A DNA stretch of 48,848 nt, taken from contig JASHRJ010000110.1 of the NCBI GenBank assembly GCA_030037395.1, forward strand, positions 1 through 48,848, given 5' to 3'. The notes below the pieces were generated by a model. It made no database searches. It worked only from the letters and a program-made list of their open reading frames with translations, and was not told where the DNA came from. Numbering within the stretch: the stretch's first letter is position 1; every line of letters starts with the position of its first letter. The position numbers and the translations under genes were made by a program. Positions 1-48,848 of this stretch are shown one piece after another. The stretch is from Thermoplasmata archaeon. Its GTDB lineage: Archaea > Thermoplasmatota > Thermoplasmata > Lutacidiplasmatales > UBA184.

Positions 1-1771
1 CCGGGACCGCCTCCTCGACCGTCGCCACCAGGCCGACGTCGGCCGCCCGAAGGGCCGGGGCCGCGGGGTCGCGGTTCACCGCGAGGACCGCCCCGGCCCG
101 CTGCCAGCCGACCATGTGGTTCGCGGCGCCGCGCACGCCGAGCAGGACGGCAAGCCGCGGGGCCGCCGCGCGCCCCGTGAGCCCGATCTGGCGGGAGTAC
201 GGCAGCCACCCGGCGTCGACGACCTTGCGGGTCCCGACGACCGCGGCTCCCCAGCGAAGGAGCGTCGGCGCGAGCGCGGCGATCGCCTCGGGACCGCCGA
301 CCCCTAGGCCGACGGCGACCATGACGTCGGCGCGGTCCACCTCGCTCGGATCGGGGGCCTCGTGCGTCTCCCCGAGCGTCCGGACCGCCGCCGAGGGTCG
401 AGGGACCGACACGTCGGTCCACCCGATCTCCCCACGGGGCAGGGTGGCGGTCGGTTCTCGCGCCAGGCCGATCGGGACGGTGGCGATCGTCGGACGGGAG
501 CGCGAACGGATCGTGGCGTACGTGCCGCCGCCGAACGACGGTTTGTCCCACAGGAGCTCCTCGCCCGGGCCGGCGCGAACGCCGGTGGCGTCGCCGACCG
601 CTCCCAGGCTGCGCGCGGCCGCCAGGCGGCCGGCGACCTCCCGCCCGAACGGCGTCGCCGGCAAGACGACCGCCGCGGCCTTGGGGCGGGCCTCTACGAG
701 CGCGCCGAGCCCCTCGGCGGCATCGCGCGCGTCGAACGGCTCGCCGGGGTGACCGAGACGGTAGCCGGCAAGGGCTCCCGCGCTCTCGAGGAGGTCGGCG
801 GCGCTCCGATCGGGGGGCGACCCGTAGACCGCCGCGGTGACGAAGTGGGCCGGTACCTCGTGCCGGAGATGGGCGAGGAGCGAGCCCGCGCCGGGCTCGA
901 CGGTCCCGCCCGCCCCGGAGGCGAGCACCACGATCTCCCGGCGCGGGTCCGGCGCCGGCGGCCACGGCAGCGGGGGCGGCGGGCCCGGGGGGAAGCGCAG
1001 GCGTGGCGCCAGGAGCACCATCGCCTCGGCGACCCGCCGATCGACCGGACCGTCCGCGAGGACCCGCCCCGCGCGCGGGAACGCCGCGGGGCGGACCGCC
1101 TGAACGATCGTCGGCGAGCCGGCGCTCCCGACCTCGGCGACCGGAAGGCCGAGCGCCCGCGCGTCGACGGTCTCGAGAAGCCGCTCGTCGACCTGGGCGT
1201 ACTGCTCGGCGGTCGCGTGGAGCGGCTTGGCGATCTTCTCTCCTACCGAGACGAGCGCCGGGCGCCGGACGACCACCTCCGCCTTCCCTCGCCCGGCGTC
1301 GACGGTGACGGCGAGGCGGTCGGCCCCTTCCGGCACGATCGCGCGCGCCGAGGCGGCCAAGGGGAGGCCGAGCTGACCGGCGACCTCGGCCGGGAGAAGG
1401 CCGGTGTCGCTGTCCGTGCTCCGGGCGCCCGCGAGGAGGAGGCTCGGCCCGAGCGGGCGCACGGCCGCGGCGAGGATGCGCGACGTGGCGAGCAGGTCCG
1501 AGCCGGCGAAGGCGGGGTCGCAGAGGTGGAGGGCGCGGCGGGCGCCGAGCGCCAGCGCCTCGCGGAGCGGGCGCCGCGCCCCCGGCGGCCCGAGGGAGAC
1601 GACCACGACCTCCTCGGCGGGCCGCCGCAGCTCGAGCGCCACGCGAAGCGCCCGCTGGTCGAACGGGTTGAGGAGGAGCTCCGTCGGGTCGCGCAGGACG
1701 GTCCGGCGGTCCGGGTCGTACCGCAGCTCCTCGGAGGAGGGCACTGCCTTCGCAAGGACGACGACCGTCAC
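1..1771 (-). CDS. etfBA: Fused electron transfer flavoprotein beta+alpha subunit (EtfBA), C-terminus cut by window edge
   Basis: My own minus-strand translation from GTG at 1771: (M)TVVVLAKAVPSSEELRYDPDRRTVLRDPTELLLNPFDQRAL... (EtfB-like N-terminus), then without a stop ...GTRKVVDAGWLPYSRQIGLTGRAAAPRLAVLLGVRGAANHMVGWQRAGAVLAVNRDPAAPALRAADVGLVATVEEAVP (EtfA FAD domain). Absent from the ORF track. Confidence 0.9.
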   Translation of the reverse strand, partial: MTVVVLAKAVPSSEELRYDPDRRTVLRDPTELLLNPFDQRALRVALELRRPAEEVVVVSLGPPGARRPLREALALGARRALHLCDPAFAGSDLLATSRILAAAVRPLGPSLLLAGARSTDSDTGLLPAEVAGQLGLPLAASARAIVPEGADRLAVTVDAGRGKAEVVVRRPALVSVGEKIAKPLHATAEQYAQVDERLLETVDARALGLPVAEVGSAGSPTIVQAVRPAAFPRAGRVLADGPVDRRVAEAMVLLAPRLRFPPGPPPPLPWPPAPDPRREIVVLASGAGGTVEPGAGSLLAHLRHEVPAHFVTAAVYGSPPDRSAADLLESAGALAGYRLGHPGEPFDARDAAEGLGALVEARPKAAAVVLPATPFGREVAGRLAAARSLGAVGDATGVRAGPGEELLWDKPSFGGGTYATIRSRSRPTIATVPIGLAREPTATLPRGEIGWTDVSVPRPSAAVRTLGETHEAPDPSEVDRADVMVAVGLGVGGPEAIAALAPTLLRWGAAVVGTRKVVDAGWLPYSRQIGLTGRAAAPRLAVLLGVRGAANHMVGWQRAGAVLAVNRDPAAPALRAADVGLVATVEEAVP

Positions 1772-1796
1772 GAACGCCCTCGCGGCGCCGTTCGAT

Positions 1797-2630
1797 ATGA
1801 GCCCACGCTCCCTGTCCGGCGCGGTGGCGGCACGGGGCGGGCCCGGGATCGGCGGGGTGGGACGAGAGGCGATCCTCCGGTACGGGATCGGGCTCGGGGT
1901 CCTGGTCCTCGCCATCGTCAGCCAGTACTTCGTGCCGGAGAGCTGGCCGGCGTCGCGGGGTGTCTACGGCTCCCTGGCCGGCGATCTCGCCATCGTCTAC
2001 GGGATCCCGATCGTCGCGCTGGCGTTCCTCGTCGGATCGGGGCCGCTGCGCCGGTGGGCGGCGAACCTCCGGCCCGCGACGGTGCTCGGGCTCAGCTGGT
2101 TCGGGGCGATGGCCTGGCTCGGGCTCGCGATCACGCTGGTCCTCGGGATCGTGTACGCGATCGTCGATCCGGCCGCCCTCAAGCTGCTCTCCCGCCCGAA
2201 CCCCGCTCTCGAGCAAGCGATCGGGGACCCCTGGCTCTACGTGGCGCTGTCGTTCGGCGTCGGGGCCTGCGAGGAGACGATCTTCCGGGGCTGGGTCTTC
2301 GGGTTCTGGGTCGGGCGGACCCGCTCGTGGGTGGTCCCGGCCGTCCTCTCGAGCGTCCTGTTCGCCGGCGTCCACCTCTACTACGGCACGACGTACGGCG
2401 CGGCGGCGCCGCTCATCTTCCCTACCCTGTTCCTGCTCGGCTTCGGCTTCGCCGCGACGTACCGCGCCTCGGGCGGCAACCTGGTCGTCGTCGCGCTGCT
2501 GCACGGCGCGTACGACGCCACCGCCTACCTGACCCTGGTCTCGCCCCTCGCGGGCAACGGCGCCCGCTACCTGCTCCTGGGGGTCGCCGGGATCGTGGGG
2601 CTGGTCTACTACGTCTGGGAGCCTTCCTGA
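1797..2630 (+). CDS. CPBP family intramembrane metalloprotease
   Basis: Multi-TM protein MSPRSLSG... with CEETIFRG, FAGVHLYYG and HGAYDA motifs; ORF 1404..2630 trimmed to ATG 1797. Confidence 0.88.
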   Translation: MSPRSLSGAVAARGGPGIGGVGREAILRYGIGLGVLVLAIVSQYFVPESWPASRGVYGSLAGDLAIVYGIPIVALAFLVGSGPLRRWAANLRPATVLGLSWFGAMAWLGLAITLVLGIVYAIVDPAALKLLSRPNPALEQAIGDPWLYVALSFGVGACEETIFRGWVFGFWVGRTRSWVVPAVLSSVLFAGVHLYYGTTYGAAAPLIFPTLFLLGFGFAATYRASGGNLVVVALLHGAYDATAYLTLVSPLAGNGARYLLLGVAGIVGLVYYVWEPS

Positions 2631-2709
2631 CGGCCACGGCCGCCGCCCCGGGCCGGCGCGGCCGTGGCGGGGGCGTCAGGGTCATGAACGGGCGCCGTAC
2701 CCGCCGCCG

Positions 2710-3135
2710 ATGGCCTCGGGCGATGACGAGCTCCGTGCGATCCTGACCCGGGCGAGCACGATCGCCGTCGTCGGCCTCTCCGAGAAGCCGGAGCGGGACT
2801 CCCACGAGGTCGCCCGGTACCTCCGGGCCCAGGGATACCGGATCGTCCCGGTCAACCCGGCCGTCCCCGAGGTCCTCGGGGAGCGGGCGTACCCCTCGCT
2901 GTCGGCGATCCCCCCCGGGGTGCCGGTCGACCTCGCCGTCATCTTCCGCCGCGGCGACGCGGTCCCGGCCGTCGTCGACGAGGCGATCGCCCGGCGCATC
3001 CCGGCGATCTGGATGCAGCTCGGGGTCGCCCACGCGGAGGCGGCGGCGAAGGCGCGGGCCCACGGGATCGCGGTCGTCGAGGACACGTGCTCGATGGCGA
3101 CCCACCGGCGGCTCGGCCTCCCGGCCCGGAGCTAG
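2710..3135 (+). CDS. CoA-binding domain protein (YccU-like, Rossmann fold)
   Basis: IAVVGLSEKPERDSHEVARYLRAQGYRIVPVNP...VFRRGDAVPAVVDEAI...IWMQLGV...VEDTCSMATHRRL. Confidence 0.93.
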   Translation: MASGDDELRAILTRASTIAVVGLSEKPERDSHEVARYLRAQGYRIVPVNPAVPEVLGERAYPSLSAIPPGVPVDLAVIFRRGDAVPAVVDEAIARRIPAIWMQLGVAHAEAAAKARAHGIAVVEDTCSMATHRRLGLPARS

Positions 3136-3139
3136 TCCC

Positions 3140-3916
3140 GTGGCGGCGGCCGCGTCGGCTCCCTCGATCCCCACGCCGCCGGTACGCCGGGCCCCTCCGC
3201 TGCGGGAGCGAGGGACGGTCCGACACGGCGAGCTGCGCTGCGGCCGTTGGAGGCTCCACGGCATCGCGAAGGTCGTAGGGGACGTGGACGTGGCCGACGG
3301 CGGGTTCGACGGGACGCTGGTGGTCGGGGGCCAGCTGATCGCCGGCCGCCTCCGCGCCTTCGGCCGCCTGGACGTTCGCGGACCGATCGTCGTGCGGGGG
3401 AGCCTCCGCACCCGGGGGACGCTCCGGGCCGGCGCCGCGATCCGCGCCGGGACGGCGGACCTGGAAGGGAGCTGCGAGGCGGTCGGGCCGCTCGAGGTCG
3501 AAGGGGAGCTGCGGTCCCGGGGCTCCCTGCGCGGGCCGGAGGTGCGCGCCGGGGCGATCACGCTCGAGGGGACCGCGGCCGTCCGGCAGCTCACCGCGAC
3601 CGGCGCGCTGACGGCGACGTTCGGCGGCGACGCCCACCTCGGCCGGCTGGAGGCGCGGGACGTTCGGCTCCGGGGCCCGGCGCCGACCCTCGTCACGGAG
3701 GCGCTCGGTCGGCGCTCCACGGTCACCGTGGAGCGGATCGAGGCGGCGACCGTCTACGTTCGAGCGGCACGCGTCGGCTTCGTCCGGGCCCCGACGATCG
3801 TCCTCGGCCGGTACGCCCACGTCGTGGAGCACGAGGGCGCGATCGTGCGCGCGCACCCGAGCAGCCGCCTGGGGCCGGAGTCGTGGACCCCGCCGCCCCC
3901 CGGGCTCCGTCGCTAG
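3140..3916 (+). CDS. Bactofilin-like / polymer-forming beta-helical protein
   Basis: Short repeating beta-strand and Gly pattern: VVGDVDVADGGFDGTLVVGGQLIAGRLRAFGRLDVRGPIVVRGSLRTRGTLRAG... Confidence 0.6.
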   Translation: MAAAASAPSIPTPPVRRAPPLRERGTVRHGELRCGRWRLHGIAKVVGDVDVADGGFDGTLVVGGQLIAGRLRAFGRLDVRGPIVVRGSLRTRGTLRAGAAIRAGTADLEGSCEAVGPLEVEGELRSRGSLRGPEVRAGAITLEGTAAVRQLTATGALTATFGGDAHLGRLEARDVRLRGPAPTLVTEALGRRSTVTVERIEAATVYVRAARVGFVRAPTIVLGRYAHVVEHEGAIVRAHPSSRLGPESWTPPPPGLRR

Positions 3917-3960
3917 GCGGCCGTCGGGCCTTTATCCTCCCCGCCGCGTCGCCGCCGCCG

Positions 3961-6942
3961 ATGGTGGAGGAGGAGAGCGAGGCGGCCGCCTTCCGCCCGC
4001 TCGCGGTCGAGGCGACGGTCCTCGACTACTGGCAACGGACCGGCGTGCCGGCCCGCGCCCTGATCGCCCCCGCCGAGGGCCCTACGTTCCGCTTCACGGA
4101 GGGCCCCCCGACGGCGAACGGGCCGCCGCACCTCGGGCACGTCATCACCCGGATCCTCAAGGACGTCCAACTGCGCTACCGACGCCAGCGCGGCTACCGG
4201 GTGGTCAGCCTCCAGGCCGGCTGGGACTGCCACGGTCTGGGCGTCGAGATCGAGATCGAGAAGCGCCACGGCCTCCGATCCCGCCACGACATCGAGGGCT
4301 ACGGGGTCGAGCGGTTCTGCGCCGAGTGCCGATCGGATGCGCTCCGGGTCGCGGCGCTGTGGGAAGCGATGAGCCTGCGGCTCGGCTACTGGCTCGACTA
4401 CGGGCACCCGTACCGCACCATGGACGCCGCGTACGTCGAGAGCGTCTGGTGGTCGCTCCGCCAGCTGTTCGACCGGGGGCTGCTCGACAAGGGCCACTAC
4501 GTCCTGCCGTACTGTCCCCGGTGCGAGACGACGCTCAGCTCGCACGAGGTCGCCCAGGGCTACCGGGAGGCGACGGACCCGTCGGTCACGGTGGTCTTCC
4601 CGCTCGAGGAGGATCGCCGCCCGACGCGATCGCTCCTGGTGTGGACGACGACCCCGTGGACGCTGCCGGCGAACCTGCTCGTCGCGGTCCGGTCCGAGCT
4701 GCCGTACGTGACCGTCCGCCTTGCGGACGGGCGCGAGGTGGTGGTCGCCGAGGCGGCCCGCGCCCGGTTCGTCCCGGAGGACGCCCCGGTCGTGGCGCGG
4801 GAGCTCGGGCGGGAGCTCGTGGGCCGCGCCTACCTCCCGCCGTTCGATCTCCCCGGCCCGACCCCCGGCCGCCGTCGGGTCGTCGCCGACGACTTCGTGA
4901 CCGTCGACGAGGGGACCGGGATCGTCCACGTCGCGCCGAGCTTCGGCCCGGACGACTACCGCGTCGGCGCCCGGGAGGGGGTGGGCGTCTTCGATCCGCT
5001 CGACAGCCGCGGCCGCTTCACCGAGCAGGTACCCCTGGTCGCGGGTCGACCGTTCAAGGCGGCCGACCCGATCCTGGAGGAGGACCTCGCCCGGCGCGGG
5101 CGGCTCTACCGCTCGGGCACGGTCCGCCACACCTACCCGTTCTGCTGGAGGTGCGACTCGGCGCTGCTGTACCGCGCGATGGACTCCTGGTTCGTCCGGA
5201 CCTCGCGCGTCACCGACCGCCTCGTGCGGCACAACCGTTCGGTCACCTGGATCCCGGCCCACCTGCGCGACGGCCGGTTCGGCAACTTCCTCACCGAGGC
5301 GAAGGACTGGGCCCTCTCCCGGAGCCGCTACTGGGGCACGCCGCTGCCGATCTGGCTGTGCCCGGCGGGCCACGCGACGTGCGTCGGGAGCTTCGCCGAG
5401 CTCGCGGAGCTCACCGGCACGACCGTCGGGCCGGAGTTCGATCCCCACCGGGTCACAGTCGATCGCCTGCAGGTCCGCTGCCGTGTCTGCGGCGCGCCGG
5501 GCCGGCGCGAGCCGTACACTCTGGACGCGTGGTACGACAGCGGCGCGGCGCCGTTCGCCCAGTTCCACTATCCGTTCGAGCCCGGCCCGTTCGACCCGTC
5601 CGCGCCGCTCGACTACATTGCCGAGGGGATCGACCAGACCCGCGGATGGTACTACACCCTGCTCGTCCTCGCGGCGACGCTGTTCGACCGGCCGGCGTAC
5701 CGGACCTGCCTCACCAGCGGCCACGTCCTGGACGAGGGCGGGCGCAAGATGTCGAAGTCCCGCGGGGCGGCTCCGGACCCGTCCCGGTTCCTGGAGGAGG
5801 TCGGGGCGGATCCGGCCCGGTGGGCGTTCCTCTCCCTCGACTTCACCGAGGGGATGCGGATCACGCCGGGGGAGGCGGCGAAGGCCGCCCACCGGACCGT
5901 CGGCACCCTCGGGCACGTCGTCGCCTTCCACCTCGCGAACGCCCGGGAGGACCGGCTTCCGCCGGTCGCGGAGCGGCCGACCCCCTCGGGGGTCCTCGAC
6001 CGCTGGCTCCTCTCCCGGCTGGAAGGGACCCGAGCGGCGATCGAGCGGTCGCTCGAGGGGTTCGACCCGCGGGAGGCTGCGGCGGCGGTCCGGGGGTTCG
6101 TCGACGACCTGTCGACGTGGTACCTCCGTCGCTCGCGCCCGCGGTTCTGGGGCGAGTCCGGGCCCGAGGCCCGCGCGGAGGCCCACGCCAGCCTTTCCTA
6201 CACGTTGACGGGGTTCGCCCGCGCGATCGCGCCGCTGCTGCCGTTCGTCGCCGAGTGGACCTATCAGGAGGTCGGCGAGCGGCGGTTCCGCGACGCCGAC
6301 GCGTCGGTCCACCTCGCCGGGTGGCCGTCGGCCCTGGCCGACCGCGATCCCGAGCTGGAGCAGGCGATGGAGCGGCTCCGGGGCTGGGTCGAGCTCGGGC
6401 GAGCGCTCCGCCAGCGGGCCGGGGTGAAATCCCGCATCCCGCTCGCCGAGCTGCGCCTCTTCGGCGAGGCGGCGGCGCCGTCCGCGCTCGGCGCGGAGGC
6501 CGACCGCCTGCTCGCCGACGAGCTCAACGTGCGGGCGATCGTCCGCGCCGGGCCCGGCGCGGAGGCCCCCGACGACGCGGCGTGGGTCGTCGAGCGGCGC
6601 GACGGGAGGCCGGTCGCGGCGCTGCCGCGCACCCCGACCCCGGAGCTCCTCGAGGAGGGGTGGTCCCGGGAGCTCGGTCGTCGCCTGCAGCAGCGACGGA
6701 AGGAGCTCGGCCTGCGCTACAACGAGCCGGTGCGGGTCGTCGTCTCCGCGACCGGACCGCTCCTGAAGGCCCTTGGCGCCCGCCGGGAGGCGCTCGCCCG
6801 CCAGGTCGTCGCCGAGCCGCTGGAGCTCACCGAGGAGCCGCTCCCGGAGGGGCCGACGGTGCGGGCCTGGGAGTTCGAGGGGGTCCGGTGCGCCGCGCAG
6901 GTGATCCCCCGGGCCGCGGCGGCCGCTCCGGACCGGCCCTAA
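3961..6942 (+). CDS. ileS: Isoleucyl-tRNA synthetase
   Basis: Class I synthetase: PPHLGHVITRILKD (HIGH-like), GWDCHGLGVEIEIEK, DEGGRKMSKSRG; start trimmed from ORF 3247..6942. Confidence 0.95.
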   Translation: MVEEESEAAAFRPLAVEATVLDYWQRTGVPARALIAPAEGPTFRFTEGPPTANGPPHLGHVITRILKDVQLRYRRQRGYRVVSLQAGWDCHGLGVEIEIEKRHGLRSRHDIEGYGVERFCAECRSDALRVAALWEAMSLRLGYWLDYGHPYRTMDAAYVESVWWSLRQLFDRGLLDKGHYVLPYCPRCETTLSSHEVAQGYREATDPSVTVVFPLEEDRRPTRSLLVWTTTPWTLPANLLVAVRSELPYVTVRLADGREVVVAEAARARFVPEDAPVVARELGRELVGRAYLPPFDLPGPTPGRRRVVADDFVTVDEGTGIVHVAPSFGPDDYRVGAREGVGVFDPLDSRGRFTEQVPLVAGRPFKAADPILEEDLARRGRLYRSGTVRHTYPFCWRCDSALLYRAMDSWFVRTSRVTDRLVRHNRSVTWIPAHLRDGRFGNFLTEAKDWALSRSRYWGTPLPIWLCPAGHATCVGSFAELAELTGTTVGPEFDPHRVTVDRLQVRCRVCGAPGRREPYTLDAWYDSGAAPFAQFHYPFEPGPFDPSAPLDYIAEGIDQTRGWYYTLLVLAATLFDRPAYRTCLTSGHVLDEGGRKMSKSRGAAPDPSRFLEEVGADPARWAFLSLDFTEGMRITPGEAAKAAHRTVGTLGHVVAFHLANAREDRLPPVAERPTPSGVLDRWLLSRLEGTRAAIERSLEGFDPREAAAAVRGFVDDLSTWYLRRSRPRFWGESGPEARAEAHASLSYTLTGFARAIAPLLPFVAEWTYQEVGERRFRDADASVHLAGWPSALADRDPELEQAMERLRGWVELGRALRQRAGVKSRIPLAELRLFGEAAAPSALGAEADRLLADELNVRAIVRAGPGAEAPDDAAWVVERRDGRPVAALPRTPTPELLEEGWSRELGRRLQQRRKELGLRYNEPVRVVVSATGPLLKALGARREALARQVVAEPLELTEEPLPEGPTVRAWEFEGVRCAAQVIPRAAAAAPDRP

Positions 6943-7535
6943 GCGGGGCCGAGGCTCCGCCGCACGACCGCCCCGCCGGGGGCCCGCTCCGCGAACACCT
7001 CGGCCTCGAAACGGGCGATCCGCACCGTCGGGTCCCGCCACGCCCCCCGGGCCGCCCCCGCCTTCTCGCACGTCCCGTCCAGGAACTGCTCCGCGGACCA
7101 GCGCTGCTCGACCGCGACCTGCGGCAGGAGGAGGCCGTGCGCCGCCGGGGCGTCCAAGAGGAGGCCGTCCCGCCCCACCACGACCGCCGACGGGAGCTGC
7201 TCCGGCCGGAGCGGGATGGGGTTCGTCAGGACCGACACCTCGGCGACGAGGGCCGCCAGGTCGGCGAGCTGGATCGGAGGGAACCTGGGGTCGTCCCGGC
7301 CGGCCGCCACCGCCGCACGGCGGATCGCCTCCGCCATCGGGAGGACCGGGAGCGGATACCCGACGCACCCCCGGAGGAGGTGGCCGGGTTCGCGGTACCA
7401 GCTGACGAACGCCCCGCGTCGCTCCGCGAACCGGGGCGGGAGGTCGCCCGCGGCCGGCGTCGGCCGGCCGAGCGCGGCCGCGAGAGCGTGCCGGGCGAGG
7501 CCGATCGCGAGCGCCCCGTCCTCGGGCCCGAGCAC
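6939..7535 (-). CDS. AMMECR1 domain protein
   Basis: LLRGCVGYPLPVLPMAEAIRRAAVAAGRDDPRFPPIQLADLAALVAEVSVLTNP, typical AMMECR1 signature. Confidence 0.92.
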   Translation of the reverse strand: MLGPEDGALAIGLARHALAAALGRPTPAAGDLPPRFAERRGAFVSWYREPGHLLRGCVGYPLPVLPMAEAIRRAAVAAGRDDPRFPPIQLADLAALVAEVSVLTNPIPLRPEQLPSAVVVGRDGLLLDAPAAHGLLLPQVAVEQRWSAEQFLDGTCEKAGAARGAWRDPTVRIARFEAEVFAERAPGGAVVRRSLGPA

Positions 7536-7668
7536 AGCACGGGGAGCGGACCGGCGCGCAAAGGCTCTTCCGCCGCCCGGAGGCGTTGCCCGAGCCCCGG
7601 TTCCGGACTGAGGGTTCTCGTGTCGCGCGGGAACCGTCGCCCCGCGGCCGAGTCTTCGGCAACCCCGG

Positions 7669-8445
7669 TCACCCGACGACCCTCCTGAAGAGCCACAGCG
7701 TCGAGCTCCACGTGAGGGCGAGGATCATCCCGATGACCGCAAAGGCCTGGAGGAGGACCGCCCCGTCGAACCCGCTGACCATCAGGGTCCTCGCGGCGTC
7801 CGACATGTAGGAGATCGGGTTGTACCGGGTCACGGCCTGCATCCATGCCGGCAGGAAGGCCGCGGGCAGGAGCGCCGTGCTCGTGAACATGAGGGGAAAG
7901 GTGAGGAGCGTGCCCACGACCGACACGGTCTCGTTGCTCTTCGTCGCAAGCCCTACCGTCATGGTGAGCCCGGACCAGGCGACCCCGAAGCCGACCACGA
8001 TAAGGTAGATCAGCAGGACCCCCGGGACTCCCGTGGCGAAGGTCGCGCCCAGGAGCCAGGCGATCCCCAGCACGATGCTCGTTTGACAGGCGTATCGGAC
8101 CCCGTCGCTCAGGACCCGGCCCAGCAGGATCGCCCCCCTCTGGACCGGCGTGACGAGGAGGTTCGCGAGGTACCCGGTGTTCAGCTCGTCGACGATGGCG
8201 TTGGCGGACTGCATCGTGCTGTTGAGCGTGTTCAGGAACAGGATCCCCCCCACGGCGATCTCGAGGTAGCCTACGGTGGGGAACCCGGGAAGGTCCGCGA
8301 GCTTCGAGAACAGCTGCGTGAAGAGGACGAGGAACATCAGCGCACCGAAGAGCTGGAAGAAGATCCGTATCGGCGAGCCCCAGAACTTCGCCTGGGCCCT
8401 CCCGAAGACGTACCAGACGTCGCGCAGGCTCTGGACGGCGGACAT
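7669..8445 (-). CDS. ABC-2 type transporter permease (DrrB-like)
   Basis: Multi-TM, ELNTGYLANLLVTPVQRGAILLGRVLSDGVRY; overlaps the end of the upstream ATPase gene. Confidence 0.9.
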   Translation of the reverse strand: MSAVQSLRDVWYVFGRAQAKFWGSPIRIFFQLFGALMFLVLFTQLFSKLADLPGFPTVGYLEIAVGGILFLNTLNSTMQSANAIVDELNTGYLANLLVTPVQRGAILLGRVLSDGVRYACQTSIVLGIAWLLGATFATGVPGVLLIYLIVVGFGVAWSGLTMTVGLATKSNETVSVVGTLLTFPLMFTSTALLPAAFLPAWMQAVTRYNPISYMSDAARTLMVSGFDGAVLLQAFAVIGMILALTWSSTLWLFRRVVG

Positions 8446-9461
8446 CAGTACACCCCCCCACGGACCCCGCCGACCGGGGCGGGGGCCGCTCCGCGGGTAA
8501 GGTCGCCGCCTCGGATCCTCGAGCCGGTCTTCTGGAGGAACACATCGTCCAGGGTAGGGGCGGCAAGGTTGATCGACTCAAGGTGAACCCCCGCGCCGCG
8601 GACGAGCGTCACAATCTCGGGGACCAGCCGGCTCGCTTGCCGAGCGTAGACGACGAGCCCGCGGTCGACGTCGACGACCTTGTCGACCCCGGGAAGCGCC
8701 CGAAGGAGGCCCTCCAGAGGTTCCCACGGACCCGCCGCGGAGGTTGGGCCGAGGGTGAGAGCAAGGGTCTCCCCGCCGACCTGCTCCTTGAGGTCGGCGG
8801 GGGACCCGTTGGCCACGATCTTACCGCGGTCGATAATCGAGAGCTGACGGCACAGCTTGTCGGCCTCCTCCAGGTACTGGGTGGTTAGGAATACGGTCGT
8901 CCCGTCCTCCTTGTTCAGCCTCGACAGGTAACCCCACACCTTGGCCCGGGATTGAGGGTCCAGGCCGGTCGTGGGCTCATCGAGGAACACCAGTCTCGGC
9001 CGGTGGACGAGGGCAGCGGCCAGAGCCAGGCGCCGCTTCATGCCGCCGGAGTACTGCTTGGCCTTCCGGTCGGCGACCTCCTTGAGCTCCATCAGGTCGA
9101 GCAGCTCCTCGACCCGGCGCTGCAGCTCCGCGCCTTGCATCCGCTGAAGGTGACCCTGGAACAGGAGGTTCTTCCTACCCGAGAGGTCGCCGTCGACCAC
9201 CGTTTCCTGAGATTGAACTCCGATCGTCCTGCGGATCCCCTCCGGGTCGCGGTCCAGGTCGTGCCCGTCGATGGTGACCGAGCCGGAGGTCTTGCGGAGC
9301 AAGGTTGACAGGACCTTGATGGTCGTACTCTTCCCGGCTCCGTTGGGGCCCAGAAACCCGAAGAACTCGCCTTCCGGGACCTGCAAGGAGATCCCGTCAA
9401 CGGCCCGGGTCCCGCCGGCGTACACCTCGACAAGGTCCTCCACCACAACGATGTTCGACAT
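8445..9461 (-). CDS. ABC transporter ATP-binding protein (DrrA-like)
   Basis: GPNGAGKSTTIKVLSTLL (Walker A), YSGGMKRRLALAAALVHRPRLVFLDEPTTGLD. Start set at MSNIVVVEDL (9461) because the track start at 9533 lies inside a palindrome. Confidence 0.93.
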   Translation of the reverse strand: MSNIVVVEDLVEVYAGGTRAVDGISLQVPEGEFFGFLGPNGAGKSTTIKVLSTLLRKTSGSVTIDGHDLDRDPEGIRRTIGVQSQETVVDGDLSGRKNLLFQGHLQRMQGAELQRRVEELLDLMELKEVADRKAKQYSGGMKRRLALAAALVHRPRLVFLDEPTTGLDPQSRAKVWGYLSRLNKEDGTTVFLTTQYLEEADKLCRQLSIIDRGKIVANGSPADLKEQVGGETLALTLGPTSAAGPWEPLEGLLRALPGVDKVVDVDRGLVVYARQASRLVPEIVTLVRGAGVHLESINLAAPTLDDVFLQKTGSRIRGGDLTRGAAPAPVGGVRGGVY

Positions 9462-9488
9462 GGTCCGGCTCGGTCCTCCGAGGGTTGA

Positions 9489-9502
9489 GATACGGTCGTA
9501 TC
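9489..9502. promoter_or_regulatory. Putative TetR operator 1, GATACGGTCGTATC
   Basis: Inverted repeat GATACG-GT-CGTATC between divergent TetR and ABC genes; same GATAC-N4-GTATC core as operator 2. Confidence 0.7.
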
Positions 9503-9520
9503 CTGCATGGCCGAGAACCA

Positions 9521-9544
9521 TATAAGATACCATGGTATCCTATA
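9521..9544. promoter_or_regulatory. Putative TetR operator 2 / divergent promoter, TATAAGATACCATGGTATCCTATA
   Basis: 24-bp palindrome with one mismatched pair and a perfect 14-bp core (9526..9539), overlapping CATATAAG/CTTATATG TATA-like sequence readable in both directions. Confidence 0.75.
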
Positions 9545-9565
9545 ACCCACGGGAGGTGAGCCCTC

Positions 9566-10276
9566 GTGGCGCGCGCACCGACGACCCGGCCTCGAACGGC
9601 CCCCGGCACCGCCGCCCGGCGACGGGGGGCCACGCTCGAGGAGGCCCTGCTCGAGGCGGCTTGGGCGGAGCTCCTGGAGGTGGGTTACCGAGACCTCACC
9701 ATGGAAGGGATCGCACGCCGGGCCGGCACGAGCAAACCCGTGATCTACCGGAGGTGGTCGAGTCGCGTGGAGGTGGTGATCGCCGCCTTGCGGAGGCGGA
9801 GGGGTTCCCTCGTCGACCGCCTCCCCGACACCGGCTCGCTACGGGAGGACACCCTGGCGGTGCTGCGACACATGACGAAGAGATTCTCGGAGATTCCCCC
9901 CGCGGCTCGCCGCGGGTTGATCGCCGAGGCCTTCGCTGAGGCGAGGCTTTTGGAGAACGATCCTGCGGGTGACGTCATGCCCAGGATCATGCTCCCCATT
10001 CTCGCCCGGGCGGCGGAACGCGGAGAGATTCCCCGAGCGACGCTCTCCCCCCGGATCGTGAGACTTCCCGCGGACCTCGTGCGCCATGAGATGATGGTCG
10101 CCGATGCCCCGGTCCCGGAGAGGGCGCTTGGGGAGATCGTCGACGAGATATTCCTCCCCCTGGTCCGAGCGCGGCCGCATCTGCGGAGCCAGGAGGCCTT
10201 CCTCCGGCGTGGGAGGCTCGGCCACGGCCCTCGGCCAGCTCTCGCCTGGACGGAGCCCGCGACGCGGAAGGCTTGA
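9566..10276 (+). CDS. TetR/AcrR family transcriptional regulator
   Basis: N-terminal HTH AAWAELLEVGYRDLTMEGIARRAGTSKPVIYRRWSSRVEVVIAAL; GTG start preceded by GGGAGGTGA. Confidence 0.93.
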   Translation: MARAPTTRPRTAPGTAARRRGATLEEALLEAAWAELLEVGYRDLTMEGIARRAGTSKPVIYRRWSSRVEVVIAALRRRRGSLVDRLPDTGSLREDTLAVLRHMTKRFSEIPPAARRGLIAEAFAEARLLENDPAGDVMPRIMLPILARAAERGEIPRATLSPRIVRLPADLVRHEMMVADAPVPERALGEIVDEIFLPLVRARPHLRSQEAFLRRGRLGHGPRPALAWTEPATRKA

Positions 10277-10344
10277 GGCTCGGCGGCGGACGAACCGTTC
10301 CTGCGCGATCGCCAGGTCCCGGGCAAGGCCGCCCGGGGCGGACG

Positions 10345-10352
10345 TTTTATAG
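10345..10352 (+). promoter_or_regulatory. TATA box for rpl40e (TTTTATAG)
   Basis: About 25 bp upstream of the ATG, so transcript may be nearly leaderless. Confidence 0.6.
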
Positions 10353-10376
10353 CGAACGGCCGTCGGCGCCGACCCG

Positions 10377-10529
10377 ATGCCGTTCCCCGAGGCCGTCGAG
10401 CGGCTGCTCAACAAGAAGATCTGCATGAACTGCTCGGCGCGCAACCCGCCGCGCGCGGTGCAGTGCCGGCGCTGCGGCTACCACGGCCTGCGCGTCAAGT
10501 CCCGCGAGCGGTCGGGCAAGACCCAGTAG
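10377..10529 (+). CDS. rpl40e: Large ribosomal subunit protein eL40 (L40e)
   Basis: Own translation: [50 protein letters not shown]; CxxC...CxxC zinc ribbon and L40e length. Absent from the ORF track. Confidence 0.93.
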
Positions 10530-10539
10530 CGCCCCTCGC

Positions 10540-11331
10540 TCAGGGCGGGAGCGACGGCCCTTCGCCCTGCGCGAACGGGATCGGGCGTCCCCGATGGGCC
10601 TCGCGCGCGAGGGCGAGCCGCTTGGTGAGCAGGAACCATAGGTTGCGGATCCCGTCCCGGCCGCTCTGGAGCTTCGGCGGGGTCGCCCGCTCCCCGTAGG
10701 CGATCGGCGTCTCCACGAACCGCAGCCCGCGGACGACCGCCTCGAGCTTCAGCTCCTCGCTGAACGGCATCCCGTCGGAGGCGAGGTGTACCCGGTCGAG
10801 GACCTCGCGACGGAACACCCAGAGGCCGCTCTGGCTGTCGACCAGGGTCCGCCCGGGAAGGTCGGAGACGTAGCGGTGGTAGGCGATCCGCACGAACAGG
10901 TTGAGCAGCCCGTTGCCGAACCGGTGCTCGGTCGTCATCGACCGGCGGGTCACCCGGGAGATCCGATCGCCGCTCAGGAAGTCGATCCCCTCGTCCAGGA
11001 CCCGCCGCGCCAAGGCCGGGATCGTTTCCACCGGGTACGTCCCGTCGCCGTCGGAGGTGGCGAGCAGCTCCCCGCGCGCCTCCCGGAACCCGGTCTTGTA
11101 GGCCCTGCCGTACCCCCGGCGCCGCTCGACCACGACGCGGGCCCCCTCCGCCGCGGCGATCGCGGCGGTCCGGTCCGTGGACGCCCCGTCCACCACCACG
11201 ACCTCCCAGTCGATCGGGCGGCCGGCGAGGATCGTCCGGTTCGCCTCCAGGGCCGCCCCTCGGAACCGCCGGACGACCTCCCCGATCGTCGGCGCCTCGT
11301 TGAGGGTCGGGATCACCAGCGAGCCGCGCAT
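10540..11331 (-). CDS. Family 2 glycosyltransferase (dolichol-phosphate mannosyltransferase-like)
   Basis: SLVIPTLNEAPTIGEVVRRF...WEVVVVDGASTDRTAAIA...GYGRAYKTGFREARGELLATSDGDGTYP. Confidence 0.92.
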   Translation of the reverse strand: MRGSLVIPTLNEAPTIGEVVRRFRGAALEANRTILAGRPIDWEVVVVDGASTDRTAAIAAAEGARVVVERRRGYGRAYKTGFREARGELLATSDGDGTYPVETIPALARRVLDEGIDFLSGDRISRVTRRSMTTEHRFGNGLLNLFVRIAYHRYVSDLPGRTLVDSQSGLWVFRREVLDRVHLASDGMPFSEELKLEAVVRGLRFVETPIAYGERATPPKLQSGRDGIRNLWFLLTKRLALAREAHRGRPIPFAQGEGPSLPP

Positions 11332-11389
11332 CCTCCCCCTCCGGAGCGCGTGGGTCGCTTAAGGGCGCCCGAGTTCTGCCGCCGCCGCC

Positions 11390-11833
11390 TTGGGACCCGC
11401 GCGGCGCGACCGGCCGGCCCGGCGATGGGGGCGGTTCCCGACCACCGCCGACGTGGGGCTCTGGGCGACCGGCCCGACCGCGCCGGCGCTGCTGGAAGGG
11501 CTCGGGCTCGCGCTCTACGGACTGTTCGCCGCGCCGTCGGGGGTGCGGCCCCGGCAGGAGCGGACGGTGCGGGCATCCGGCCGGGACGCTCCCGAGCTCG
11601 TCGTCGCCTTCCTCGGGGAGCTCCTCGCGCTCGTCGAGACCGACGCCTTCCTCGGCCGGCGCATCGACGCCCGGACCTCGGGCCCGGGGCCCCGCTCGGT
11701 CGTCGCCCGAGTGCGCGGGGAGCCGTTCGATCCCGCGCGCCACGTCGCGCGGACCGAGGTCAAGGCGATCACCTACCACGACCTCGTCTTCGACCCGCGC
11801 CGCGGGCGGGCCCGCGTGATCGTCGACCTGTAG
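11390..11833 (+). CDS. Archease family protein
   Basis: FPTTADVGLWATGPTAPALLEGLGLALYGLF...TEVKAITYHDLVFDPRRGRARVIVDL. Start uncertain. Confidence 0.88.
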   Translation: MGPARRDRPARRWGRFPTTADVGLWATGPTAPALLEGLGLALYGLFAAPSGVRPRQERTVRASGRDAPELVVAFLGELLALVETDAFLGRRIDARTSGPGPRSVVARVRGEPFDPARHVARTEVKAITYHDLVFDPRRGRARVIVDL

Positions 11834-11841
11834 GCGGTCCG

Positions 11842-12978
11842 CTACGGCATCCGGGCGACGACCTCGGTCATCGCCGCCCCCGGCCGTGGGAGCCGGCCGT
11901 GCTTGCCGAGGATCCGCTCGAGCGCCGCGAACGTGACCAGGAGGTCCGGCCAATCGGCGATCCCCATGTGGCCGAGACGGAAGATCTGCCCCACCAGCGA
12001 TCCCTGGCCGCCCTGGACGAGCACGTTGTACTCCCGCTCGAGCGCCTTGCGGAGCTGCGGGTCGCCGAGCCCGCTCGGGTTGCGGACCGCGGTGACGGTG
12101 TCCGAGGCGAACCGCGGGTCGGGGAACAGCTCGAGCCCGAGGGCTGCGACCGCCGCGCGGGCCGCCTCGGCGAGACGTCGGGTCCGGGCGAGACGGCCCT
12201 CGAGCCCCTCCTCCCGCAGGAGGACGAGCGCCTCCCGCAGCGCGAGGAACAGCGGCACCGCCGGGGTCCAAGGGGTGTCGTTCTTCTCCAACGAGGCAAG
12301 GTGCGCCGCGAGGTCGAGGTAGTACGTCCCGGGATGGAGGGCCGCCGCGGCGCGCTCGGAGAGGTGGACGAGGGCGAGGCCGGCCGGGGCGGCGAGGCCC
12401 TTCTGGCTGCCCGCGACGACCGCGTCGACCCCCCACGCCTCGATCGGCAGCGGGATGCCGGCGACCGCGCTGATCCCGTCCACGAGGAACAGGGCACCGG
12501 CGTGGCGGACGTGCGGCGCGATCGCCGCGAGGTCGTTCGCGAGGCCCACGCTCGTCTCGTTGTGCACGACGCAGACCGCGCGGACGTCTCCCGCCTCGAG
12601 CGCCGCGCGGACCTCCTCGACCGGGAGCCCCTTCCCCCACGGCGCGCGCACCGTGACGACGTGGCTCGCGTAGCGGCGGACGATCGCGTCGGTCCGGTCC
12701 CCGAAGTTTCCGTTGGCGACGACGACGGTCGTGCCGTCCTTGGGGACGAGCCCTGCGTACACCGCCTCGAGGCCGGCGGTGCCGCTCCCCGAGAGGACGG
12801 CCTGCCGCCCCTTCGCGCCGAAGGCGACCGGCAGGAGCTCCCGGATCTCCTGGACCACCCCGTGGAAGAACTCCCCGCGGTGGTTGAGCGACGGGGTCGC
12901 CATCGCGCGCAGGACCCGCGGGTGGATCCGGACCGGGCCGGCGATGAGGAACGTGGCCGTTTCGGGGTCGAACGTCAT
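11842..12978 (-). CDS. Class V aminotransferase (alanine-glyoxylate / serine-pyruvate type)
   Basis: FLIAGPVRIHPRVLRAMATPSLNHRGEFF...LSGSGTAGLEAV...VDGISAVAGIPL...VVAGSQKGLAAPAGLALVHLS. Confidence 0.93.
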   Translation of the reverse strand: MTFDPETATFLIAGPVRIHPRVLRAMATPSLNHRGEFFHGVVQEIRELLPVAFGAKGRQAVLSGSGTAGLEAVYAGLVPKDGTTVVVANGNFGDRTDAIVRRYASHVVTVRAPWGKGLPVEEVRAALEAGDVRAVCVVHNETSVGLANDLAAIAPHVRHAGALFLVDGISAVAGIPLPIEAWGVDAVVAGSQKGLAAPAGLALVHLSERAAAALHPGTYYLDLAAHLASLEKNDTPWTPAVPLFLALREALVLLREEGLEGRLARTRRLAEAARAAVAALGLELFPDPRFASDTVTAVRNPSGLGDPQLRKALEREYNVLVQGGQGSLVGQIFRLGHMGIADWPDLLVTFAALERILGKHGRLPRPGAAMTEVVARMP

Positions 12979-13922
12979 CGGCCGTCTCCGGCCGGGGCGG
13001 GGACGGCCCCGCGCCGCTCGGCGAGCACTTTCAGCACTTCGGCGACGACCTCGGTGCCCGCGCGCCGCTGCGCCTCCTCGGTCGAGGCGCCGAGGTGCGG
13101 CGTCGCGATCACGCGCGGGTCGTCCAGCAGCTCGCGGCGCGTCGGCGGCTCGACCTCGAAGACGTCCAACGCGGCGCCGGCGAGGCGGCCTCCCCGCAGC
13201 GCCTCCAGCAGCGCCCGCTCGTCGACCAGGGCGCCCCGGGCGACATTGACGAGGTAGGAGCCCGGCCGCATCCGGGCGAACGCGGCCGCATCCAGGAGGT
13301 GCCGGTTCTCCGGCGTGAGGGCGGCGTGAACGCTGACGAGGTCCGCCTCGGCGAGGAGCCGGTCGAGCGGGAGCAGGGCCGTGCCGTCGTCCGTCGACCG
13401 GACGTACGGGTCGTAGGCGATCGCGCGCGCGCCGAACGGCCGGAGCCGGCGGGCGACTTCGCGGGCGATCCGGCCGTAGCCGACGAAGCCGACGGTCCGG
13501 CCCGCGAGCTCGTGGCCCCGGGTCGACCGGTCCCACCGGCCGGCCCGCACGCTCCCGATCGACGGGAGCAGCTGGCGGACCAGCAGGAGGTACAACGCGA
13601 CCGACAGCTCGGCGACGCTCGTCGTCGCGGCCTGCGGCACGTTGAGGACCCGGATCCCGCGGGCCCGGGCCGCCTCGAGGTCCACGTTGTCGAGCCCGAC
13701 CCCGGCGCGGGCGACCAAGCCGAGCCGCGGCGCCTTCGCGATCAGCTCCGCGGTGACCTTCGTCCGGCTCCGGACGATCAGGCCCCAGGCGGCCGCGAGG
13801 TGGCCGTCGAGCTCCGAGGGTACGCCGCTCGCATCGACCAGGCGGCACGGCCCCGCCGCCAGCGCCTCGAGCGCGGCCGGATCGATCGGGTCCGCGACGA
13901 CCACGACCGGCGGCTCCGGCAT
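12975..13922 (-). CDS. serA: D-3-phosphoglycerate dehydrogenase-like 2-hydroxyacid dehydrogenase
   Basis: NAD domain GRTVGFVGYGRIAREVARRLRPFGARAIAYDPY...LVNVARGALVDERALLEAL...VIATPHLGASTEEAQ; 4-bp overlap with the aminotransferase. Confidence 0.9.
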   Translation of the reverse strand: MPEPPVVVVADPIDPAALEALAAGPCRLVDASGVPSELDGHLAAAWGLIVRSRTKVTAELIAKAPRLGLVARAGVGLDNVDLEAARARGIRVLNVPQAATTSVAELSVALYLLLVRQLLPSIGSVRAGRWDRSTRGHELAGRTVGFVGYGRIAREVARRLRPFGARAIAYDPYVRSTDDGTALLPLDRLLAEADLVSVHAALTPENRHLLDAAAFARMRPGSYLVNVARGALVDERALLEALRGGRLAGAALDVFEVEPPTRRELLDDPRVIATPHLGASTEEAQRRAGTEVVAEVLKVLAERRGAVPAPAGDGR

Positions 13923-13945
13923 CGGCCGGCCGAGCGGGGCGGCGG

Positions 13946-14923
13946 TCAAAAGGGCTTTGCGCCGGCGGGCCCGCTGGGCGCCTTCGGCACCGCCGTCCGC
14001 TCGAGCGCGGTCCGCACGATCGCCTCCCCCCGGACCCCGCGGATCCACGGCTCCGGCTTCACGACGATGCGGTGCGCGAGCGCGGGCTCGGCGAACGCCT
14101 TCACGTCGTCCGGCACGACGAAGTCCCTCCCGCCGAGGAGGGCCCGGGCGCGCGCGAGCTTCTGGAGGGCGAGCGAGCCCCGCGGCGAGGCCCCGACCTC
14201 GGCTCGGGCGTCGTCCCGCGTGGCCCGAACGAGGTCGACGATGTAGCCGGCGACCGACGGATCGAGCTCCACGCGCTCCACCGCCAGCTGGAGCCCTCGG
14301 AACGTCGCGAGGTCGGTGACCGCCGGGGCGTCGACCCGGTCGTCAGTCCGCGCGCGGCGCCGGGCCAGGATCGTCCGCTCCTCGCCCGGGTCCGGGTAGC
14401 CGACCTTCAGCCGGAGCAGGAACCGGTCGACCTGGGCCTCGGGGAGCGGGTACGTCCCCTCCAGCTCGAGCGGGTTCTCGGTCGCCAGGACCAGGAACGG
14501 CCGAGGCAGCGCGTAGGTCGTCCGCTCGCTCGTCACCTGGTACTCCTGCATCGCCTCGAGCAGCGCCGACTGGACCTTCGGCGGCGCGCGGTTGATCTCG
14601 TCCGCGAGCAGGACGTTCGTGAACAGCGGCCCCGGGCGGAAGGTGAACCCGCCCTTGCTCCCGTCGAGGACCTCCCCGCCGGTGATGTCGTGCGGCAGGA
14701 GATCGGCCGTGAACTGGATGCGCTGGAACGCGAGACCGAGGGCGAGGGCGAACGAGCGCGCCATCAAGGTCTTGCCGAGCCCGGGGAGGTCCTCGATCAG
14801 GAGGTGGCCGTCGGCGACGAGCCCCGTCAGGATCATGTCGACCGGCCCGCCCCGGCCGACGACCGCCGTCCGCACCGACTGCCGGATCTTCTCGGCGAGC
14901 GCGGAGGCGTCCGTCGGGCTCAT
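13946..14923 (-). CDS. MoxR family AAA+ ATPase
   Basis: HLLIEDLPGLGKTLMARSFA, LLADEINRAPPKVQSALLEAMQE, LATENPLELEGTYPLPEAQVDRFLLRL. Confidence 0.95.
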   Translation of the reverse strand: MSPTDASALAEKIRQSVRTAVVGRGGPVDMILTGLVADGHLLIEDLPGLGKTLMARSFALALGLAFQRIQFTADLLPHDITGGEVLDGSKGGFTFRPGPLFTNVLLADEINRAPPKVQSALLEAMQEYQVTSERTTYALPRPFLVLATENPLELEGTYPLPEAQVDRFLLRLKVGYPDPGEERTILARRRARTDDRVDAPAVTDLATFRGLQLAVERVELDPSVAGYIVDLVRATRDDARAEVGASPRGSLALQKLARARALLGGRDFVVPDDVKAFAEPALAHRIVVKPEPWIRGVRGEAIVRTALERTAVPKAPSGPAGAKPF

Positions 14924-15182
14924 GCGGCTCCCCTCGCGGGCCCCGGACGCCGGCGGCTCATAAGGCGGCCGGCCCCCGGGGGGTATGCCCCGGCCGTAAC
15001 GAGCCGCGTCACCGTAGGCCGCTGCCCTCTCGGCGGTCTGACCCCGGCCGGGGTATCGGACGCCGGGGTTGTCCTCGCGTCAGTCTCGGCGGACGACCCG
15101 TCCGCATGGAGTCGGGAGGGACCCTTCGACGGCATCCGGGCCGCGGCCGCAGCCGCGCCGACCCGGCTAGGCGCCGGCGGAC

Positions 15183-15704
15183 CTAAGCGCTTCGGGGGGC
15201 GGCGACTCCCCCCTCCTCGTGGGCAAGTCGGACCGCGACCAGGAGCAGCGCGACCGCCACGAGACCGCCGGCGACCCCGACCCCGAGGTTCTGGGTCGGT
15301 ACCGCGAGCGCGATCGTCCCGGCGAGCGCGACCCCGACCCCGGCGGAGGCGACCGTCGGCAGGGCCCTCCGTCCTCCCCCCCGGGGCCGGGCCGGATCGT
15401 CGGCGAGCCACACCAGGAAGACGAGCCCGGCAAGACCGGCGAGCAGCTCGGAGGAAGGTGCCGGAGGGGCTGCCGCCGTGAGCGCCGCGAGCGCGACCAG
15501 CGCCGGGAGGGCGGTAACGGCGCCCGGCCTCCCGCCGCTCGCGCCCCGCCAAACGGAGGCGACGAGCACGCCGGCGACCCCCAGCGCCGGTCCTACGAGC
15601 ACGGGCAGCCCGCTGAGGAGGCCGAGGACCGCGGCCACGGCGGCGAACAGCCCGACGGTCGCCGCGCCGCCCCCCTTCGGTTCGTCCGCGGTCGGCTCGC
15701 TCAC
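15183..15704 (-). CDS. Small multi-TM membrane protein of MoxR-DUF58 module
   Basis: Several hydrophobic segments; overlaps the end of the DUF58 gene by 4 bp. Confidence 0.75.
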   Translation of the reverse strand: MSEPTADEPKGGGAATVGLFAAVAAVLGLLSGLPVLVGPALGVAGVLVASVWRGASGGRPGAVTALPALVALAALTAAAPPAPSSELLAGLAGLVFLVWLADDPARPRGGGRRALPTVASAGVGVALAGTIALAVPTQNLGVGVAGGLVAVALLLVAVRLAHEEGGVAAPRSA

Positions 15705-16993
15705 GCGGTCCTCCGACGTGCCGGCTGGCGCAGGAACCGGACGAGCCCGTCAAGCGACCAGTAGTCGTCCCAGTCGATCACCGGGCCGTACCTCCATAGC
15801 TCGGCGAGGCGCACCTGGCGCTCTAGGAGCAGCAGGCGACGCTCTAGGGCTAGGTCCGGATTCGCGGGACCGCGAGCCGGTACCCTCAGGGGGAGGTCCG
15901 ATGGACTGAGGAGGATCACCGGGAAGCCGCGCCGCCGGACGTACGGGACGAGGTCCGAGGCCGGGTCGCCGGTCCAGGAGGAGACCACGAGCGCCGTCAC
16001 CCCGGGCCGGTAGTACCGGCCGAGGCCGTTGGCGCACCGGGCCGCCGGGCCGGCGACCTCGGCCCGGCGGCTCGCGAGCACCGCCCGGAGGAGGCGGAGG
16101 CGGTGGGCACGGCCCGAGGCGATCGGGACCGGCTCGACGAACTCGCCGAACGACGCGAAGCCGATCCGCACCTTGCCGCGCAGGAACGACTCCGCGATGC
16201 CGTAGATCGCCGCCCGCGCGACCTCGAGGAGCTGCTCGTCCAGCTCCGGGCCCGCCGAGGTCGGACGGACGTCCAGGACGATGAGCAGATCCCCGGTCCG
16301 GTCCAGCAGGAAGTCGTTCGCCAGCAGGCGTCCGACCCGGGCGCTCGCCCTCCAGTTGATCCGGCGCGGCGGCTCGTCCGGGGCCGCCTCCCGGATCCCG
16401 AAGAACTCCCCGCTCGGCCCGAGCCGCCGGGAGCGCGTCTCCCCCGGCAGGAGGATCGTCTGGTCGAGGCGCACCGCCCCGACCCGGCGGAGCTCGGCAG
16501 GGTACCGCTCGATCACGAGCTCCGGGCGATCGCCGTCGAGCTCCCGCTCGCAGACGCCGATCGGATCCCTCCACACCACCGGCGGGGCGGCGATCGTGGT
16601 CACCGACGGCCGGGGAACGGTCCACGCCGCGGAGAACCTCAGCCCGCCGGCGTCACGGAGACAGCGGACCGGACGGCGCTCCCCGGCGCCGAACGGAGGG
16701 GCGAGCGGAACCACGAGGTCGGCGACCGCCTCCCCGAGCTCCCCCCGCACCTCGCCGGCGACCTCCAGCTCCGGGCCGAGCCCTCCGGCGTGCCAGGTGA
16801 GGTCGGCCCGAGCCCCGGTCCCCGGGCCGGTCGCGGCCGCGGCGAACGGGGCGATCAACAGCGGCAGCGCCAGGAACAGCGGTGCCGGGGATCGCAGGGC
16901 GACCGCCAGCGCGGCGAGGACCGCGCCTCCCCCGAGCAGGAGGAGCGCCCGCGACGTCCATCGCGAGGGCGACGGCGGAGCCGCGCCGCTCAT
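15701..16993 (-). CDS. DUF58 domain protein (vWA-like fold)
   Basis: Two N-terminal hydrophobic segments; RRINWRASARVGRLLANDFLLDRTGDLLIVLDVRPT, characteristic DUF58. Confidence 0.92.
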   Translation of the reverse strand: MSGAAPPSPSRWTSRALLLLGGGAVLAALAVALRSPAPLFLALPLLIAPFAAAATGPGTGARADLTWHAGGLGPELEVAGEVRGELGEAVADLVVPLAPPFGAGERRPVRCLRDAGGLRFSAAWTVPRPSVTTIAAPPVVWRDPIGVCERELDGDRPELVIERYPAELRRVGAVRLDQTILLPGETRSRRLGPSGEFFGIREAAPDEPPRRINWRASARVGRLLANDFLLDRTGDLLIVLDVRPTSAGPELDEQLLEVARAAIYGIAESFLRGKVRIGFASFGEFVEPVPIASGRAHRLRLLRAVLASRRAEVAGPAARCANGLGRYYRPGVTALVVSSWTGDPASDLVPYVRRRGFPVILLSPSDLPLRVPARGPANPDLALERRLLLLERQVRLAELWRYGPVIDWDDYWSLDGLVRFLRQPARRRTA

Positions 16994-17388
16994 CGGGACC
17001 GTTCGATGGCGTCGAGCCGGCGGCCGACGTACTGGCGGAACTCCTCGGTCGGCAGCCCGACCAGCTCTCCGATATCCTCGCCCGGCCGGGCCGGCAGATC
17101 CGGTCGAAGGGTGTACCGCTCGAGTCGGTCGAGCCGGAGGACGAGGTCCTCGCGGTACAGCTCCCCGGCGGAGCGGCGAGCGGCGGAGGGCGGGAGGTCA
17201 CCGGCCAGGGCGACCGGGTGGGCGGGAGCCCGGCGCGCGGTCCGCAGCGCGTCGACGACCGCGACCAGCGCCGCCCCGCAGCCCGCCGTGGTGATCGGCA
17301 GCGCGATCGCCTCCTGGCCGCGATAGAACACCGCGACCCCGACGGCAACGGCCGCCACGATCCCCCAGCCGACGACCGCCGCCCTCAT
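16990..17388 (-). CDS. Small membrane protein of the MoxR-DUF58 module
   Basis: MRAAVVGWGIVAAVAVGVAVFYRGQEAIALPITTAGCGAALVAVVDALRT...; overlapping start and stop with neighbours. Confidence 0.75.
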   Translation of the reverse strand: MRAAVVGWGIVAAVAVGVAVFYRGQEAIALPITTAGCGAALVAVVDALRTARRAPAHPVALAGDLPPSAARRSAGELYREDLVLRLDRLERYTLRPDLPARPGEDIGELVGLPTEEFRQYVGRRLDAIERSR

Positions 17389-18287
17389 GCCGCACGCCCC
17401 GCCAGGTCCCGTTCGAGGGCGCGGATCGCCTCCCGGCAGCGCGCCGCCGCCTCCGGGCCGAGGGGGTGCGACGAGTACCGGGCCTCCTCGAAGAGGCGGG
17501 CGATCGCCTCCGACGCCGCGGGGGTCACGCCGAAGCGGGAGAGCGACGCGAGATGGATCTCCTGGGCGGTCATCGGCCCGAGGTCCCCGACGCGCGGGCC
17601 GAGGGCCCCGAGCAAGCGCAGGTAGAGGGCGACGATCGTCGCCCGGGGATCCTCGCCGCGATCGATCGCGCGTTCGGCGTCCGCCAGGGCCGCGCCGATC
17701 GCCGCCGGCGCCGGGGGCGCGGCGCCGGTCGCGGGGGGCCGCGCGCGGCGGTCGACCATCCACGAGAGGACCCCGGGCATCGCCAGCACGGCCACGGCCC
17801 CAACGGTGACGGCGACGATCGCTTCGAGCGTCCAGGACGGAAGCCGGAGGGTGGGGCTTCCGCCCGGCGACGTGCCGTTGCCGGGGTGGGAGGAGTTGTT
17901 GGCCGGCGTCGTGTTGTTCGCCGGGGTGGTCGAGTTCGTGGGACCCCCGGGGGTGGTGTAGGTGACGGTGCCGGAGCCGCCGACGCCGTGCACGAGCAGG
18001 TACGCGAACAGGATCCCGACGACGAGCAGGAGGACCAGCGGGAGCACCCCGATCCCCAGCGAGGGACCGGTCGCCCGGCGGAAGAGGAGGGACGCGAGGC
18101 CGACGAAGAGGGGGCTCAGCAGGAGCAGGCCCCACACCTCCGCCGGGAGGCTGATCACCAGCGAGCCGTCCCGGGCCGGCGGGGCGGCGGGGGCGCTCCC
18201 GAGGAGCAGCACCGTGGCGAAGCCGACGAGGAGCGCGAGCCCGAGCGCCATCGCCAAGGCCGGGAGGCGGACTGAGGAGAGGGCCAT
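17385..18287 (-). CDS. Membrane protein with DUF4129-like C-terminal domain
   Basis: TM segments, sequon-rich linker, TM, then IVALYLRLLGALGPRVGDLGPMTAQEIHLASLSRFGVTPAASEAIARLFEEARYSSHPLGPEAA (DUF4129-like). Start trimmed to MALSSVRL. Confidence 0.82.
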   Translation of the reverse strand: MALSSVRLPALAMALGLALLVGFATVLLLGSAPAAPPARDGSLVISLPAEVWGLLLLSPLFVGLASLLFRRATGPSLGIGVLPLVLLLVVGILFAYLLVHGVGGSGTVTYTTPGGPTNSTTPANNTTPANNSSHPGNGTSPGGSPTLRLPSWTLEAIVAVTVGAVAVLAMPGVLSWMVDRRARPPATGAAPPAPAAIGAALADAERAIDRGEDPRATIVALYLRLLGALGPRVGDLGPMTAQEIHLASLSRFGVTPAASEAIARLFEEARYSSHPLGPEAAARCREAIRALERDLAGRAA

Positions 18288-18358
18288 CGGAACCCCCGTG
18301 CCGGGTACCGTCGAGGCGAGGGATAACCCCTTGCGGCGGGGGGCGCCGGCCGGGCCCG

Positions 18359-19258
18359 CTAGCGGCCGGCGGGCGAGGGCGCCGTGCCCGGAACCGCAGG
18401 GGCGCGGAGGAGGTAGAAGCTCCGGCGCTCGTGCGCGAGCGGCACGACCGCGAAGTCGTCGACCACGTACCCTAGATCGAACGCCGCGCGGAATCCGTCC
18501 CGCACCGCGTGCCGCCAGCGCCGGACCGCCCCCGGCTCGTGGCTCTGCAGCGAGGCAAGGTCGAACGGGACCTCCAGCTGGGCGCTCGGGCCGCTCGGCT
18601 CGCCGACGGCGGTCGGGACCCGAAGGCCGCTGTCGCCGGTCTCGGTCTCCACGATCGCCGAGGAGGCGGCGTGGCGCCGAGCGACCGTCGCCGGGTCCGG
18701 CGCTTCCCCGGTGAGCCGCCGCTCGACGTCCGGGCTTGCGAGCGGCCAGCGCACGTGCAGGCGATCGGTCTCCCGGCCCGCGCCGGCCGCGCCGGCAAGT
18801 TGCCCAAAATACCCTGCGAGGAACCCGTCGGGAACGGCGCCCAGCCGGCGGACCGCGAGGGAGGCGCTGGGGCGATACACCGGGTCGAACCCCCACCGGA
18901 CCTCCGAGAGGCCGAGGCGCAGCACCTCGTCGCGCTGGTAGGCCTTCAGCCGCAGGCCGACCCGGTGGTTGCGGTACTCGGGCCGGACCGCCGTGACGTG
19001 AGAGAGATGGTAGAGCGTGCTGCCGTCCCAGCCGATCGACGAGACCGTCACTCCGGCGAGGTAGATGTCGGCGAACGCCCCGAGCACTAGGCCGCCGTTG
19101 TCCTGGAGGAGCCGCAGGAGCGGCGCGGGCACGGCGAGCGGCGCGTCGTCCCCGAGGGCCTCCCGTTGGAGCTCCTCGGCGTTCCGGAGCTCCTCGGGCT
19201 TGGCGAGCCGCCGGAACGCGAAGTCCGAAGGCCGGCCGGCCGCCGACAGACCCGCCAC
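18359..19258 (-). CDS. GNAT-fold N-acetyltransferase-like protein
   Basis: HLSHVTAVRPEYRNHRVGLRLKAYQRDEVLRLGLSEVRWGFDPVYRPSASLAVRRLGA. Confidence 0.82.
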   Translation of the reverse strand: MAGLSAAGRPSDFAFRRLAKPEELRNAEELQREALGDDAPLAVPAPLLRLLQDNGGLVLGAFADIYLAGVTVSSIGWDGSTLYHLSHVTAVRPEYRNHRVGLRLKAYQRDEVLRLGLSEVRWGFDPVYRPSASLAVRRLGAVPDGFLAGYFGQLAGAAGAGRETDRLHVRWPLASPDVERRLTGEAPDPATVARRHAASSAIVETETGDSGLRVPTAVGEPSGPSAQLEVPFDLASLQSHEPGAVRRWRHAVRDGFRAAFDLGYVVDDFAVVPLAHERRSFYLLRAPAVPGTAPSPAGR

Positions 19259-19310
19259 GACGGGGCGACCGACGGACGCTACTTAACCGCGCGGCCGGCG
19301 CCGGCCCCGC

Positions 19311-19736
19311 TCACCGCCGGAGGCGGAGCTGGGCGAGCTTGTCGTCGTACCGGATCTGGTCCTCCGGCGTCAGGTCCCAGAGCAGGTCCTCCAGCTCGGG
19401 AATGTTGCGCAGGAACTCCGCCTTGCTCTTGGTCACCATGAGATGATCGAACCGACGCCGCGCCGCAAAGTACGAGCCCGAGAGGTATCCGCCGAGGATG
19501 ATCAGGATCGGGCCGACGATCACGAAGACGAGGTTGTAGTTCGCCTGCGCCGTATCGGTCGACCGGTTGATCGTATTGAACGGCGCCGAGTTCGCCAGCG
19601 GGGAGAACGCTCCGAGCGCGAGGATCGTCAGCAGGAAGCCTACGGCCAGCACCGTGACCGAGATCGGGGCCCGATGGCGTCGCAGCGCGAGCCGGAACCG
19701 GCGGTCGAACGGGAGCTCGGCCTCCTCGCGGTCCAT
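19311..19736 (-). CDS. Two-TM membrane protein, uncharacterised
   Basis: Two hydrophobic segments (ISVTVLAVGFLLTILALGAF; NLVFVIVGPILIILGGYLSG) and a charged cytoplasmic tail. Confidence 0.75.
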   Translation of the reverse strand: MDREEAELPFDRRFRLALRRHRAPISVTVLAVGFLLTILALGAFSPLANSAPFNTINRSTDTAQANYNLVFVIVGPILIILGGYLSGSYFAARRRFDHLMVTKSKAEFLRNIPELEDLLWDLTPEDQIRYDDKLAQLRLRR

Positions 19737-19805
19737 GGCCCCCGCCGGAAACGCTCCCCCTTATGATGGTATCTTCGGCCCGTCGCGGGACCGACGCGCC
19801 TCCTC

Positions 19806-20588
19806 CTACGGCGGGCGCTCCGACTCCAACGGTCCCTCGGTCCCCGCAGGGGCCGTCCGGCCGTAGGCGGTCGGCGTCTCGTGGGCCGGCAGAGGGGCCG
19901 CGGTCGGGGGCGGTACCTCGGCGAGGACGACCCGGCGCCCGCGGTAGGCCAGCGTGGCGCCGGCGACGACTACGAGGGGAGCGCCGATCTCCCCGACCGG
20001 ACCGGCGATCGGTCCGAGGCCGAGGAGGAAGAACGCGACCGCGCCGAAGAGGGCCCCCGCCACCGGCCCGCCGCCGCGCGGGATCGTCGGCCCCCTCCCG
20101 CCGTACGACAGCAGCGCCCCGGCGACCGACAGGGCGGTGACGGCGACGGCGGTGAGCGCCGCGCCGGCAATCCCCAGCCCGTCGATCGTCGGCCCGGAAA
20201 GGTAGGCGGTGACGACCGCCAGCGCGAGGATCCCCCCGACCCCCGCGCGGAGCGCCAGGAGGTAGAACGGCACCGCCGCCTCCGCCCCCCAGTACCGGGA
20301 ACGGCGCGCGACCCGTTGCGCGACCTCGGTGCCGACGACCAGCCCCCCGAGGAACAGCACCGTCCCGGGGAGCGCCCCGTTCCCGAGGGAGACGCCGAAC
20401 AGCAGGTACGACCCGGCGAGCGGCACGCCGACGAAAAGGCCCACGGTGTAGGCCGCCAGGAGCTTCCGCTCGTCGAAGACGGTCACCGGGACCTGCGGGG
20501 TGGCGAACCGCCCGATCTCCAGCCAGACGAAGCCGGCGGACAGCAGGACGCCGACGACTCCGCCGATCGCGAGCGACGCTACGACCAA
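19806..20588 (-). CDS. Multi-TM membrane protein, uncharacterised
   Basis: Long hydrophobic protein in the frame of ORF 19806..20831; start placed at TTG 20588 just after the trmI stop. Confidence 0.7.
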   Translation of the reverse strand: MVVASLAIGGVVGVLLSAGFVWLEIGRFATPQVPVTVFDERKLLAAYTVGLFVGVPLAGSYLLFGVSLGNGALPGTVLFLGGLVVGTEVAQRVARRSRYWGAEAAVPFYLLALRAGVGGILALAVVTAYLSGPTIDGLGIAGAALTAVAVTALSVAGALLSYGGRGPTIPRGGGPVAGALFGAVAFFLLGLGPIAGPVGEIGAPLVVVAGATLAYRGRRVVLAEVPPPTAAPLPAHETPTAYGRTAPAGTEGPLESERPP

Positions 20589-20590
20589 GG

Positions 20591-21376
20591 TCAGTCGACC
20601 TTCCGGCCCACGGCAAGGAACGCCGTGTGCCCGAGCATCTCGAACGCCGGCCGCGTGCCGCCTTCCCCGACCTGGATCGGCCGCTCGAGCAGTTCCAGGG
20701 CCCGTACGTCGTCGAACCGCTCCGCCCGCAGTTCGCGGACGGTCCGTTCGAGCTGGTTGTAGGTCGGGGTGTACGTCGCCAAGAACCCACCGGCCCGCAA
20801 GGCGGCGCGCGCGGAGGCGCAGACCGCCCACGGCTCGGGAAGGTCCAGGATCACGCTGTCGAGCGGCTCGGCGCCCAGCCCGTCGCGTGCCACGTCGCGC
20901 TCGCGGAACGTCACCCGGGGCCCCAGCCCGGCCCGCTCGACGTTGCGGCGGGCGGCCTCGAGATGCTCGGGGCGGCGATCGTAGCTGTAGACGCGGCCCT
21001 GGGCCCCGACCGCCGAAGCAAGGACGATCGTGAGCGCCCCGGAGCCGGCCCCCGCCTCGGCGACGGTGGCCCCGGGGACGACCCCGGCGAGGAAGACGAG
21101 GTACGCCGCGTCCTTAGCCGTCACGATCTGCGCCCCGCGCTCAAGACCGGCAAGCAGATCGCCGGGCGCCGGGCGCACCAGCCGGTAGCGCGCGCCGAGC
21201 CACTCGATCGACTCGCCCGGCGGGCGACCGATCTGGCCGGAGAGGTCCAGCACGCCGCGCTCGCCGATCGCCTGCGGGCCGCGGTCCAGCCGGAGGAGGA
21301 GCCCGGCCGCGGCGGCCCGCTTGAGGACCGCGGTGTCCCCTTCGCGCCAGACGTCGGCGGGCCGCTCCTCAGGCAT
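20591..21376 (-). CDS. trmI: tRNA (adenine-N1)-methyltransferase, TrmI/Trm61 family
   Basis: PGDLLAGLERGAQIVTAKDAAYLVFLAGVVPGATVAEAGAGSGALTIVLA...VILDLPEPW...TYTPTYNQLERTV. Confidence 0.93.
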   Translation of the reverse strand: MPEERPADVWREGDTAVLKRAAAAGLLLRLDRGPQAIGERGVLDLSGQIGRPPGESIEWLGARYRLVRPAPGDLLAGLERGAQIVTAKDAAYLVFLAGVVPGATVAEAGAGSGALTIVLASAVGAQGRVYSYDRRPEHLEAARRNVERAGLGPRVTFRERDVARDGLGAEPLDSVILDLPEPWAVCASARAALRAGGFLATYTPTYNQLERTVRELRAERFDDVRALELLERPIQVGEGGTRPAFEMLGHTAFLAVGRKVD

Positions 21377-21600
21377 CGCCGCCGACAGCGGCCGCCGCGG
21401 CTAATACCTCGCCCTGTCGCCGGCCCACCCGTGCGGGCCGCCGCGCCCGCACGCGCAGGAGGGACCGCACGACCGCGGTCGGTCGGCCTTATACCACCGG
21501 GCCCTGTGCGGGCCGCCCGGAGGGGAGGACGACGACGCGGGCAACCGGCGGCGCGCGCGCGGCCGTTCCCGTCCGCCGACCGAGCGGCGACGCGTTCCGC

Positions 21601-21674
21601 GCGGGCATAGTGTAGTCTGGTTATCACATAGGCTTGCCAAGCCTATAACCCGGGTTCAAATCCCGGTGCCCGCA
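21601..21674 (+). tRNA. tRNA-Gly (GCC)
   Basis: GCGGGCA/TGCCCGC acceptor, D arm with GGTT, anticodon loop TTGCCAA, T arm CCGGGTTCAAATCCCGG, discriminator A. Confidence 0.95.
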
Positions 21675-21792
21675 TCCGGCGTTCGGTCGGTCCCCGCAGG
21701 TCCCGTCGCGACTCCGTACCGGACGACCCCCCGGGGAGCTCCTTCGTCCAAAGCGCCAAGAGGAGGCCTTCGCTCGGCCGTTCCTCGCTGCC

Positions 21793-22833
21793 ATGGACCG
21801 AGGAGGGCTGGTTCTCGAGACGTCCGACCTCGGCTACTCCTATGCCCCCGGAAGGTTCGCCATACGGCATCTGTCGATCGGTCTTCGCCGCGGCGAGATC
21901 CTCGGCCTGCTGGGGCGCAACGGCGCGGGGAAGACCACCACCGTTCGGCTCCTCACGACCTTGCTCCCTCCGACCGAGGGGACGGCGGTGGTCCTCGGGC
22001 AGGACCTCCGGACCGGAGGGCGGGCCCTGCGCGCGCACCTCGGGGTCGTCCTGCAATCCGAGTCGCTCGACTTCGTGACGGTCGAGCGGAACCTCACGCT
22101 GTATGCGTTCCTCTGGGGCGTGCCCCGCGAGAAGGCGAAGGCCCGCGCGGAGGAGATGATCGAGCTGTTCGAGCTGGGAGAGGCGCGACGGCGCAAGCCG
22201 TGGGCGCTCTCGGGGGGGGAACGGCGACGGTTCCAGGTCGCCCGGGAGCTCATGCACGACATGGAGATCCTCTTTCTCGACGAGCCGACCGTCGGTCTGG
22301 ACGCGCTCGCCCGCCGGCGGATCCTGAGGTACCTTCGGGACCGGGCCCGCGGGGGTCTTTCCATCGTTTTCACGACCCACATCCTCCACGAGGCAGACAC
22401 GCTCTGCGACCGGATCGCCGTCCTCCACCTGGGCCGGCTGATCGCGCTCGACTCCGCCGAGGAGCTGAAACGCCAGCACGGCGGCGCGCGGGAGGTCTCG
22501 TTGACGTTCGCCGTCCCGCTCTCGACGGAGCTCCGGACCGAGCTCACCCGGGAACTCGCCGCCCGGGGCGCGACCGCCGTGCCGCAGGAGCCGAACGCGG
22601 ACGCCTCGGGCCGGCTGGTCTTCCAGGCGCGAGGCGCCGAGGAGCTCCTGCCGTGGATCAGCGGGTGGTCGCACACGAGGGGTCTGGCGGTCGACCGGAT
22701 GTCCGTTGAGGCGGCGACGCTCGAGGGCGCCTTTCTCGGGATGATCGAGGAGACCGACGAGGAGGCTCGGGACGGCGAGGCGGGCCGGTCCTCGCCCGAG
22801 AGGCTGCGCGGCACCGCGGGAGGAGTCCCGTGA
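21793..22833 (+). CDS. ABC transporter ATP-binding protein (ABC-2 exporter)
   Basis: GLLGRNGAGKTTTVRLLTTLLPPTEG, ALSGGERRRFQVARELMHDMEILFLDEPTVGLD. Confidence 0.93.
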   Translation: MDRGGLVLETSDLGYSYAPGRFAIRHLSIGLRRGEILGLLGRNGAGKTTTVRLLTTLLPPTEGTAVVLGQDLRTGGRALRAHLGVVLQSESLDFVTVERNLTLYAFLWGVPREKAKARAEEMIELFELGEARRRKPWALSGGERRRFQVARELMHDMEILFLDEPTVGLDALARRRILRYLRDRARGGLSIVFTTHILHEADTLCDRIAVLHLGRLIALDSAEELKRQHGGAREVSLTFAVPLSTELRTELTRELAARGATAVPQEPNADASGRLVFQARGAEELLPWISGWSHTRGLAVDRMSVEAATLEGAFLGMIEETDEEARDGEAGRSSPERLRGTAGGVP

Positions 22834-23603
22834 GACTGCCGCCGGTCCTGAGGCTCGTCGCGCGGAACTTTGCCTCGAATCTCGACCCGCTGACAATCAT
22901 CATCCGGTTCGGTCAGCCGGCCGTCACGATCGTCGTGCTCGGTACGATGTTCAGCTCGATCGTCTCCTCGAGCGTCACGGGCGGAACGTCGTACACCGCG
23001 TTCCTCGTGCCGGGGATGGTCGCCTTTCAGATGATCACCGGCGGCGTGGTGTCGGGCAACCTCTTCTGGCTCGACCGGCGATGGTCGATGGTCGAGCAGA
23101 TCTTCAGCGGGCCGTTCCTCCGCTCGGAGTACCTTGGCGGCCTCGTGCTCACGACCCTCCTGTTCTCGCTCGTCGGCGTCGGGGTGATGATGCTGGTCGG
23201 ACTGCCGTTCATCGGGGTGCCGGCCCTTTCCGCGGTCGGCGTCGGCGGGGTGCTGCTCACCGTCGGACTCGGCAGCATCTTCTTCGCCGGCTTGCTGATC
23301 GCCCTGGGCACCCGGCTGCGGTCCGCGAACGCCTACTTCACGATCCAATCCTTCCTCCAGCTGTTCGTCATCTTCCTCTCGACGGTCTACTACCCGGTGA
23401 CCTCGGCGACGCCGAGGGTCCTCGGCGTGATCTTCTACGGCAACCCCCTCACCTACGCGGCGAACACTATCCGCGACGCGTTCGCCGGCCGGCTGGGCTC
23501 GGGCGACCTGGTCTCCTTCGGGGTCCTCGGAGGGCTCGCCGCCGCGGCGTTCGGGGCGGCGATCTGGGGGTTCCGAACGATGGACCTCGGCCCGATCCAG
23601 TGA
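22830..23603 (+). CDS. ABC-2 type transporter permease
   Basis: Six or so TM segments; overlaps the ATPase stop by 4 bp; EYLGGLVLTTLLFSLVGVGVMMLVG...YYPVTSATPRVLGVIFYGNPLTYAANTIRDAF. Confidence 0.92.
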   Translation: MRLPPVLRLVARNFASNLDPLTIIIRFGQPAVTIVVLGTMFSSIVSSSVTGGTSYTAFLVPGMVAFQMITGGVVSGNLFWLDRRWSMVEQIFSGPFLRSEYLGGLVLTTLLFSLVGVGVMMLVGLPFIGVPALSAVGVGGVLLTVGLGSIFFAGLLIALGTRLRSANAYFTIQSFLQLFVIFLSTVYYPVTSATPRVLGVIFYGNPLTYAANTIRDAFAGRLGSGDLVSFGVLGGLAAAAFGAAIWGFRTMDLGPIQ

Positions 23604-23930
23604 ACCCCCGCGCGGTCGGCGCCCGCCCCGCGATCGCTTCCGGCGGGCGGGCCTCCGTGACGAGGCGACGACCGCTGGTCGGCCGGCGGTGGTCCGCTCC
23701 AGCGCGCACGCCTGCGCCCCGGTCGCGGGACGCGACACCCACCGCGGTCCGTGCGGGCCCGGCGCCCGGACGGCCGGCACCGACCTCGCGATCGCCGCGC
23801 CGGCGACGTGCTTCGCGGCCACCCTCTCCTCCCGGTGGCTCGCGTTCGGCCCGAGGCCGTAGGCGCGCGGGGTGTCCGACCCCCCCGCAGAGGTATAGAC
23901 GGCGGCGCGGCATCCTCCCCGCGGGCCGGC

Positions 23931-24644
23931 ATGACGGGTGGGGACGAGGGACCGCGGGCGGGCGGGAAGGAGGGGCCGGCGGCCGCGGTCCGGCTGCGCC
24001 TGAGCCCGCCCGCGCGTGATGCGCTGGTCCACGCGCTCGCCGGGCGCCCCGCCGGTTCCGGGGTCCGGGTCTGGGTCGAGCGGGGTCTCCACCCGCACGC
24101 CCAGATGATGATCGATCGGCCGAGCGTCCGGGACCACCCGGTGACGGTCGACGGCGTGCCGCTCCTGATCGACGAGGCGAGCGTCCACTTCCTGCGCGAC
24201 GCCTCGGTCGACTATCGGACCGATGCCGACCCCCCGGGGTTCGAGGTCGTCGGACCGTTCCTTCCTTCCCGGGCCGCGCCCGGAGAGGCTGCCCCGCTCC
24301 CGGCGCCCCCCGAGGGGGAAGCCGCCCCCCCGGGCCCGCACGCGGACGCGGAGGGCCGTGTCCGCGAGGCGCTCCGGTCGATCTACGACCCGGAGATCCC
24401 GATGAACATCGTCGATCTCGGCCTCATCTACGGCCTCGAGTGGTCCGCCGCCGGCGAGCTCGCCGTCCGGATGACGATGACCAGCCCGGGCTGCCCGGCG
24501 GTCGAGGAGCTGGTCCGGGAGGTCGAGTCGGCGGCCCGCTCCGCGAGCGGCGCGCCGTCGGTGCGGGTCGAGATCGTCTGGGAGCCGCCGTGGGGGCCGG
24601 AGCGGATGACCGCCTTCGCCCGGCGCCAGTTCGGCTACGCTTAG
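23931..24644 (+). CDS. IscA/HesB-like (Cys-less) domain fused to DUF59/MIP18 (SufT/PaaD-like) domain
   Basis: N-term LRLSPPARDALVHALAGRPAGSGVRVWVERGLHPHAQMMIDRPS...GVPLLIDEASVHFLRDASVDYRTDADPPGFEVVGP (IscA-like pattern); C-term VREALRSIYDPEIPMNIVDLGLIYGLEW...MTMTSPGCPAVEEL...IVWEPPWGPERMT (DUF59). Start trimmed from 23751. Confidence 0.85.
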   Translation: MTGGDEGPRAGGKEGPAAAVRLRLSPPARDALVHALAGRPAGSGVRVWVERGLHPHAQMMIDRPSVRDHPVTVDGVPLLIDEASVHFLRDASVDYRTDADPPGFEVVGPFLPSRAAPGEAAPLPAPPEGEAAPPGPHADAEGRVREALRSIYDPEIPMNIVDLGLIYGLEWSAAGELAVRMTMTSPGCPAVEELVREVESAARSASGAPSVRVEIVWEPPWGPERMTAFARRQFGYA

Positions 24645-24655
24645 CGGGGCATCCC

Positions 24656-26203
24656 TCAGCTCCCCGGGTTCCGGGGGAGCGGGGAACCGCAGGCCTGGCA
24701 GCTGCGTCGGATCGGAACGTTGGAGGCGCCGCACCTCGGGCAGGTCTTGGCGCCGTGCACCGTCGCGCTGGGACCGGTGGGTGGCAGCCAGCGGGAGAGG
24801 ACCGACGTGCGGTCGGCGGAAGCGTCGCGGCGTCGGACGACCCCGGAGACCCCGGCGAGGGCCGCGCCCACGCCGGCGGCGGCGAACAGCACCACGGCGG
24901 GGGGGATCCAGGTGAACACGGGCCGCGGCTGGACGTGGACCACCGCGGACGCCGCGGTGCGGACGCCGAGGGCATCCGTGACCACGCACTGCGCGACATA
25001 GGTCCCGGCCGCGGCGTAGCTCGTCGACCCGTTCGCGGCGTCGCTGCCGGCGGCGTTCGCGAGGGTCCGCCCGTTGCCGAGCGTCCACACGACGGCGAGG
25101 GGAGAGGTCCCCGGCGTCCCGACGCAGGCGAACGCCACGGGGTCGCCGACGGTCGCGTTGAGCGGCGACGCGCTCGCCGCGATCCCCGGCGCCGCGTCGA
25201 CGAAGATGGTCGCCGGGGCCGCGAGGTAGCGGTTCGAGGCGTGGTCCGTCACCTGGCAGGAGACCACGTACGTACCGGCCGCCGCGTAGGCGCGGCTCGT
25301 CGTGCCGGGCCCGGCGACGAGCGTCGTCCCGTTGGTGAAGTTCCAGGCGAACGTGTACGGTGGGGTCCCGCCGTCCGGCGTGCACGTGATCTGGTCGGGC
25401 AGGCCGGCGTCGACCCTCGGGAGGGCGACCGCGAGCGAGGCCACGAGGGAGGTGGCGGTCCCGGCGGTGAGGACGTTCGACTCGGTGGCGGAGGTGCCGT
25501 TCGCCGGGCATCCGGCGCAGCTGTCGACCGTCCGCACGTAGAACGAGTAGCTCGACCCCGCCGAGAGACCGGTGACGTTCGTCGCGGCGGAGGCGACGGA
25601 GTCGATCGTGGCATACGTGTCGGTGACGTTGTCGACGACCTCCTCGAGGTCGTACTCGCCGAACCCGATCCCCCCTCCGTAGCGGGCGGAGTTCGTCCAG
25701 GCGAGCGCGACGGAGGTCGAGGTGTTCGACGGCGAGCTCAGGACCGCGACGGCCGGCTGGGTTGCGTTGAGGACCGTGCTCGAGTCGGCCGCCGTACCGC
25801 CCAGCCCGAGCAGGCCGGTCTGGTAGTAGGCCGTAACGTTCCACCAGTAGGTGGCCCCGGGGGCGAGGTCGGGGACGACCGCGGTCGTCGTACCCTCGTT
25901 CGGTTCCTCCACCGCAAACGACCACGGACCTGACGGACCCGCCGTCGAGTAGGTGACGGAGTAGTTGTCGAAGTACGCCTCGGTGGAGGCATTCCACACG
26001 AGCGAGATCGCGGCCGGAGCGATCCCGTTGCTCGACAGGGCGAACGCGGCGGGCGGCGGCGCGGGGCCCGGAGCGGAGGGGCTGGCGCCGGAGCCCCGGG
26101 CCGGCGACGCGAACCCGATCGCGAGGCCTCCTACGACGAGCAGGACGGCCAGCAGGGCCGGGGGCGCACGCGCGCGCAGCGCGCCCCGCGGTCGGCGTCC
26201 CAT
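24656..26203 (-). CDS. Secreted/membrane-anchored surface protein with FN3-like and PKD repeats and C-terminal zinc ribbon
   Basis: N-terminal signal/TM, FN3-like segments, two PKD-like [11 protein letters not shown] / [11 protein letters not shown] motifs, many NxS/T sequons, C-terminal TM, then [26 protein letters not shown]. Confidence 0.85.
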
Positions 26204-26562
26204 GGCGAACGGTCACGACGCCGGCTCATGAGAGATATACCTTGCGCCAATCGTCGTGCGTTCCCGCGGACCGGCGAGCGGCTGCTTCGCACGGGGCCCC
26301 GTCGGCTCCCGAGGGCCGCCGCCCGCAGCCGCCGGTCGACCGAAGCGCAGAGCCCCGCCGAAGCGAGGAAGCGCACCGCGTCCAAGCGGTCCGTCGTGCG
26401 GGACCGTTCGTCCCCCGGAAGTCGGAGGCTCGAGCGGAAGGCCGCGAGGCAGGCCGACGCGCGCCCCGCCCGGTTCGCGTTCCCCAAAGGTCAAATAGCG
26501 GACCCCGGCTGGCGGGGCCCTTGACGGCCGCTGCGAGCCTCGCGGCGTCCGGGAAGAGCGTT

Positions 26563-26781
26563 GTGAGCGATCGCCCGTCCCGATCCCCCCGGTCCCCGGA
26601 AGAGTATACGCGGTTCGAGCGCGCGCGCATCCTCGGGGCGCGGGCGCTCCAGGTGTCGCTCGGCGCCCCGATCCTGATCGAGATTCCGCCGTCGCTGGTC
26701 GACCCGGTGGAGATCGCGGAGCGGGAGTTCGCCGCCGGGCGGATTCCGATCACCGTCCGGCGCACCCGGGGCCTCGCCTAG
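26563..26781 (+). CDS. rpoK: DNA-directed RNA polymerase subunit K (Rpb6-like)
   Basis: [56 protein letters not shown], RpoK/Rpb6 signature; GTG start chosen within ORF 26242..26781, TTG 26521 is an alternative. Confidence 0.92.
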
Positions 26782-27566
26782 ACGCCGGCCTGGTCGAGCG
26801 CGCGCGCGCAGTCGCACGTCGGCTCCGACGCGAGCCGCGGAAGGAGCCGGGCCAGCACCTCGGCCATCCGGGCGGAGTTGCGGGTCATCGTCTCCACGAT
26901 CTCCCGCGCGTCGACCGGTCGGTCGGCCCAGACGTCGAAGTCGGTGACCATCGCGAGGCAGGCGTAGCAGACGGCCCGCTCGCGGGCGAGCGTCACCTCG
27001 GGCACGAGGGTCATTCCGATGACGTCCGCGAAGCCGCGGAAGAACGCCGACTCGGCCCGGGTGCTGAACCGGGGACCCTCGACGCAGACGTACGTCTTCC
27101 CGTCGGCGCACGGCCACCCCAGCGCGGCGCCGGTCTCGGCGGCGGCGCGCAGGAGGTCCGGGCAGAACGGGTCGGCGAGCGACACGTGGTAGACCTTGCC
27201 CCCGTCGAAGAACGTCGTGGGACGCTGCTTGGTGAGGTCGACGAACTGGCGCGGGAGCACGAACGTCCCGGGCGGGAGCTCCTCGCGCAGCGAGCCGACC
27301 GAGCTCACCGTCACGATCGCCTCCGCGCCCAGGCCGACCAACGCGTCGACGTTGGCCCGGTAGTTGATGCGGTGCGGGGGGATCGTGTGGCCCGCGCCGT
27401 GCCGAGGAAGGAACAGGACGCGGACGCCGCCGACGCGTCCCTCCTCGATCGGGGCGGACGGCGCGCCCCACGGAGTCGACCTCCGGTGCACCTCGCGCGG
27501 GCCGTCGCCGAGCACGCCGGCGACGCCGGAACCTCCGATCACCCCGATCGTTCGGCGCGCGGCCAT
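26778..27566 (-). CDS. mtnP: S-methyl-5'-thioadenosine phosphorylase family
   Basis: [14 protein letters not shown]...[25 protein letters not shown]...[16 protein letters not shown]...[27 protein letters not shown]. Confidence 0.93.
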
Positions 27567-27572
27567 CGTCCG

Positions 27573-28220
27573 TCACCCTTCCTTGGGCGCGGGGGGCCGT
27601 GCGCGAGCCAGGAACCGAGCCATGACGACGTCCCCGCGGGTCCGCTCGACCAGGCTCCGGGCCGCGTCCTGCTTCGGTTTCAGCTGGACGATCGCCCGGG
27701 TCGTGTCGAACCGGAGGAGCGCCTGCGTGAGCTCCTCCATCAGCCGCAGGTACCGCTCGGCGCCGTCGAGGTCGTCCGCGCCGAGGCGCTCCAGCGAGAG
27801 CCGGCGGATCTCGCCCACGACATCCCCGAGGCCGAGCAGGTACGGCTCCGGCTCCACCTCGAGGTCCGAGGGCCCCGGCAGCGGCTGACGCTCGACGATC
27901 GCGCCGAGGAGCGAGGCCTCGACCGCCTCCTGCAGCGCGTCGTGCACGATCGGCTCGTCGGCCCGGCCCTCCCGGCGAAGACGCTCCGACAGCTCGGCGA
28001 GCGACCCGCGGATCGAGGCGAGGTCCCCGCTCGACGGGATGCCCGCGTGCAGCCGGGTCATGGTCCCCTGCGCGAGGCGCCGCAGCCGTCGTGCCTGCTG
28101 GTACAGTTCCTCGCGCCGCAGCTCGCGCTGGCGGAGGTGCGTCTCGATCGCCGCCAGGACCCCGTCCGACACCGCCGGGGGATCGGGGGGGCTATCGGAA
28201 AAGGGTGAACCGTGCCCCAT
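27573..28220 (-). CDS. Translin family protein
   Basis: EPYLLGLGDVVGEIRRLSLERLGADDLDGAERYLRLMEELTQALLRFD...LKPKQDAARSLVERTRGDVVMARFLAR. Start 28220 or GTG 28172. Confidence 0.85.
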   Translation of the reverse strand: MGHGSPFSDSPPDPPAVSDGVLAAIETHLRQRELRREELYQQARRLRRLAQGTMTRLHAGIPSSGDLASIRGSLAELSERLRREGRADEPIVHDALQEAVEASLLGAIVERQPLPGPSDLEVEPEPYLLGLGDVVGEIRRLSLERLGADDLDGAERYLRLMEELTQALLRFDTTRAIVQLKPKQDAARSLVERTRGDVVMARFLARARPPAPKEG

Positions 28221-28500
28221 CGCCCTTCCCGTCCAGGAGGCCCAGCCGGACCCCCGCGTCGATCCAGCCGTGGGCGTAGCTGACGGCCGCAAGCGCCCGG
28301 TCCCGGTCCCCGATCGCGGCAAAGTGCTCGGCGTCCGCGAGGTACGCCCGCGCCATCGCCAAGAGGTCGTCCGACCCGCCCCTCAGGAACGAGCGCTCGG
28401 GGGTCCCCGGGCCGACGGCGTCGAGCGCCTCGCGGGTGAGGCGGAGGTACCGGTCCAGCAAACCGGGCGCGCTCGGGCCGGCGCTCGTCGCCCCGCTCAT
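28192..28500 (-). CDS. DUF357 domain protein
   Basis: [16 protein letters not shown]...[42 protein letters not shown]. Confidence 0.85.
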
Positions 28501-29144
28501 CCCTTCGGGACCTTCTCCCAGTCCTTGAGGAACCGGGCGAGGCCGAGGTCGGTGAGCGGATGCTGGGCCAGCTTCTCCATGACCGCGAACGGCATCGTCG
28601 CGATGTCGGCGCCGATCTTGGCGGCCTCGAGCACGTGGATCGGGTGCCGGACGCTCGCCACCAGCACCTTGGTCGGAACGTGGTAGTTGCGATAGATCGT
28701 CACGATGTCCCGGACCAGCTCGATGCCGTCCTGACCCTGGTCGTCCAGCCGGCCGATGAACGGACTGACGTACGTCGCGCCGACCTTGGCGGCGAGCAGT
28801 GCTTGGTTGGCGCTGAACACGAGCGTCATGTTGACGCGGGTCCCCTCTCCCGACAGGAGCCGGGTCGCCCGAAGGCCGGCCGGCGTCATCGGGATCTTGA
28901 CATAGATCGACGGGTGCAGCCCGCGCAGGTGGCGTCCCTCCCGGACCATGCCGTCGACGTCGACGGCGACGACCTCCGCGGAGACCGACGGCACGCCGAG
29001 GGCGCAGACGTCGCGGAGGACCGACTCGAACGTCCGTCCCTCCTTCGCGACGAGCGTGGGGTTCGTGGTGACCCCGTCGAGGATCCCGGTCTCCCACATG
29101 GTACGGATCTCCGTCACGCTCGCGGTGTCCAGGAACAGCTGCAT
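28497..29144 (-). CDS. Transaldolase / fructose-6-phosphate aldolase family
   Basis: [36 protein letters not shown]...[15 protein letters not shown]...[31 protein letters not shown]. Confidence 0.95.
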
Positions 29145-29177
29145 CCGCTCGGTCCTCGGCCCGGGTAGCTCGCGCCC

Positions 29178-30125
29178 TTACTGAACCTTGCCCCGCAGCC
29201 GGAGCAGCTCCCAGGCCTCGTCCAGCGCCCGCTCGGCCCCCAGTCCGGCCCGGTCCAGCTCCGCGGCACCGGAGCCGACAAAGACGTCCGGCACGCCGAC
29301 GCGTCGCACCGGGACCGGCGCGTTCTCCGCCACCGCCGCCGCGACCGTCTCCCCGATGCCTCCGAGGAGCGCGTGCTCTTCCATCGTCAGCACCGCGCCC
29401 GTGTCCCGGGCCGCGCGCAGGACCGCCGCTTCGTCCAACGGCTTGAGCGACGCGACGTCGAGCACGCGCGCGGACACCCCGCCCCGGGCCAGCGCCCCGG
29501 CGACGTCGAGCGCTCGGGCGACCGCGCCGCCGTACGCGACGATCGCGAGGTCGGACCCCGACCGCAGCTCCTCCGCTCGCCCGAGGGCAAACCGGCCCTC
29601 GGTCACCGTCCGAGCGGCCGCCGACGGCAACCGCACGTACGCGGGGCCGTCGCGGGCCGCGACCGCGAGCAGGGCGGCGGAGGCCGACGGCCCGTCGGCG
29701 GGCGCGGCGACGGTCATCCCCGGGACCGCGCGCATGACGTCGAGGTCCTCCCCGAGGAGCGGGGGCTCTTCCCCGGACAGCCCGGTCGCCCCGCGGGGGC
29801 CGCCCACGATCTTGACGGCGGCGCGCGAACGGGCGATCCGTTGGCGCGCCGGCACGAGTCCCCCGGCGGCCAAGAGATCGGCAGAGAGCGCCACGAACAC
29901 GGTCCGGCCGCCGGAGGCCCGGGAGGCGGCCTGACCCAGGACCGCGGCGGCGTCCCCCTCGGCGCGCTCGAGCCGGCCCCCGAGGCGCGCGACGGCGCTC
30001 GGGGCGGGCGTGAGAAACGGAAGGTCCGCCTCAAGGAGCACGAGCCCAGGGTCCCCGCGCACGAGGCCGACCAACGCCTCCCGGCACGGCTCCCACGCCG
30101 GCGCGACCGGCCCACTTCCGCTCAC
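29178..30125 (-). CDS. Transketolase C-terminal (pyrimidine-binding) subunit
   Basis: E-x-D-like LLEADLPF, GPRGATGLSGEEPPLLGEDLDVMRAVPGMTVAAPADG, LAIVAYGGAVARALDVAGAL; GTG start chosen at 30125. Confidence 0.88.
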   Translation of the reverse strand: MSGSGPVAPAWEPCREALVGLVRGDPGLVLLEADLPFLTPAPSAVARLGGRLERAEGDAAAVLGQAASRASGGRTVFVALSADLLAAGGLVPARQRIARSRAAVKIVGGPRGATGLSGEEPPLLGEDLDVMRAVPGMTVAAPADGPSASAALLAVAARDGPAYVRLPSAAARTVTEGRFALGRAEELRSGSDLAIVAYGGAVARALDVAGALARGGVSARVLDVASLKPLDEAAVLRAARDTGAVLTMEEHALLGGIGETVAAAVAENAPVPVRRVGVPDVFVGSGAAELDRAGLGAERALDEAWELLRLRGKVQ

Positions 30126-30237
30126 CGGGGCGCCTCGGCTCGCGGCGCCCCGGGGGTCTGCCGCCGCATCGCGGCCCCGCGAGGCGGCCGCACGTAATAG
30201 CGTAGGAGCCGCGGTCCGTCGCGGCGGAGCCGCTCGC

Positions 30238-31143
30238 CTACCGTCGCACCGCCTTGCGCGCGCCGGCAACGGCGGCCCGGGCGCCGCGCGCCGGGCGCTT
30301 CCGCTCGCCGCGCAGCGTGGCCAGGTCCTCGGCGTACCGGGCGTACCCGCGGTCGTCGAGCGGCGTCTCGAGGTACCCCGGGACCGCGGCCCATCGCGGG
30401 TCTCCGGCGAGGCGCCGCAGTCCCTCGGCGCCGATCTCCCCCTTGCCGATGTTCTCGTGCCGGTCGAGGTGCGAGCCGAGAGGCGCCTTCGCGTCGTTGA
30501 GGTGGAACGCCCGGACGCCCTCGACCCCGATCGTCGCGGCGATCCGGTCGACGAGCGCGCCGTACCCCTCCGCGGTGCGAAGGTCGAACCCCGAGGCGAA
30601 GAGATGGCACGTGTCGAGCGTGACCCCGAGCCGCCGCGCCTCGGGCACGCGGCCGAGGACCTCCGCCAGCTCCTCCAGGGTGCCGCAGAGCGTCGTCCCC
30701 TGTCCGGCCGAGTTCTCGAGGAGGAGCCGGGTCGGAGAGCCGGCCGTCTCGGCGAGCGCGGCGTCGAGGCTCGCGCACAGGCTCGTCAGGCCGGCGGAGG
30801 TCCCCGCCCCGAGGTGGGCGCCCGGGTGGAAGATCAGCGCGTCGACACCGAGCAGGTCCGCGCGGGCGATCTCGTCGCGGAACGCCTCCCGGGAGCGCCG
30901 GAGCATCTCGGGCTTCGGGCTCGCCAGGTTCAGCAGGTAGCCGTGATGGACCGCCGTCGCGTGGAGGTGGTGATCCCGGACCCCGTCGCGGAAGCTGCGG
31001 GCGGCACCGGCCGAGATCGGCGGTCCGGCCCACGTCTGAGGGCTCTTCGAGAAGATCTGCAGGGACTCGGCGCCGATCCGTTCGGCCTCGGCCGCCGCCT
31101 CCGCCAGGCCGTCGGCGATCCCGAGGTGCGCACCGAGGTACAT
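30238..31143 (-). CDS. nfo: Deoxyribonuclease IV (endonuclease IV, AP endonuclease)
   Basis: YLGAHLGIADGL...SLQIFSKSPQTWAGPPI...LIFHPGAHLG...LLLENSAGQGTTLCGTLEELAEV...VTLDTCHLFASGFD...FHLNDAKAPLGSHLDRHENIGKGEIG. Confidence 0.95.
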   Translation of the reverse strand: MYLGAHLGIADGLAEAAAEAERIGAESLQIFSKSPQTWAGPPISAGAARSFRDGVRDHHLHATAVHHGYLLNLASPKPEMLRRSREAFRDEIARADLLGVDALIFHPGAHLGAGTSAGLTSLCASLDAALAETAGSPTRLLLENSAGQGTTLCGTLEELAEVLGRVPEARRLGVTLDTCHLFASGFDLRTAEGYGALVDRIAATIGVEGVRAFHLNDAKAPLGSHLDRHENIGKGEIGAEGLRRLAGDPRWAAVPGYLETPLDDRGYARYAEDLATLRGERKRPARGARAAVAGARKAVRR

Positions 31144-31199
31144 CGGACGAGGGAACCTGGCCCCCGAATCAGCCTAGCGACCCCGCGGCGGTCCCGGGA

Positions 31200-31322
31200 G
31201 GCTGACAGCTTTCCGCGGTTCCCGTAGGCTCGCGCACTTCAGTACCGCGCGGAACGCCAGTGGGCTTAACTGCCGGGTTCGGAATGGGACCGGGTGTTTC
31301 CCCACCGCTTTGGCCGTCAGCC
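31200..31322 (-). rRNA. 5S rRNA
   Basis: Reverse complement carries GGTCCCATTCCGAACCCGGCAGTTAAGCCC; 5' GGCTGACGGC pairs with 3' GCTGTCAGCC. No 16S or 23S in the window. Confidence 0.93.
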
Positions 31323-31343
31323 GAGCGGGCGGACCCCGGCGAC

Positions 31344-31352
31344 CTATTTAAT
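31344..31352 (-). promoter_or_regulatory. TATA box of 5S rRNA gene (ATTAAATAG)
   Basis: AT-rich element centred about 26 bp upstream of the inferred 5S 5' end. Confidence 0.6.
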
Positions 31353-31472
31353 CCTGCGGCCCCCGCTCGAGGCCCGGGCCGCGCCGGCACCCGCCGCCGG
31401 AAACCTTCATCTCGCGCGAGCCGTCGGTCGGCGCGCCGTGCGCGCGGTCCTTCGCCGGGCGGGACCGGTCGG

Positions 31473-33890
31473 GTGAGCGACGCGTCCGCGCCCTCCATAC
31501 CGGAGTACCGCCTCCTGCTGGACGTCGACCCCGCGGCGCTCCGCTGGTCCGGCACGGTCGACTTCGACGCCCCGCCCGGTCCGATCCCGCTGGACTGCGA
31601 GGGGCTGGCGGTGGCGCGGGTCCGGGTCGGGGACCGCCCGGTGCCGTTCCACCTCGACCCCGGGTCCGCCCGGCTGCTGTTCGACGTCCCAGGGCCCGGC
31701 TCGACCCCGGTGTCGATCGACTTCTCCGGGCAGGTCGAGACGAAGAACCTCTTCGGGTTCTATCGGTCGCGGCAGGGCGCAGCGTACCTGCTGACCACGC
31801 ACTGCGAGCCGACCGGGGCCCGGCGCATCTTCCCGTGCGTCGATCGTCCGGACCGGAAGGCCCGGATCGTTCTTCGGGTCCGGGCCCCGCGCGACCTCGA
31901 GGTGATCGCCAACGCCCCGCTCGACCGCTCCGAGGAGCGCGGCGGACGCCGGGAGTGGAGGTTCCAGCCCACCCCCGAGATGTCGACGTACCTGTTCTAC
32001 CTGGGGATCGGGCGGTTCGACCTGCGCGAGGACCGCGCCACCCGCGTGGTCGTTCGGGTGGCGACCCCGCCCGGCCGCGGGGGGTCCGCCGACTGGGCCC
32101 TTGCCTCGGCCGGTCGGATCCTCGCGGCCTACGAGACGTACTACGGGCTCGCCTACCCCTTACCGAAGCTCGACCTCATCGCGGTCGAGGAGCACGCCTT
32201 CGGCGCGATGGAGAACTGGGGAGCGATCAGCTTCCAGGAGACCCGGCTCCTGATCGACGAAGCGAGCGGCTCGTTCGCCCGGCGCGACGTCTTCGAGACG
32301 ATCTCGCACGAGGTCGCCCACCAGTGGTTCGGCAACCTGGTCACGATGAGCTGGTGGGAGGACATCTGGCTCAACGAGAGCTTCGCGTCGCTCATGGAGA
32401 CGAAGATCACCGACCGGCTCGAGCCGGGGCTGGAGCCGTGGTCCGACTTCTTCCTGCGGGTCGCCGGCAAGGCGGCGGCCGTCGACGGCGACTCCCTGCG
32501 CGTGACCCACCCGGTCCGCGCGCACGTCGAGCGACCGGACGAGATGAGCCAGATCTTCGACGAGATCAGCTACGGCAAGGGCTCGAGCATCCTCGCGATG
32601 CTCGACCGGTACCTGGGAGAGGAGCGGTTCCGGGCCGGCGTCACCGACTACCTGCAGCGATTCCGCTACCGCAACGCGCGGACCGACGACCTGCTCGAAG
32701 CGCTGGGCCGAGCGAGCGGAACGCGGGTGGCCGCGCTCGCGCGCCCCTGGATCGACCGACCCGGGCTCCCGCTGCTCACCGCCGACTCCGACCGCCGTGC
32801 CGTGCGGCTGCGCCAGCGGCGGTTCTCCTACCTCGGCGTGCTCGACGAGCCGCCGTGGCCCATCCCGCTCGTCGTCGAGCGGCCCAACGGCACCGAGGCC
32901 ATCCTGTTCGACCGACCCGAGCTCGAGCTCCCGGACCCGGACGGCTCGTTCGTGCTCCTCAACCCGGGGTCGATCGGCTTCTACCGCGTCCGGTACGACG
33001 CGGCCCTGCTCGACCGCCTGCTGACGGCGCTGCCGTCCCGCCCCGCCCGCGACGCCTGGGCGGTCGTGGACGACCTCGCGGCGTTCGTTCGGTCCGGCGA
33101 CGCCGACTGGCCGACGTACGCCCGCGCGATCCAGGCGCTGGGGTCGATCGGCGACCGGCTCGTCGTCGAGGCGATCACCACGACGCTCGTCGGGTTCGCG
33201 CTGGGGCACCCCACGGTCGACGCCGTCCGGCGGACGGCCCGCGACTATCTCGCGCTCCAGACCGAGCGGATCGGCCTCGACCGCGGCGCGGGCGAGCCGC
33301 CGGCGACCGGCGTCGCGCGGGACCGGCTCGCGTCGGGCCGGGTCCGCGTCGACCTCGACTTCGCCGCCGAGCTCGGGGCGCGGTTCTCCCGCTGGGCGTC
33401 GGTCGATCCGGATCTCCGGGCCGCGGTGGCGGTCGCCCGCGCGCGCACCGGGGGCGCCGAAGGCTTCGCCGAGCTGCAGCACGCGCTCGCGTCGGCGCCC
33501 ACGGATGCCGAGGCGCTGCGGTTCGTCCGAGCGCTCCCATGGAGTCCGGAGCCCGAGAGGGTCCGCGAGGTCCTCGAGCTCGGCTCCGCCGGCAAGCTCA
33601 ACCGCAGCCACGTGCGCACCGTCGCCTTCCAGGCGGCCGCGAACCCGCACGCCCGCGACGTCACCTGGGCCTGGCTCCGGGACAACGTCGACGCCCTCGC
33701 CGCCCTCTTCCGCGGCTCGGGGTACCTGCCGCTGGTGCTGGAGGAGACGCTGCCGCTCGTCGGCCGGGGCCGGGCCTCGGAGGTCCGCCGGTTCTTCGAC
33801 GGCCACCCGGTGCCGGACGGCACCCGGGGCCTCGCGAAAGGGCTCGAGCGGCTGGAGATCGGCGAGCGGCTCGCCCGACGGCTCGGGTAG
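31473..33890 (+). CDS. M1 family aminopeptidase (tricorn interacting factor F2/F3-like)
   Basis: GAMENWGAISFQE and HEVAHQWFGNLVTMSWWEDIWLNESFASLME; start trimmed to GTG 31473. Confidence 0.95.
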   Translation: MSDASAPSIPEYRLLLDVDPAALRWSGTVDFDAPPGPIPLDCEGLAVARVRVGDRPVPFHLDPGSARLLFDVPGPGSTPVSIDFSGQVETKNLFGFYRSRQGAAYLLTTHCEPTGARRIFPCVDRPDRKARIVLRVRAPRDLEVIANAPLDRSEERGGRREWRFQPTPEMSTYLFYLGIGRFDLREDRATRVVVRVATPPGRGGSADWALASAGRILAAYETYYGLAYPLPKLDLIAVEEHAFGAMENWGAISFQETRLLIDEASGSFARRDVFETISHEVAHQWFGNLVTMSWWEDIWLNESFASLMETKITDRLEPGLEPWSDFFLRVAGKAAAVDGDSLRVTHPVRAHVERPDEMSQIFDEISYGKGSSILAMLDRYLGEERFRAGVTDYLQRFRYRNARTDDLLEALGRASGTRVAALARPWIDRPGLPLLTADSDRRAVRLRQRRFSYLGVLDEPPWPIPLVVERPNGTEAILFDRPELELPDPDGSFVLLNPGSIGFYRVRYDAALLDRLLTALPSRPARDAWAVVDDLAAFVRSGDADWPTYARAIQALGSIGDRLVVEAITTTLVGFALGHPTVDAVRRTARDYLALQTERIGLDRGAGEPPATGVARDRLASGRVRVDLDFAAELGARFSRWASVDPDLRAAVAVARARTGGAEGFAELQHALASAPTDAEALRFVRALPWSPEPERVREVLELGSAGKLNRSHVRTVAFQAAANPHARDVTWAWLRDNVDALAALFRGSGYLPLVLEETLPLVGRGRASEVRRFFDGHPVPDGTRGLAKGLERLEIGERLARRLG

Positions 33891-33897
33891 CGGCGGC

Positions 33898-34401
33898 CTA
33901 CCGTGCCCGGCCGCGTCCGCGGGCCGGAGGCGCTCGCTCCGAGGAGGCCCAGATGTACCATGTCCCCCGCGCCTGGCTCAGCTGCTGGCCGTCGGCCCCG
34001 ATCAGGTCCCCCTCGGCGAAGGCGACGTGCCGGCCGCGCCGGAGCACTCGGCCGCGCGCGCTCAGCGTGTCCCCCTCCCGGGCGGCCCGGAGGAACTCGA
34101 CGTACAGGCTCGTCGTCGCCGTCGTCTCGTCCTCCGTCAGCAGGGAGACCACCGACGCCCCCATCGCCGTGTCGAGGATCGTCGCATAGACGCCGCCGTG
34201 GACGACCCCGTTGATGTTCAGGTGCCGATGCTCGACGCGCCCGGAGACGGTGCAGAACCCCCGGCCGCTCTTCTCGGCGACGACCCGGAATCCGACCTCC
34301 TGGTGGAAGCCGCCGCGTCGGGCCGCCCGGTACAGGTCGGGCAGCGGTCGGACGGGGCGGGGCTCGGGAAGGGCACGGCGGCGTGGCACAGCCACGGGCA
34401 T
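33898..34401 (-). CDS. PaaI-type hotdog thioesterase
   Basis: EVGFRVVAEKSGRGFCTVSGRVEHRHLNINGVVHGGVYATILDTAMGASV...TTSLYVEFLRAAREGDTLSARGRVLRRGRHVAFAEGDL. Confidence 0.88.
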   Translation of the reverse strand: MPVAVPRRRALPEPRPVRPLPDLYRAARRGGFHQEVGFRVVAEKSGRGFCTVSGRVEHRHLNINGVVHGGVYATILDTAMGASVVSLLTEDETTATTSLYVEFLRAAREGDTLSARGRVLRRGRHVAFAEGDLIGADGQQLSQARGTWYIWASSERAPPARGRGRAR

Positions 34402-34442
34402 CGGCCGCGGCGGATAAGTACTGGGGAGCGACGTCCGCGCGC

Positions 34443-35558
34443 GTGCCGCGGCCGCACCGTCCCGGCGGCTCGGCGACGTTCGAGGCACCGCCGAACATCG
34501 CCCTGGTGAAGTACTGGGGGGTCCGCGACGCCGAACGGGTCCTCCCCTACAACTCGTCGCTCTCGGTGACCCTGGGCCGGTTCCGCTCGCGGACCCGGGT
34601 ACGGTTCGATCCGACGCTCGACGAGGACCGCGTCGTGCTGAACGGTGCCCCGGCGACCGGGGGCCCGAGGGCGGCGGTCGTCCGCATGCTCGACCGGGTC
34701 CGGGCGGCCGCGGGTTATGCGCTGCGCGCCGAGGTGACCTCGGAGAACAACTTCCCCACCGCGAGCGGCCTCGCCTCCAGCGCGAGCGGGTTCGCGGCGC
34801 TGGCCGGGGCCGCGAGCGCCGCGGCCGGCCTGCGCCTCTCGCCGCGGGAGCTCTCCCGGCTCGCCCGGCACGGCTCGGGGAGCGCCGCGCGGTCGATCTA
34901 CGGCGGGTTCGTGCTCTGGCGGGCGGGCCGACGCCCGGACGGCCGCGACTCGTACGCCCGCCCCCTGTTCGGTGAGGACCACTGGCCGGCGCTGGCCGAC
35001 CTCGTGGTCCTGGTCGCGAACGCCCCGGTCAAGACGGTCCGCTCGGCGGAGGCGATGCAGGCTACGGTCCGCACGAGCCCCGAGTACCCGCAGCGGCTCG
35101 CCCGCCTTCCGGAGCGGATCCGTCGCATCGTCCGCGCGCTCGCCGACCGCGACGCGGCCCGACTGTTCCCCCTGATCATGGAGGAGTGCGACGACTTCCG
35201 GCGGGTCTGCGAGACCACCCGCCCGCCCCTCGACTATCTCACGGCGACGTCGCGCGCTGTCCTCGCGGAGGTCCGATCGCTCAACCGGGCGGCGGGCCGG
35301 CCGGTGGCCGCGTACACCCACGACGCCGGCGCCCACGTGCACGTCTTCGTCCTCGCCCGCGACCTCCCCGCTGTCCGGCGACGCCTCCGCGCGCTGCCCG
35401 GGGTCACGGCCCTGCGGGTCGTGCGACCGGGACCGGGGGCCCGGCGGCTCGACGCGGGCGCGCCGACGGGGCGCCGCCGGCGGCCGGAGCGCCCGCGGGC
35501 TACAGGACGTGCCGGTCGAAGTCGTCCGGCGGCAGCTCGAGGCCGACCGCCGAGGTGA
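34443..35558 (+). CDS. mvaD: Diphosphomevalonate decarboxylase family (exact substrate uncertain)
   Basis: GHMP kinase family: PPNIALVKYWGVRDAERVLPYNSSLSVTLG, NNFPTASGLASSASGFAAL, RHGSGSAARSIYGGF, AYTHDAGAHVHVF. Confidence 0.88.
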   Translation: MPRPHRPGGSATFEAPPNIALVKYWGVRDAERVLPYNSSLSVTLGRFRSRTRVRFDPTLDEDRVVLNGAPATGGPRAAVVRMLDRVRAAAGYALRAEVTSENNFPTASGLASSASGFAALAGAASAAAGLRLSPRELSRLARHGSGSAARSIYGGFVLWRAGRRPDGRDSYARPLFGEDHWPALADLVVLVANAPVKTVRSAEAMQATVRTSPEYPQRLARLPERIRRIVRALADRDAARLFPLIMEECDDFRRVCETTRPPLDYLTATSRAVLAEVRSLNRAAGRPVAAYTHDAGAHVHVFVLARDLPAVRRRLRALPGVTALRVVRPGPGARRLDAGAPTGRRRRPERPRATGRAGRSRPAAARGRPPR

Positions 35559-36324
35559 GCGCGCGGACCTCGTCCTTGAACTTCCCCCGCGCCTCGTCGT
35601 TCGTCCAACGCTTCAGACCGAACTCGATCGCCCGCCGGCTCGTCTCCGAGTTCGAGTGGCCGAACATGTCCAGGGCGCGCGGGTACCACTTGCGCACCGA
35701 GGCTTGGGCCTCCTCCGCCGAGCCGTAGTACGACGCGCCGTCCTGCACCATCCGCCGGAGGACGCTCGCCCCGAAGTTGAGGTGCAGCTGCTCCTCGCTG
35801 AGCATCAGCGGCATCGCCCGGGCCAGCGGCCCGTACGAGCACTCCTGGAACGCCCGCAGCTGGTAGACCCCCACGCGGTCGACCAGGCAGGTGAACGCGC
35901 CGACGTCCGACCATCGGTCGAACTTCATGTTGAACGCGTCGAGCTTGTGCTCGCCCTCGCGCTTGGCCAGGAGGTCGTCGATCATGCGCTGACCCTCCTC
36001 CCCGAAGTCGCGCAGGATCCGGCACGCCTGGAGCCCGTGGCGCGCCTCGTCGGCGACGATCCGTGCCTCGATCCAGCGGTCCTCCAGCGTCGGGGCTCGG
36101 TCCAGCCAAGGTCGGTGCTGCTGGATGGAGGCGAACTCCGTGTCCGCCTGCACGACCATGAGCTTGACCAGGAGCTTGCGCATCTCGGCGGGCACCTCGT
36201 CCGGTGTCTCGTACTTGCGCACGCCGGCCGAGGTCCCCCACAGGATCTCGCGGACCGGTTCGATCGTCTTGCCGTCCTTGAGCGTCGGAGCGACCGGGGC
36301 GCCGGACGGCGGTGAGGAGCTCAC
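35500..36324 (-). CDS. PaaA/PaaC-family ferritin-like diiron protein (phenylacetyl-CoA epoxidase-like)
   Basis: Ligand pattern QADTEFASIQQH...ADEARHGLQ...FQECSYG...SEEQLHLNFG. Confidence 0.8.
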   Translation of the reverse strand: MSSSPPSGAPVAPTLKDGKTIEPVREILWGTSAGVRKYETPDEVPAEMRKLLVKLMVVQADTEFASIQQHRPWLDRAPTLEDRWIEARIVADEARHGLQACRILRDFGEEGQRMIDDLLAKREGEHKLDAFNMKFDRWSDVGAFTCLVDRVGVYQLRAFQECSYGPLARAMPLMLSEEQLHLNFGASVLRRMVQDGASYYGSAEEAQASVRKWYPRALDMFGHSNSETSRRAIEFGLKRWTNDEARGKFKDEVRALTSAVGLELPPDDFDRHVL

Positions 36325-36349
36325 GGGGCCTCCCGGGGAACGAAAGGCC

Positions 36350-37132
36350 TCACCGGCCCTTAAAGACGGGCTTCCGCTTCTCGGCGAACGCGGCCAGCCC
36401 CTCCTTCGCGTCCTCCGTGACGAACAGCCGGTTCTGCAGTTCGCGCTCGAGCGCGAGCCCGGCCGGCAGCGGCATCTCGATCCCTTCGACGACCGACCGC
36501 TTGATGAGGCTGATCGCGCGCGCCGGTCCGTGCGCGAGCGCGCTGGCGTACGCCTGGACGTCCCGGGCGAACGACTCCTTCGGGTAGACGTGGTTGACGA
36601 GGCCGATCGCGAGCGCCTCGTCCGGGGTCAGGAGCTTGCCGGTGATCATCATGTCCAGCGCGCGGGCGGCGCCGACGAGGCGGGGCAGGCGCTGCGTACC
36701 CCCGGTCCCCGGCAGCACGCCGAGCGTCACCTCGGGGAGGCCGATCTTCCCCGAGTCCTTTGCCATCGCCCGCAGGTCGCAGGCGAGCGCGATCTCGAGC
36801 CCGCCGCCGACGCAGTGGCCGTTGATCGCGGCGAGGATCACCTTCGGCGTGGTCGCGAAGCGGTTGAGCGTCTCCTGGCAGTGCAGGCAGAACATCGCCT
36901 TGAAATCCGGCGCGCTCTGGCGGAGCATGTCGATGTCCGCCCCCGCGCTGAAGAACCCGGGGAGCGTGCTCGTCAGCACGACGACGCGCGCGGCGTCGTC
37001 GAAGCGGAACTCCTCCACCGCCTCGTCCAGCTCGCGCATCATCTCGAGATCGTAGGTGTTCGCCTTCGGCTTCCCGATCTCGATGTAGCCGACGTGATCG
37101 TCCGTCCGCGTCCGAATGACCTTGCCGTTCAT
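36350..37132 (-). CDS. Enoyl-CoA hydratase/isomerase family protein
   Basis: [57 protein letters not shown]. Confidence 0.94.
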
Positions 37133-37213
37133 CGCCGAACTCCCCGGGCTCACGCCACGGTGGGCGGAGCGGACCGGCGCGGGCGGATAACGCCGACGCT
37201 TGCGCGCCGCCGG

Positions 37214-37942
37214 TCAGCCCGGGTCCGCTCGTCCGGACCGGGGGGAGCCCCCGGCCCCGAGCTCCCGCACCGCCCCGTCCGGCGCGCCGACCACGACCCG
37301 GTCGGCGAGGCCGACGAACACCCCGGTTTCGACGACGCCGACGTGGTCCCGGAGCGCCCGGTCGAGCTCCGCCGGGCGGGCTACGGGTGCCGACGGTCGC
37401 AGGTCGAGGATCTCGTTGCCGTTCTCCGTCCGGTACGCGGCGCCGGCCACTCCCGTCCGGAGCGCGGGGCGGAGGCCGGCCTCGCCGAGCTCCCGCTCCA
37501 GGACCGGGCGGGCGAACGGCACGACCTCGACCGGGATCGGGGCCCGCGTCCCGAGCCGCGGCACGAGCTTAGAGCCGTCCACGACGATGACCCGCCGCGC
37601 CGAGAGGCGGGCGAGCAACTTCTCCCTCAGCAGAGCCCCTCCGCCGCCCTTCGTCAGGTCCAGGTTCGGCGCGACCTCGTCGGCCCCATCCAACAGGAGG
37701 TCGAACCGGTCCTCGCCCCGCAGGGGCCGGACGCCGAGGCCGAGCTCCCGAGCGAGGCGCTCGGTCGCCCCCGAGCTTGCCACGCAGTCGAACGCCGCGT
37801 CCGGGTACCGTTCGCGGATCGCGCGGACGGCGAGCTCGGCGGTCGAGCCGGTCCCGAGGGCGAGCCGCAGGCCCGGCGTGACGTAGGTGCGGACCGCCTG
37901 ACGGGCGGCGGCCGCCTTGGCGGCCCCGGTGGCGTCGGTCAC
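37214..37942 (-). CDS. rpiA: Ribose-5-phosphate isomerase A
   Basis: LGTGSTAELAVRAI, FDLLLDGADEVAPNLDLTKGGGGALLREKL. Confidence 0.94.
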   Translation of the reverse strand: MTDATGAAKAAAARQAVRTYVTPGLRLALGTGSTAELAVRAIRERYPDAAFDCVASSGATERLARELGLGVRPLRGEDRFDLLLDGADEVAPNLDLTKGGGGALLREKLLARLSARRVIVVDGSKLVPRLGTRAPIPVEVVPFARPVLERELGEAGLRPALRTGVAGAAYRTENGNEILDLRPSAPVARPAELDRALRDHVGVVETGVFVGLADRVVVGAPDGAVRELGAGGSPRSGRADPG

Positions 37943-38025
37943 GACGGGCCGAGCGCCCGCCCCTAAAGAAGCGCACGGCCGGGACGGCGACACGGCTATC
38001 TCGCCCTCCCGCTCCCCGCGGTCCG

Positions 38026-38754
38026 ATGCCGCCCCGGGGTCGGGGGAGCTCGCCCCCGGTCGTGGTCTCGGTCGGCGGCTCCGTGTTTCTCAGCGGGGAG
38101 GACGACGCGAAGTACCTCCAGGAGCTCTCCGACCTGCTCGTGCGGGTCGGCCGGAGCACGCCGCTGGTCGTGACCGTGGGGGGAGGCCGGACGGCCCGCG
38201 CCTACATCCGTCTCGGCCGCGCGCTCGGACTCACGGACGTGGAGCTCGACGAGCTCGGGATCGACGTGACCCGGATCCACGCGCGCCTCCTCGCGGGTCG
38301 GATCGGCCTGCCGACCCCGTCGCACCCTCCGGCGTCGGTCCGGGAGGCGGTAGAGGCGGTCCGGCACGCGTCCCCGGTGGTGCTGGGAGGCACCGAGCCC
38401 GGTCACACGACGGACGCGGTCGCCGCGCTGATCGCCGTGCGCCTGCGGGCGGCACGGGTGGTCAACGCCACCGACGTCGACGGGGTCTACGACGCAGACC
38501 CCCGGACCACCCCCGGTGCCCGGCGCTGGGAGCGGAGCTCGTGGCCCGCGTTCCTGCGGATCGTCGGAGCGACCACGTCCGACGCGCCGGGGCAGCGGTT
38601 CCCTTTCGATCGGTTGGGAGCGGAGGCGCTCGCCCGCGCAGGGATCCCCTTGGCGGTCGTCGCGGGCCGTGACCTCGGGAACCTCGAGGCGGCGATCGGC
38701 GGCCGCCCGTTCGTCGGGACCCTGGTGAGCGGCCAGGACGGTGGTCCGACCTGA
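38026..38754 (+). CDS. pyrH: UMP kinase (archaeal PyrH-like)
   Basis: VVVSVGGSVFL...LVVTVGGGRTARAYI...VLGGTEPGHTTDAVAALIAVRLRAARVVNATDVDGVYDADPR. Confidence 0.9.
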   Translation: MPPRGRGSSPPVVVSVGGSVFLSGEDDAKYLQELSDLLVRVGRSTPLVVTVGGGRTARAYIRLGRALGLTDVELDELGIDVTRIHARLLAGRIGLPTPSHPPASVREAVEAVRHASPVVLGGTEPGHTTDAVAALIAVRLRAARVVNATDVDGVYDADPRTTPGARRWERSSWPAFLRIVGATTSDAPGQRFPFDRLGAEALARAGIPLAVVAGRDLGNLEAAIGGRPFVGTLVSGQDGGPT

Positions 38755-38786
38755 TCGGCCCGACGGGCCGCCCCCCGCGCCGCCTC

Positions 38787-39410
38787 GTGTTCTTGGGGCC
38801 GCCGGGAGCCGGCAAGGGGACGCAGGCGGTCCGGCTGGCCCGGGCCCGGCACCTCGCGCACCTGTCGACCGGCGACCTCCTCCGTGCGGCGGTCGCCGAG
38901 GGGACACCGCTCGGGCGCGCGGCCGACGCCCACATCCGGGCTGGCCGCCTCGTGCCAGACGACCTGGTCTTGGGGGCCTTGCGGGAGCGGATCGGGCGGT
39001 CGGACGCCCGGGCCGGGTTCGTCCTGGACGGGTTCCCGCGTACGCTTGCGCAGGCCCGGGCGCTCGACGCGATGGCGGAGCTCGACGCCGTCGTCTCGTT
39101 CGAGCTGCCGGAGCCGGTGCTGCTCGAGCGGCTGGCCGGCCGTCGGATCTGCCCGAAGTGCGGCGCGGTCTACCATGTGTCGGCGAGCCCCCCGCGGGAG
39201 CCGGGACGATGCGACCGGGACGGCGTCGAGCTTCGGCAACGACCGGACGACCGGCCGGAGGCGGTGTCCGTCCGGCTGCGGGTGTACGCCGAGCAGACCG
39301 AGCCGGTCCTCGCCTACTACCGGGAGCGCGGGCTGCTCCGCCCGCTGGACGCCTCGGGCTCGACCGACGAGGTCGCTCGGCGCTTGACCGCCCTGCTGGA
39401 GGGGGAGTAG
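38787..39410 (+). CDS. adk: Adenylate kinase with Cys-type lid
   Basis: FLGPPGAGKGTQAVRLAR, HLSTGDLLRAAVAEGT, GFVLDGFPRTLAQA, ICPKCGAVYHVSASPPREPGRCDRDG. True start may be slightly upstream. Confidence 0.93.
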   Translation: MFLGPPGAGKGTQAVRLARARHLAHLSTGDLLRAAVAEGTPLGRAADAHIRAGRLVPDDLVLGALRERIGRSDARAGFVLDGFPRTLAQARALDAMAELDAVVSFELPEPVLLERLAGRRICPKCGAVYHVSASPPREPGRCDRDGVELRQRPDDRPEAVSVRLRVYAEQTEPVLAYYRERGLLRPLDASGSTDEVARRLTALLEGE

Positions 39411-39523
39411 CCCGCGGCGGGTCGGCCCGCCCCCGCCGTCCCCCGCTGGGGGCCGCTCACCCCGGGGGGTGGCGTAGACCCACAACGGCAAGTTTATAGG
39501 CCGACCCCGGGTGGGAAGGCCAT

Positions 39524-39631
39524 CCCGGCTTAGCTCAGTGGTAGAGCGGGGGACTGTAGGCGAGTCTGCCGGAACCTCCGGCGGCCCCCGTGGAGATCCT
39601 CAGGTCGCCTGTTCGAGTCAGGCAGCCGGGA
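39524..39631 (+). tRNA. tRNA-Tyr (GTA) with 36-nt intron at 39560..39595
   Basis: CCCGGCT...AGCCGGG acceptor, D arm GCTCAGTGGTAGAGC, anticodon GTA at 39556-39558, intron after position 37, T arm GCCTGTTCGAGTCAGGC, discriminator A; TATA (TTTATA) at 39493..39498. Confidence 0.9.
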
Positions 39632-39667
39632 CCTGACGGCCTTGGCCGGAGCGCCCCGGAGCCTGAT

Positions 39668-40576
39668 ATGCCGGCCGCGCGTGCTCCGGCCGGTCGCGTG
39701 GCGGTCCCCGTGGCAGGCACGTTCTCCGATTCCTGGAAGCTCACCAAGACGTCGTTCCGGCTGATCTTCGAGGACCGGGCCCTCCTGGTCTTCCCGCTCG
39801 TGGCCGGGCTTGCCATCCTCGGTGTGCTCGCGCTCCTGCTCGTCGGGGAGTACGCTCTGTTCCGGCCCGGCAGCGGGATCGCCAGCGGAAGCGGTCCGGT
39901 CGAGGCGGCCGGGGTGGTCGTCTTCCTCCTTGCCTACTTCGCGATGACGTTCCTCTCCGTCTACGGCACGGCGGCGTTGATCGGCGCGGCGACCCTGAAG
40001 CTCGGCGGCCAGCAGCCGACCGCGTCCGACGGGTGGAAGATCGCCCGGGCGCGGATCGGCCGCCTCCTCCTCTGGGCGCTCCTCACGGCGACCGTCGGCC
40101 TCCTGATCCAGGCGATCGCGAGCCGGGTGCGCGGGATCGGCGGGCTCCTGATCGGCGCCGTCGGCGGGGTCACCTGGGCGATCGCGACGTACTTCATGAT
40201 CCCGATCCTGATCTACGAGGACCAGCGGCCGTGGCCGGCGCTGAAGAGGTCGGCCCACCTGTTCACCTCCAGCTTCGGCCGCACGCTCGTGACGAACCTC
40301 GTCCTGGCCCTGCTCCTCGGGGTGGGGATCGTCGCCGCGGTGATTGTCGCCGTGGTAGGGCTCGTCTTCCTGTTCGGCGGCACCCTCGCCCTCGGCCTTG
40401 CGTTCCTGGGGGTCGGCATCGCCGTGGCGGTCGTGGTCGCGCTGATCGGGGCCGCCGCGGAGGGGATCCTGCGCGCGGCCTTGTACCGGTACGCGACGAC
40501 CGGCAAGATCGACCCGGATCTTCTGCCGTCGGCCTACCGCGCGTCGGCGACCGGCCCGGCGCCCCCGCTCCCGTAA
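39668..40576 (+). CDS. Multi-TM membrane protein (DUF6159-like)
   Basis: TFSDSWKLTKTSFRLIFEDRALLVFPLVAGLAIL...YEDQRPWPALKRSAHLFTSSFGRTL...ILRAALYRYATTGK. Confidence 0.75.
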   Translation: MPAARAPAGRVAVPVAGTFSDSWKLTKTSFRLIFEDRALLVFPLVAGLAILGVLALLLVGEYALFRPGSGIASGSGPVEAAGVVVFLLAYFAMTFLSVYGTAALIGAATLKLGGQQPTASDGWKIARARIGRLLLWALLTATVGLLIQAIASRVRGIGGLLIGAVGGVTWAIATYFMIPILIYEDQRPWPALKRSAHLFTSSFGRTLVTNLVLALLLGVGIVAAVIVAVVGLVFLFGGTLALGLAFLGVGIAVAVVVALIGAAAEGILRAALYRYATTGKIDPDLLPSAYRASATGPAPPLP

Positions 40577-40609
40577 CGGGGGCGGCTACGCGGCCCTCGC
40601 GGCTCCCGA

Positions 40610-40681
40610 TGCGGTTGTCGGGATTCGAACCCGAGTAGGTAGCTTGGGAAGCTACCGTCCTAACCACTAGACCACAACCGC
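40610..40681 (-). tRNA. tRNA-Gly (CCC)
   Basis: Reverse complement GCGGTTGTGGTCTAGTGGTTAGGACGGTAGCTTCCCAAGCTACCTACTCGGGTTCGAATCCCGACAACCGCA; anticodon loop TTCCCAA. Confidence 0.95.
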
Positions 40682-40730
40682 GCGCGGTCCGGGCAGTCGG
40701 CCCGGCAGATACCGTTTTGCGCCGTGACCG

Positions 40731-41219
40731 TCAGAGAAGCAGCCCGACCGACTCGCCCGGGATCGACGGGGCGCTCGCGAGAAGGTCCCCGTTGGACACG
40801 AGCCCCTCCGCAGCGCGGCTCACGAACCCGGCCCGCTGCAAGAGCCGGCGGGTGCGCGCAAGGTCGGTGGACGAGAGCGCGACCAGCGGCTGGTTGCCGT
40901 CTCGGGCGACAAGGATGGCGACGCTCTGGATGTTGACCTTCTCCCGGGCGAGGACCTCCAGGACCCGCAGGAAGCTGCCGGCGCGGTCCTCGAGGCGAAC
41001 GGCGAGCATCTCCCGGACCTCAGGGGCATAGCCGGCCTGCGCGAGGAGCGCCATCGCCCGGTCCGGGTCGCTGACGATGAGCCGGAGGCTCCCGCGACCG
41101 GCGGCAGCGTCGGCGCTGATCGCCGCGAGGTTGATCCTCTCGCGCGCCAACGCCCGGGCGACGCCCGCCAGCGCGCCCGGCCGGTTCGGCAACGACAGCA
41201 GGATCTCCCGCAGGACCAT
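40731..41219 (-). CDS. Protein with two ACT domains
   Basis: EILLSLPNRPGALAGVARALARERINLAAISAD and LAVRLEDRAGSFLRVLEVLAREKVNIQSVAIL. Confidence 0.88.
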   Translation of the reverse strand: MVLREILLSLPNRPGALAGVARALARERINLAAISADAAAGRGSLRLIVSDPDRAMALLAQAGYAPEVREMLAVRLEDRAGSFLRVLEVLAREKVNIQSVAILVARDGNQPLVALSSTDLARTRRLLQRAGFVSRAAEGLVSNGDLLASAPSIPGESVGLLL

Positions 41220-41285
41220 CCGGGGCGCTCGAACGGACCGTCGGACTATACGTTCTCCGCCGGAGCGGCGTCTCGGTCGGGCACC

Positions 41286-41293
41286 TATTTATA
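41286..41293 (+). promoter_or_regulatory. TATA box upstream of pilus operon (TATTTATA)
   Basis: AT-rich element about 60 bp before the pilin-like ORF. Confidence 0.5.
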
Positions 41294-41351
41294 CCTCAAC
41301 CGAACCTAAGAACCGCTGCCGCGAGGGGCGAGAGCTCTCGGACGGCAGCGG

Positions 41352-42398
41352 ATGGGGGAGAGCAGGCTCGCGCGGTCGCGGTCCGGCCTTCGCCGCCCCC
41401 GTCGGCTGCGCCGGGGGCGGCGCGGGGTCGTCGCGGTCGTCGGGACGCTGCTGGCGCTGCTCGTGTTCTTCGCGCTGTTCGGGGTGTTCCTCACGCAGTA
41501 CCTTCCGCTCTGGATGACCGACAACGAGAGCCAGCTCTCCAACGAAGCGCAGGGGTCCCTCGCCGCTCTCAAGAACGGGATCGACCTGCAGTACGCGCTC
41601 GGGACGATCCCGATCCTCTCCGTCCCGTTCACGATCAGCTCGGCGAGCGTCCCGCTGCTCGCCCAGCCGACCGAAGGGACCCTCTCCTACCTTACCGGCT
41701 GTCCTTCCGGCTTCTATCCCGGCAACGGTACGCCGGTCGTGCCCGGCTCGTGCTCGTACGCGCGGATCACCTACACGGTCGGTGGTGGTGCCGTCCGGAA
41801 CAACCCGTACGTCGGCTCGGCGCCGTCGAACATCCTGACGTTCTCCCTTCCCAACCGCTACTACACGCCGATCACGTACTACCTCGAGGAGGACGCCGTG
41901 GAGGCGTCGCAGGGCGGGGGCCACCAGCTGATGGTGCTGCCTCCGCCGATCAACGTCAGCAAGACCGACGGCAACGTCACGGTGACCTCGAGCCTGGTGG
42001 ACCTGCTCGGCAACGCATCGACCTACACCGGCCTTGGCTCTAAGGACGTGACGAGCCACCTGGTGTCGAGCTCCCGCATCACGTCGACCGACCGGTTCCT
42101 GAACGGTCCGACCTGCGCTACGAACCTCTCGAGCTGCGTCGCCATGTCGTTCAACGTGACGATCACCCTCGGGGTCCACAGCGTCTGCGCCTGGTACAAC
42201 TATCTCGCGAACGTCACCGTGGGCTCGGGCGCCTCGTCGACCGTCTCCGGCTCGTGGGGCTCCGGTGCGCCGTCGTCGACGGTGTGCACCGCGTCGACCA
42301 CCCAGACCTACGACCTCACCCTCACGCTCCTGAACGTGGACTACGCCACGACGTTCGTCGCGCAGGACCAGCTCGGGTTCAACGCCGGAGGTCTGTAG
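41352..42398 (+). CDS. Type IV pilin-like secreted protein
   Basis: N-terminal basic stretch then RRGVVAVVGTLLALLVFFALFGVFLTQYL hydrophobic helix, Ser/Thr/Asn-rich ectodomain with many sequons; directly before pilus ATPase. Confidence 0.75.
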   Translation: MGESRLARSRSGLRRPRRLRRGRRGVVAVVGTLLALLVFFALFGVFLTQYLPLWMTDNESQLSNEAQGSLAALKNGIDLQYALGTIPILSVPFTISSASVPLLAQPTEGTLSYLTGCPSGFYPGNGTPVVPGSCSYARITYTVGGGAVRNNPYVGSAPSNILTFSLPNRYYTPITYYLEEDAVEASQGGGHQLMVLPPPINVSKTDGNVTVTSSLVDLLGNASTYTGLGSKDVTSHLVSSSRITSTDRFLNGPTCATNLSSCVAMSFNVTITLGVHSVCAWYNYLANVTVGSGASSTVSGSWGSGAPSSTVCTASTTQTYDLTLTLLNVDYATTFVAQDQLGFNAGGL

Positions 42399-42404
42399 GC
42401 TGCC

Positions 42405-44072
42405 GTGTCGAGCTCGTCGTTCCGGGTGAAGATCCCTCGCTCCGCGGGCGGCGAGGGGGCCTCGCCGGGGCCCCCGGCGCCGACGGACGGTGGGTCCCCG
42501 ACGGACCTCCCGGGCACGTTCATCACCGCGATCCCGGCGCTGGCCGGGCCCGAGGTCCGCGAGCTGCAGGTCCGTCCGGTGAGCCCGCCGTACTCGTACG
42601 CGCGGGTCACCTACAACGAGAAGACGAAGGAGTTCGTCTACGAGGTGATCGAGCCGCAACTGTCGGCGCACGAGCGGCAGCTCGTCGCCCACCTCAAGGA
42701 GACCCTGACCAAGATCATCGGCGCCGACATCACGACGCTCTCCGGCACGGACAAGCGAGCGTACCTCCGCGGAGAGGCGGAGGGGTACTTCCGGTCCCGC
42801 GGGGTGCCGCTCAGTCCGCTGTCGCTCGAGCGGATCGTCTACTACGTCCTCCGGGACTTCGTCGGGTACGGCCCGGCCGACGCCCTGATCCTGGATCCGG
42901 AGGTGGAGGACATCTCCTGCGACGGGGTCGGCGTTCCGCTGTTCGTCTTCCACTCGAAGTTCGAGTCGGTGAAGTCGAACGTCGTCTTCGAGGACGAGGA
43001 CTCGTTGAACTCGTTCATCGTGATGCTCGGCCAGCGGTGTCTGAAGTCGGTCAGCGTCTCCGCACCGATCCTCGACGGGACCACGCCCGAGGGCCACCGG
43101 GTCCAGGCGACGTACGCGCGCGAGGTGACGACCCGCGGGGCGTCGTTCACGATCCGGCGGTTCAAGGAGCGACCGTTCACGCCGGTCGATCTCATCGCGA
43201 TGGGCAGCGCGAGCGACGAGATGGTCGCCTACTTCTGGCTGGCGGCCGAGCAGGGGGAGTCCCTGATCATCTGCGGCGGCCCGGCCTCGGGCAAGACGAG
43301 CACGCTCAACGCGATCGCGCTGTTCATTCCCCCGACCTCGAAGATCGTCTCGATCGAGGACACCCGCGAGGTGAACCTGCCGCACGAGAACTGGATCCCC
43401 GGCGCGACGCGGAGCGGCACCGGCGACCGCGGACCCGACGGGAAGGCGGCCGGCGAGGTGGACATGTTCGACCTGGTCCGGGCCGCGCTGCGGCAGCGGC
43501 CGAACTACATCATCGTGGGGGAGGTCCGCGGCAAGGAGACCTACACGATGTTCCAGGCGATGGCGACCGGTCACACGACCTACTCGACGATGCACGCCGA
43601 CAGCGTGAAGTCGATGGTCAACCGCCTGGAGAACCCGCCGATCAACACGCCGCGGATCCTGCTCAGCGCGCTCAACAACGTCGTGATCCAGCTGCAGACC
43701 CGGACCGACAAGGGGGTCGTCCGGCGCCTCAAGCAGGTCCTCGAGATTGTCGGCTTCGAGCCCGAGACGAACGAGCTGATCACGAACACCGTCTACGAGT
43801 GGGACCCGGCGACCGACGGCTTCGTGTTCAAGGGCCACTCGTTCCTGTTCGACAAGATCATGGAGCTCCGCAACTACACCGCCGACGAGATGGACGCGGA
43901 GTTCCGCCGGCGGACCGAGGTGATCCGCTACCTCGTCGACCACAAGATCAACGACTATCGGCAGCTCTGGCAGACGATCGCGCAGTACTACAAGGACCCG
44001 GCGGAAGTCATGGCGCGCGTCCACCCGGCGGGCGCGGCCGGGGCCGCGCCCCCGGCGGCTAAGGGAGGGTAG
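42405..44072 (+). CDS. Type II/IV secretion system ATPase 1 (GspE/TadA-like)
   Basis: IICGGPASGKTSTLNAIALF (Walker A), VSIEDTREVNLPHENW, PNYIIVGEVRGKETYTMFQAMATGHTTYSTMHADS. Confidence 0.95.
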   Translation: MSSSSFRVKIPRSAGGEGASPGPPAPTDGGSPTDLPGTFITAIPALAGPEVRELQVRPVSPPYSYARVTYNEKTKEFVYEVIEPQLSAHERQLVAHLKETLTKIIGADITTLSGTDKRAYLRGEAEGYFRSRGVPLSPLSLERIVYYVLRDFVGYGPADALILDPEVEDISCDGVGVPLFVFHSKFESVKSNVVFEDEDSLNSFIVMLGQRCLKSVSVSAPILDGTTPEGHRVQATYAREVTTRGASFTIRRFKERPFTPVDLIAMGSASDEMVAYFWLAAEQGESLIICGGPASGKTSTLNAIALFIPPTSKIVSIEDTREVNLPHENWIPGATRSGTGDRGPDGKAAGEVDMFDLVRAALRQRPNYIIVGEVRGKETYTMFQAMATGHTTYSTMHADSVKSMVNRLENPPINTPRILLSALNNVVIQLQTRTDKGVVRRLKQVLEIVGFEPETNELITNTVYEWDPATDGFVFKGHSFLFDKIMELRNYTADEMDAEFRRRTEVIRYLVDHKINDYRQLWQTIAQYYKDPAEVMARVHPAGAAGAAPPAAKGG

Positions 44073-44074
44073 CG

Positions 44075-45034
44075 GTGGCGACCACGCACGTCCGCATCGC
44101 CCGCGCCGAACCGGCGGGCCGCCCGATCCGGGTGAAGCGCGGCGAGCAGCCGATCCCCTCCAGCCTCACGGCGTTCGAGCGGTGGGCCTGGAGGACGTTC
44201 GGCGCCCGCGTCCGGGCGAAGGAGCCCAACCTCGTCCTCGAGGACAACCTGGTCAAGGCCCACATGCGCGTGCGCGCCGACGAGTACTTGGCGGGCGTCT
44301 ACGCCACGACCGTCCTGGTCGCGATCGGGACGGCGGTCGTCGGCGTCGCCGGCGGGCTCTACTTCCTCCTCGCCCACGTCCTGCTCTTCGGCGCGCTCCT
44401 CTTCCTCCTGCCGGTGATCGCGACCCCGGCGGCGTTCTTCCTGCTCCAGTCGACCCCCGGCTCCCGGGCCACCGACCGGGGCCGCAAGATCGACCGTAAG
44501 ATCGGACCGGCGATGAGCTTCGTCTCGGCGATGAGCTCGGCCGACGTGAACGTCGACCAGATCTTCAAGGAGCTCGGCCGCCAGAAGATCTACGGCGAGG
44601 TCGCGGAGGAGGCGGCCTGGATCACCCGCGACACGGAGCTGCTGGGCGTCGACATCCTGACCGCGATCCGCCGCGGAGCGCAGCGCACCCCGTCCAAGAA
44701 GTTCCAGGACTTCCTGCAGGGGGTCGTCACCACCGCGACCAGCGGGGGCCAGCTGAAGCCGTACTTCCTGCTGAAGGCCGAGCAGTTCGAGCGCGAGCAC
44801 AAGCTCGAGATCCAGCAGCGCGTTGAGACGATGGGGCTTCTCGCGGAGACGTTCGTCACGGTGGTCGTCGCCTTCCCGCTGTTCCTCGTGATCATCATCG
44901 CGATCTTCGCGATCATCGGCGGGGGTGGGTCGTTCATGCTCGACATCCTCTGGGCGATCGTCGGCGCGATGATCCCGCTCTCGCAGCTCGGGTTCATTTT
45001 CTTCATGTACTCGCTCTCCCAGGAGATGATGTAG
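44075..45034 (+). CDS. Type II/IV secretion membrane protein 1 (TadB/TadC/GspF-like)
   Basis: Multi-TM; FVSAMSSADVNVDQIFKELGRQKIYGEVAEEAAWITRDTELLGVDILTAIRRGAQRTPSKKFQDFLQGVV. Confidence 0.9.
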   Translation: MATTHVRIARAEPAGRPIRVKRGEQPIPSSLTAFERWAWRTFGARVRAKEPNLVLEDNLVKAHMRVRADEYLAGVYATTVLVAIGTAVVGVAGGLYFLLAHVLLFGALLFLLPVIATPAAFFLLQSTPGSRATDRGRKIDRKIGPAMSFVSAMSSADVNVDQIFKELGRQKIYGEVAEEAAWITRDTELLGVDILTAIRRGAQRTPSKKFQDFLQGVVTTATSGGQLKPYFLLKAEQFEREHKLEIQQRVETMGLLAETFVTVVVAFPLFLVIIIAIFAIIGGGGSFMLDILWAIVGAMIPLSQLGFIFFMYSLSQEMM

Positions 45035-45036
45035 CC

Positions 45037-46005
45037 ATGGCGACGGCCACCGCCCCGGCCTCGGTCCGGCGCGTGCGGGAGCTCGCCGCCGGCCCGACGG
45101 CCGAGTCCCGCGGGCTCAGCCGGGAGATCGTCTGCCTGATCGGCGGGGCGGTCGCCGCCGTCGCGCTGTGGGTCGTCGCCGCCCTGAACTACACGGGGAC
45201 GCTCTCGATCCAGCTGCGCCCCGGCGAGGGGGCGGGCACGAACCCGATGCTCGACTTCCTCGTGCTCGGGCTCCTCTGCCTCATCGCGCCGTACGGGTTC
45301 GCGATGAGCGAGAAGCAGCGGCGGATCGGGAAGATCGAGGACCGCCTCCCGGACTTCCTGCGGGACGTCGCGGAGGCCGGCCGCTTCGGGATGACCCTCT
45401 CGGACGCGATCGTCGTCGCGAGCACCGGCCGCTACGGGCTCCTGACGGACGAGATCAAGAAGATGGCCAGCCAGCTCGAGTGGGGCGTCCCCGTCGCGAC
45501 CGCGCTCCGGCTGTTCGAGGAGCGCGTCCCGACGCCGCTCGTGCAGCGGGTCGTCTCCATCGTCACCCGGGCGAACGAGGCGGGCGGGAGCGTCGCGGAC
45601 GTGCTCTCGATGGTCGCCCACGACACCCGGGAGGCGCAGCTCTCCGAGCAGTCCCGCCGGATCTCGATGCTGACGTACGTGACGGTGATCTACATCGCGT
45701 TCTTCGTGTTCATCGTCACCGTCTACATCATGGCGGCGATTTTCCTGCCGCAGATGATCGTCGCAGGCGAGGGGGTCAGCTCGTCGAACCTCGGCTCCGT
45801 GGGCGGCGTCTCGATCCAGTTCGCCTACGTGCCGATCCTGTTCCTCGCGTTCTTGGTCGCCGTCATCGTGCACGCGGTCGGCGACGGCATCATGGCCGGC
45901 GTCCTCTACAACGGGCGGCTGGCGGAGGGGCTGCAGCACGCGACGATCATGCTGTCGGTCGGCTGGCTGATGATGCGCTTCTTCGTGCCGATCCTGCACA
46001 CCTAG
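45037..46005 (+). CDS. Type II/IV secretion membrane protein 2 (TadB/TadC/GspF-like)
   Basis: DRLPDFLRDVAEAGRFGMTLSDAIVVASTGRYGLLTDEIKKMASQLEWGVPVATALRLFEERVPTPLVQRVVSIVTRANEAGGSVADVLSMVAHD. Confidence 0.92.
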   Translation: MATATAPASVRRVRELAAGPTAESRGLSREIVCLIGGAVAAVALWVVAALNYTGTLSIQLRPGEGAGTNPMLDFLVLGLLCLIAPYGFAMSEKQRRIGKIEDRLPDFLRDVAEAGRFGMTLSDAIVVASTGRYGLLTDEIKKMASQLEWGVPVATALRLFEERVPTPLVQRVVSIVTRANEAGGSVADVLSMVAHDTREAQLSEQSRRISMLTYVTVIYIAFFVFIVTVYIMAAIFLPQMIVAGEGVSSSNLGSVGGVSIQFAYVPILFLAFLVAVIVHAVGDGIMAGVLYNGRLAEGLQHATIMLSVGWLMMRFFVPILHT

Positions 46006-46012
46006 AGGGACG

Positions 46013-47758
46013 ATGGCCGGCGGAACCGATACCGAAAGCCCGTCCGCGGACGACCCCACGGGCGCACCGGCGACGAAGGCCGGGCGGCCGTTCTTCAACC
46101 CGTGGCTCCGGCTCGGCGCGGCGCTCCGGCACGGCTCGGCGGGCCCGCGACCCGTCAAGCTCGCGCGCCTCGGCGTCTCCGGCCAGGGCTCCGGCGAGGT
46201 GACGCCGATCCCGCCGCTCGACGACCCGGCGGTCCAGCAGCTCGAGCTCGTCCCGATCCTGCCGGGGTTCTCGTTCGTCCGCATCTCCTACCACACGCAT
46301 CGCAACGAGCACCTGTACGAGGTGATCGAGCCGCCGCTCTCGCCGCTCGAGCGGGACCTCACGACGCGGCTGCGCGCGGCCCTGATCTCGGAGTTCGAGC
46401 CGCTCCCCGAGCACGACGCCGAGACGAAGGCGAACGAGCTCCGCAAGATGGTCGATCGGATGCTGGCGGCCTGGCAGCTCTCGCCGGGGCCGACGACGAA
46501 GGGACGGATCCTCTACCACCTCGACCGGGACTTCATCGGCTACGGACGGGTCGAGGTGCCGATGGTCGACAGCGAGGTCGAGGACATCTCGTGCGACGGG
46601 GTCGGGATCCCGCTGTACATCTACCATCGGAAGTACGGCTCGATCCGCTCGAACCTCAAGTTCACGAGCGCCGAGGAACTCGACGACTACGTCATCTGGC
46701 TGGCCCAGCGCTCGGGCAAGCACATCTCCGTCGCCAATCCGATCCTGGACGCCACGGTGCCGGACGGCTCGCGGCTGCAGGCGACGCTCGGCAAGCACGT
46801 CACCAAGCGCGGCAGCTCGTTCACGATCCGGCGGTTCCGGGACAACCCGTTCACTCCGGTCGACCTGCTGAAGTTCCGCACGATGAGCCCCGAGATGATG
46901 GCGTACCTGTGGATCGCCATCGAGACCGGGCAGTCGATGATGGTGTGCGGCGGCACCGCGAGCGGCAAGACGACCACCCTCAACGCGACCCTGCTGTTCA
47001 TCCCGCCGCAGATGAAGATCGTCTCGATCGAGGACACGCGCGAGCTGAACCTGCCGCACGAGAACTGGGTCCCGTCGCTCACGCGGGGCGGCTACGGCAC
47101 GAAGAACGCCGTGAGCGGCAAGGCCCCGGGCGAGATCGACATGTTCGACCTCCTCGCGGCCGCGCTCCGCCAGCGGCCGCAGTACCTGATGGTCGGGGAG
47201 GTCCGGGGCGCGGAGGCGTTCATCGTGTTCCAGGCGATGGCGACCGGCAAGACCTGCTACACGACGTTCCACGCGGAGAGCGTGAGCGCGATGGTCCACC
47301 GCATGGAGAACCCGCCGATCTCGCTCCCCCGCTCGCTGGTCTCCGCCCTCAACCTCGTGCTGCTCCAGCGGCAGGTGAAGGTCGGGCAGAAGATGACCCG
47401 CCGGGTCCAATCGCTCACGGAGATCGTGGGCCTCGACCCCGAGACCAACGAGCTGATCACGAACTCCGTCTACTCGTGGAACCCGGCCGACGACACGTTC
47501 CTGTTCTCGGGCCACTCGTACATCTACGAGCGGGTCGCGCTGATGCGGAACTGGACGATGAAGGAGATGGAGCGCGAGGTTCGCAACCGCGTCGAGATGC
47601 TGGACGCGATGATGTCCCGCGACGCTCGGGCGACCCGCCAGCACCCCTACACGCACCGCGACGTCGGCCAGATGGTCTCCTTCTACTACAAGGAACCCGA
47701 GAAGGCGCTCGCCGAGGCGCAGGCGGAGCTCGCGCGGAACCCGCGGCCCCCGCGGTAG
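46013..47758 (+). CDS. Type II/IV secretion system ATPase 2 (GspE/TadA-like)
   Basis: MVCGGTASGKTTTLNATLLF, VSIEDTRELNLPHENW, PQYLMVGEVRGAEAFIVFQAMATGKTCYTTFHAES; paralogous to ATPase 1. Confidence 0.95.
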   Translation: MAGGTDTESPSADDPTGAPATKAGRPFFNPWLRLGAALRHGSAGPRPVKLARLGVSGQGSGEVTPIPPLDDPAVQQLELVPILPGFSFVRISYHTHRNEHLYEVIEPPLSPLERDLTTRLRAALISEFEPLPEHDAETKANELRKMVDRMLAAWQLSPGPTTKGRILYHLDRDFIGYGRVEVPMVDSEVEDISCDGVGIPLYIYHRKYGSIRSNLKFTSAEELDDYVIWLAQRSGKHISVANPILDATVPDGSRLQATLGKHVTKRGSSFTIRRFRDNPFTPVDLLKFRTMSPEMMAYLWIAIETGQSMMVCGGTASGKTTTLNATLLFIPPQMKIVSIEDTRELNLPHENWVPSLTRGGYGTKNAVSGKAPGEIDMFDLLAAALRQRPQYLMVGEVRGAEAFIVFQAMATGKTCYTTFHAESVSAMVHRMENPPISLPRSLVSALNLVLLQRQVKVGQKMTRRVQSLTEIVGLDPETNELITNSVYSWNPADDTFLFSGHSYIYERVALMRNWTMKEMEREVRNRVEMLDAMMSRDARATRQHPYTHRDVGQMVSFYYKEPEKALAEAQAELARNPRPPR

Positions 47759-47759
47759 C

Positions 47760-48665
47760 GTGGCGGCGCGGCGGCCGCCGGGCGGGCCGCGGGCCCGACC
47801 GGACCGTCCGTTCGCCGAGATCCCGGTCGGACCCGAACGCGCGGTCCGTCTCTGGAACGAGGACGCGCTCGCGGCCCTGCGCCGCCGCGCCCCCCGACCT
47901 ACGGTCGTCGTCACGAGCCCGCCCTACAACCTCCGGGTGCCGTACCGCAGCTACCGGGACGCCCGACCTCGGGCGGAGTACCTGGCCTGGATCCGGCGCC
48001 TCGGGGCGACGGTCGCGGACGTCCTGGACGGGCCCGGCTCCTTCTTCCTCAACGTCGCCGGCTCGCCGAAGGATCCGTGGCTCCCGTGGGACGCCGCCCG
48101 CGAGGTGGGCCGCTCCCTCGTCCTGCAGAACGTCCTGCACTGGATCAAGTCGATCGCCATCGACCGGCGGGCGCTCGGCGTCCGGGGGGCCGGCCCGCGG
48201 GAGGTCGCGGTGGGCCACTACAAGCCGCTCTCCAGCGCCCGGTACGTCCACGGCGCGCACGAGTACGTCTTCCAGTTCACCCACGCGGGCGACGTTCCGA
48301 TCGACCGGCTCGCGATCGGCGTGCCGTACCGCGACCGCTCGAACGTGCGCCGCTGGCGGCGACCCGCCTCGGAGCTGCGGTGCCGGGGGAACACGTGGTT
48401 CCTGCCGTACCCCACGATCCGCTCGCGCGCGCGGGACCGCCCGCACCCGGCGACGTTCCCGGTCGAGCTGCCGGAGTGGTGCTTCCGGCTCCACGGGGTC
48501 GGCCGGATCCGCCAGGCGGCGGACCCGTTCGTGGGGATCGGCGCGAGCGCCGTGGCGGCCGCCCGCCTCGGCCTGGACTTCGTCGGGTTCGATCTGGACC
48601 CAGGGTACCTCGCGGTCGCCGCCGAGCGCGTCCGGGCCGTACGGGGCTTGGCCCCTCCGGCCTAG
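47760..48665 (+). CDS. Site-specific DNA methyltransferase (N4-cytosine/N6-adenine, TSPPY type)
   Basis: VVVTSPPYNLRVPYRSY near N-term and ADPFVGIGASAVAAARLGLDFVGFDLDPGYLAVAAERV near C-term (motif IV before motif I order). Confidence 0.9.
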   Translation: MAARRPPGGPRARPDRPFAEIPVGPERAVRLWNEDALAALRRRAPRPTVVVTSPPYNLRVPYRSYRDARPRAEYLAWIRRLGATVADVLDGPGSFFLNVAGSPKDPWLPWDAAREVGRSLVLQNVLHWIKSIAIDRRALGVRGAGPREVAVGHYKPLSSARYVHGAHEYVFQFTHAGDVPIDRLAIGVPYRDRSNVRRWRRPASELRCRGNTWFLPYPTIRSRARDRPHPATFPVELPEWCFRLHGVGRIRQAADPFVGIGASAVAAARLGLDFVGFDLDPGYLAVAAERVRAVRGLAPPA

Positions 48666-48848
48666 CGTCCCGATCCGGTCTCGTCCGCGCCGCCGGACCC
48701 GTCGCCCGCCCCCGGCGGGCTCCACGTCTTCATCGGGGTGCGGCGCACCCCGGCCGCGGCGGCAAAGGCGTTCTTCGTACCTTCCTTCGCGCGGTGACCG
48801 GCGCTCACCACGGCGTCGCGCGCGGCGCCGCCGGCCCGGGCGGCCCCC
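48663..48848 (-). CDS. C-terminal fragment of an Ala/Gly-rich protein truncated at window edge
   Basis: Open minus frame to the edge: GAARAGGAARDAVVSAGHRAKEGTKNAFAAAAGVRRTPMKTWSPPGAGDGSGGADETGSGR*. Weak. Confidence 0.3.

Follow-up and report, generated by a model that had tools for sequence, protein, structure and literature searches.

This locus raises two questions: why an archaeal type IV pilus operon should encode two motor ATPases, and whether the DNA methyltransferase gene at its 3' end has any functional tie to the pilus. The window analyzed here is the whole of contig C104 (48,848 nucleotides), which belongs to a Thermoplasmata genome of 1.58 Mb in 140 contigs that is 83.8% complete. 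The original prediction had placed six co-directional genes near the end of this window, and their positions were confirmed, together with those of a convergent gene, as follows:

41352..42398, + strand: ORF encoding a pilin-like protein of 348 aa, with a class III-type signal, then a long N-terminal helix and a beta-rich head
42405..44072, + strand: ATPase1 (motor 1), GTG start; T2SSE and PilB3_C domains; GKT followed by S; His-box MATGH
44075..45034, + strand: platform half 1, the N-terminal half of FlaJ/ArlJ, like CdiPFa; T2SSF
45037..46005, + strand: platform half 2, the C-terminal half of FlaJ/ArlJ, like CdiPFb; T2SSF
46013..47758, + strand: ATPase2 (motor 2); T2SSE; P-loop GGTASGKTTT; first His-box residue K, not H
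47760..48665, + strand: solitary beta-class DNA amino-methyltransferase, GTG start; TSPPYN before DPFVGIG
48662..48848, - strand: 3' part of a small conserved gene that runs convergently (homologue of L040:10588-11031) and closes the operon

According to ORF calling, the intergenic gaps across the six genes are 6, 2, 2, 7 and 1 bp, the methyltransferase starting 1 bp past the ATPase2 stop. Judged by this spacing, the six genes are likely to form one transcript, and the predicted single operon was thus supported; the six-gene order also proved to be conserved in related genomes. The remainder of the convergent small gene is carried by contig C132, whose first 17 bases equal the last 17 of the window, an overlap that is weak by itself, with the joining backed by the continuity of the small gene.

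The N-terminus of the pilin-like protein has a class III-type signal (RRG followed directly by VVAVVGTLLALLVFF), and this region with its motif is common to homologues in other families. In the AlphaFold model (mean pLDDT 82), a 60-residue helix (residues 24-83) is followed by the beta-rich head. No Pfam or NCBIfam entry matched the protein, and the name "pilin-like" stays qualified, since a fold search of the PDB returned no credible match. In 25 loci from 19 other Thermoplasmata families, a pilin-like gene was found upstream of the motor and platform genes in 19 and downstream in two (both in family f9), and was undetected in four. A search of the same genome for a prepilin peptidase gave one match (C134:8167-8337), which passes the cut-off only when neighboring pieces are summed.

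Each of the two genes between the ATPases encodes a single T2SSF domain, as expected for a FlaJ/TadC-type platform of archaeal type IV pilus machinery. The original prediction had described them as two TadB/TadC-like proteins, a description that needs correction: against the ArlJ profile (555 positions), half 1 matches positions 5-243 and half 2 positions 311-543. These matches are complementary, and both genes therefore represent one FlaJ/ArlJ-like platform split into its N- and C-terminal halves.

As predicted, both ATPases are intact and diverged. Each matches T2SSE with an E value of about 1e-33, retains Walker A and Walker B, and has as its nearest solved structures 2oap and FlaI (4ii7/4ihq), which places the two among the FlaI/GspE-family ATPases of archaeal type IV pilus machinery. 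Their bit scores are about 400 and 280-307 to 2oap and FlaI versus about 22-39 to PilT/PilU chains, so neither motor is closer to PilT than to FlaI/GspE. The differences between them are fixed. In motor 1, none of the 37 sequences has T after the P-loop GKT (the residue is S, A, G or C), whereas all 37 of motor 2 have it, as in FlaI, one leading-lysine-distal change excepted. Conversely, the first His-box position is H in all 37 sequences of motor 1 and K, T, Q or R in all 37 of motor 2, whereas the second histidine (T-x-H-A) is retained by both. Outside the P-loop, 11 alignment positions separate motor 1 from motor 2 with at least 93% agreement each way, in a comparison that leaves out the fast-evolving lineages. 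ATPase1 is thus the motor with an altered P-loop, and ATPase2 is the one with a FlaI-like P-loop and without the first His-box histidine, a pattern consistent with specialized, non-redundant motors.

The original prediction had taken two ATPases in one pilus locus to be unusual. This proved wrong, as in Thermoplasmata they are the rule, and reports on Cuniculiplasma and Aciduliprofundum had already described them. All 25 loci from the 19 other families have the genes in an identical order, namely motor 1, platform N-terminal half, platform C-terminal half, motor 2. Of 40 genomes that belong to the class but not to the genus of the window, 32 have both motors, and in 31 of these the two are on the same contig with starts about 3.5-4.3 kb apart. 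The two-motor locus is missing from families f8 and f19 (five genomes, 99% complete), and it is therefore widespread but not universal. In a quick tree with FlaI as outgroup, motor 1 formed a single clade (SH-aLRT 99) and so did motor 2, at moderate support (88), with fast-evolving lineages of the genus appearing as long branches. ATPase2 thus groups with its linked homologues and not with an unlinked secretion system, and the third ATPase of this genome falls outside both motor clades. Since each motor has its own clade, the two are paralogues, and their duplication most likely preceded the diversification of the class.

Several observations stand beside these results. The third T2SSE ATPase (L245, G000:C3) has weak platform-like matches alongside and marks a second, divergent secretion or pilus locus. 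Genome G075, a single contig of 1486778 bases (L234, L242), encodes a FlaI-type ATPase apart from its two-motor block. Within the genus of the window, one sub-lineage (L046, L049, L131, L134, L179-L181, L183) combines fast-evolving motors and platforms with a normally evolving methyltransferase.

The closest described system is the CdiP pilus of Cuniculiplasma divulgatum (PMC12448462), likewise from Thermoplasmata, in which CdiPE1/CdiPE2 and CdiPFa/CdiPFb are encoded in one operon. By gene arrangement the present locus is of the same type, a single operon holding two paralogous ATPases and a two-part platform; however, the CdiP pilins lie about 500 kb off, whereas here a pilin-like gene heads the operon, and no methyltransferase was reported for CdiP. 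In that 2025 study, the two-ATPase operon was described as unique, and it was called enigmatic why a second ATPase should be needed. The locus of Aciduliprofundum boonei (Makarova et al. 2016, PMC4858521) also has two distinct ATPases and a single pilA-like pilin gene, but the ATPases were mentioned in passing, not as a feature of the class, and no methyltransferase was mentioned. The Sulfolobus Aap pilus and the archaellum (FlaI/FlaJ) share the FlaI/GspE-family motor and the FlaJ-family platform, but they use one motor and one fused platform protein, and Aap additionally has AapX. The paper describing the order Lutacidiplasmatales, which covers UBA184 and an AcS genome, reports that the order is without archaellum genes and mentions neither pili nor methyltransferases. 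Two-ATPase loci themselves are therefore known from two species, and what is new here is their breadth (about 20 families) and the diagnostic residues.

Why are two motors kept? Since they have kept different catalytic motifs, the two most likely have different jobs on a shared platform, for example assembly versus retraction, alternate drive, or work in a mixed ring. The first of these options, with ATPase2 acting as a PilT-like retraction motor, draws on twitching bacterial pili, which typically have two motors, and on the fact that the paralogues are fixed and diverged. However, both motors are of the FlaI/GspE type and far from PilT in sequence, and the FlaI-like P-loop sits in motor 2, the altered one in motor 1. 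Moreover, the only two-motor pilus studied, that of C. divulgatum, shows adhesion and no twitching, and in Sulfolobus pili are retracted although a PilT homologue is lacking (PMC12448462, PMC11178785). We therefore regard a PilT-like ATPase2 as possible but doubtful. That both motors build one mixed hexamer with non-equivalent active sites appears somewhat less probable still: the fixed deviations in the two catalytic motifs are complementary, and the motor genes flank the platform halves in a fixed order, but the proposal is a purely inferential one. A division of labor of some kind between the motors remains the most likely reading of their sequences.

The last gene of the operon encodes a protein that matches N6_N4_Mtase (2.9e-24) and belongs to the beta-class DNA amino-methyltransferases (PF01555, with an SPPY-type motif before DPFxGxG). 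In a fold search its best PDB match was M.BceJIV, followed by a bdelloid N4C enzyme, the PvuII and HpyAVI methylases, and CcrM, the identity with the best solved enzymes being about 24%. Most genomes of the genus containing UBA184 (order Lutacidiplasmatales) carry this gene at about 56-80% identity; the same-genus loci include public records UBA184, UBA61 and the AcS/SubAcS series, names that suggest this placement for the genome of the window. In the methyltransferase tree the sequences of the genus fall into a single clade (100/99), whose sister group is a pair of Armatimonadetes sequences (97/89). Copies from Thermoplasmata family f11 are not sisters in the best tree, although a joint clade with the genus was not rejected (AU p 0.149). 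This topology indicates that the gene was gained once in the genus, probably from a bacterial donor. Its Ka/Ks values (0.22-0.30 versus relatives at 74-80% identity, 0.47 versus the more distant G029) point to purifying selection. Plasmid and phage copies were found as distant ones only. Two loci that have 58-59% identical methyltransferases and no pilus (L135, L152) were considered as members of the genus and rejected, since they look bacterial by gene content and tree position.

Two peculiar copies were also noticed. One genome of the genus has an additional methyltransferase (L039, G045:C94) akin to the f11 copies; this may be contamination, the genome being 8% contaminated. In G029, the most complete relative, conserved residues lie in the methyltransferase frame upstream of any ATG, GTG or TTG (L040:9595-9752).

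No recurrent neighbor was found within 5 kb of bacterial, thaumarchaeal or other archaeal homologues outside the genus, and therefore no restriction enzyme partner; within the genus no adjacent endonuclease was recognized. The enzyme resembles in this respect CcrM, M.BceJIV and the orphan methylases of halobacteria, which are also conserved amino-methyltransferases with no adjacent nuclease, but it differs from them in its low identity to the best solved enzymes and in its location in a pilus operon. It would probably recognize a short sequence motif and mark the DNA of its own cell there.

Does this location mean that the enzyme serves the pilus? The original prediction had connected the methyltransferase with DNA uptake or self-marking, and the linkage on which this was built did hold in relatives. 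In a set of 69 distinct methyltransferases with at least 56% identity, a pilus ATPase lies upstream on the same strand in 64, the other five being four non-genus contigs and one contig end, so that all 64 resolvable genus loci are linked; in 60 of the 64 the ATPase is within 350 nt of the start of the methyltransferase alignment. In most species the methyltransferase starts no more than about 50 nt from the point where motor 2 ends, and several lineages allow a four-base start/stop overlap. A fusion or frameshift joining ATPase2 to the methyltransferase was considered and rejected, as the long upstream open frames of some species are off the ATPase2 frame or closed by stops and separate starts occur nearly everywhere. 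There was no clean case of pilus genes without the methyltransferase (the contigs of G016 and G046 end in or just after ATPase2), while G048, G007, G036 and others, in which no pilus ATPase was found, have low completeness and contig ends.

As a control for gene order, the rest of the window was compared with 40 kb upstream of the locus in four relatives. Apart from gaps and a few displaced matches, matches in window order start at about 1.4 kb (G001), 10.5 kb (G060), 15.7 kb (G022) and 26 kb (G018) and continue to the window end, so the order is largely frozen over tens of kilobases between species with a protein identity of no more than about 40-85%. The genes on either side also largely keep their order throughout the genus, namely UMP kinase, adenylate kinase and ACT upstream and the small gene, VWA, AAA and S3Ae downstream. 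Of these, ACT, the small gene, VWA, AAA and S3Ae match the methyltransferase in their degree of conservation. Thus the adjacency of pilus and methyltransferase adds little independent evidence. In addition, spacers of about 0.85 kb (G017), 1 kb (G106), 1.2 kb (G056) and 4.9 kb (G039) set motor 2 apart from the methyltransferase in four species. The spacer of G106 contains a hydrolase-like frame and that of G056 an aldo-keto-reductase-like frame on the opposite strand, both names being read off translations rather than taken from a family search. The predicted functional link was therefore weakened, because unrelated neighbors keep the same order and sequence intervenes in these four species.

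As a separate observation, all across the genus the opposite strand immediately downstream encodes a VWA protein together with an AAA ATPase of the PrkA-like type (L040:11093-14426 and homologues); VWA and MoxR-type ATPases have been tied to archaeal pilus loci by Makarova et al. (PMC4858521).

A functional tie, in which DNA is taken up or exchanged through the pilus, with the enzyme marking either the incoming DNA or that of the cell itself, would fit the genus-wide linkage, the tight co-directional spacing and the convergent orientation of the next gene downstream, and it has precedents: type IV-like pili are needed for transformation in two methanogens (PMC10133366), and the competence-induced enzyme DpnA has such a marking role in pneumococcus (PMC3573125). 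It is set against the equal conservation of unrelated neighbors, the spacers in four species, the absence of pilus linkage for homologues outside the genus, and the fast lineages, whose motors fall to 44-50% identity with those of the window while the methyltransferase still shows 60-65%. The ComEC channel was found in none of 26 genomes, which says little about uptake, since naturally competent archaea without ComEC exist (PMC10133366). On balance, a mechanistic role of the methyltransferase in the pilus or in DNA uptake has no more than co-directional proximity in its favor, and we consider it improbable. Slightly less probable still is that the enzyme is half of a restriction-modification system with its nuclease encoded elsewhere or lost: its fold and sequence are of the beta class, which includes restriction-linked enzymes such as the PvuII methylase, but its homologues have no conserved neighbor and its long-term conservation across the genus resembles that of orphan enzymes, as in halobacteria (PMC6471742).

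Taken together, these observations led us to propose, with reasonable though not full confidence, that the locus combines a two-motor pilus machine having specialized motors with a solitary methyltransferase inserted once and kept in place by frozen gene order. The first five genes would constitute the form that archaeal type IV pilus machinery takes in Thermoplasmata, built of a pilin-like protein, a FlaJ-type platform made as two proteins, and two co-encoded FlaI/GspE-family motors derived from a duplication that preceded diversification of the class. The methyltransferase, most likely of bacterial origin, would have arrived at the 3' end of this operon in the genus and is probably translated from the pilus transcript, its position reflecting a single insertion and its co-expression being a by-product. 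With the four-gene block present in about 20 families and its paralogues differing at fixed catalytic residues, a supposed oddity becomes what would be an ancestral design, and the residues suited to mutation are identified. The methyltransferase also teaches caution, as near-perfect adjacency over dozens of species meant little once the surrounding order proved to be frozen. The most far-reaching version, an obligate pair of non-equivalent motors joined in one genus to a pilus-coupled, self-marking methyltransferase acting on pilus-imported DNA, seems very unlikely to us. If true, the motor pair, whether antagonistic or assembled in a mixed ring, would be an archaeal invention parallel to PilB/PilT.
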